Shown here: positions 1-28,157 of the stretch, piece after piece
Numbering within the stretch: position 1 is the first letter of the stretch
Layout: every line of letters starts with the position of its first letter
Virus record (IMG/VR): IMGVR_UViG_3300036944_000394
Location: 1-28,157 of that record
Reading direction: 5' to 3' (one strand)
DNA length: 28,157 bases
Source: a virus
Notes under the pieces: model-generated
What the model saw: only the letters and a program-made list of their open reading frames with translations
What the model was told of the DNA's origin: nothing
The model's database searches: none
Position numbers and translations under genes: made by a program

Positions 1-111
1 CCCCAATGCCGCAACGAACGTACTTGCCGTTGCATCAAACTCATCCGGTGTTTCTGTAACCGGGTCAGGGTTTGGTGGTAGTGCCGTGATAATCTCAGAA
101 ATTGTGCTCAT
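1..111 (-). CDS. Tail protein N-terminus (partial, cut by window edge)
   Basis: Only the first 37 codons are present; the gene runs off the left edge. The ATG at 111 shares its A with the TAA of the preceding gene (TAATG overlap), so the two are translationally coupled. The peptide starts MSTISEIITALPPNPDPVTE and continues with DEFDATASTFVAAL. This Pro-rich start followed by an F-D/N-x-x-A-x-x-F-x-A-A-L helix resembles N-termini of siphophage and prophage tail or tail-fibre proteins, as I recall them. The position distal to the tape measure gene agrees. The function of the missing part cannot be judged. Confidence 0.6.
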   Translation of the reverse strand, partial: MSTISEIITALPPNPDPVTETPDEFDATASTFVAALG

Positions 112-1034
112 TAAATAAGTCCTTTGATTTCAACAAACGCATTGCGCCCGGTGTTTGATATTGGAACGGCCCAAGACCCTAAGAAGCCATATATGATCGT
201 CATTGCGTATTCATCGGAGCCTACAAACACAATCGGTGTGGCTCGATATTCTTCCAGCACTCGCGTGGCCTCAGACTCAAATCCGGGAATTACCTTGAAT
301 TCCATATTCAGTCTTTTTGAGTACGCGCCCTGCGTCAGTGATACCACTCCTGTGCTTGACTCGATTGCTTGTGAGTAATCGTTAATGCTTCGATTTGCTT
401 CCCACTGCGTAGCGCCGAGAATCTTTTGCTTGCCGATAACCATGATGCCGCACTTGGCGTCTGAGCCTGTGCTATCAAGGGTGACAGTTAAAGTCTCGCC
501 AATGTATGGTGGAATATCCGAGAAAACCACATCTGCGACACGCACCGGAGACTCAAAAAACCAATCGTACCAGCCCAAGACGCCATGCCTGATAAGGCTC
601 TTGGTTTCGGTGTAGCCGGTAGTGCCTTGCAGGATTGTTGCGCTTGCCGCATTAACATTCAAGAGTGCTACAGAATTGACTCCGGTGGTCGGCGTAAATT
701 CAACTTCAATTGTATCCGCAAATACGGTTTGTGTTTGATATTCAGGGTCGAACATTTTCCAAGCGTTCGTGTAGCCAGTCAGTTCCCAATAAAGCGCCCC
801 GTTTGCGTCTGTGGGGTCATAATTGGTATTGGTACCTACATGAATTGACTTGTAAATCCCGTGGGTTGCAACGTCGGCACCATTTGTGGTGGTGGTCACC
901 ATACAGGTTTGACCAGTAGAAAAATTGGTCGCTGGCAGCCACTCAGTCGCATCGGCTTCTGTCACGTTATTTGACGTAACCAAAGCGTCAACAATAGTAA
1001 TTGGTCGGATTAACTTAAAATCAGATGCAGCCAT
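111..1034 (-). CDS. Putative distal tail/tip structural protein
   Basis: A 307-aa protein directly after the tape measure gene, with a TAATG overlap at 1034. It is rich in Thr, Val and aromatic residues and shows no signal peptide or membrane segment, consistent with a beta-rich virion protein. A central part (about residues 105-215) looks like a jelly-roll or carbohydrate-binding-like fold, but this is an impression from composition, not a motif. Long-tailed phages carry distal tail and tip proteins at this position. I do not recognise the family with certainty, and the role in the tail tip or baseplate is inferred from gene order. Confidence 0.6.
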   Translation of the reverse strand: MAASDFKLIRPITIVDALVTSNNVTEADATEWLPATNFSTGQTCMVTTTTNGADVATHGIYKSIHVGTNTNYDPTDANGALYWELTGYTNAWKMFDPEYQTQTVFADTIEVEFTPTTGVNSVALLNVNAASATILQGTTGYTETKSLIRHGVLGWYDWFFESPVRVADVVFSDIPPYIGETLTVTLDSTGSDAKCGIMVIGKQKILGATQWEANRSINDYSQAIESSTGVVSLTQGAYSKRLNMEFKVIPGFESEATRVLEEYRATPIVFVGSDEYAMTIIYGFLGSWAVPISNTGRNAFVEIKGLI

Positions 1035-4000
1035 TACACGATCACCGTAAAGTTAGAGCCAGCCCACCGATCAAGAATTTCAAACGTGCGCCGATTGTAC
1101 ACTTTCTGTTCCTGCATTTCTCGCTTGAGCTGGCCCATTTCTTCTGCGATGCGCCGGTTGTTGATAGTGTCAGTATTTCGCTCTGCGACGCTGGTTACTT
1201 TTTCGCCCCTGTGCAGCATAGCAGGGCCATCGAATGCGACGTAATCCACGCCGTTGGCGAATGAACCATTCAGCGAAATAGAAGGGTTAACTTGAGGAAG
1301 GTTGTTTGACTGCGGCCCCATAGCCCCGACATAGGAATTGTCTGGCGTGTTATTTATCAAGGAATCTCGGATTGATTGCTGGAATGTTGAGACCACTGGA
1401 GTCCAGAAGTCATAGTCAACCGCAGCAGGTTTTGTCACTGCCTGAATTCGAGCAGCACCGCGAGCAATCACTGCATTGATCTCGGACTCCATCAAGCCGG
1501 TGAAATCTGAAATATGTTCAGCAGTAAGCCCGCGCTCGGCGTATTTCTGGAAAGCCTCGTATGCTTTTTCTACAGAGTCCAGCTCAGACAACCCGCTATT
1601 GTACGCCGCCAGCACTGACTCGCTGGCGCTCTTTCTTGCTTGCTCCATGTTGGTCAGTTCAGCAGAGGAAGTTTTTGCAGTCTCCGAAATCTCAGCGACA
1701 GAATCAGTGAGCAGCTTCATCACCTCCTCGGCGCTCCCGGCAGATTGCACAGCTTTCAGCAGCTCGGCATCGAGGCCGGTAATATGGTCCGCAAACTGCG
1801 TCATGTAGAGGTCAGTCATGGCGGCAATGTCAGCGGCAGTCGTCATCCCGCCAGTGCCGAGGAACGTGCCAGAGGTGCCCGCTGTACCTTCTTGACCTAC
1901 CCCTGCAAGCGTTGCCATGCTCAGGTCTACCACACCACCCAACTTCTTTACCAACTCAGCACCAGCAGCATCGAGCTGGCGGAATACCTCAATTTGTGCC
2001 GTGGCCGCTTCTTGAGATGCCCCGCGTGCAATTCCTGTTGCTTGAAAGCCTGAAGCAAACGGATCCACCGCAAATGTGCTGCCCTGCGCCCCTGCGGTCG
2101 GAGCCGTAAGGAATCCTGAGAATGATCGCTGGTAATTATCCGGGTCTTTAAAGAAATCATTCTTGGCGGCATATGCCAGCGCCAGCGCCGCCGCGATTGC
2201 GATTGTAGCCGGGTTTGTGGCAAGTGCAGCGATTGACGCCATCGAGCCAGCGCCCGCAGCAGCCGCCGCAGTAGGTGGCCCCATAGTGCCCGCAGCGATG
2301 CCTGTGGCTGTGCCAGCAGCACCGGCAACAAACTGCCCAGCGCCAGCAGCAGCGCCAGCCAATGTTACGCCTCCAGCACTGCCAGTCGCAGATGATATTA
2401 AACTGCCTGCGGGGTTTGCAGGAGCTGCGCCAAAGGATGGCATGGTAAACCCACTCATCCCACCGCCAGTGAACAAAGTCATCAGCCCGCTTGCGGCCCA
2501 CTCAGCGACCATCCGCTTGACGGTCTTCTCAAACGCTTTTGCGATGTTGTCGAAAGCATTGCCACCATTTTCCATGATGTCAACGAACGCATCAGAGAGG
2601 TATTCGTGAGTGGCTTCCCATGATTTCTTTGCAGCTTCTGCCGCATCCGCTGCGGCTTTGCCAGTGGTGGCGCTGGACTCTGCGAGGTCGTAATTGATCG
2701 CGGTCAATTCGGCAAGTCGCGCTATTTGCTCCGGAGCCGTTCCCTTGCTGTATTCTTCGGTCACAACATTAAAAATTGCCTGCGCCCGAGCCGTCATGCC
2801 CAGTGCAATGTTTTCGTTTTCCAGTGCTACGATTGAATCCTGTACCGCCTGTTCTGCTTTGGCTTGTTCTTCTGTAGCTTGCTTTTGCTCTTTCAAATAC
2901 TCCTTGATTGAGTCATTCCACTGCTTCAGAGAGTCTTTAGCGTCATCTTGAGATTCTTTCAGGTCATAATTTTGTGCAGCCAGAGTCGCAATTTTTGCTA
3001 TAGCATCGGGCGCAGCACCATTAGCCAGAGCTTTCAAGGTGGCATTAAAGATTGCCTGCGCCCGGTCTGTCATTTGCAGCGCGAGCTGTTCGTTTTTCAG
3101 TGCGTCAATTTGAAGCAGGGTTTTTTCGTTAAAATTTTCTATTGCACCTGTACCAGCATCAGTTGCATTACGCGCCGCGATAGCGTCTCTAGCTCTCTGC
3201 GCTGCCTCTTGCCTGCCATTCTCGATCATGCCGGACAGAGCGCCGCCAGCCTCGACATATTCGCGCAGTGATTGCGTTGCCGCATCAATTTTTGCGACAA
3301 CATCGGCAAATTCTTCGCCCGCTAAATGAATCCCGTTTTGAGCAAGGAAAGTCGCAGTCTCTACCTCTTGTGCGGCCTTGTTGTGATCTATGTACGCATC
3401 AACAAGTTTATAAACGGCATAAGATGCGACTACAGCAATGCCTACCCATCCTCCTGCCAATGCTATTGCAGAGGCCAATATTCCAGTCGTTGCTGTAGCT
3501 GATACCGCTACTGCTTCATATCGAGCGAGCGCCGCAGTATGCGCGTTTACAGCAACAGTCGCGGCTACCTCAGCCGATCTAACAGCCCCAAGGCTTGCTG
3601 CGCTACCAAGTGCCCCTGCAACTCTAGCTTGAGAAGATGCAACTTGCGCCGCAGTAGATGCGACGTTTGCAGCAGTAAGATCAATCTCTGCTCTTAGCTG
3701 TAAAATTGTTGCCGTAGTTTGAGCAGCAGTAGCAGCAGTTTTTTCCACCATTGCTATTTTTGCAGCAACCATTGACCCTAGAAAATTTCCAGCATAAAGC
3801 ACCGCCATTGCTTGCGTGACAGTAAGCACTGCGTCGAGATTTTCAGTAAGCATAATCAATGCCGCGCCAGCCGCCTCGGTTGCGCTGGTAACCGCCTCAG
3901 AGGAACCCACAAACTCCAGCGCGTTGTTCTTAGCAATCTGCGTTGCCTGCCCGAACGTCATCATTGACTTGCCGAAGTCCTCGGCAATCGAATCAGACGC

Positions 4001-4666
4001 CTGTTGCAGCGCGGTAACGACGATCTCCGCAGTAATCCCGCCCTCTGCCGCGAATGCTCGCAGATCGCCTGTGGTCATGTTCAGGCTTTTTGCAATCGCT
4101 TGCATGATACCCGGCGCTTGTTCAGCAACCGAGTTAAATTCATCGCCGCGCAGTGCCCCAGCCGCCAAGCCTTGACTCAACTGTGTGATGGCAGCAGCAG
4201 CCTCGGTTGCTGTAGCGCCTGAAACAGCGAAAGACTTATTGATTGTTTCTGTAATGTCGACAAGCTCAGCCTGCGACAGCCCCATCTCAGACGTTGCACG
4301 GGTCAGCCGTGAATACAGGTTTGCAGTTGACTCAAAAGAAGAGCGCGTTTCGTTGGAAACGCCCATCAAAATCTTTTGAGTATTGGCGAGATCCGCTGTG
4401 CTGGTGGTAACAAGCCGAAGCTGGTTTTCAGCAGACTTCCACGCATCTGACGCTTGAATAATCTCGCGAATTGAAATCGACGCGCCCAACGCCGTAAAAG
4501 CACCGATTGCCATGCGAGCTGCGCCCGCAAGACTTTCGGTGGATTTGGTTAATTTCTGGGAGGATTTGTCAGTGTTTCCGCCAGCTTCTGAAAGCTGGTC
4601 CAGAGACTTAGAAGCCTTATCGACTTCAGTGGAGTTGACTTTAATAATTAGAGTTGCTTCAGTCAC
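1034..4666 (-). CDS. Tail length tape measure protein
   Basis: About 1210 aa, the largest gene in the window, which sets tail length and is ejected with the DNA. The N-terminal ~250 residues have the typical tape-measure domain, with segments such as LRLVTTSTADL, ALRGDEFNSVAEQAPGIMQA and GGITAEIVVTAL. Hydrophobic Ala/Gly-rich stretches follow (around residues 400-430 and 770-850), and the C-terminus has the phage tail motif GPAMLHRGEKV. I place the start at the GTG at 4666, which has GGAGAG seven bases upstream and overlaps the end of the chaperone frame by eight bases. A TTG at 4690 in the same frame is less likely. Two 92-aa tandem repeats lie in the middle. Confidence 0.95.
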   Translation of the reverse strand: MTEATLIIKVNSTEVDKASKSLDQLSEAGGNTDKSSQKLTKSTESLAGAARMAIGAFTALGASISIREIIQASDAWKSAENQLRLVTTSTADLANTQKILMGVSNETRSSFESTANLYSRLTRATSEMGLSQAELVDITETINKSFAVSGATATEAAAAITQLSQGLAAGALRGDEFNSVAEQAPGIMQAIAKSLNMTTGDLRAFAAEGGITAEIVVTALQQASDSIAEDFGKSMMTFGQATQIAKNNALEFVGSSEAVTSATEAAGAALIMLTENLDAVLTVTQAMAVLYAGNFLGSMVAAKIAMVEKTAATAAQTTATILQLRAEIDLTAANVASTAAQVASSQARVAGALGSAASLGAVRSAEVAATVAVNAHTAALARYEAVAVSATATTGILASAIALAGGWVGIAVVASYAVYKLVDAYIDHNKAAQEVETATFLAQNGIHLAGEEFADVVAKIDAATQSLREYVEAGGALSGMIENGRQEAAQRARDAIAARNATDAGTGAIENFNEKTLLQIDALKNEQLALQMTDRAQAIFNATLKALANGAAPDAIAKIATLAAQNYDLKESQDDAKDSLKQWNDSIKEYLKEQKQATEEQAKAEQAVQDSIVALENENIALGMTARAQAIFNVVTEEYSKGTAPEQIARLAELTAINYDLAESSATTGKAAADAAEAAKKSWEATHEYLSDAFVDIMENGGNAFDNIAKAFEKTVKRMVAEWAASGLMTLFTGGGMSGFTMPSFGAAPANPAGSLISSATGSAGGVTLAGAAAGAGQFVAGAAGTATGIAAGTMGPPTAAAAAGAGSMASIAALATNPATIAIAAALALAYAAKNDFFKDPDNYQRSFSGFLTAPTAGAQGSTFAVDPFASGFQATGIARGASQEAATAQIEVFRQLDAAGAELVKKLGGVVDLSMATLAGVGQEGTAGTSGTFLGTGGMTTAADIAAMTDLYMTQFADHITGLDAELLKAVQSAGSAEEVMKLLTDSVAEISETAKTSSAELTNMEQARKSASESVLAAYNSGLSELDSVEKAYEAFQKYAERGLTAEHISDFTGLMESEINAVIARGAARIQAVTKPAAVDYDFWTPVVSTFQQSIRDSLINNTPDNSYVGAMGPQSNNLPQVNPSISLNGSFANGVDYVAFDGPAMLHRGEKVTSVAERNTDTINNRRIAEEMGQLKREMQEQKVYNRRTFEILDRWAGSNFTVIV
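2672..3104 (-). repeat. Tandem 92-codon repeat inside the tape measure gene
   Basis: Two copies lie 276 bp apart (about 2948-3104 and 2672-2828). Both encode a helix of the form AL-x-NE-x-x-AL-x-MT-x-RAQAIFN, then a segment with GxAP-x-x-IA-x-(I/L)A, a few residues and NYDL-x-ES. The DNA keeps a shared stretch, attgcctgcgcc, at equivalent positions. This is an in-frame duplication within the rod-like part of the protein; each unit would lengthen an alpha-helical rod. Confidence 0.75.
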
Positions 4667-4997
4667 TTTTGGCTCTCCACTGGTTTTCAACTATCTGGAT
4701 AATCTTGCGCTCTTTCATGTTGAGCCGGTTACCTGTCAGCCATTGCCAATCTTGCATTGACCGTGAATTGACAGAACCTTGAGCGCCTTGATCTGATCGC
4801 ATTTCAAGCCACCAGCCCCAGAGATATTGCGCGTCGCTTCTAAGGGGCTTTCGGCCTGAAAACATTTCATGCGGTTTGCGGGTTTTTGCTTCAAGGCTTA
4901 TCAGGTGCTGCCGAAGCGTAGCGCCATCACCTTGCGGCTCACTTAATGCTCGCTCTGACTTCACCCACCGAACAAGGTCGGCTGTCAGAGCTTGATA
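4659..4997 (-). CDS. Tail assembly chaperone, frameshift extension (gpT-like)
   Basis: This reading frame is open from inside the end of the upstream chaperone gene down to the TGA at 4659. A GTG at 4964 exists but has no good ribosome binding site. Read from the frameshift site, the first residues are YQALTADLVRWVKSERALSE, which look like genuine coding sequence upstream of that GTG. A -1 shift at 4997-5003 would join 123 residues of the first protein to 112 of this one, giving about 235 aa. This parallels lambda gpG/gpGT, where the fused form recruits tape measure protein to tail tube subunits. The frame ends by overlapping the tape measure start, the usual position. Confidence 0.8.
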   Translation of the reverse strand, partial: YQALTADLVRWVKSERALSEPQGDGATLRQHLISLEAKTRKPHEMFSGRKPLRSDAQYLWGWWLEMRSDQGAQGSVNSRSMQDWQWLTGNRLNMKERKIIQIVENQWRAKSD

Positions 4998-5365
4998 AAA
5001 TTTTCCAGCGAATTGCTTTTCTGCAAGATTTGATCGGCAATCATCTGGTTAGTAAGACACAGCTTTTTTGCATTATCCGGCGTGTATTCTTCTTTGATTC
5101 CACGCCAGCCTACTAACCGGACAGCAGCCAATTCTTTGCCTATCTTTACGGCATCGAACTCGTATTCCTTGCCGGTTGCTTCTGTTGCTATCTTTCGCGC
5201 CCGTTCTGCCGCCATGATGCTGGCGGTCTCAATCGCTACTTTCTCGGATTCAGAGCCAAGCACTTGCAGGAATACTCCAGAGCTTTTGCCGTTGTTGAAT
5301 TTATATTCAAATTCAAAAGGAGTATCGCCAGCAGTCACCGCATTCAGATCATCTAGTGAAATCAT
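4985..5365 (-). CDS. Tail assembly chaperone (gpG-like)
   Basis: 126 aa starting MISLDDLNAVTAGDTPFEFE. The ATG at 5365 is preceded by GAGG nine bases upstream; an in-frame start at 5419 would add 18 residues unlike the rest and has no such site. The protein is small and mainly helical after a short beta region (EFEYKFNNGKSSGVFLQVLG), without membrane segments. Lying between the tail tube and tape measure genes, it is expected to be the short chaperone that keeps the tape measure protein soluble during tail assembly. The last codons contain the frameshift site that makes the longer form. Confidence 0.8.
   Translation of the reverse strand: MISLDDLNAVTAGDTPFEFEYKFNNGKSSGVFLQVLGSESEKVAIETASIMAAERARKIATEATGKEYEFDAVKIGKELAAVRLVGWRGIKEEYTPDNAKKLCLTNQMIADQILQKSNSLENFIKL
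4997..5003 (-). promoter_or_regulatory. -1 programmed frameshift slippery heptamer A AAT TTT
   Basis: In the frame of the upstream chaperone gene the codons are AAT TTT preceded by an A, so the seven bases fit the X XXY YYZ pattern. Slipping back one base re-pairs as AAA TTT and continues into the open downstream frame. The zero frame ends four codons later, at the TGA at 4985-4987. The gene position, between tail tube and tape measure genes, is where long-tailed phages use frameshifting. Confidence 0.75.
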
Positions 5366-5400
5366 TTTTATTGCCTCAATTTGCCGTGTGTGTGCTCTTT

Positions 5401-5434
5401 CCCGCCTTCCCCACGGCAAAGTGAGGTCGGCGGG
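5401..5434 (-). terminator. Hairpin after the tail tube gene
   Basis: CCCGCC (5401-5406) pairs with GGCGGG (5429-5434), with further CC/GG and CAC/GTG pairs inside and a GGCAAA loop on the plus strand. It lies in the gap between the tail tube stop and the chaperone start. No T-run follows in the leftward direction, so it is more likely an attenuator or an RNA-stabilising stem than a full intrinsic terminator. Confidence 0.4.
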
Positions 5435-5448
5435 CAGGGTGCGCGTTT

Positions 5449-6654
5449 TTAAGCTGCGGAATCCTGACAGCTTAGAATAGTTTTCTCGGAGCTTATACCT
5501 GTGCCTCCGACAGCATTGTACTCTCCGACGAAAGTGTAGGAACGAATAATTGCTTTCTCGCCATCATCCGCTGCGTCGCCAGTAATCTTTACCAGCGGGA
5601 TTGTGAACGCAACAAAGTCGCTGGTTCCGGTATTGTCTGCCGTCAAAACAACGCTGATAGAAAGATCAGTTTCGTTGTCATAAAGAGTTTGCAGGGTAAC
5701 CGAGTCAAACTGAGCGGTGAACGTGCCGCTGACCATGATGCGGCCAGTGGTTACATCTTGCCCGAAGTTTGAGCCAATTACTGCCCCGGCATTTTCAGCA
5801 GAGTTTGAGATGCTGAAATTTATGCCGGTAGCAACGGTCTGCTTCGTGCCGTTAATCAGGATCACACCGTTCGTGGCGTTCATGATGCCGGTGGTGGTTG
5901 CCGTTGGAGTTGTCAGCACCTGAGAGCTGCCAAGCGTTCGCGACAAGCCCACTGCATTGATTGAGATCGTTGCATTGCCGGTAGCTGGAAGACTCACATC
6001 AACCTGACCAATTCGGCAATCCTTGAACGTCTCTGATCGAACGAGGTCTGAATAAAATTCCTCGAACGTGTAGTAGTCTTTTGTGTGGCCTGTGCTTGGC
6101 GCAAAAGTCTTTTTGCCAGTTACCGTCAGCGTAGTAGTGGTCGAAGCGCCAGCGGTCACCGCAGCATTATCAAGCGCAATGAAGGTGATGGTCAGAGCCA
6201 CAACAGCGGTTATCAGGAAGTTGCGGGTATTGTTTGCAGCAACGGAACCGCCAGAAGCACGAACAACATCACCAATCTTGAACCCGTCAGTAAGGAATGA
6301 GCCTGTTGCCCGCGCTACGGTCCAAGCGCCAGTTGTGCCACCATACGTCAGAGACAACGCCGTAGAATTTACGCCAGTAGCAAAATCCTTTTCCAGAATC
6401 GAGCCGATCAGAGCCGAATAAGTGGAAGCAGAAAGCTCGCCGTTGATTGCACCAACTGCGCGGTGTAGGCCGATAGATGCTCCTGTAGATTGGTGGTGAG
6501 TCTGAATCTCGTTCGATTCAAACGTGTCTACCGGAGAGGTGAAAATACTGGTTACCCGGCGCAATTCCGAGCCGCCTGAGCCGGTAGACCCGCTACCCAA
6601 AGCGGTCTGTTTTTTGAATGAGCTTACTTTTAAAATCCCACTAGCTATAGCCAT
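5449..6654 (-). CDS. Major tail tube protein
   Basis: 401 aa beginning MAIASGILKVSSFKKQTALG, then SGGSELRRVTSIF and FESNEIQTHHQS. This is the N-terminal pattern of the tail tube proteins of Gram-negative siphophages (Phage_tube_2-like, Pfam). The end is Ser/Thr/Gly-rich beta structure with KAIIRSYTFVGEYNAVGGTG. It polymerises into rings stacked around the tape measure. A Val/Thr-rich insert at about residues 100-190, including FLTDGFKIGDVVRASG, is a known extension in larger members. GAGGAT eight bases before the ATG at 6654 supports the start. A hairpin follows the gene, as after the coat gene. Confidence 0.9.
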   Translation of the reverse strand: MAIASGILKVSSFKKQTALGSGSTGSGGSELRRVTSIFTSPVDTFESNEIQTHHQSTGASIGLHRAVGAINGELSASTYSALIGSILEKDFATGVNSTALSLTYGGTTGAWTVARATGSFLTDGFKIGDVVRASGGSVAANNTRNFLITAVVALTITFIALDNAAVTAGASTTTTLTVTGKKTFAPSTGHTKDYYTFEEFYSDLVRSETFKDCRIGQVDVSLPATGNATISINAVGLSRTLGSSQVLTTPTATTTGIMNATNGVILINGTKQTVATGINFSISNSAENAGAVIGSNFGQDVTTGRIMVSGTFTAQFDSVTLQTLYDNETDLSISVVLTADNTGTSDFVAFTIPLVKITGDAADDGEKAIIRSYTFVGEYNAVGGTGISSEKTILSCQDSAA

Positions 6655-6664
6655 GATTTAATCC

Positions 6665-7069
6665 TCAAAAAAGTTGTGCAAAGAAGCGAATGCGAACAGG
6701 TAGAACGTATCGCCCACCTTGATTCCTACCCGCCATAATTTCCGGCGTTCGATCAATTACAACAGAAATTCCACCGCTTGAAAACGTAGCGCCCCTAATA
6801 AACGTGGACCGCAACAGCTCTGCTCTTGTATAAGCCGCCGAAGGGCCAGATTGTTCCGGGTAATTCAGATCAACCTGCAAGATGCCAAGCTCCCTGTAGC
6901 CGGATCCGTATGAAGTATTGTCAGGCTGTGCAAACATCAGCGTCGCCGTCTGGAAAGCCGTCGAGGTCACTGGTGGTGTTAATTTCACATTCTCCCACGC
7001 TGTAGCAAGAGCCGGTGATACTGCTGCCAGTGCTGTCTCCAAAGCGGCACGAATAGAGACTGTGCTCAT
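6665..7069 (-). CDS. Tail terminator protein (DUF4128-like)
   Basis: 134 aa with an early helix (RAALETALAAVSPALATAWE), then NVKLTPP, LMFAQPDNTSYGSGYRELG and VDLNYP. The end is GGRYVLPVRIRFFAQLF. This matches the DUF4128/gpU-like fold, which caps the growing tail tube and joins it to the head. It sits immediately before the tail tube gene and overlaps the stop of the preceding gene by four bases (7066-7069). The family assignment rests on sequence pattern and position together. Confidence 0.8.
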   Translation of the reverse strand: MSTVSIRAALETALAAVSPALATAWENVKLTPPVTSTAFQTATLMFAQPDNTSYGSGYRELGILQVDLNYPEQSGPSAAYTRAELLRSTFIRGATFSSGGISVVIDRTPEIMAGRNQGGRYVLPVRIRFFAQLF

Positions 7070-7524
7070 CCAGTAATCTCCTTCACGATCTGCGGGAATT
7101 CAAGCTCAGTCAGACCGACCATTCCCTGCGGTGCTTGGCCGGACCATCCCGTTTCAAGTCGTTCTGCGTATGGCGTGTTGTTCACAATCCAGTGCATCCC
7201 GCCAGCTTTTACCGGGAGCGATCTTTTAAGCCGAGAAAGCGCATCGTTCTGTACGCCATCCAGCTCAGATGATGGCTCCGCATTAAATCCGTACTGCCAA
7301 TTGTGGCGAAAGTGCCCGCCTACATAACCAGCGGGAGCATCGCGCACAGAAAGGAAATCGACATACTCGCCGTTTACCTTTGCCAGCCACAATTCAGGGT
7401 CACCGACTGGCGATCTGGTGATTACTCTTTGAGCGATTTCAATAACAACCTTACGCACAATCTCGCTCATTTTCTGAGGAGCTTCTTCCGTACAGAATTT
7501 GCTCAGGTCGGCGGTAAATGTCAT
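7066..7524 (-). CDS. Tail completion/neck protein (HK97 gp10-like)
   Basis: 152 aa. Features typical of HK97 gp10-type neck proteins are a helix ending in RVITRSPVGDP (the conserved TPV/SPVGD-like turn), GGHFRHNWQ (the G-x-LR/FR-x-S/NW element) and WIVNNTPYAERLETGWSGQAP (N-x-x-PYA-x-x-x-E-x-G). These proteins join the head connector to the tail. The ATG at 7524 overlaps the preceding stop as ATGA, and the downstream terminator gene overlaps this stop. The residue pattern makes this call firmer than gene order alone. Confidence 0.85.
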   Translation of the reverse strand: MTFTADLSKFCTEEAPQKMSEIVRKVVIEIAQRVITRSPVGDPELWLAKVNGEYVDFLSVRDAPAGYVGGHFRHNWQYGFNAEPSSELDGVQNDALSRLKRSLPVKAGGMHWIVNNTPYAERLETGWSGQAPQGMVGLTELEFPQIVKEITG

Positions 7525-7886
7525 GATACCCTCAAGTGCAGCTCAAACATAACGGTCGTCGCTGCTGGCTTTAATTCCGTAACTGATAGCACGGAATACT
7601 CAACGCTTTGCACTATGTATCGGTCGGTCACCGCCGCAGTTCCAGCGCCATCAAGCAGCAATTTCTTGTCGCCAATTTGAATCAGCTTTCCAGAAATATA
7701 CTGCTCGCCTTTGTTTTCGTAATCAAGCAGCACTCCGATTCGACTAGTGTCTGCCGTAGTCTGTACGCTCGCGCCCGTCGAGGTGCTATACGCCCCAGCC
7801 GTGTAAGTTCTGCGCGTCACTGTCTGCCCGAATTTTGTCAGCAGCCTTGTTGCTGTAGCTTGAGCCTTGGCGTAGTCAAAACTCAC
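7521..7886 (-). CDS. Putative head closure/head-tail joining protein
   Basis: 121 aa starting at the GTG at 7886, which overlaps the TGA of the preceding gene as GTGA. The longer open frame back to 8090 lies wholly over that gene and is not credible. It has an N-terminal helix (YAKAQATATRLLTKFG) and then beta strands with GVLLDYENKGEQYISGKLIQ and KKLLLDGAG, resembling small head-closure proteins (SPP1 gp16 class). The role is inferred from position between the adaptor and neck genes; sequence evidence alone is modest. Confidence 0.65.
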   Translation of the reverse strand: MSFDYAKAQATATRLLTKFGQTVTRRTYTAGAYSTSTGASVQTTADTSRIGVLLDYENKGEQYISGKLIQIGDKKLLLDGAGTAAVTDRYIVQSVEYSVLSVTELKPAATTVMFELHLRVS

Positions 7887-8404
7887 TTTCGCACAACCCG
7901 CATCTGGATAGACGAGCCGCCATTCGCAAACATTGCCGACAGCATAGCATCGACAGACGCATATCGAATTTCTTGATTGCTGTACTTGTCGTAAGTGACC
8001 GCCAGCGGCCCCACGGACTCGCTGGTGACCATTTGGCTTTGATCTGATAGTAGTGTGGCGGTCGCCGCCTTCAGCGCCAGCTCCGCGCAAGCGTTGGCTA
8101 CCAGCACCGGCACAGCGTCATTCGGGTAGTAGGTAGCAATGTAGTCGACGTCTTCCATTGGCACCCAAGAGCGGGGCCATGAAAGCGACTGCGTGCTCGT
8201 TACTCGATAGCCAGCCCAGCGATTGCGGTACGCTTGTTCCATGTAATCGGTTGCGCGTCTCAGGCATTGCTCCCGAATCGTGTCAGAGGCGAGCGCGGCC
8301 CAAGCAGCATTGCCTCGCGCAGCGTGATAAGTCGTTGCGTCTGCTACGCTGACAAAAGATTCGGCGTTAGTTTTGCCGGTGCCATCTTCGACGATTAAAG
8401 CCAT
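7883..8404 (-). CDS. Head-tail adaptor (DnaT-like domain family)
   Basis: 173 aa beginning MALIVEDGTGKTNAESFVSV, followed by DATTYHAARGNAAWAAL, ATDYMEQAYRNRWAGYR and SWPRSWV. This is the pattern of the phage family annotated in Pfam as putative DnaT-like ssDNA-binding protein (DnaT_2). In structural operons it sits where the gp6/gp15-type adaptor is encoded and probably binds under the portal. I therefore regard the DNA-replication label as misleading here. AGGA nine bases upstream of the ATG at 8404 supports the start. Confidence 0.8.
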   Translation of the reverse strand: MALIVEDGTGKTNAESFVSVADATTYHAARGNAAWAALASDTIREQCLRRATDYMEQAYRNRWAGYRVTSTQSLSWPRSWVPMEDVDYIATYYPNDAVPVLVANACAELALKAATATLLSDQSQMVTSESVGPLAVTYDKYSNQEIRYASVDAMLSAMFANGGSSIQMRVVRK

Positions 8405-8431
8405 TGGAGTGTCCTGCTTGGGTGATCGTGG

Positions 8432-8470
8432 AAGCCCCCTGACCCCGATTGACTCGGAGGCAGGGGGCTT
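8432..8470 (-). terminator. Strong hairpin after the coat protein gene
   Basis: AAGCCCCCTG (8432-8441) pairs perfectly with CAGGGGGCTT (8461-8470), with CCGA/TCGG pairing inside. It fills most of the gap between the coat stop and the adaptor start. No U-run follows in the leftward direction. Placement suggests partial termination or mRNA stabilisation that raises coat output over downstream genes. Confidence 0.55.
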
Positions 8471-8476
8471 GGGCTA

Positions 8477-9628
8477 TCAACCGAGCAGCAGAGCGGTGTG
8501 CTCGGGCTTAATCAGCTTCACGCCCCAAGCCAAAGCGATCTCGTAGCGCACTTTGCGATAGCCGGGATATACCGCGACCTCGAAAGTCAGGCCAGAGCGC
8601 GGGTCAGTAACGGCAGACACGTCAATCGCCATGTCGCCTTCGACGGGGCGCTCGGGCAGGCGGGTAGCCAGCACGATTGCGCTTCTGTTGAAAGCCATGT
8701 TACGGGCAGAGGTCGCCACTTTGGTGATCGCCACTGTGCCGGTCGCGGCGGTCGCAGTACGCAGGCCGGGAGCCTGAATAGTGATCGAGCCAGCAGCAAC
8801 GGCTTGAATGACGTACTTATGTACGTCTGATTCGTGCGCCAGAGTGATAATGTCACCAGCGGCAAGGCCAGCGGTGTAATCCGCAGTCGCTACCAGAACC
8901 GTTGCGCCAACAGCTCGCACAGCAGAGGTCAGAGTACCAGAAGAGAAACTGCCCGCAGTCTGAGTGACGATCTGACCCGACTCGCGCAGCATCATCCCGG
9001 CAGTTGTCAGGAACACACCTTGGCGCATGATACTGTCGTCAGCAGACACGGCATAGTTACCCTGCAAGCCGAGGAACTTCGCGCCCGCTGTGGTGTTCAT
9101 GACCAGATGGTTATCGCTGACCGGAGCACCATTGTCCTTGAGGATTTTCAGCGCATTCGTGGCATCGGTAAAGTTGCCAGAAGTGCCGAAAGGAGTGGTT
9201 GCAGCAGCGCCAGTTGCGCGGCTGAATTGGCTCTGCAAAGCGGCCAGATCTGTCTCGACCTCATTCACAGCAGCCCGCATCGCCTGCATCATCTGGTTGT
9301 TGCGAATGTCAGGGTAGCCGGGACCAGAATTCAGGCCGCGCTGTTCTTCGCCATCCCAAGAGAACGGCCATGCGCGGTACTTGCTGATCGTAATCGCGGA
9401 ATTGCCGACCGCCTGATCAGCTTCTGCTGGTACTGCCATCGCGGGTGTAATATCACCACCGGCAGTGTTGGCGGCAGTAATCGGGACGTACACGGTCTGG
9501 TTTTTGGCAACGCGATCAACGCGAGCATCCATCGTCACAGCGGGAATCAGGCCTGTTAATTCGCGGGAAACGATATCCAGCGAAGCGTACAGATTCGGGA
9601 GCATATTAGTCAAAGTATTTGTAGTCAT
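8477..9628 (-). CDS. Major capsid protein (P22 coat-like)
   Basis: 383 aa beginning MTTNTLTNMLPNLYASLDIV, then SRELTGLIPAVTMD, AKNQTVYVPIT, SKYRAWPFSWDGEEQ and AAVNEVETDLAAL. This is the N-terminal arm and spine pattern of P22 gp5-type coat proteins with an HK97 fold. A beta-rich insert (about residues 220-310) and MAFNRSAIVLATRLPERP also fit the family. P22-type heads mature without a protease, and none is encoded nearby. The ATG at 9628 has CAGGTG five bases upstream. Flanking hairpins suggest separately tuned expression. Confidence 0.92.
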   Translation of the reverse strand: MTTNTLTNMLPNLYASLDIVSRELTGLIPAVTMDARVDRVAKNQTVYVPITAANTAGGDITPAMAVPAEADQAVGNSAITISKYRAWPFSWDGEEQRGLNSGPGYPDIRNNQMMQAMRAAVNEVETDLAALQSQFSRATGAAATTPFGTSGNFTDATNALKILKDNGAPVSDNHLVMNTTAGAKFLGLQGNYAVSADDSIMRQGVFLTTAGMMLRESGQIVTQTAGSFSSGTLTSAVRAVGATVLVATADYTAGLAAGDIITLAHESDVHKYVIQAVAAGSITIQAPGLRTATAATGTVAITKVATSARNMAFNRSAIVLATRLPERPVEGDMAIDVSAVTDPRSGLTFEVAVYPGYRKVRYEIALAWGVKLIKPEHTALLLG

Positions 9629-9713
9629 AGGGCACCTGTTCGATTATTTGATAAGAGGTTTTATTCCTATCGGCTCAACCGAACGGATGCAATGGCCCAG
9701 CCACTGTTCAAGC

Positions 9714-9745
9714 AACTCCGACAGCATAACAAAGCTGCCGGAGTT
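9714..9745 (-). terminator. Hairpin between scaffold and coat genes
   Basis: AACTCCG (9714-9720) pairs with CGGAGTT (9739-9745), and inside CAGC pairs with GCTG after one mismatch, with an eight-base loop. It lies in the 128-bp gap between the scaffold stop and the coat start. There is a short T-run only on the plus-strand side, so it could weakly stop rightward transcription, or protect or process the leftward message upstream of the coat gene. Nothing else is seen in the gap. Confidence 0.5.
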
Positions 9746-9756
9746 TTGCAAAATTG

Positions 9757-10380
9757 TCAATCGTTGGTCAGCGTTCCGCCTTTCTTGGCGAATTCAGACT
9801 TTTGTCCAGAGGATAGTGCTTCAAAGGCAGACCGGCTCATCTTCATGCCGTCGCTGCTCTTGCCACCGCCCCCGTTCGCATTGCCGCCTGAGTTGTTCGG
9901 GGCGGAAACGAAATGCTTTCCCTCCTCGCCAGCCGCCCATTCCTTGACCGCTGTCGCCAAATCTTTATCGCCAATCTTGGCAATTCGCTTGTCACCATCG
10001 GCCACTATTGCGGCGCTTCCCTTGAGCAGCGCCTGTGCTGCTTTGAGAAATTGCGGGTTGGTGATGCCAGCTTTTGAAAGCTCTGCCGTCAGCCCGTTCT
10101 CGATCAGCAGGGTCTGCGTAAACCCGGATTCTTTCCTGAGAGCTTCAGCGGCATCCTCCGCTGCTTTTTGGAATCCTTTTCCATCCTTTGAAAGTCTGGC
10201 ATTGTCTGCCATCAGCGTTTCAATTTGCGTTTCGAGCTTTTCCATATCCGCCGGGTCAATCGCTTTGCCGACTTTCAGCTTGCGTACTTCCGAGATCAAT
10301 TCAGCGTTTTTATCTTTGAGACCGCTGATAACTTCATCAATGTACTCTTGTAGTTCTGGTGTAATTTCAGGCTTTGCCAT
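9757..10380 (-). CDS. Capsid scaffold protein
   Basis: 207 aa, hydrophilic and strongly helical. A long coiled-coil region at about residues 10-75 includes LKDKNAELISEVRKLK and MEKLETQIETLMADNARLS. The end has a Gly/Asn-rich linker and a basic, positively charged tail ending EFAKKGGTLTND, which resembles scaffolds that bind the coat protein through a C-terminal basic helix. It lies directly upstream of the P22-type coat gene, the usual place. GGAGG lies ten bases before the ATG at 10380. No protease domain is present. Confidence 0.88.
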   Translation of the reverse strand: MAKPEITPELQEYIDEVISGLKDKNAELISEVRKLKVGKAIDPADMEKLETQIETLMADNARLSKDGKGFQKAAEDAAEALRKESGFTQTLLIENGLTAELSKAGITNPQFLKAAQALLKGSAAIVADGDKRIAKIGDKDLATAVKEWAAGEEGKHFVSAPNNSGGNANGGGGKSSDGMKMSRSAFEALSSGQKSEFAKKGGTLTND

Positions 10381-10419
10381 AGTGTTTGCGCCTCCAGCGC
10401 GTGTTTTGGGTCACAGACC

Positions 10420-11394
10420 CTATTGGTATTTGTCTTGCAACTGCTTCAGAGACAGAGGCGAACCCCTGCCGTTTACCACATCGGACAGCGTGATCTTGCC
10501 GCTTGTGTAAAGCTCGGCCCGACCCCGGCCCAATATTTCTACTTGCTTCTCTTCCGACTGCCTACCAAGCCAATCCGAAAATGTAGTCTTCGCTGCCACT
10601 GGTCCACCACCTGCGGCCCTACCCCCTCCCGGCTCGCCGGTTGTCACGCGCCCGATCAGCAGGCACCGGCAGTTTATGTGCTTGGGGTACGTCGGGAACG
10701 GCTGGCTGTGGTCAATCGGCGTCTTGTCTTTATTCCACTCCAGCCCATCGAGCGGGGCGCAGATCAGGCACGTGTGGGTGTCCAGAGTAGCGAGCGCCCG
10801 GTATCGCTTGATAATGTCATCGTTGGCCTCGTATACGGCCATTCTAGCATCGTTCGCCACGGTGGACACGGAAGTATGCACCAGCGCCCTCGCGCCTTCC
10901 TTGGACGTCTCCAGCACGCCTAAAGCACGCTGTGTGATCTGGCCCATAGTTTCAGAGGCGGCAATGCCTTGGCGAACCTGCTGTGCGAATTTAAAAGCGG
11001 CGTCAGAAGATTGCCGAGACCACCACTCGCTCGATGGCGCTCCGAGAATCATGGCGTTGCTCACTGCCCGCTCGATCACCTCGGCGGATGGCAGCACCGC
11101 TGAAACGCCAAGCGATACAGCCGTCACTCTTGATGCGACGCTGGCAATGCCGAGCGATGCTTCCTGTGCCACAACTGCGGCTTGCCCGTAATAGTCGGCA
11201 ATGGTGCGCTTGATCTGCAAAAGCTGGCTTTCAATTCTCGCCTTTCGCCATTGCGTGTAATTCGCGCCAGCAACCTCGGCCAAAAGCTCGCGCTGTAATC
11301 GTTTCAGCACAGCGATGACGTCGGCCTGTGCCGATACCGCTACCCGCTGAATATCGAGCTGAAGCTCGATTGCCTTGTCGATAGCTGCTGTCAC
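10420..11394 (-). CDS. Minor head protein, Mu F-like
   Basis: 324 aa. The C-terminal half has the Mu F signature: SKEGARALVHTSVSTVANDA (about 164-183), then LDTHTCLICAPLDG with C209 and C212, and PKHINCRCLL with H239, C242 and C244, a likely zinc-binding Cys/His set. Proteins of this family (SPP1 gp7, Mu gpF) associate with the portal and are packaged in small numbers. The N-terminal part is helical. The start is a GTG at 11394 overlapping the portal stop. Its position after the portal gene is typical. Confidence 0.88.
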   Translation of the reverse strand: MTAAIDKAIELQLDIQRVAVSAQADVIAVLKRLQRELLAEVAGANYTQWRKARIESQLLQIKRTIADYYGQAAVVAQEASLGIASVASRVTAVSLGVSAVLPSAEVIERAVSNAMILGAPSSEWWSRQSSDAAFKFAQQVRQGIAASETMGQITQRALGVLETSKEGARALVHTSVSTVANDARMAVYEANDDIIKRYRALATLDTHTCLICAPLDGLEWNKDKTPIDHSQPFPTYPKHINCRCLLIGRVTTGEPGGGRAAGGGPVAAKTTFSDWLGRQSEEKQVEILGRGRAELYTSGKITLSDVVNGRGSPLSLKQLQDKYQ

Positions 11395-12821
11395 ACGGCC
11401 CCCATGCCAGCAGGTGCAGAGTTAATGCGCTCCTGCTCCTCCTCAAAAGTCACGCTGTCCGAGATAATCTCGCCGCGCTGTAGGTTATCGAAAAGCGTGT
11501 ACTGTGAAATCGCGCCAGCTTGCCAGCTTGACACCAGCGCGGTCAGCTCCTGCGCGGATAAGCCGACCGGCAGAAAGTCCGTGCTGATCTGGTATTTTAT
11601 CTCGCCGCTCTGCCCCGCCCAATCGCTGAAAATGCGAAGGCACCGGGTCATCGTTGCGCTGACTACCTGCGACATTGAGGCAAGCTGTGATTGCTCGCCG
11701 GAAGATCGCTGTTGCAGTGCAACTCCTGACTCCGCACTCGACTGCTGCTGCTCAAGCATTCGTGCGCCAAGCACTGCCATCTGCTTTTCTTTCATCATCA
11801 GGTTTTTCTGCAATGCCTCAAAATTTCCGGTTACCTCCGCATAGTCCATCTTTGCATTCGGGTCCGGGAAGCACAGCGCAGAGGTGCCACCAACTCCGAG
11901 ACTTTCCTTGATGCCAGACTCACCCACGCTTGGCGAATAGCCGGAGATGTATGGCGTCGGCAATCCTTGGAAATGACAGCCGTGCTCCCAATCGGCGGAC
12001 ACCCCGTAGTGGTGCAAATTCATTGTCATCAGGTCTAGCAGGGGAGGCGTTTCAACCTCATCGCCAGTTCCGTCCACGCCAAAGAACACAAACGGGATTG
12101 AGTACAATGCCGCGCCGTTCATTACCGGGTAGATTTCCGAGCCTTCGACAAGCTCATCCTCGCCGCGAAGGTTTATTCTAAAAACGCGCTGCCTGTAGCC
12201 AAGCGGCGTGAGATCAAGAACGCGATACCTGTCTTCATGGTCCTGAGAGAATTCAGTGTCGCCAATATACGCTTCCTCTTTCAAAACAATCAGCGTGTAT
12301 TGCATCGAATTGTTTATGCGCTGGCGCTTCCAGTTGATGATATCGGTCGCTTCGTATTTTGCCATTCTCGGCCTCAGCCCTTGAGCCTGCGCCTGCGCCA
12401 CTGTAATCGGGCGACCGTCTGCGTTGACCGGCATTGGCGGGTAGTCAATCAGAACGCCGCATCGACCAGTGCTTAAAAGCTCCTCGCAGATTTCCTGCGT
12501 AAAAGTGTCAATGCCGGTGCCCGCCATATCCACGTCGTCCATGTAGTCGACAACACCGGGCGGAATAGGATTCAGCACTGGCGCTTTTCTAAAAAGCATT
12601 CCTTTCAGCCCTGAAATTGTTTTCCAGTAGGCATTAAAAAAAGGCGTGCGATTCTTTCGCGCATCATATTCAGCCTTGGTCTCGCCGCTTAATTTTGGCA
12701 GGTATTTTACGCCGCCTTCGTGTATTTCGTATTCCCCTTCAGCCGCATCATCGCAGGCTTTCCAGATTTCGAGAGTTTCGCTGTAGTCGGGGTGCTGTGT
12801 TCTTACGCCGTTGGTCGCCAT
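11391..12821 (-). CDS. Portal protein (DUF4055 family)
   Basis: 476 aa starting MATNGVRTQHPDYSE. Diagnostic segments are RTPFFNAYWKTISGLKGMLF, DDVDMAGTGIDTFTQEICEE and STGRCGVLIDYPPM, matching DUF4055 phage portal proteins. The portal forms the dodecameric DNA channel at one capsid vertex. The ATG at 12821 has AGGA eight bases upstream and begins two bases after the terminase stop. An in-frame ATG at 12908 would add 29 residues lying entirely within the terminase gene and is not favoured. The last codons form the GTGTGA junction with the Mu F-like gene. Confidence 0.9.
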   Translation of the reverse strand: MATNGVRTQHPDYSETLEIWKACDDAAEGEYEIHEGGVKYLPKLSGETKAEYDARKNRTPFFNAYWKTISGLKGMLFRKAPVLNPIPPGVVDYMDDVDMAGTGIDTFTQEICEELLSTGRCGVLIDYPPMPVNADGRPITVAQAQAQGLRPRMAKYEATDIINWKRQRINNSMQYTLIVLKEEAYIGDTEFSQDHEDRYRVLDLTPLGYRQRVFRINLRGEDELVEGSEIYPVMNGAALYSIPFVFFGVDGTGDEVETPPLLDLMTMNLHHYGVSADWEHGCHFQGLPTPYISGYSPSVGESGIKESLGVGGTSALCFPDPNAKMDYAEVTGNFEALQKNLMMKEKQMAVLGARMLEQQQSSAESGVALQQRSSGEQSQLASMSQVVSATMTRCLRIFSDWAGQSGEIKYQISTDFLPVGLSAQELTALVSSWQAGAISQYTLFDNLQRGEIISDSVTFEEEQERINSAPAGMGAV

Positions 12822-12823
12822 GT

Positions 12824-14062
12824 TTAAATTCCTGATAGACTTGCGCGAATCATTGGCCGCTGGATTGGGAATCGACGGCTTATGAAATATCTCATGCCGT
12901 CCGTCCAATCATCGAGGCTTGGGTGAGTGTTAAACTTTTCCGGGTCGCCGTTCTTGTCGTAGCCCTGCGACTCAATCGCGGCGGCTAAATTCGGGCACTT
13001 ATCTGTATTCATAAACATTGAATCGTGAGACAGCAAAGCGTTCACTGCGTTCACGCTATCCCGAATCGCCGGGTTAGCAGCGGGGCAGTCGATTGAAAGC
13101 CCAGCGTCGCGCAGTAATTGAATATCCGTTTTGCTCGCGTTCGTGCTGCCCGAGTTACCCGAGGCGTCAGGGTAAATTGTCAGCGTTCTGCCAGCTTTCT
13201 TGAACGCTTGCACCTTTGCGATAAAGTCCCGCGTGTCGTGGCTGATAAACTCGTCGACCGCAATCGGCTTGTTGTTCTCCGTGAGCCATACTGTAGCGCA
13301 AGTCCCGCCAATGTTAAAGTCCAGCCCGATGTGCAAATAATTGTCGCTCTCGGTGATCTCTCGCGCCCTGTGGTGCTTCGCCCTGCTGAAAAAATGGTAG
13401 ACCTTGTTGCGCGAAAGGCTGACGAACTCTCCGCTGAGATACATATCGGCAAGCAGCGGGTCGTAGTTTGAGCGTATCTGCTCGATGTAACCATCCGGCA
13501 AGTATGGATTGCTGGCCGTTGGCGCTTTAATAATTCTGTACCCTTGCGCGGGATTCTTGACCCACTTTGCGTAGGTGAAGCCAGCGTAGCCGTGGTCTGG
13601 CGTGGTCACGTTGCCGATGCTGTTCTTGCCCTTGCATCGCTGCCGGTTTCGCTCCGAGACTTTGCGCCAGACGATTTCCGCCTTGTCTTTCGGCAGCGTG
13701 TCCAGCTCGTCCACAATCGAGTGCGCCACCTCGTATGACACGATACGCGCCGGGTTATCGTATGACCGGAAGATAATATCGCCATACCCTTCGAGATCAA
13801 TCGACCAAGTGGACTTGTTCGTTTTATACGGCACGTTCAGCTTTTCCAGCAGCTCTTCCGTGCCGGGTACAGCGCGAAGCCGCAACAGGTCATACGTCGG
13901 CATATAGTGTGCGGTGTTGATAGCAGGCTCCGCCAGCATTTTAAGCACAAGCCGGGTGCTGCCCGCCATAGTCTTTCCGCTGCCAAGCCCGCCGACAAGC
14001 GCCGGGAAGGTATCCTCGCAGAATGTAAATTCTTCCTGTGGCTCGGTCAGCGCAAGCTGCAT
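12824..14062 (-). CDS. terL: Terminase large subunit
   Basis: 412 aa. The N-terminal ATPase has Walker A GGLGSGKT (24-31) and a Walker B-like SIVDELDTL (115-123). The C-terminal nuclease (RNase H-like) shows HIGLDFNIGGT with D248, IYPDASG with D299, and a late acidic SLDDWTDGMRYF. It pumps DNA into the prohead and cuts concatemers. It is short for the family but has all core motifs. The ATG at 14062 shares a base with the small-subunit stop (TAATG), so the two subunits are probably translated together. Confidence 0.95.
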   Translation of the reverse strand: MQLALTEPQEEFTFCEDTFPALVGGLGSGKTMAGSTRLVLKMLAEPAINTAHYMPTYDLLRLRAVPGTEELLEKLNVPYKTNKSTWSIDLEGYGDIIFRSYDNPARIVSYEVAHSIVDELDTLPKDKAEIVWRKVSERNRQRCKGKNSIGNVTTPDHGYAGFTYAKWVKNPAQGYRIIKAPTASNPYLPDGYIEQIRSNYDPLLADMYLSGEFVSLSRNKVYHFFSRAKHHRAREITESDNYLHIGLDFNIGGTCATVWLTENNKPIAVDEFISHDTRDFIAKVQAFKKAGRTLTIYPDASGNSGSTNASKTDIQLLRDAGLSIDCPAANPAIRDSVNAVNALLSHDSMFMNTDKCPNLAAAIESQGYDKNGDPEKFNTHPSLDDWTDGMRYFISRRFPIQRPMIRASLSGI

Positions 14063-14442
14063 TATTCAGCGGCCTCGTCTTTTGGCTTCACCGACCGGAT
14101 GATCTCGATCACTCGATCAGCAGCATCGCCGGGAAGCTCCTCTCGATCATTCTCGCGCCAGCCCATGCGGGTCTTAGCCCAGAACATCGAGCCGCGCAAG
14201 CAGTCCGAATAGGTCGCACCCTTGCTCAGTGCAGCGCCGCTTGCGGCCTCGAAAAGAAACTTTCCGACCGCTGCGCTGGCTTTTACTGCGGCCTCGTCCA
14301 TTTCCTTGCGGTAATACTTCGCCATAGTCTTGTCGTCAATCCCGACGTAACGAGCAATCTCCTTGACGGGTATGCCGTAGGATTTGAGCGCGATTATCTC
14401 GGCGCGAATCTTTTCGGTTGGCTCATGAGGGGCGCGGGACAT
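14062..14442 (-). CDS. terS: Terminase small subunit
   Basis: 126 aa starting MSRAPHEPTEKIRAEIIALK. It contains an HTH-like segment, IPVKEIARYVGIDDKTMAKY (24-43), then a helical central domain with GSMFWAKTRMGWRE, a common element of phage terminase small subunits, and an acidic tail ending KPKDEAAE. It recognises the packaging site and recruits TerL. The ATG at 14442 has GGAG eight bases upstream and overlaps the methyltransferase stop (TAATG). A longer frame to 14619 lies over the methyltransferase and is rejected. Confidence 0.88.
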   Translation of the reverse strand: MSRAPHEPTEKIRAEIIALKSYGIPVKEIARYVGIDDKTMAKYYRKEMDEAAVKASAAVGKFLFEAASGAALSKGATYSDCLRGSMFWAKTRMGWRENDREELPGDAADRVIEIIRSVKPKDEAAE

Positions 14443-15494
14443 TATTTTACTCCAAGCCATTGCTGGCAAACTGCGCGCGCCACAACTTCTGTCATTTTTG
14501 GTGGCACGCTCATGCCTATCATGTATTTGCCGATTTTGTCGCTTTTGGCTTGATAATCGTCCGGGAAACTGCCGAGGCGTTTCCATTCGCGGAAAGTTAG
14601 TTTGCGGCATTCTTTCCAATGTTTAAACATATCAGTCGCCGTTAATGTATTAGATGGAATGTCCTCATTTAGTTTTTTTGTAGAAAACCCTGTTGGCTTG
14701 CCTGTTTCCCTTAATGCTGCAACACCATAATCCGAGCCCGGTTTAGTTTTTGGCCACCATTTCAAATCATTCAAAGCTGGCTTTGTTTCTTCAATTTCTT
14801 CTTTTGTTAAAACCTGCAAATCAGCAGTAGCTTCTCCGACACTTATCCATCTGTGCTGCGGCAATAACTTCAGCGGAGGCATATCAATATCATTGCGAAC
14901 AGCGCAAAAGAAAACCCGCTCACGGCGCTGCGGGACGCCACAGTCGGCGCCATTAACAAGAAAAACCTGCGGCCGGTAGCCGATCTCTTTAAATCGCTGC
15001 ATTATCAATTTGGTGTATCCCTTAGCATTGCCGATCAGCATACCTTTGACGTTTTCTGCAATGGCAACCTTTGGCTTCAGTCGATCAACCAAATCAAGGT
15101 AATCAAAGAAAAGGTCAGACAGCACCTGCTTTGCCTGTCCTTCACGAAAGTGCTTGTCTTTGCCCCATGCTTTTTCACGACTTCCAGCCATGCTGAAAGT
15201 GCTGCAAGGCGGTGAGCCGTCCAGAATATCCAGCTCAAACAATTCAGGCGGCAAGTCTGCGGTCAGCAAATCACCAATGGGACAAAGAAAATAATGCTTT
15301 GGATTGTGATTTGCTTTGTAATGCCATGCCATTTCAGGGTCTATGTCGTTTGCGGCAATCACTTCGCACCCGGCGCGCTTGTAGCCCATTGTTGACCCGC
15401 CCCCACATGAAAAAGTGGACATAACTTTTAATCCGTTTTGTGGCACAGATTTAAGGTCTGACAAGTTCCAAGCACATTCCGGTTTTTTAATCAT
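14442..15494 (-). CDS. DNA cytosine-5 methyltransferase
   Basis: 350 aa from the ATG at 15494. All main C5-methyltransferase motifs are present: motif I STFSCGGGSTMGYKRAG (26-42), motif IV SPPCSTF with catalytic C97, motif VI ENV (147-149), motif VIII CGVPQRRERVFF (185-196), and a late IGMSVPP. The target-recognition region (about 200-300) is unfamiliar, so specificity is unknown. No restriction enzyme is adjacent, so it is an orphan enzyme protecting or marking phage DNA. Base composition is clearly more AT-rich than the terminase genes (stretches near 30-33% GC), suggesting separate acquisition. Confidence 0.92.
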   Translation of the reverse strand: MIKKPECAWNLSDLKSVPQNGLKVMSTFSCGGGSTMGYKRAGCEVIAANDIDPEMAWHYKANHNPKHYFLCPIGDLLTADLPPELFELDILDGSPPCSTFSMAGSREKAWGKDKHFREGQAKQVLSDLFFDYLDLVDRLKPKVAIAENVKGMLIGNAKGYTKLIMQRFKEIGYRPQVFLVNGADCGVPQRRERVFFCAVRNDIDMPPLKLLPQHRWISVGEATADLQVLTKEEIEETKPALNDLKWWPKTKPGSDYGVAALRETGKPTGFSTKKLNEDIPSNTLTATDMFKHWKECRKLTFREWKRLGSFPDDYQAKSDKIGKYMIGMSVPPKMTEVVARAVCQQWLGVK

Positions 15495-15999
15495 TGAATT
15501 CAAATCCACATTTCGGGCATTGATGATCTGACTCAAATCCATCCACATCAATTTCTTGTGTTTTGCTTTCTTGCGGCTCTCGAACTCCATCATCAAAAAT
15601 GTTGGCAAGCTCAAACTGTGCAAACCCCGTCAACTCCAGATCAAAGCCCAACGCGCCAAGATCATCAAACTCCACCCGCAGCATTTCCTCGTCCCAGCCC
15701 GCATCAAGCGCCAGCCTATTATCGGCAATGACGTATGCCCGCCTTTGAGCGTCGGTAAGGTGACTTGCCTCGATAACAGGTAGCTCAAGCAGGCCCAGCT
15801 TTTGCGCGGCCATGACGCGCCCGTGGCCAGCCACAATGCCGCTGGCGCCGTCGATGATGACCGGATTGAGAAAGCCGAATTCTTTGATGCTGGCAGCAAT
15901 TTTTGAAATCTGCTGTTCGGAGTGCGTGCGGGAGTTTCGAGCGTAGGGAATCAGGCTGTCTGTCTTGACGGTTTTATATATCGGAAATTGCGTTTTCAC
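15487..15999 (-). CDS. ParB-domain protein
   Basis: 170 aa. Residues 8-100 are a ParB/Srx-type domain: SLIPYARNSRTHSEQQ (15-30), IKEFGFLNPVIID (38-50), the nucleotide-binding GIVAGHGRVMAAQKLG (54-69), and LPVIEASHLTDAQRRAYVIADNRLA. The C-terminus is acidic and ends with one CPKC pair. In phages and mobile elements such domains are often fused or adjacent to DNA methyltransferases, and here the stop overlaps the methyltransferase start by eight bases. The start is a GTG at 15999. It lacks the C-terminal dimerisation and HTH regions of plasmid ParB, so a partition role is unlikely. Exact activity is unknown. Confidence 0.85.
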   Translation of the reverse strand: MKTQFPIYKTVKTDSLIPYARNSRTHSEQQISKIAASIKEFGFLNPVIIDGASGIVAGHGRVMAAQKLGLLELPVIEASHLTDAQRRAYVIADNRLALDAGWDEEMLRVEFDDLGALGFDLELTGFAQFELANIFDDGVREPQESKTQEIDVDGFESDHQCPKCGFEFND

Positions 16000-16116
16000 A
16001 TTGACCCCCGGCCAGTATGATTATGCCCCCACAAGGAGCGTTGACGCCCTGCCAGCGGCACTCGGTGCTGCGGCGGGGCGCATTCAATGCACTAATATTA
16101 CAGCAAACTTTCGGCT

Positions 16117-16542
16117 TTAGCGACCAGTACTGCCAAAGCCGCCCGCTCCGCGCTCTGTGCTGGTCAAGGCGTCGACTTCTACAAGTTCGGTATGTAGGTA
16201 TGGCATGACGACCAACTGCGCTACAGCGTTGCCTCTGCGTATATACTGCCCTCCATTGCCAGCAGTGTAAGTCAGGCACAGCTTGATCTCGCCCCGGTAG
16301 TCAGAGTCTATCACCCCTACGCCGTTCGCCAGTGCCACACCAGCTTTACCCACGCTTGAGCGTATGCAGACCATCCCGACGTGGTTAGCAGGTATCTCAA
16401 CTGCGATACCAGTGCCGAGCATGACTGATGCGCCGGATGACACCAGTACATCGGCGTCAGCGTACAGGTCAAGCCCTGCCGAGTTCGGAGTCCCGCGCGT
16501 TGGGGTGATGGCACTGGTTGTGAGCTTTGTGAATTTCATCAT
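16117..16542 (-). CDS. dut: dUTPase (deoxyuridine triphosphatase)
   Basis: 141 aa with all five trimeric dUTPase motifs: motif 1 AGLDLYAD (22-29), motif 2 RSSVG (61-65), motif 3 GVIDSDYRGEI (76-86), motif 4 RGNAVAQLVV (103-112) and motif 5 RGAGGFGSTG (131-140). It hydrolyses dUTP to dUMP, keeping uracil out of phage DNA and feeding dTMP synthesis. Two adjacent ATG codons (16542 and 16539) follow AGGAG; the first overlaps the upstream stop as ATGA. A 117-bp gap then separates it from the ParB-domain gene; it holds a GC-rich imperfect stem and no convincing gene. Confidence 0.95.
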   Translation of the reverse strand: MMKFTKLTTSAITPTRGTPNSAGLDLYADADVLVSSGASVMLGTGIAVEIPANHVGMVCIRSSVGKAGVALANGVGVIDSDYRGEIKLCLTYTAGNGGQYIRRGNAVAQLVVMPYLHTELVEVDALTSTERGAGGFGSTGR

Positions 16543-16952
16543 AGCCGCTCCTGCGCTGCGCTCTCGCCTGCCAGCGCAAAGTACGCTGCACCATCCTCGT
16601 AGGAATCCGCACGATACCTGCCCTGCTGTGCCCGTACCATTTTTAGGCAGGTCATGAACAGCCAGCCCTGCTCGTCAGTCAATCCGTGCTCAGTCAGGGT
16701 ATTGAACATGGCAACAGTCTTGCCGATGCTTCTTTCGCCACCCTGCTGGTCGTATGTTGCCGCACGGTCTTGCATGTGCTTTGCAGCGGCTTGGAGTATG
16801 TCGTGCGCCTTGGGCGGGCAGCTCTCCTTCAGTTGAGGTGCCGCAGGCGGGGCCGTGTTGTCAGTTAAGTACCCCGTTGTGTGCTTGTAACACAGACCAC
16901 TGTACGGTAGAGCCTCTGCCGTACAGCTTTTAGCTTTACAATGCTGATTCAT
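16539..16952 (-). CDS. DUF6378-like phage protein with N-terminal Cys motif
   Basis: 137 aa starting MNQHCKAKSCTAEALPYSGL. The first 25 residues have C5, C10, C21 and H24, a possible small zinc site. Residues about 48-130 resemble the phage DUF6378 domain: HDILQAAAKHMQDRAATYD, IGKTVAMFNTLT, WLFMTCLKMVRAQQGRY and DSYEDGAAYFALAGE. The domain is common in phage early and nucleotide-metabolism regions, but I know of no established activity. AAGGAG before the ATG at 16952, plus ATGA overlap with the upstream gene, fixes the start. It precedes dUTPase in the same transcription unit. Confidence 0.7.
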   Translation of the reverse strand: MNQHCKAKSCTAEALPYSGLCYKHTTGYLTDNTAPPAAPQLKESCPPKAHDILQAAAKHMQDRAATYDQQGGERSIGKTVAMFNTLTEHGLTDEQGWLFMTCLKMVRAQQGRYRADSYEDGAAYFALAGESAAQERL

Positions 16953-17176
16953 TTCTCTGCTCCTTTTATGCCGTTCCTGCAAATCCCCATCGGAGAGAGT
17001 GTCATCCCAGAAGCCCCCCGCGCAACCTCGGTGATCTTTTTACCGGGCGTGGCGAGAAACCTCGCTATTTTGTCGGCAAGTATTGCCGGGTCAGCTTTTT
17101 TTGTTTGTGTCGTCGTTTCCGACAATTTTCTAAAATAGTCTTTTGAGTGCATTGTATAGTCCTCGTCAAATTTCAT
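16949..17176 (-). CDS. Small basic protein, function unknown
   Basis: 75 aa. The middle (about residues 28-55) reads ADPAILADKIARFLATPGKK followed by ITEVARGASG, an amphipathic helical stretch that could be an HTH-like DNA-binding fold, but no family is recognised. The C-terminus is Gly/Lys-rich. The ATG at 17176 has AAAGGTG upstream and overlaps the hydrolase stop as ATGA. A second ATG at 17152 is possible. It belongs to the coupled gene chain between the small early genes and dUTPase. Confidence 0.55.
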   Translation of the reverse strand: MKFDEDYTMHSKDYFRKLSETTTQTKKADPAILADKIARFLATPGKKITEVARGASGMTLSPMGICRNGIKGAEK

Positions 17177-17568
17177 TTCACACCTTTGTAAAAGATATGG
17201 CCGTTAATAGTCGCCACGACATTCTCGCTTTGCGCCCAGAACGGGCGAGATTCAATCCTGTGATAATGCGTGGCCCCGCCCGTTGGGTCTGGCAAAAAGT
17301 TTACTGCTGTCAAAATCGTAATTATGATTGCTCTGGCATACGCCTGCTCATCATAAATATCCTCCCGCTTTCCATCACACATAAAGCTGAACTGGCATTT
17401 TCTTCTTCTCTGCTCGTCCTCATGCACGACCTCGCAATTTGTTGCCGGGTAGCCATCTGAAGCGGTGCGGTTATAAATAACCCACGCCACTGCTGCTTGG
17501 CCCTCAATCGGTTCGCTCCGGGCCTCGAAATAAATTGCTGATGCTACGCAAAGTATGGCGGAAATCAT
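17173..17568 (-). CDS. Cell-wall hydrolase, SleB type (probable endolysin)
   Basis: 131 aa covering a complete Hydrolase_2/SleB-like domain: AIYFEARSEPIEGQAAVAWV (11-30) with the likely catalytic Glu15, then IYNR, YPATNCEVV, KCQFSFMCDGK, DPTGGATHYH (94-103) and INGHIFYKG near the end. The family cleaves peptidoglycan. No separate signal peptide is seen; the N-terminal hydrophobic helix is part of the domain. AAGGGG lies upstream of the ATG at 17568, which overlaps the preceding stop (ATGA). There is no recognisable holin or spanin next to it, which is odd for a lysis gene. Confidence 0.88.
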   Translation of the reverse strand: MISAILCVASAIYFEARSEPIEGQAAVAWVIYNRTASDGYPATNCEVVHEDEQRRRKCQFSFMCDGKREDIYDEQAYARAIIITILTAVNFLPDPTGGATHYHRIESRPFWAQSENVVATINGHIFYKGVK

Positions 17569-17810
17569 GATTGCCCCTTGTCGATGATGGCGCGGAGCTC
17601 CGCACGAAGTCGCTTTATCTCAGCCCGGTAGACCTTTTTATTGTGCATCTCGGCTTTAAGCTCTAAGCAGGTTCGCCAGTCGGACGATTCCCATCCTTCC
17701 GGGGGCTGTGTCATAAAATCACCCGGGCCGCGCAAATCCAAATCATCGAAAGTCCATTCATCCGATGATGCAACCGGCTTAATCCACTTCTCTAGCTGTT
17801 CAGTGTTCAT
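17565..17810 (-). CDS. Small modular early protein with C-terminal coiled coil
   Basis: 81 aa starting MNTEQLEKWIKPVASSDEWT. The opening (M-N/T-x-EQLEKWI) is nearly the same as that of the protein at 19018-19302, so the two share an N-terminal module. The C-terminal 35 residues (LKAEMHNKKVYRAEIKRLRA and onward) form a charged coiled coil. The start at 17810 has GGAG and GGAAGG upstream and overlaps the previous gene by 11 bases; extra upstream residues in the longer frame to 17894 are shadow sequence. Function unknown. Confidence 0.6.
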   Translation of the reverse strand: MNTEQLEKWIKPVASSDEWTFDDLDLRGPGDFMTQPPEGWESSDWRTCLELKAEMHNKKVYRAEIKRLRAELRAIIDKGQS

Positions 17811-18063
17811 CCTTCCACTCCTGTGATGCGGCGAGCATGGCTTTGTACAGCTCGCGGCAAGTGTGCTCTCCCGAGCCGGGAAAAAGTGCATCAATCATTG
17901 CGTCAGTAGGCTCCACCGGCACTATCCTGTGGGTGTCGGGGAGAGCGTAGACAAGACCTGTCCCCGCGCAAGCAGGGCAGTAATTTTTCCTCGCCTTATC
18001 ACTTTCTGCGCTAAAGCCCCAAGGCTCGCAGACTGTGCATTCTGTCGGCTTAATCTCGATCAT
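17800..18063 (-). CDS. Small modular early protein with CxxC pairs
   Basis: 87 aa starting MIEIKPTECTVCEPWG. Two CxxC pairs (C9/C12 and C29/C32, the second in YCPACAGTG) look like a DnaJ-type zinc ribbon. Then comes RIVPVEPTDAM (47-57) and YKAMLAASQE near the end. These two modules recur in the protein at 19018-19302, where VPVEPTEAM and YKSMLAASQE lie in the same order. AAGGAG eight bases before the ATG at 18063 and ATGA overlap with the upstream stop fix the start. Modules like VPVEPT occur in many phage early proteins of unknown role. Confidence 0.6.
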   Translation of the reverse strand: MIEIKPTECTVCEPWGFSAESDKARKNYCPACAGTGLVYALPDTHRIVPVEPTDAMIDALFPGSGEHTCRELYKAMLAASQEWKDEH

Positions 18064-18082
18064 TCTGTGCGCTCCTTGTGGG
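18046..18082 (-). repeat. 37-bp direct repeat, copy 1 (RBS/start region)
   Basis: Matches 18528-18564 at 36 of 37 positions. On the coding strand it holds the AAGGAG ribosome binding site, the ATG and the codons for M-x-EIKP, together with the last codons of the preceding gene. The repeated block therefore spans a gene junction, evidence of duplication or recombination at module borders. Confidence 0.85.
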
Positions 18083-18545
18083 CTACCTTGCCGCCGCATT
18101 GGTGGCAATAATGCACGTTGTTTTCTTCAGGGCCGTCATCGATAAATTGCCACTTAGCCCCACACGATGTATCCCATGAGTCTTCGTCGGTGTCTTGCTC
18201 CCATACGCATTCAGGCACTGCCGCCTGCGCCCCTGAATACAAAGCCATCCCAACAGGCAGCAACTGCGCCCGGTCTATCGGCTCGATTACGCAATGGCCT
18301 CCGTGATAGCCGGTTACTGCTGCGACCGGCTCATCACGCGAGGCGATGGCGGCTTTCATTTCATCCAGCAAATATATGGCCTGCCTGCACCGCTCTGCGT
18401 GATCGTGATAAGCCTCCCCAAAATTCCTCACCATCGCCTCGTAATATTTAAAGTTTTCAAGCAGAGTTGCGCGAATCGGATCAGATAAAGTGCTCATTGC
18501 TTTTGCTCCTGTGATGCGGGCAGCAACCGGCTTAATCTCGCTCAT
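18060..18545 (-). CDS. Modular early protein with C-terminal Cys ribbon
   Basis: 161 aa from the ATG at 18545 (AAGGAG eight bases upstream, ATGA overlap). An equally plausible start is the ATG at 18497 (MSTLSDPIRATLLENFKYYE, AGGAG upstream, 145 aa); the extra residues appear to derive from a deleted neighbour gene. The middle is helical with IASRDEP, a module shared with the next upstream protein. The C-terminus has CVWEQDTDEDSWDTSCGAKW and HYCHQCGGKV, a pattern seen in phage proteins with a C-terminal zinc-ribbon-like end. It ends HKERTE, as does the upstream protein. Function unknown. Confidence 0.6.
   Translation of the reverse strand: MSEIKPVAARITGAKAMSTLSDPIRATLLENFKYYEAMVRNFGEAYHDHAERCRQAIYLLDEMKAAIASRDEPVAAVTGYHGGHCVIEPIDRAQLLPVGMALYSGAQAAVPECVWEQDTDEDSWDTSCGAKWQFIDDGPEENNVHYCHQCGGKVAHKERTE
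18334..18358 (-). repeat. 25-bp direct repeat, copy 1 (IASRE module)
   Basis: Identical over 25 bases to 18876-18900. Both encode the segment (M/L)KAAIASR(D/E), in different protein contexts, so it marks a shared module between two neighbouring genes. Confidence 0.85.
18495..18545 (-). pseudogene. Relic of an internally deleted modular gene
   Basis: The coding strand begins like the gene at 18063: the same AAGGAG, then MSEIKPVAA. A few codons later, in another frame, it reads ASQEQKQ and stop, which is the end of the LAASQE-type module seen at 17800 and 19018. That stop overlaps the ATG at 18497 as ATGA, the same junction used by the intact genes. The simplest reading is that a gene of about 260 bp lost its middle, leaving head and tail about 50 bp long. 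The deletion happens to put the old start in frame with the downstream gene. Confidence 0.6.
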
Positions 18546-18564
18546 TCTGTGCGCTCCTTGTGGG
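18528..18564 (-). repeat. 37-bp direct repeat, copy 2 (RBS/start region)
   Basis: Matches 18046-18082 at 36 of 37 positions, carrying the same ribosome binding site and M-x-EIKP start codons after the HKERTE end of the previous gene. Confidence 0.85.
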
Positions 18565-19021
18565 TGAGGATTGATTGCAATTTGCCTTGTAGCATCTGCA
18601 ATTGTGTTCGGCTTGCATCGACAAGACATTTGCACTGCCCGTTCGTGCCCATTCCTATCTGCTTCCCCCGGACTATACACCCGTGGTTCGAGCAACCGAG
18701 CCATCCGTTGAACAGTAATGATCTCATGTCTCCAGGCACTGCCGCCTGTGGGCTGGCTTCCGCGCAACCATCGCTCACAAGACAGTTTGCACAGCACCCG
18801 ATAGCATCCATGAACCCGTGCCCGTAGCTTCCGACCGGGAACTGATCGCCGCAAGCGCAAGAGACTAACTCCCCCTCACGCGAGGCGATGGCGGCTTTCA
18901 ATCGCTCAATCTCTGTGGCTGCTTCAATCATTTGCTTCCCGCAAACGCTACGCTCAAAGGAATCGCCGTTAATCGCATCCATGCCAACGCTCGCCCGCAG
19001 TCTTCTCTCGATTGTGCTCAT
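18542..19021 (-). CDS. Cys-rich modular early protein, function unknown
   Basis: 159 aa starting MSTIERRLRASVGMDAINGD. The first 50 residues are helical and end in LKAAIASREGE, shared at DNA level with the next gene. The rest is Cys-rich: LVSCACGDQF, GCCANCLVSDGC, GCSNHGCIVRG and GQCKCLV, which could bind metal in two or three small knots. It ends SILTHKERTE, like its downstream neighbour. The ATG at 19021 overlaps the previous stop as ATGA; CAGGAG lies upstream, inside the SQE codons of that gene. No family recognised. Confidence 0.6.
   Translation of the reverse strand: MSTIERRLRASVGMDAINGDSFERSVCGKQMIEAATEIERLKAAIASREGELVSCACGDQFPVGSYGHGFMDAIGCCANCLVSDGCAEASPQAAVPGDMRSLLFNGWLGCSNHGCIVRGKQIGMGTNGQCKCLVDASRTQLQMLQGKLQSILTHKERTE
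18876..18900 (-). repeat. 25-bp direct repeat, copy 2 (IASRE module)
   Basis: Identical to 18334-18358. It lies within the helical N-terminal part of the Cys-rich protein and encodes KAAIASRE. Confidence 0.85.
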
Positions 19022-19302
19022 TTCCCCTGCTCCTGTGAGGCGGCAAGCATGGATTTGTAACGCAATTCGTCCACTATCCTGCCTCCTATCGTGTTATCCA
19101 CCGGCCACGGCATAGGCTTCATGTCTTGCGGTGCCATCTGCATCGCCTTCAGCATTGCCTCAGTAGGCTCCACCGGCACCAGCACCTTGCCTGCGAACAG
19201 GGCGCGGATTTTGTAGGATGAAATAACGTAATCGCCATTGGAAAACTCTGCTGCCAAATCCTCATTATGGTTAATCCACTTCTCCAACTGTTCAGCGGTC
19301 AT
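19018..19302 (-). CDS. Small modular early protein (EQLEKWI / VPVEPT type)
   Basis: 94 aa. It opens with MTAEQLEKWINHNEDLAAEF, the module shared with the gene at 17810. It continues with KVLVPVEPTEAMLKAMQ and ends YKSMLAASQEQGK, the same middle and end as the gene at 18063. It therefore combines the head of one neighbour with the tail of another. A 30-bp DNA stretch at its 3' end (19030-19059) matches 17818-17847 at 27 positions. GAGGTG lies upstream of the ATG at 19302. The function is not known. Confidence 0.65.
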   Translation of the reverse strand: MTAEQLEKWINHNEDLAAEFSNGDYVISSYKIRALFAGKVLVPVEPTEAMLKAMQMAPQDMKPMPWPVDNTIGGRIVDELRYKSMLAASQEQGK

Positions 19303-19351
19303 AAAAACACCTCGTCAATTTCAAAGATTTAATTTTTGTTTCGCTTTTCAT
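19292..19351 (-). CDS. Possible 19-codon leader peptide
   Basis: ATG at 19351 overlaps the stop of the 47-codon gene as ATGA, with GAGG eight bases upstream. It would encode the basic peptide MKSETKIKSLKLTRCFYDR, ending 11 bases inside the next gene. The junctions fit the coupled pattern of the operon, but the peptide is so short that it may only keep ribosomes moving to the start at 19302. Low confidence. Confidence 0.3.
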   Translation of the reverse strand: MKSETKIKSLKLTRCFYDR

Positions 19352-19491
19352 TTTGCATCCTCGCTGGCTAATACTTTGTCGCACAGCTTTATGACGTCAG
19401 CCGGGACAAGAGCACCCGGAACACTCGCCCATGTTCTTATGACTTTTATGGTGCGGATAAGGTCGTCGTGCTTTTGGTTTGGTTTGGTCAT
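19348..19491 (-). CDS. Small protein of 47 aa, function unknown
   Basis: ATG at 19491 with AAGGGG ten bases upstream; it overlaps the previous stop (ATGA). The peptide starts MTKPNQKHDDLIRTIKVIRT, continues with WASVPGALVPADVIKLCD and ends KVLASEDAK, which looks like a compact helical protein. It fills what would otherwise be a gap in the tightly packed operon. No family recognised. Confidence 0.6.
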   Translation of the reverse strand: MTKPNQKHDDLIRTIKVIRTWASVPGALVPADVIKLCDKVLASEDAK

Positions 19492-19559
19492 GGTTGCACC
19501 CCTTGCGCTTTTGCGATTTCAAAATAAATTGCAGCATCAAACTCATCGCGCAAGCTCAT
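19488..19559 (-). CDS. Very small protein of 23 aa, function unknown
   Basis: ATG at 19559 overlaps the stop of the preceding gene as ATGA, and an AGGAGG-like sequence lies just upstream. It encodes MSLRDEFDAAIYFEIAKAQG followed by VQP, an amphipathic helix. Its stop overlaps the next start as ATGA. The strong ribosome binding site and both couplings favour real translation. Confidence 0.5.
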   Translation of the reverse strand: MSLRDEFDAAIYFEIAKAQGVQP

Positions 19560-19738
19560 TCCCCACCCTCCTGCGCCGTGCCAACAATTCCCGAGTTTAT
19601 TCTGATGTTGCCATCCAGCGACTGAAGCAAAAGCCACTCAAGCAGGTCAGTAACTCGGATAACCAATGGCGCGGATAGCTGTGTGCTGGTCGGAAATGAT
19701 TTCTGATCTATCAGTTCTTGCAGTGTCAAAAGTTTCAT
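19556..19738 (-). CDS. Small protein of 60 aa, function unknown
   Basis: Starts MKLLTLQELIDQKSFPTSTQ at 19738, overlapping the previous stop as ATGA. An ATG at 19753 in the same frame is possible but lies inside the previous gene. It has a hydrophobic helix (VTDLLEWLLLQSL, about 30-42) too short and too charged to be a clear membrane segment. No family recognised; kept because of its coupled position. Confidence 0.5.
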   Translation of the reverse strand: MKLLTLQELIDQKSFPTSTQLSAPLVIRVTDLLEWLLLQSLDGNIRINSGIVGTAQEGGE

Positions 19739-19917
19739 TTGATAGCATCCCACTCTAAGGTTTTTTTGTAAGGCACGTCCGACAAGCGACGATATGAGTC
19801 CGGCTGTTCGGTTGCCGTGTACGGGTGCCGGTAACCCGCCTCACTGTCGATGATCGCCTGCATCGGGTGCGGCGTGTCGGATATCCGCTTCATGTCACTG
19901 CCAAAGAATCTCAGCAT
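19735..19917 (-). CDS. Small protein of 60 aa, function unknown
   Basis: Starts MLRFFGSDMKRISDTPHPMQ at 19917 with AGAGGTG upstream, overlapping the preceding stop by seven bases. It is rich in charged residues, Tyr and His (AGYRHPYTATEQPDSYRRLS), without membrane segments or Cys pairs. No family recognised. It belongs to the coupled chain of small early genes. Confidence 0.5.
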   Translation of the reverse strand: MLRFFGSDMKRISDTPHPMQAIIDSEAGYRHPYTATEQPDSYRRLSDVPYKKTLEWDAIK

Positions 19918-20174
19918 CGCACACCTCTGAAAAAATACTCGGGTGCTTCTGGCGAGTCTGGCCCGTCACAATCCGTCTCAAGCTCATCGAGCGCCTTTTC
20001 GATCAAGCCGTGTATTTCTCTATCCGCCGAGGCGGACAGCATATGCGCTGGCAGCTCCTCGTAAACCTTTCCCTTGCTGTCGAGCACATAGAGGCAAGTC
20101 AAATCCCAATCGCCGTCTGCGTAGGTGTCGATCTCCGCGCCGAGGTCGATGCTGTAGAAAGTGATTTTAATCAT
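19911..20174 (-). CDS. Small acidic protein of 87 aa, function unknown
   Basis: Starts MIKITFYSIDLGAEIDTYAD. It is strongly acidic, above all in DELETDCDGPDSPEAPEYF near the C-terminus, with a beta-like first half (WDLTCLYVLDSKGKVYEE). Many phage host-takeover and DNA-mimic proteins are small and acidic, but nothing here proves such a role. The ATG at 20174 overlaps the stop of a 24-codon membrane peptide gene as ATGA. Confidence 0.5.
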   Translation of the reverse strand: MIKITFYSIDLGAEIDTYADGDWDLTCLYVLDSKGKVYEELPAHMLSASADREIHGLIEKALDELETDCDGPDSPEAPEYFFRGVRC

Positions 20175-20245
20175 GGCAGCACCACCAGTATTCCGATCAG
20201 CACTGCCAGCAGGCAGCAGCCGAGCATTGCGAAGAATTCTTTCAT
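20171..20245 (-). CDS. 24-aa single-pass membrane peptide
   Basis: ATG at 20245 with GAGGTG six bases upstream, overlapping the previous stop as ATGA; its own stop overlaps the next ATG the same way. The peptide starts MKEFFAMLGCCLLAVLIGIL and ends VVLP: a short charged head followed by an unbroken hydrophobic helix long enough to span the membrane. It could be a small inner-membrane regulator or a minimal holin-like protein. No homologue is recognised. Confidence 0.55.
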   Translation of the reverse strand: MKEFFAMLGCCLLAVLIGILVVLP

Positions 20246-20490
20246 GCTGACACCTCGCAAGCTGACAGGTTTTTGGTCAGGCCGACTTGCTGCTTGGCAA
20301 AGTAGCCTACCGAATACTCCTGACGCTTTGCACCAGTGCGGCTGGCGTAGCCGCTTGCGCCATTGCCATCGATGTCGACGATCTCGGTGATGGTTACCCG
20401 CTTGTCGCTGATTTTGTCAGCCTTGGCGGTTATGCTGACACTGCGCCATCCAGCGTTGGTTTTTACTGCTGATTCGTATTTTATAATCAT
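20242..20490 (-). CDS. Small protein of 82 aa, function unknown
   Basis: Starts MIIKYESAVKTNAGWRSVSI at 20490 with CCAAGGA upstream, the same binding site sequence as the gene at 21881. It appears beta-rich and basic (TAKADKISDKRVTITEIVDI), with a Gly-rich middle (GNGASGYASR). No family recognised. It is the first gene of the coupled chain after a 46-bp gap that holds a small GC hairpin. Confidence 0.55.
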   Translation of the reverse strand: MIIKYESAVKTNAGWRSVSITAKADKISDKRVTITEIVDIDGNGASGYASRTGAKRQEYSVGYFAKQQVGLTKNLSACEVSA

Positions 20491-20511
20491 TTTAATTTTC
20501 CTTGGTTGTGT

Positions 20512-20525
20512 GGCCGTCCGTGGCC
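20512..20525 (-). promoter_or_regulatory. Leader hairpin before the RBS at 20490, copy 1
   Basis: GGCC at 20512-20515 can pair with GGCC at 20522-20525 around a six-base loop (ACGGAC on the coding strand). A very similar element with a different stem but almost the same loop precedes the gene at 21881. Both are followed by CCAAGGAAAAT. Confidence 0.35.
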
Positions 20526-20536
20526 GGGGTTGTTGG

Positions 20537-20998
20537 TTATGCGGCTTTCTTTGCTGGCTTGCCGGTCTTTGTCAGCCCGGACTGGTAGATCAGAGCTGCA
20601 TCTAGTTTTTGCTTCAGTTGCTCTGTGTCTCGCGCAGCGGGCAGTTTTCTGCCGACGCTTAGGCTCAATTCGTGACCGGCGAAGCTCAGTCCGATTCCGG
20701 GGATTGTTACGCCGTCAACTATCATGCTGCTGGTGCTTTGTCCGACCACCATTACTTCGCGCCACTTGTTAGGGGATGAGATCGAAGCCCCTGAGGTCCA
20801 GACAAGCATTCCGGCTTTTATCTGCTCTGCCGGTGTTTCCATCGATCTGAAGAAGAACGCGCTTGCCGCTGCTCCGCGCTTGGTGATCGTCACCTTTGCG
20901 CCTCTGCACTTAAAGCACCTTGTTCCGGTCATCATATTGAAGCTGTAGTTTCCAGTTCCGTTGCATCGTGAGCAGGCTTCTGTTTCAAATCTGGACAT
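20537..20998 (-). CDS. Zinc-finger protein with DnaJ-like CxxC pairs, function unknown
   Basis: 153 aa. The N-terminus, EACSRCNGTGNYSFNMMTG then TRCFKCRG, has C9, C12, C28 and C31, a DnaJ-type zinc-binding pattern with CNGTG. The rest is mixed: METPAEQIKAGMLVWTSG, then EVMVVGQSTSSMIVDG and IGLSFAGHELSLSVGRKLP, with a basic Lys/Ala tail. It is the first gene after the promoter/operator at 21043-21071, with a leader of about 38 bases. AAGGG lies upstream of the ATG. Possibly a nucleic-acid-binding protein, but no family is recognised. Confidence 0.65.
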   Translation of the reverse strand: MSRFETEACSRCNGTGNYSFNMMTGTRCFKCRGAKVTITKRGAAASAFFFRSMETPAEQIKAGMLVWTSGASISSPNKWREVMVVGQSTSSMIVDGVTIPGIGLSFAGHELSLSVGRKLPAARDTEQLKQKLDAALIYQSGLTKTGKPAKKAA

Positions 20999-21042
20999 TT
21001 TGGCTTTCCCTTTTGTCTCCGCTTAATTGCGGCCATGTGTGT

Positions 21043-21071
21043 ACAATAGCCCAACTGTTTTACATTGTAAA
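21043..21071 (-). promoter_or_regulatory. Leftward promoter with operator TTTACATTGTAAA
   Basis: The coding strand has -35 TTTACA (21066-21071), a 17-base spacer and -10 TATTGT (21043-21048), with transcription starting near 21036, before the gene at 20998. A perfect 6-1-6 inverted repeat (21059-21071) covers the -35 box. The 29 bases 21053-21081 match 22153-22181 at 27 positions. It lies right after the stop of the HTH gene. Confidence 0.65.
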
Positions 21072-21074
21072 CAA

Positions 21075-21263
21075 CTATTTTGCACTATCTTGATCTTTTT
21101 TAGCGAAGCACCCCAGAATGACCACCCCGAACAGCTCGGCCTTGTTCTTGTGCCAGTTCGTCAGGGTTTGGCGGCTGACGCCGGTCATGCGGGAAACGTC
21201 CGCCAGACTTTTGACGCCTGACGTTTTCGCCCATGCTGATGCTGTGCTTTTATCAATTCTCAT
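21075..21263 (-). CDS. Small HTH DNA-binding protein (Cro-like)
   Basis: 62 aa. Residues 18-40 form a helix-turn-helix: SLADVSRMTGVSRQTLTNWH, a pattern seen in small phage regulators and plasmid-type HTH proteins. There is little outside the DNA-binding domain, and the C-terminus is a short basic tail. The gene ends four bases from the operator at 21059-21071, so it could act there, although the HTH protein encoded at 24657 is the other candidate. The ATG overlaps the preceding stop as ATGA. Confidence 0.7.
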   Translation of the reverse strand: MRIDKSTASAWAKTSGVKSLADVSRMTGVSRQTLTNWHKNKAELFGVVILGCFAKKDQDSAK

Positions 21264-21469
21264 AAATTTGCTCCGAGTCCGTTAATCACAAAAACTTCCA
21301 CATCCACCGCCGCCGGGAGAATTCCCGACACCGCCAACCCATCTGGACCGTACAGCATCCAGCCCCGCACCGTGTTCTTGAGCGTGTAGACCTTGCCGCC
21401 TGCTACAATCTCCTGCCCGTCTGCGACGTGCCCCTTCATCGCCGTGAAGCCCTGCGCTGTTGTTCTCAT
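21260..21469 (-). CDS. Small protein of 69 aa, function unknown
   Basis: Starts MRTTAQGFTAMKGHVADGQE at 21469 (GAGAGGG eight bases upstream, ATGA overlap). An ATG two codons earlier is too close to the binding site. The sequence is Gly- and Val-rich with GGKVYTLKNTVRGWMLYGPD, likely a small beta protein (SH3-like by impression). No family recognised. Adjacent to the HTH gene in the same unit. Confidence 0.5.
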   Translation of the reverse strand: MRTTAQGFTAMKGHVADGQEIVAGGKVYTLKNTVRGWMLYGPDGLAVSGILPAAVDVEVFVINGLGANL

Positions 21470-21669
21470 CCCCATACCCTCTCGATCTCCTCGATGCAGA
21501 TTCGCACCATGTCCTCTGTCGGCGTGGTCGGCGGGTTTGCGAACACCGACGCGATGCCGTCCGTGTCAACCCCGTAAAACCAGACATAGCCATCTTGCCG
21601 GATGGCCTCTATGTCGAGCTTTGGGAATCGCTTCCTGATCGCTTTGTTGACTTGCGCCATGTTTGCCAT
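21466..21669 (-). CDS. Small protein of 67 aa, function unknown
   Basis: Starts MANMAQVNKAIRKRFPKLDI at 21669, sharing one base with the previous stop (TAATG), with AAGG upstream. The longer frame to 21807 is rejected because its first 46 residues overlap another gene. It continues EAIRQDGYVWFYGVDTDGIA and has an acidic C-terminal helix. Similar short proteins occur in phage early regions, but I cannot name a family. Confidence 0.55.
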   Translation of the reverse strand: MANMAQVNKAIRKRFPKLDIEAIRQDGYVWFYGVDTDGIASVFANPPTTPTEDMVRICIEEIERVWG

Positions 21670-21881
21670 TATGGACAAACCTTGACCACAAAATAGCCTT
21701 CGACGTTCTGACCGATCAGGTGCTGCTTCAGCCACTTCTTCGCGTTCGTCAGAGTCATGCTGTACGGGGCGAAAATCTCGGTGCTGTGCCCTTCTTGGAA
21801 AGCCCAAGACCCGAAGCCTTTCGGCTTGCGGCCGTGGTTAAATTCGTATGAGGTGGTGCTGAATTCGAGTTGTAGTGACAT
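21669..21881 (-). CDS. Small protein of 70 aa, function unknown
   Basis: Starts MSLQLEFSTTSYEFNHGRKP at 21881. The site CCAAGGA is eight bases from this ATG but only three from the in-frame ATG at 21887, so the later start is chosen. The next part, KGFGSWAFQE and TEIFAPYSMTLTNAKKWLKQ, suggests a compact alpha/beta protein. Its ribosome binding site is perfectly complementary over 13 bases to the predicted small RNA from 22233. Confidence 0.55.
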   Translation of the reverse strand: MSLQLEFSTTSYEFNHGRKPKGFGSWAFQEGHSTEIFAPYSMTLTNAKKWLKQHLIGQNVEGYFVVKVCP

Positions 21882-21899
21882 TTTCATTTTCCTTGGTTT

Positions 21900-21913
21900 C
21901 GCCGTCCTTGGCG
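21900..21913 (-). promoter_or_regulatory. Leader hairpin before the RBS at 21881, copy 2
   Basis: CGCC (21900-21903) pairs with GGCG (21910-21913) around a loop AAGGAC on the coding strand. Compared with the copy at 20512-20525, the stem bases change together while the loop stays nearly the same, and both precede CCAAGGAAAAT. Confidence 0.35.
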
Positions 21914-21923
21914 GTGGTTGTGG

Positions 21924-22100
21924 TCACATTCCGTGCTTTGCCATGTAGTTAGACGCAGACTTCTCAGCCGCTGCAAGCGACTTAAAGTGACGCGCGAAAC
22001 CATGAATCACATTTTCTTGGCCGTCGCGGTCTATGCGAACAATCAGGGCGTAGACGCTGCCGTCTGAATACTTGTTGAATCGTGGCTGGTGATTGCTCAT
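21924..22100 (-). CDS. Small protein of 58 aa, function unknown
   Basis: Starts MSNHQPRFNKYSDGSVYALI at 22100 with AAGGGGAT upstream. The longer frame to 22178 would begin upstream of the predicted transcription start and is rejected. The rest, VRIDRDGQENVIHGFARHFK then SLAAAEKSASNYMAKHGM, looks like a small beta-alpha fold as in phage DUF-type proteins. It is the first gene of the unit driven by the promoter at 22143-22171. Confidence 0.55.
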   Translation of the reverse strand: MSNHQPRFNKYSDGSVYALIVRIDRDGQENVIHGFARHFKSLAAAEKSASNYMAKHGM

Positions 22101-22142
22101 TTTCTTATCCCCTTTGACCCGCTTCATTGCTGGCATGGGAGT

Positions 22143-22171
22143 AATATAATCAAACTGTTTTACCTTGTAAA
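22143..22171 (-). promoter_or_regulatory. Leftward promoter with operator TTTACCTTGTAAA
   Basis: The coding strand has -35 TTTACA (22166-22171), a 17-base spacer and -10 TATATT (22143-22148); the start lies near 22136, about 36 bases before the ATG at 22100. The operator (22159-22171) has one mismatch from perfect symmetry. The block 22153-22181 is a near copy of 21053-21081. Confidence 0.7.
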
Positions 22172-22197
22172 CAACCATTTTACCTTTTTCATAATTA

Positions 22198-22226
22198 TTG
22201 TAAGTGATTGATTTCTATATTAAAAT
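22198..22226 (+). promoter_or_regulatory. Predicted rightward promoter for a small RNA
   Basis: TTGTAA (22198-22203), a 17-base spacer and TAAAAT (22221-22226) give 4/6 and 5/6 matches to sigma-70 boxes. The region is AT-rich, so chance is a concern, but a strong rightward terminator follows about 60 bases downstream and no rightward gene lies between. Confidence 0.4.
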
Positions 22227-22232
22227 TAACCG

Positions 22233-22293
22233 TCATTTTCCTTGGCCTTCTGGCTCCTGCCCCTGCCGCACATATGCCGCAGGGGTTTTTTTT
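22233..22293 (+). ncRNA. Candidate small RNA (about 60 nt)
   Basis: Bounded by the predicted promoter at 22198-22226 and the intrinsic terminator at 22260-22293. The 5' part (22233-22245, tcattttccttgg) is perfectly complementary over 13 bases to the ribosome binding site of the mRNA for the gene at 21881, and over 11 bases to that at 20490. It could therefore repress both. The alternative is that this is a dead copy of the same leader sequence and the match reflects common origin only. Confidence 0.35.
22260..22293 (+). terminator. Intrinsic terminator, rightward
   Basis: CCCCTGC (22260-22266) pairs with GCAGGGG (22279-22285), with three further pairs (GCA/TGC) inside, followed directly by eight T residues on the plus strand. 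The orientation is rightward, opposite to all annotated genes nearby. It would end a short rightward transcript and prevent antisense reading into the primase gene. Confidence 0.85.
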
Positions 22294-22331
22294 GCCTCCC
22301 ATTATCATACTTACGCCCGACAGCATCGGCA

Positions 22332-22457
22332 GGGGTACAAAGGTACACCCCTATAGGGGTGTGTACCCTTTTGTACCCCATAAACCGGCTTTTTGCCCCC
22401 TTTTTGGGTACAGGTACAAAAAGTCGTTTGTACCCCTCTGTACCCTTTTGTACCCCC
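22332..22457. repeat. GTAC inverted-repeat array (possible replication origin)
   Basis: Nine GTAC tetramers lie in about 120 bp, arranged as GGGGTACAAA/TTTGTACCCC and TGTACCC units. Two large imperfect hairpins result: 22332-22379, centred on CTATAG, and 22406-22445, with loop AAGTCG. The array lies directly after the primase-helicase gene and is not credibly coding; the only frame across it begins with TTG and runs through the terminator. Iteron-like origin, or a set of protein-binding sites, is the best guess. Confidence 0.6.
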
Positions 22458-22459
22458 AA

Positions 22460-24472
22460 CTATTTGCCATTTTTTCTCATCATCATCGCGCTGGATTGAG
22501 CATCATCAATAACAATCCATCCGTGCTCATGGGCGGCGATTACCTCGCTGATAAGCAAGTCTGCTACCGGCCTGCCAGCCTGTGACGGCTTCGCATAAAG
22601 TTTGGCACTGGCTTCCTTCACGCCGAGATTGTTGACGACGTACTCAATAAAGCCGCTGCGAGAAAGATATGGCCGCTCCTCTCTTTCCTCCGCGCCAGAG
22701 GCCCACCAAGCCGACTCGAACAACTTGCGGTGCTTGGATAGCTTATCTATCTTCTCAGCCTTCGCGGGCGCTTCAGCGGCGACCACGACCGCGCTCGTCA
22801 CCTGCTCGCCGTCCTCATCGAGCCAGCCCGTGACCGGGACCGACTTCAGGTGGACATAGAGCGGCATCGCCATTTCAGCGTCCTTGCTCTTTCGCTGGAT
22901 AATCTCAATCGGGGCGTCCTCGCTCTTGGGCGGCACCACGCTGATCTCGATGTCCAGTGCCCCGCGCCATGCAGAGCTGCCCCGCGCCCGGTGCTGGACC
23001 TCCTCGCTCACGCCGGTGTGATGCACCAGCAGGACTGAGCAGGCGAACTCACTCATCAGGCTGCCGCAGGCGTCGAGCATCGTCTTTGCGTCCTGTGCGG
23101 AATTCTCGTCACCAAGCAGGAAGCGGTGCAGGGTGTCGACGATAATAATGCTCGGAGCTATCGACCCGCCTCTTATCGCGTCCCGCACTCTCTGATACCC
23201 GGCAGGCGTGTTCAGGTCGCACCCGTCTTTGCTCAGATACATATCGAGAGCGCCCGCACTGTGATGCTGCTTCCACGCTGCTATCCTCCCGCGCAAGCCG
23301 TGATGGCCTTCCCCGGCAAGATAGACCACCGTGCCGGTCTTGACCCGGTTGCCGTGCCATGTGTCAAAGCCCGCCGCGATGTTGAGGCACATATCGAGCA
23401 CCACGAAAGTCTTGCCCCCGCCAGACGGCCCGTGGACCATAATCAGCGCGTCCTGCTGTAGCCAGTGCTTGACCAGCCAGCCGATAGGAGCGGGCTGAGC
23501 GCAGAAAGAATCGGCGTGTATGAGCCAGCCGTCGGTTTTCGGCAGCAGCAGCCCGATCAGGTCATGCCCGGCTTGTGCGTAGTCGTTCGCATCACCCGGC
23601 AGGGGCGGCATGATTACCCTCGCGCCGTACTTCGCCGCTGCTTGCTCGGCGTATCTCATGCCGACGCCTGACTCATCATTGTCGGCCACGATCACCAGAT
23701 CGGCATGGGTGCGCCGGATGATCTCAGCCACGGGCACAAGGTTGCTCGCACTATAAGAGACGAACACGGGAGCGCCGGTCACTTCGTGAATCGTCGCAGC
23801 GGTCGCAAAGCCCTCAGCCAGATAGACCGTCTGTGCCCCGTCGATGACGCCGACGCTCCAGAAGCGCGAGCCGGTCGCGCCGCCTTGATGGTACTTCTTA
23901 TCTCCGTCTGCGCTGATGTATTGCAGGGAGGATAGCTGGCCGTCCTCGTCGTATAGAGGCACGATCAGCCGCCCGTCGCCGGTTACTCTCGCCCCGTGGG
24001 GCTGGACCCCTTTGCGAGAAAGGTACGGATGGTCGGCACTGGCCGCGCCTGCGTTGCTCCAGATTTCTGTCACCGTGTCCGCTGCCACTTCCCTCGACCG
24101 CGCCTGCTCCTCATCCCGCGCCTTTCGCGCCTCTGCCATGCGGCGACTGTTCGCCATCTCCTCTGCGACAGTCAGCTTCCTGCCAATGTCCGCTTTGAAC
24201 GGGTGCTCCAGCCCCAGCCGCCAGCAACCGAAGTGCCCCGCCGGGACGCCATCGAGGAAGCCGATATAAAAGCCGCTTTTGTCCTGCCCGCCTCGGCCTT
24301 TGGTGCCAGTGCGGAAGCGGTGAATTTTGCCATCGAATACGATATGGTCAGGCGCTTCAAGGCCCGCCGCGATCATCGCGTCGCGCATCTGCAATTCTGG
24401 CGGCGTCACTATTATTGTCTGCGCTGCCGGTGGCGACCACGGCCCGCCGAGGATGTTAGTCAAATCTGCCAT
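22460..24472 (-). CDS. Primase-helicase (TOPRIM plus RecA-fold)
   Basis: 670 aa. An N-terminal primase-like region (about 30-205) has KSGFYIGFLDGVPAGHFGCW. The TOPRIM domain has YLAEGFATAATIHEVTG with E220 and VIVADNDESGVG with D264/D266. Then comes a RecA/RepA-like helicase with Walker A GPSGGGKT (348-355), Walker B SIIIVDT (441-447) and VHHTG (483-487). It would unwind and prime phage DNA at the fork. No Cys4 zinc finger is visible at the N-terminus. The ATG shares a base with the HTH-gene stop (TAATG). The C-terminal 110 residues resemble a winged helix and may bind the repeat array next door. Confidence 0.88.
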   Translation of the reverse strand: MADLTNILGGPWSPPAAQTIIVTPPELQMRDAMIAAGLEAPDHIVFDGKIHRFRTGTKGRGGQDKSGFYIGFLDGVPAGHFGCWRLGLEHPFKADIGRKLTVAEEMANSRRMAEARKARDEEQARSREVAADTVTEIWSNAGAASADHPYLSRKGVQPHGARVTGDGRLIVPLYDEDGQLSSLQYISADGDKKYHQGGATGSRFWSVGVIDGAQTVYLAEGFATAATIHEVTGAPVFVSYSASNLVPVAEIIRRTHADLVIVADNDESGVGMRYAEQAAAKYGARVIMPPLPGDANDYAQAGHDLIGLLLPKTDGWLIHADSFCAQPAPIGWLVKHWLQQDALIMVHGPSGGGKTFVVLDMCLNIAAGFDTWHGNRVKTGTVVYLAGEGHHGLRGRIAAWKQHHSAGALDMYLSKDGCDLNTPAGYQRVRDAIRGGSIAPSIIIVDTLHRFLLGDENSAQDAKTMLDACGSLMSEFACSVLLVHHTGVSEEVQHRARGSSAWRGALDIEISVVPPKSEDAPIEIIQRKSKDAEMAMPLYVHLKSVPVTGWLDEDGEQVTSAVVVAAEAPAKAEKIDKLSKHRKLFESAWWASGAEEREERPYLSRSGFIEYVVNNLGVKEASAKLYAKPSQAGRPVADLLISEVIAAHEHGWIVIDDAQSSAMMMRKNGK

Positions 24473-24657
24473 TATTGTGCTGCCCCTTGGAAGTAGGCGG
24501 TCAGCCGCCGCATGGTCTCGAACGTCGGGTTTTTCTTCTCGCCGTCCCGAATTGCCAGCAGCGTGTTGTAGTGTAGCCGCGCCCCATCTGCCACGACAGC
24601 CAGCCGCCTATCCGCCAGCTTTTCCCGTATTTCGTCTAACTGCATGATTTCATTCAT
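24472..24657 (-). CDS. Cro-like HTH repressor
   Basis: 61 aa starting MNEIMQLDEIREKLADRRLA. The HTH covers LAVVADGARLHYNTLLAIRD (about 19-38), followed by GEKKNPTFETMRRLTAYF, a typical XRE-family end. The size and lack of a dimerisation or cleavage domain fit Cro-type proteins. AAGGAA lies before the ATG at 24657; the longer frame to 24861 overlaps the operator and the rightward gene and is rejected. It is the first leftward gene after the divergent operators, so autoregulation is likely. Confidence 0.8.
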   Translation of the reverse strand: MNEIMQLDEIREKLADRRLAVVADGARLHYNTLLAIRDGEKKNPTFETMRRLTAYFQGAAQ

Positions 24658-24682
24658 ATTTATAAATTCCTTCGAAAGTGTG

Positions 24683-24711
24683 TTTACATAGTAATATAAA
24701 TTAGTTATATT
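24683..24711 (+). promoter_or_regulatory. Rightward early promoter with operator
   Basis: TTTACA (24683-24688), a 17-base spacer and TATATT (24706-24711). The start would lie near 24718, 44 bases before the ATG at 24762. A TTTACA-type operator, degenerate on one side (24683-24695), covers the -35 box. Confidence 0.7.
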
Positions 24712-24716
24712 GTAAA
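24688..24716 (-). promoter_or_regulatory. Leftward early promoter with operator
   Basis: On the minus strand TTTACA (24711-24716), a 17-base spacer and TACTAT (24688-24693). It overlaps the rightward promoter face to face. Its operator (24704-24716) is centred 21 bp, two helical turns, from the other, which would let two dimers cooperate. It would serve the HTH and primase genes. Confidence 0.6.
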
Positions 24717-24761
24717 CCACATCGCAACCGGATAGGCCGAACGCGATGACAAGGAGACACA

Positions 24762-25430
24762 ATGGCAATACAACTGAAGAACACGGCCCAAGTTGCCGTG
24801 AATGGCTTGAAAGTGCTGGTCTACGGTCATGCCGGGGCAGGCAAGACAACGCTGGCGGCAAGTATGCCAGCGCCGATTATCATCTCAGCAGAAGGCGGCT
24901 TGCTGTCTATAAAAGATGCAGGCCTCGACTACATCGAGGTCAACTCGATGGATAGTCTGATGGAAGCCTTTGAGTATGTCGTTGCAAGCGGTGAAAAGTA
25001 CGCATCGGTCGTGCTCGACAGCATCAGCGAGATAGGCGAGGTGGTCTTGATTCACGAGAAGCGAATCAACAAAGATGGACGCGCGGCATACGGGGAAATG
25101 GCGGTCCAGATGACGTCCATCATCCGGGCATTCCGCGACCTTGCTGGCAAGCACGTTCTGATGACAGCAAAAGTGGAAAAGTCTCAGGATGAATCCGGGC
25201 GGATCCTCTACGCTCCGTCGATGCCGGGTGCAAAGGTCGGGCAGCAACTACCTTACTTCTTTGACGAAGTGCTGGCCCTGCGCGTAGAAAAGGACGCCGA
25301 AGGAATTGCACAGCGAGCAATCATGTGCGACAGCGACGGCCTCTGGCTGGCGAAAGACCGCAGCGGAAAGCTCGACGCATGGGAAGCACCTGATATGGGC
25401 GCAATCATCGCCAAGATTGGTGGCGTATGA
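24762..25430 (+). CDS. RecA-fold ATPase, Sak4-like recombinase
   Basis: 222 aa. Walker A GHAGAGKT (22-29), then APIIISAEGG, Walker B SVVLDSISE (82-90), and KHVLMTAKVEKSQDE as a sensor region: the pattern of phage AAA_24/Sak4 single-domain RecA-like proteins that promote strand annealing with an SSB partner. The next genes (DUF669-like, nuclease, helicase) are the usual companions. AAGGAG lies six bases before the ATG. First gene of the rightward operon. Confidence 0.85.
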   Translation: MAIQLKNTAQVAVNGLKVLVYGHAGAGKTTLAASMPAPIIISAEGGLLSIKDAGLDYIEVNSMDSLMEAFEYVVASGEKYASVVLDSISEIGEVVLIHEKRINKDGRAAYGEMAVQMTSIIRAFRDLAGKHVLMTAKVEKSQDESGRILYAPSMPGAKVGQQLPYFFDEVLALRVEKDAEGIAQRAIMCDSDGLWLAKDRSGKLDAWEAPDMGAIIAKIGGV

Positions 25431-25810
25431 ACCTGTCCGATTTGTCAGCCCAATGGATTGCGGCCAAGGAAGCCGAGAAGTCAGCGCAAGATGCCCGCCG
25501 ACTGATCGAGGACAGAATGCTGTCCCTAATCGGCCTGCCAGAAGCTTTTGATGGCACCGAAAACGCCGCCGCTGGTGAATACAAGATCAAGCTGGTCGGT
25601 CGCTTGAACACCAAGATCGACGCCGACCGCCTTCAGGAAATCGCTATCGAAAACGGCCTGACTGAGCACCTGTCGAGCCTGTTCCGCTGGAAGCCCGAAA
25701 TCAATGTCAAAGTCTGGCGAGCGGCAGACGAAAGCATCACGAACACCCTGCTCGAAGCAATTACAACAACACCCGGACGCCCGTCCTTTGCAATCACTTC
25801 AGGAGAATAA
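25427..25810 (+). CDS. DUF7173-like phage protein
   Basis: 127 aa. An N-terminal coiled coil (AQWIAAKEAEKSAQDARRLI) is followed by DRMLSLIGLPEAFDGTEN, YKIKLVGRLNTKIDADRLQE and LSSLFRWKPEINVKVW, and an end PGRPSFAIT. I recall this arrangement from the phage DUF7173 family found next to Sak4/DUF669 genes, but the number is from memory. No catalytic motif is visible. The ATG overlaps the previous stop as ATGA. A role in recombination is inferred from the neighbours. Confidence 0.65.
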   Translation: MNLSDLSAQWIAAKEAEKSAQDARRLIEDRMLSLIGLPEAFDGTENAAAGEYKIKLVGRLNTKIDADRLQEIAIENGLTEHLSSLFRWKPEINVKVWRAADESITNTLLEAITTTPGRPSFAITSGE

Positions 25811-25812
25811 GA

Positions 25813-26295
25813 ATGGCTTTTTTAAACGAAACCTTCAGCACCGACGAACTGCCAAAAGGCACTGGCGGAGACTTCACGCCGCTGCCAGATGGCTGGTACA
25901 CGGCAAGCATCGCAGCGGCAAGCCTTGAGACCACGAAGGCGGGCACCGGGCAGTACATCAAGGTGCGCTATGACATCACCGGCCCGACGCATCAGGGGAG
26001 AGTTGTTTTCGGCAACCTCAATATCCGCAACCCGAACCCGGAAGCAGAGAAAATAGGTCGCCAGCAGTTGGGTGACCTGCTGCGCTCCATCGGCATTGCG
26101 AAGGTCTCCGACACCGATCAGCTTATCGGCAATCGCTGCTCGATTAAGCTGGTGACAAAGACCTCGGACGGCTACGAGCCGTCGAACGAGATCAAAGGCT
26201 GGAAGGCCATCGAAGGCGGGTCGATTCCCAAGCCAGCAGCAAGCCCGAGCACCCCGGCGTCAGCACCAGCAAGCCCACCGTGGGCGAAAAAGTAA
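25813..26295 (+). CDS. DUF669 protein, probable ssDNA-binding protein
   Basis: 160 aa. The DUF669 pattern is DGWYTASIAAASLETTKAGT, GQYIKVRYDITGPTHQGRVV and FGNLNIRNPNPEAEKIGRQQ, then LLRSIGIAKVSDTDQLIGNR. An OB-fold is expected. The C-terminus is a Pro/Ser/Ala-rich flexible linker ending PPWAKK, resembling an SSB-type tail but basic instead of acidic. AGGAG seven bases upstream of the ATG supports the start. It probably works with the Sak4-like ATPase. Confidence 0.8.
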   Translation: MAFLNETFSTDELPKGTGGDFTPLPDGWYTASIAAASLETTKAGTGQYIKVRYDITGPTHQGRVVFGNLNIRNPNPEAEKIGRQQLGDLLRSIGIAKVSDTDQLIGNRCSIKLVTKTSDGYEPSNEIKGWKAIEGGSIPKPAASPSTPASAPASPPWAKK

Positions 26296-26296
26296 C

Positions 26297-26332
26297 AAGG
26301 AGCGGGGCGGGAGACCGCCCCTGTCTTATATG
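26297..26332 (+). promoter_or_regulatory. SD-hairpin-start element of the nuclease gene
   Basis: AAGGAG (26297-26302) lies 27 bases from the ATG at 26330, too far for normal use. Between them is a perfect 7-bp stem, GGGGCGG (26304-26310) with CCGCCCC (26315-26321), and a GAGA tetraloop of GNRA type. Folding brings the two to nine bases apart, the normal spacing. T4 gene 38 is a known case of this kind. Confidence 0.6.
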
Positions 26333-27358
26333 AAAATACCAGAATCAATCAACACATTATCCGCCATGATTGACGCCGCGCACGAAGACCGCGCAGAGCG
26401 CCCCAGAAGCCACATGGGGTGTTCACAGCTCGGTGAGGTATGTGAGCGCAAGCTGTGGCTGTCATTCCGCTGGGCAACGCCAGAGGAGTTTAGTGGTCGC
26501 ATCCTGCGCCTGTTCCGTCGCGGGCAGATGGAGGAAGCCACCGCAGTATCAGACCTCCGCGCTGCCGGGTGCCATGTGACCGATACTGGTGAGAGCCAGA
26601 GCCGGGTCAGTTTCGGCTGTCATGTCTCCGGCAGCATCGACGGCATCATCAAGTCTGGTGTGCCTGAGTCACCTGCAAAGCCGCACGTCCTTGAGGTAAA
26701 AACGCACAGTCTGAAATCGTTCAATGAGCTGCAAACCAAAGGCGTTCAGATCGCGAAGCCGCTGCATTGGGCGCAAATGCAGACCTATATGCTCGGCGCA
26801 AAGGTGGACCGCGCCTTGTATTACGCCGTCTGCAAGGATGACGACCGTATCTATACCGAGCGCGTGCGCCTGTGCGAAGAATCAGCGATGGCATACGTTG
26901 CACGGGGCCAGCGCATTGCGTTGACTGAGCGCATGCCAGAGCCGATTGCGGGGGCTTCGCCAGCTTGGTATCAATGCAAGTTTTGCCCGTCGTATGACTT
27001 CTGCCACAAGACCAAAACAACGACGCAAGCCAACTGCCGCACCTGCTCACACTCCACGCCGAAAGAGGATGGCACTTGGCACTGCGCCAGATGGGGCGAC
27101 AGCATACCGAGAGAGGCGCAACACGTCGGTTGCGATAGCCACGTCGTGCATCCTGACCTTGTGCCGTGGACACTGGCGGGCGGGTCAGGCGACTGGTCGG
27201 CAATTTATGAGATTTATGACGGGCAGACGGGCAGAGAGGTTATCAACGGCGAGGACGGCTATCACAGCAGTGAACTGCTTGCGAACCTGCCGCTGGCACT
27301 CAGTAGTGATGAAAACGTGGCGGCACTGCGTGAACAATTCGGAGCACGGATATGCTGA
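26330..27358 (+). CDS. PD-(D/E)XK nuclease, Cas4/AddB-like with Fe-S Cys set
   Basis: 342 aa. Active-site candidates are GSIDG (D104) and LEVKT (E122, K124). Cysteines C38 (in GEVCERKLWL) and C216, C219 and C225 (CKFCPSYDFC, a CX2CX5C set) match the four-Cys iron-sulphur cluster of Cas4 and AddB nucleases. A second group, C236, C239, C252 and C268, follows and could bind zinc. It probably resects DNA ends to feed the Sak4-like ATPase. The start codon is preceded by a hairpin between it and its Shine-Dalgarno. The stop overlaps the helicase start. Confidence 0.85.
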   Translation: MKIPESINTLSAMIDAAHEDRAERPRSHMGCSQLGEVCERKLWLSFRWATPEEFSGRILRLFRRGQMEEATAVSDLRAAGCHVTDTGESQSRVSFGCHVSGSIDGIIKSGVPESPAKPHVLEVKTHSLKSFNELQTKGVQIAKPLHWAQMQTYMLGAKVDRALYYAVCKDDDRIYTERVRLCEESAMAYVARGQRIALTERMPEPIAGASPAWYQCKFCPSYDFCHKTKTTTQANCRTCSHSTPKEDGTWHCARWGDSIPREAQHVGCDSHVVHPDLVPWTLAGGSGDWSAIYEIYDGQTGREVINGEDGYHSSELLANLPLALSSDENVAALREQFGARIC

Positions 27359-28157
27359 GAGAATACCAACAACGATCAATCGACCAGCTTTACAGATGGT
27401 TCGGTGATGGCGGCAATGGCAACCCCTGCATTGTCCTCCCGACCGGCAGCGGCAAGAGTCACATCGTTGCCGAGCTTTGCAGGGACGCGCTCCAGAATTG
27501 GCCTGAGACCCGAATACTGATGCTGACTCACGTTCGGGAATTGATCGCACAGAACGCCGAAAAAATGCGCCAGCACTGGAAAGGCGCACCGCTCGGAATC
27601 TACTCCGCCGGTCTCGGAAAGCGCAACTTGTCCGAGCCGATAACTTTTGCTGGCATACAGTCGGTGCGAAACAAGGCCGACCAGATCGGGCACGTCGATC
27701 TGATAATCGTTGACGAGTGCCACCTGATCGGCCACAACGACGGAGGTGGCTATAGAACGCTGATCGCTGATCTGCTGGAGATCAACCCGGCCCTGCGCGT
27801 GATCGGCCTGACAGCAACGCCGTACCGCTTAGGGCACGGCATGATTACAGACAAACCCGCGCTATTCGATGCCTTGATCGAGCCGGTCAGCATCGAGGAG
27901 CTGGTGCATAAAAAATACCTTGCACCGCTTCGCTCCAAGGTCACGACTGAGAAACTCAGCACCGACGGCTTGCATAAGCGAGGCGGTGAATTTATCGACA
28001 GCGAAATGCAGGCAGCTTTCGACACCGATCTGCACAACGAGGCGGTCGTTTCAGAGGTGATAAGGCTCGCGGGAGATCGCAAAGCATGGCTGTTCTTTTG
28101 CGCCGGGGTACAGCACGCGCAGAACATTGCGGCCATGCTCAAAGAGAACGGAATATC
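27352..28157 (+). CDS. SF2 DECH-box helicase (partial, cut by window edge)
   Basis: The first 268 codons of a gene running off the right edge. It starts MLREYQQRSIDQLYRWFGDG, with motif I PTGSGKS (30-36), motif II DECH (121-124) and motif III TATP (154-157). HVREL (60-64) and the start of domain 2 (WLFFCAGVQHAQNI) are also visible. This is the pattern of RadD/UvsW/Ssl2-like helicases acting on branched or damaged DNA. The ATG overlaps the nuclease stop by seven bases, so nuclease and helicase are co-translated. Confidence 0.9.
   Translation, partial: MLREYQQRSIDQLYRWFGDGGNGNPCIVLPTGSGKSHIVAELCRDALQNWPETRILMLTHVRELIAQNAEKMRQHWKGAPLGIYSAGLGKRNLSEPITFAGIQSVRNKADQIGHVDLIIVDECHLIGHNDGGGYRTLIADLLEINPALRVIGLTATPYRLGHGMITDKPALFDALIEPVSIEELVHKKYLAPLRSKVTTEKLSTDGLHKRGGEFIDSEMQAAFDTDLHNEAVVSEVIRLAGDRKAWLFFCAGVQHAQNIAAMLKENGI

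Follow-up and report, generated by a model that had tools for sequence, protein, structure and literature searches.

A predicted phage small RNA complementary to leaders of the phage's own early genes

The promoter-terminator unit and its surroundings

The window, that is, the whole 28,157-base stretch of virus record IMGVR_UViG_3300036944_000394 that was analysed, carries structural and early genes leftward and recombination genes rightward. A 61-aa regulator and a TOPRIM/AAA primase-helicase are encoded leftward at 22460-24657, and a noncoding stretch separates the primase from the leftward early genes. The left part of this stretch holds the candidate small-RNA unit. The right part (22336-22456) is an origin candidate, which is rich in repeats and starts about 40 bp past the small-RNA terminator, the latter facing the antisense of the primase.

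The layout of the origin candidate directly after the primase-helicase gene is constant, comprising direct repeats, inverted copies, and a long hairpin with a CTTTAG/CTATAG-like centre, and it also follows the primase-helicase gene in the relatives' contigs L004-L041, L118, and L119. Its repeat word varies among phages (GGTACA, GGTAAC, GGAAC, GAAACA, GGGACA, and GGTTCA), and a DnaA-box-like TTATCCACA adjoins the repeat-rich element in several relatives. The element looks like a replication origin whose iterons vary by phage. Contigs L086, L084, and L003 all terminate within the origin/small-RNA stretch, whose hairpins and repeats may interrupt assembly.

The unit begins with a sigma-70-like promoter on the + strand at 22198-22226 (−35 box TTGTAA at 22198-22203, 17-nt spacer, and −10 box TAAAAT at 22221-22226) and ends with an intrinsic terminator at 22259-22293 (stem-loop at 22259-22286, T8 at 22286-22293). 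Both elements had been proposed in an earlier, sequence-only reading of this DNA, and the sequence and the promoter scan bear them out base for base. The stem escapes a simple terminator scan owing to a single internal mismatch. The predicted RNA is about 61 nt long (22233-22293, + strand), with some 26 nt preceding the terminator stem. Its start is placed from the −10 box and is a prediction, since further promoter-like hits overlap the unit at 22168-22195 on the + strand and at 22223-22194 on the − strand. As in trans-acting small RNAs, an own promoter and an intrinsic terminator enclose 50-200 nt without an open reading frame on the same strand. When both strands were scanned, a promoter followed 35-110 nt on by a U-tract terminator was found at this single place in the window, and a pair with such spacing arises in only 2 of 200 resampled sequences.

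For the 62-nt RNA, the predicted folding energy is −24.8 kcal/mol, compared with −15.0 kcal/mol for shuffles (z −3.9), and none of 200 shuffles was as stable. The fold leaves the first 12 nt open, giving an unpaired 5′ seed at 22233-22245 that is followed by a small hairpin (GGCC-UUCU-GGCU, 22244-22255) and the terminator, whose U8 tail is compatible with the use of Hfq. A strong fold with 12 open nt at the 5′ end is predicted for all five of the sequences compared. A covariance-model search of 20000-25000 against Rfam gave no match at E values up to 1.

An operator-like array at 22158-22189, a repeat of 21053-21081, lies between the small-RNA promoter and a leftward early promoter detected by the scan (TTTACA-17-TATATT, 22143-22171, − strand). 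Three copies of an operator-like TTTACAnnGTAAAC element are present in the window (21053-21081, 22153-22181, and 24683-24720), overlapping leftward promoters as well as a divergent promoter that adjoins the regulator gene. The candidate operator binder is the 61-aa transcriptional regulator itself (24472-24657, − strand; phrog_18104, E 2.7e-7). Because the array ends 8 bp upstream of the small-RNA −35 box and its half-site ATTTTACCTTTTT is kept in the distant relative L085, control of the small-RNA promoter by this regulator, whether positive or negative, is plausible, the link between operator and promoter being only positional.

Conservation in related phages

Relatives were collected by a primase search and by DNA pattern scans, and five contigs carry the unit: L086, L083 (G001), L087 (G004), L085, and L084. 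L086 represents the window's own virus (100% identity over 14.7 kb), G001 and G004 are different phages that are 87-89% identical around the unit (DNA identity among the window, G001, and G004 is about 86-89%), and identity drops to 76-79% in the more distant L085 and L084. Across promoter plus RNA (103 bp), there is one difference from the window in G001 and four in G004, while the neighbouring sequence diverges more, by 14% in the primase coding sequence and by 14-19% in the 42 bp 3′ of the terminator. If the unit changed at the coding rate, so few differences would have a binomial probability of 2e-6 in G001 and 5e-4 in G004. The promoter is identical at 29 of 29 positions in both, and the 5′ part of the RNA is 99-96% conserved among the three phages.

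The two distant relatives, L085 and L084, have an altered seed and an altered stretch behind it, with a gain of about 21 nt. Both keep the terminator and a −10 box (TACAAT) in register. L085, in an altered neighbourhood, additionally has a −35 box (TTGAAA), at most one base off its place in the window; the −35 position of L084 is not visible because the contig stops at its −10 box. Retention of the promoter and terminator in relatives whose antisense stretch differs lends the small-RNA gene good support, and, judging from these features, the gene is probably real. Within the terminator stem, the relatives show a compensatory C-G to A-U change and two wobble changes; the covariation score, which rests on five sequences, was reached by 52 of 500 shuffles and is supportive, not decisive.

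The sequence-only reading had pointed to conservation of the promoter and terminator as informative, and both are indeed present in G001, G004, and L085, with the −10 box and terminator in L084. It had also raised the objection that any leader copy read backwards looks antisense, an objection answered by the retention of promoter and terminator despite an altered antisense stretch. Relatives that keep the leader copy and lose the promoter and terminator would, by its account, have spoken against a small RNA; the reverse was seen, the leader copy being gone from L085 and L084 and the transcription unit retained.

The known distribution is narrow, being limited to the window and five contigs, one of which is the window's own virus. 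A near-identity search among annotated phages gave no match, and a search of the genome collection gave two distant primase relatives and nothing else. Patterns for the terminator, seed, and promoter flank recovered across IMG/VR the same five contigs only, plus chance matches. Contigs L101-L103 carry orthologues of an 82-aa early gene described below, with no detectable copy of the small RNA in the fetched DNA. No such unit was seen by eye after the primase genes of Salicola phage CGphi29 and Alteromonas phage XX1924, and the sequence after the primase differs in most other fetched primase relatives.

Complementarity to early-gene leaders

Some early genes of the window share a start-associated leader, AGGAAAATnAAAATG, often CCAAGGAAAAT, and the early-gene junctions of these phages repeat a module: after the stop codon come a GGCC-type hairpin whose loop is ANGGAN, a short spacer, a ribosome-binding site of the AGGA type, and the start codon. 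On the mRNAs, the hairpin reads CGCC-AAGGAC-GGCG upstream of the gene starting at 21881 (21900-21913, − strand) and GGCC-ACGGAC-GGCC upstream of the 82-aa gene starting at 20490 (20512-20525, − strand). The hairpin-plus-site module (GGCC-ANGGAN-GGCC, then an AGGA-type site) occurs at 20490-20535 and 21881-21920 of the window and in contigs L100-L104, with up to six copies within one short contig of this set. A subset of the leaders reads CCAAGGAAAATnAAAATG, and the 5′ end of the RNA is the antisense of that subset. In addition, UCCUUGGCC of the RNA matches the 5′ arm and loop of hairpins having GGCCAAGGA.

The seed at 22233-22245 (TCATTTTCCTTGG) equals the + strand at 21884-21896, which gives it 13 nt of complementarity to the leader of the leftward gene at 21881; likewise, 22235-22245 equals 20495-20505, giving 11 complementary nt in the leader of the gene at 20490 (both leaders on the − strand). 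These lengths agree exactly with those of the sequence-only reading, and duplex prediction for the two mRNAs, which it had suggested, gave cofolding gains of −19.1 kcal/mol for the gene at 21881 and −14.3 kcal/mol for that at 20490. The target sites are predicted to be open, with opening costs of 0.6 and 1.4 kcal/mol against cofolding gains of 14-19 kcal/mol. The bare word CATTTTCCTTGG is not rare at up to two mismatches (5 found, 3.0 expected); the long matches fall precisely at ribosome-binding sites.

In each of the three closest phages, two of its own leaders are complementary to the seed over 10-13 contiguous nt: those of the genes at 21881 (13) and 20490 (11) in the window, at 3293 (11) and 4471 (11) in G001, and at 2919 (10) and 2669 (10) in G004. 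The 82-aa gene (20490 in the window, 4471 in G001, and 2919 in G004) is matched in all three. The second matched gene varies among phages, and the G004 orthologue of the gene at 21881 bears another leader.

C/U-rich seeds of any kind pair somewhat with Shine-Dalgarno (SD) sequences, and the gene-start sets used for statistics are approximate because they were called by a simple script. The mean of the best two duplexes with own ribosome-binding sites was reached by 2, 0, and 6 of 300 dinucleotide-shuffled seeds in the window, G001, and G004, respectively. With the anti-SD core held fixed, the mean of the best three was reached by 7, 12, and 16 of 1000 seeds with shuffled flanks and by 2, 4, and 44 of 1000 with random flanks. 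In L085, where only five gene starts were available, the fixed-core test was not significant (best site reached by 272 of 1000), nor was a joint change of seed and own leaders. A predicted single-stranded seed complementary to sites near gene starts is found in the window, G001, and G004 and is not significant in L085; of the small-RNA interpretation in the sequence-only reading, the transcription unit is well supported, and the pairing with early ribosome-binding sites holds statistically in three phages and not in the fourth. The changed seed of L005/L085 matches GGAAATAAGG within the start of its own regulator gene (L005 1325-1348), which is the best non-self site of the contig.

Interpretation and comparison with known systems

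With the promoter, terminator, predicted fold, conservation, and complementarity all evident in the sequence, the unit is best read as encoding a trans-acting, Hfq-type phage small RNA that represses the phage's own early genes sharing the repeated start-associated leader, a reading that we hold to be somewhat favoured. We infer the transcription, Hfq use, and translational repression of such an RNA as follows. Rightward transcription would start at the sigma-70 promoter beside the early operator and stop at the U8 terminator just short of the presumed replication origin. The unstructured 5′ end would pair with the SD sequence and spacer of leftward early genes sharing the AGGAAAATnAAAATG leader, and Hfq would use the 3′ stem and U tail. 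Since the exposed 5′ end is antisense to a shared ribosome-binding leader, the RNA probably lowers translation of those genes, seed pairing blocking ribosome binding. It is also possible, as a more tentative proposal, that the early genes carry interchangeable leader cassettes whose antisense is held by a dedicated small RNA, forming a post-transcriptional regulon. If so, any gene gaining the cassette would fall under control of the small RNA.

Other explanations have to be weighed against this one. A real small RNA might have host mRNAs or host small RNAs as its main partners, as is reported for VpdS and PreS, the match to phage leaders being a by-product of an anti-SD-like seed. The host is the target of most studied trans-acting phage small RNAs (PMC12197685), and the seed is altered in L085 and L084 without a significant matching change in their own leaders; however, the match sits on the phage's own gene starts and, in three phages, extends past the anti-SD core to a greater degree than with shuffled flanks, so that we consider host partnership rather unlikely as the main role. 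Alternatively, the unit might serve DNA or transcription rather than base pairing: the terminator could shield the origin and primase gene from rightward transcription, or the origin could be where the short transcript acts. This would suit a terminator lying about 40 bp short of the origin candidate and facing the primase antisense, and also the pattern in L085 and L084, where the −10 box and terminator are kept and the seed is not. Such a role appears less probable still, as insulation would need no promoter, and the conserved 5′ part of the RNA (99-96% among window, G001, and G004) and the match to own leaders would be left unexplained.

Read on the − strand, the unit gives a small hairpin followed by CCAAGGAAAATG and 13 codons (22236 to 22195), and CCAAGGAAAATG also precedes two genes, so a leftward leader copy or leader-peptide frame that is antisense by chance of strand was considered. 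This is highly improbable: the U tract functions rightward only, the frame coincides with the −10 and −35 boxes, and L085 and L084 lose leader and frame yet keep the −10 box and the rightward terminator, L085 also keeping the −35 box. The mini-ORF was rejected because of its loss in these two contigs. Equally little credence is given to the absence of any transcript, with promoter and terminator arising by chance in AT-rich intergenic DNA; promoter-like words are common, but the promoter-terminator pair is both conserved and rare.

The favoured reading, a small RNA acting on the phage's own early leaders, can be set beside several known systems. RybB-type bacterial small RNAs depend on Hfq and have their own promoter, an open 5′-terminal seed that pairs at ribosome-binding sites, and a terminator stem with a U tail. 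The predicted RNA resembles them in promoter, seed, terminator, and pairing site, whereas it is phage-encoded, is aimed at a leader repeated in the phage's own operon, and has no sequence relation to them. OOP RNA of lambda lies near the replication region, as the predicted RNA does. OOP and the sar RNA of P22 are short, terminator-ended phage antisense RNAs encoded opposite their target (PMC12197685). The predicted RNA is likewise short, terminator-ended, and antisense, but its targets are on other genes, at distances of 350 and 1,740 bp, the matched leaders (20495-20505 and 21884-21896) not being opposite 22233-22293. VpdS of VP882 and PreS of lambda are trans-acting phage RNAs that are reported to bind Hfq and to have targets including host RNAs (PMC12197685). 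The predicted RNA would similarly act in trans from a phage genome, and no sequence relation to either was found. A small RNA directed against the phage's own repeated early leader would be a compact means of turning down a gene set together, and it would differ from the known trans-acting phage small RNAs, which mostly rewire the host.

In cluster K mycobacteriophages, start-associated sequences (SAS/ESAS) recur at the ribosome-binding sites of non-structural genes, an inverted repeat lying upstream of some of them, and a single inverted SAS copy lies elsewhere; whether RNA or protein reads the motif was left open by the authors (PMC3203893). The leaders in the window resemble the SAS in arrangement only, as sequence, host, and phage are unrelated: the 13-bp GGGATAGGAGCCC consensus of the SAS is absent from their gene starts, which read AGGAAAATnAAAATG with a GGCC-type hairpin. 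Here, unlike in cluster K, the inverted leader copy lies in a promoter-terminator unit. In Mycobacterium phage Anaya (33640-34001), the single inverted SAS lies in a noncoding region that is similar across 177 mycobacteriophage records and has TTTTAGACT as a conserved upstream word. Anaya shares the inverted copy itself with Stinson, SamuelLPlaqson, and Nikao; Ekdilam and Bryler have an altered version, and KiSi, ShedlockHolmes, and TribleTrouble lack it. By analogy, this copy may be a counterpart of the leader-antisense small RNA. Such a counterpart could answer what reads start-associated sequences, and a small RNA acting on a leader repeated in the phage's own early operon would give these repeats, unexplained in mycobacteriophages since 2011, a function that can be tested.
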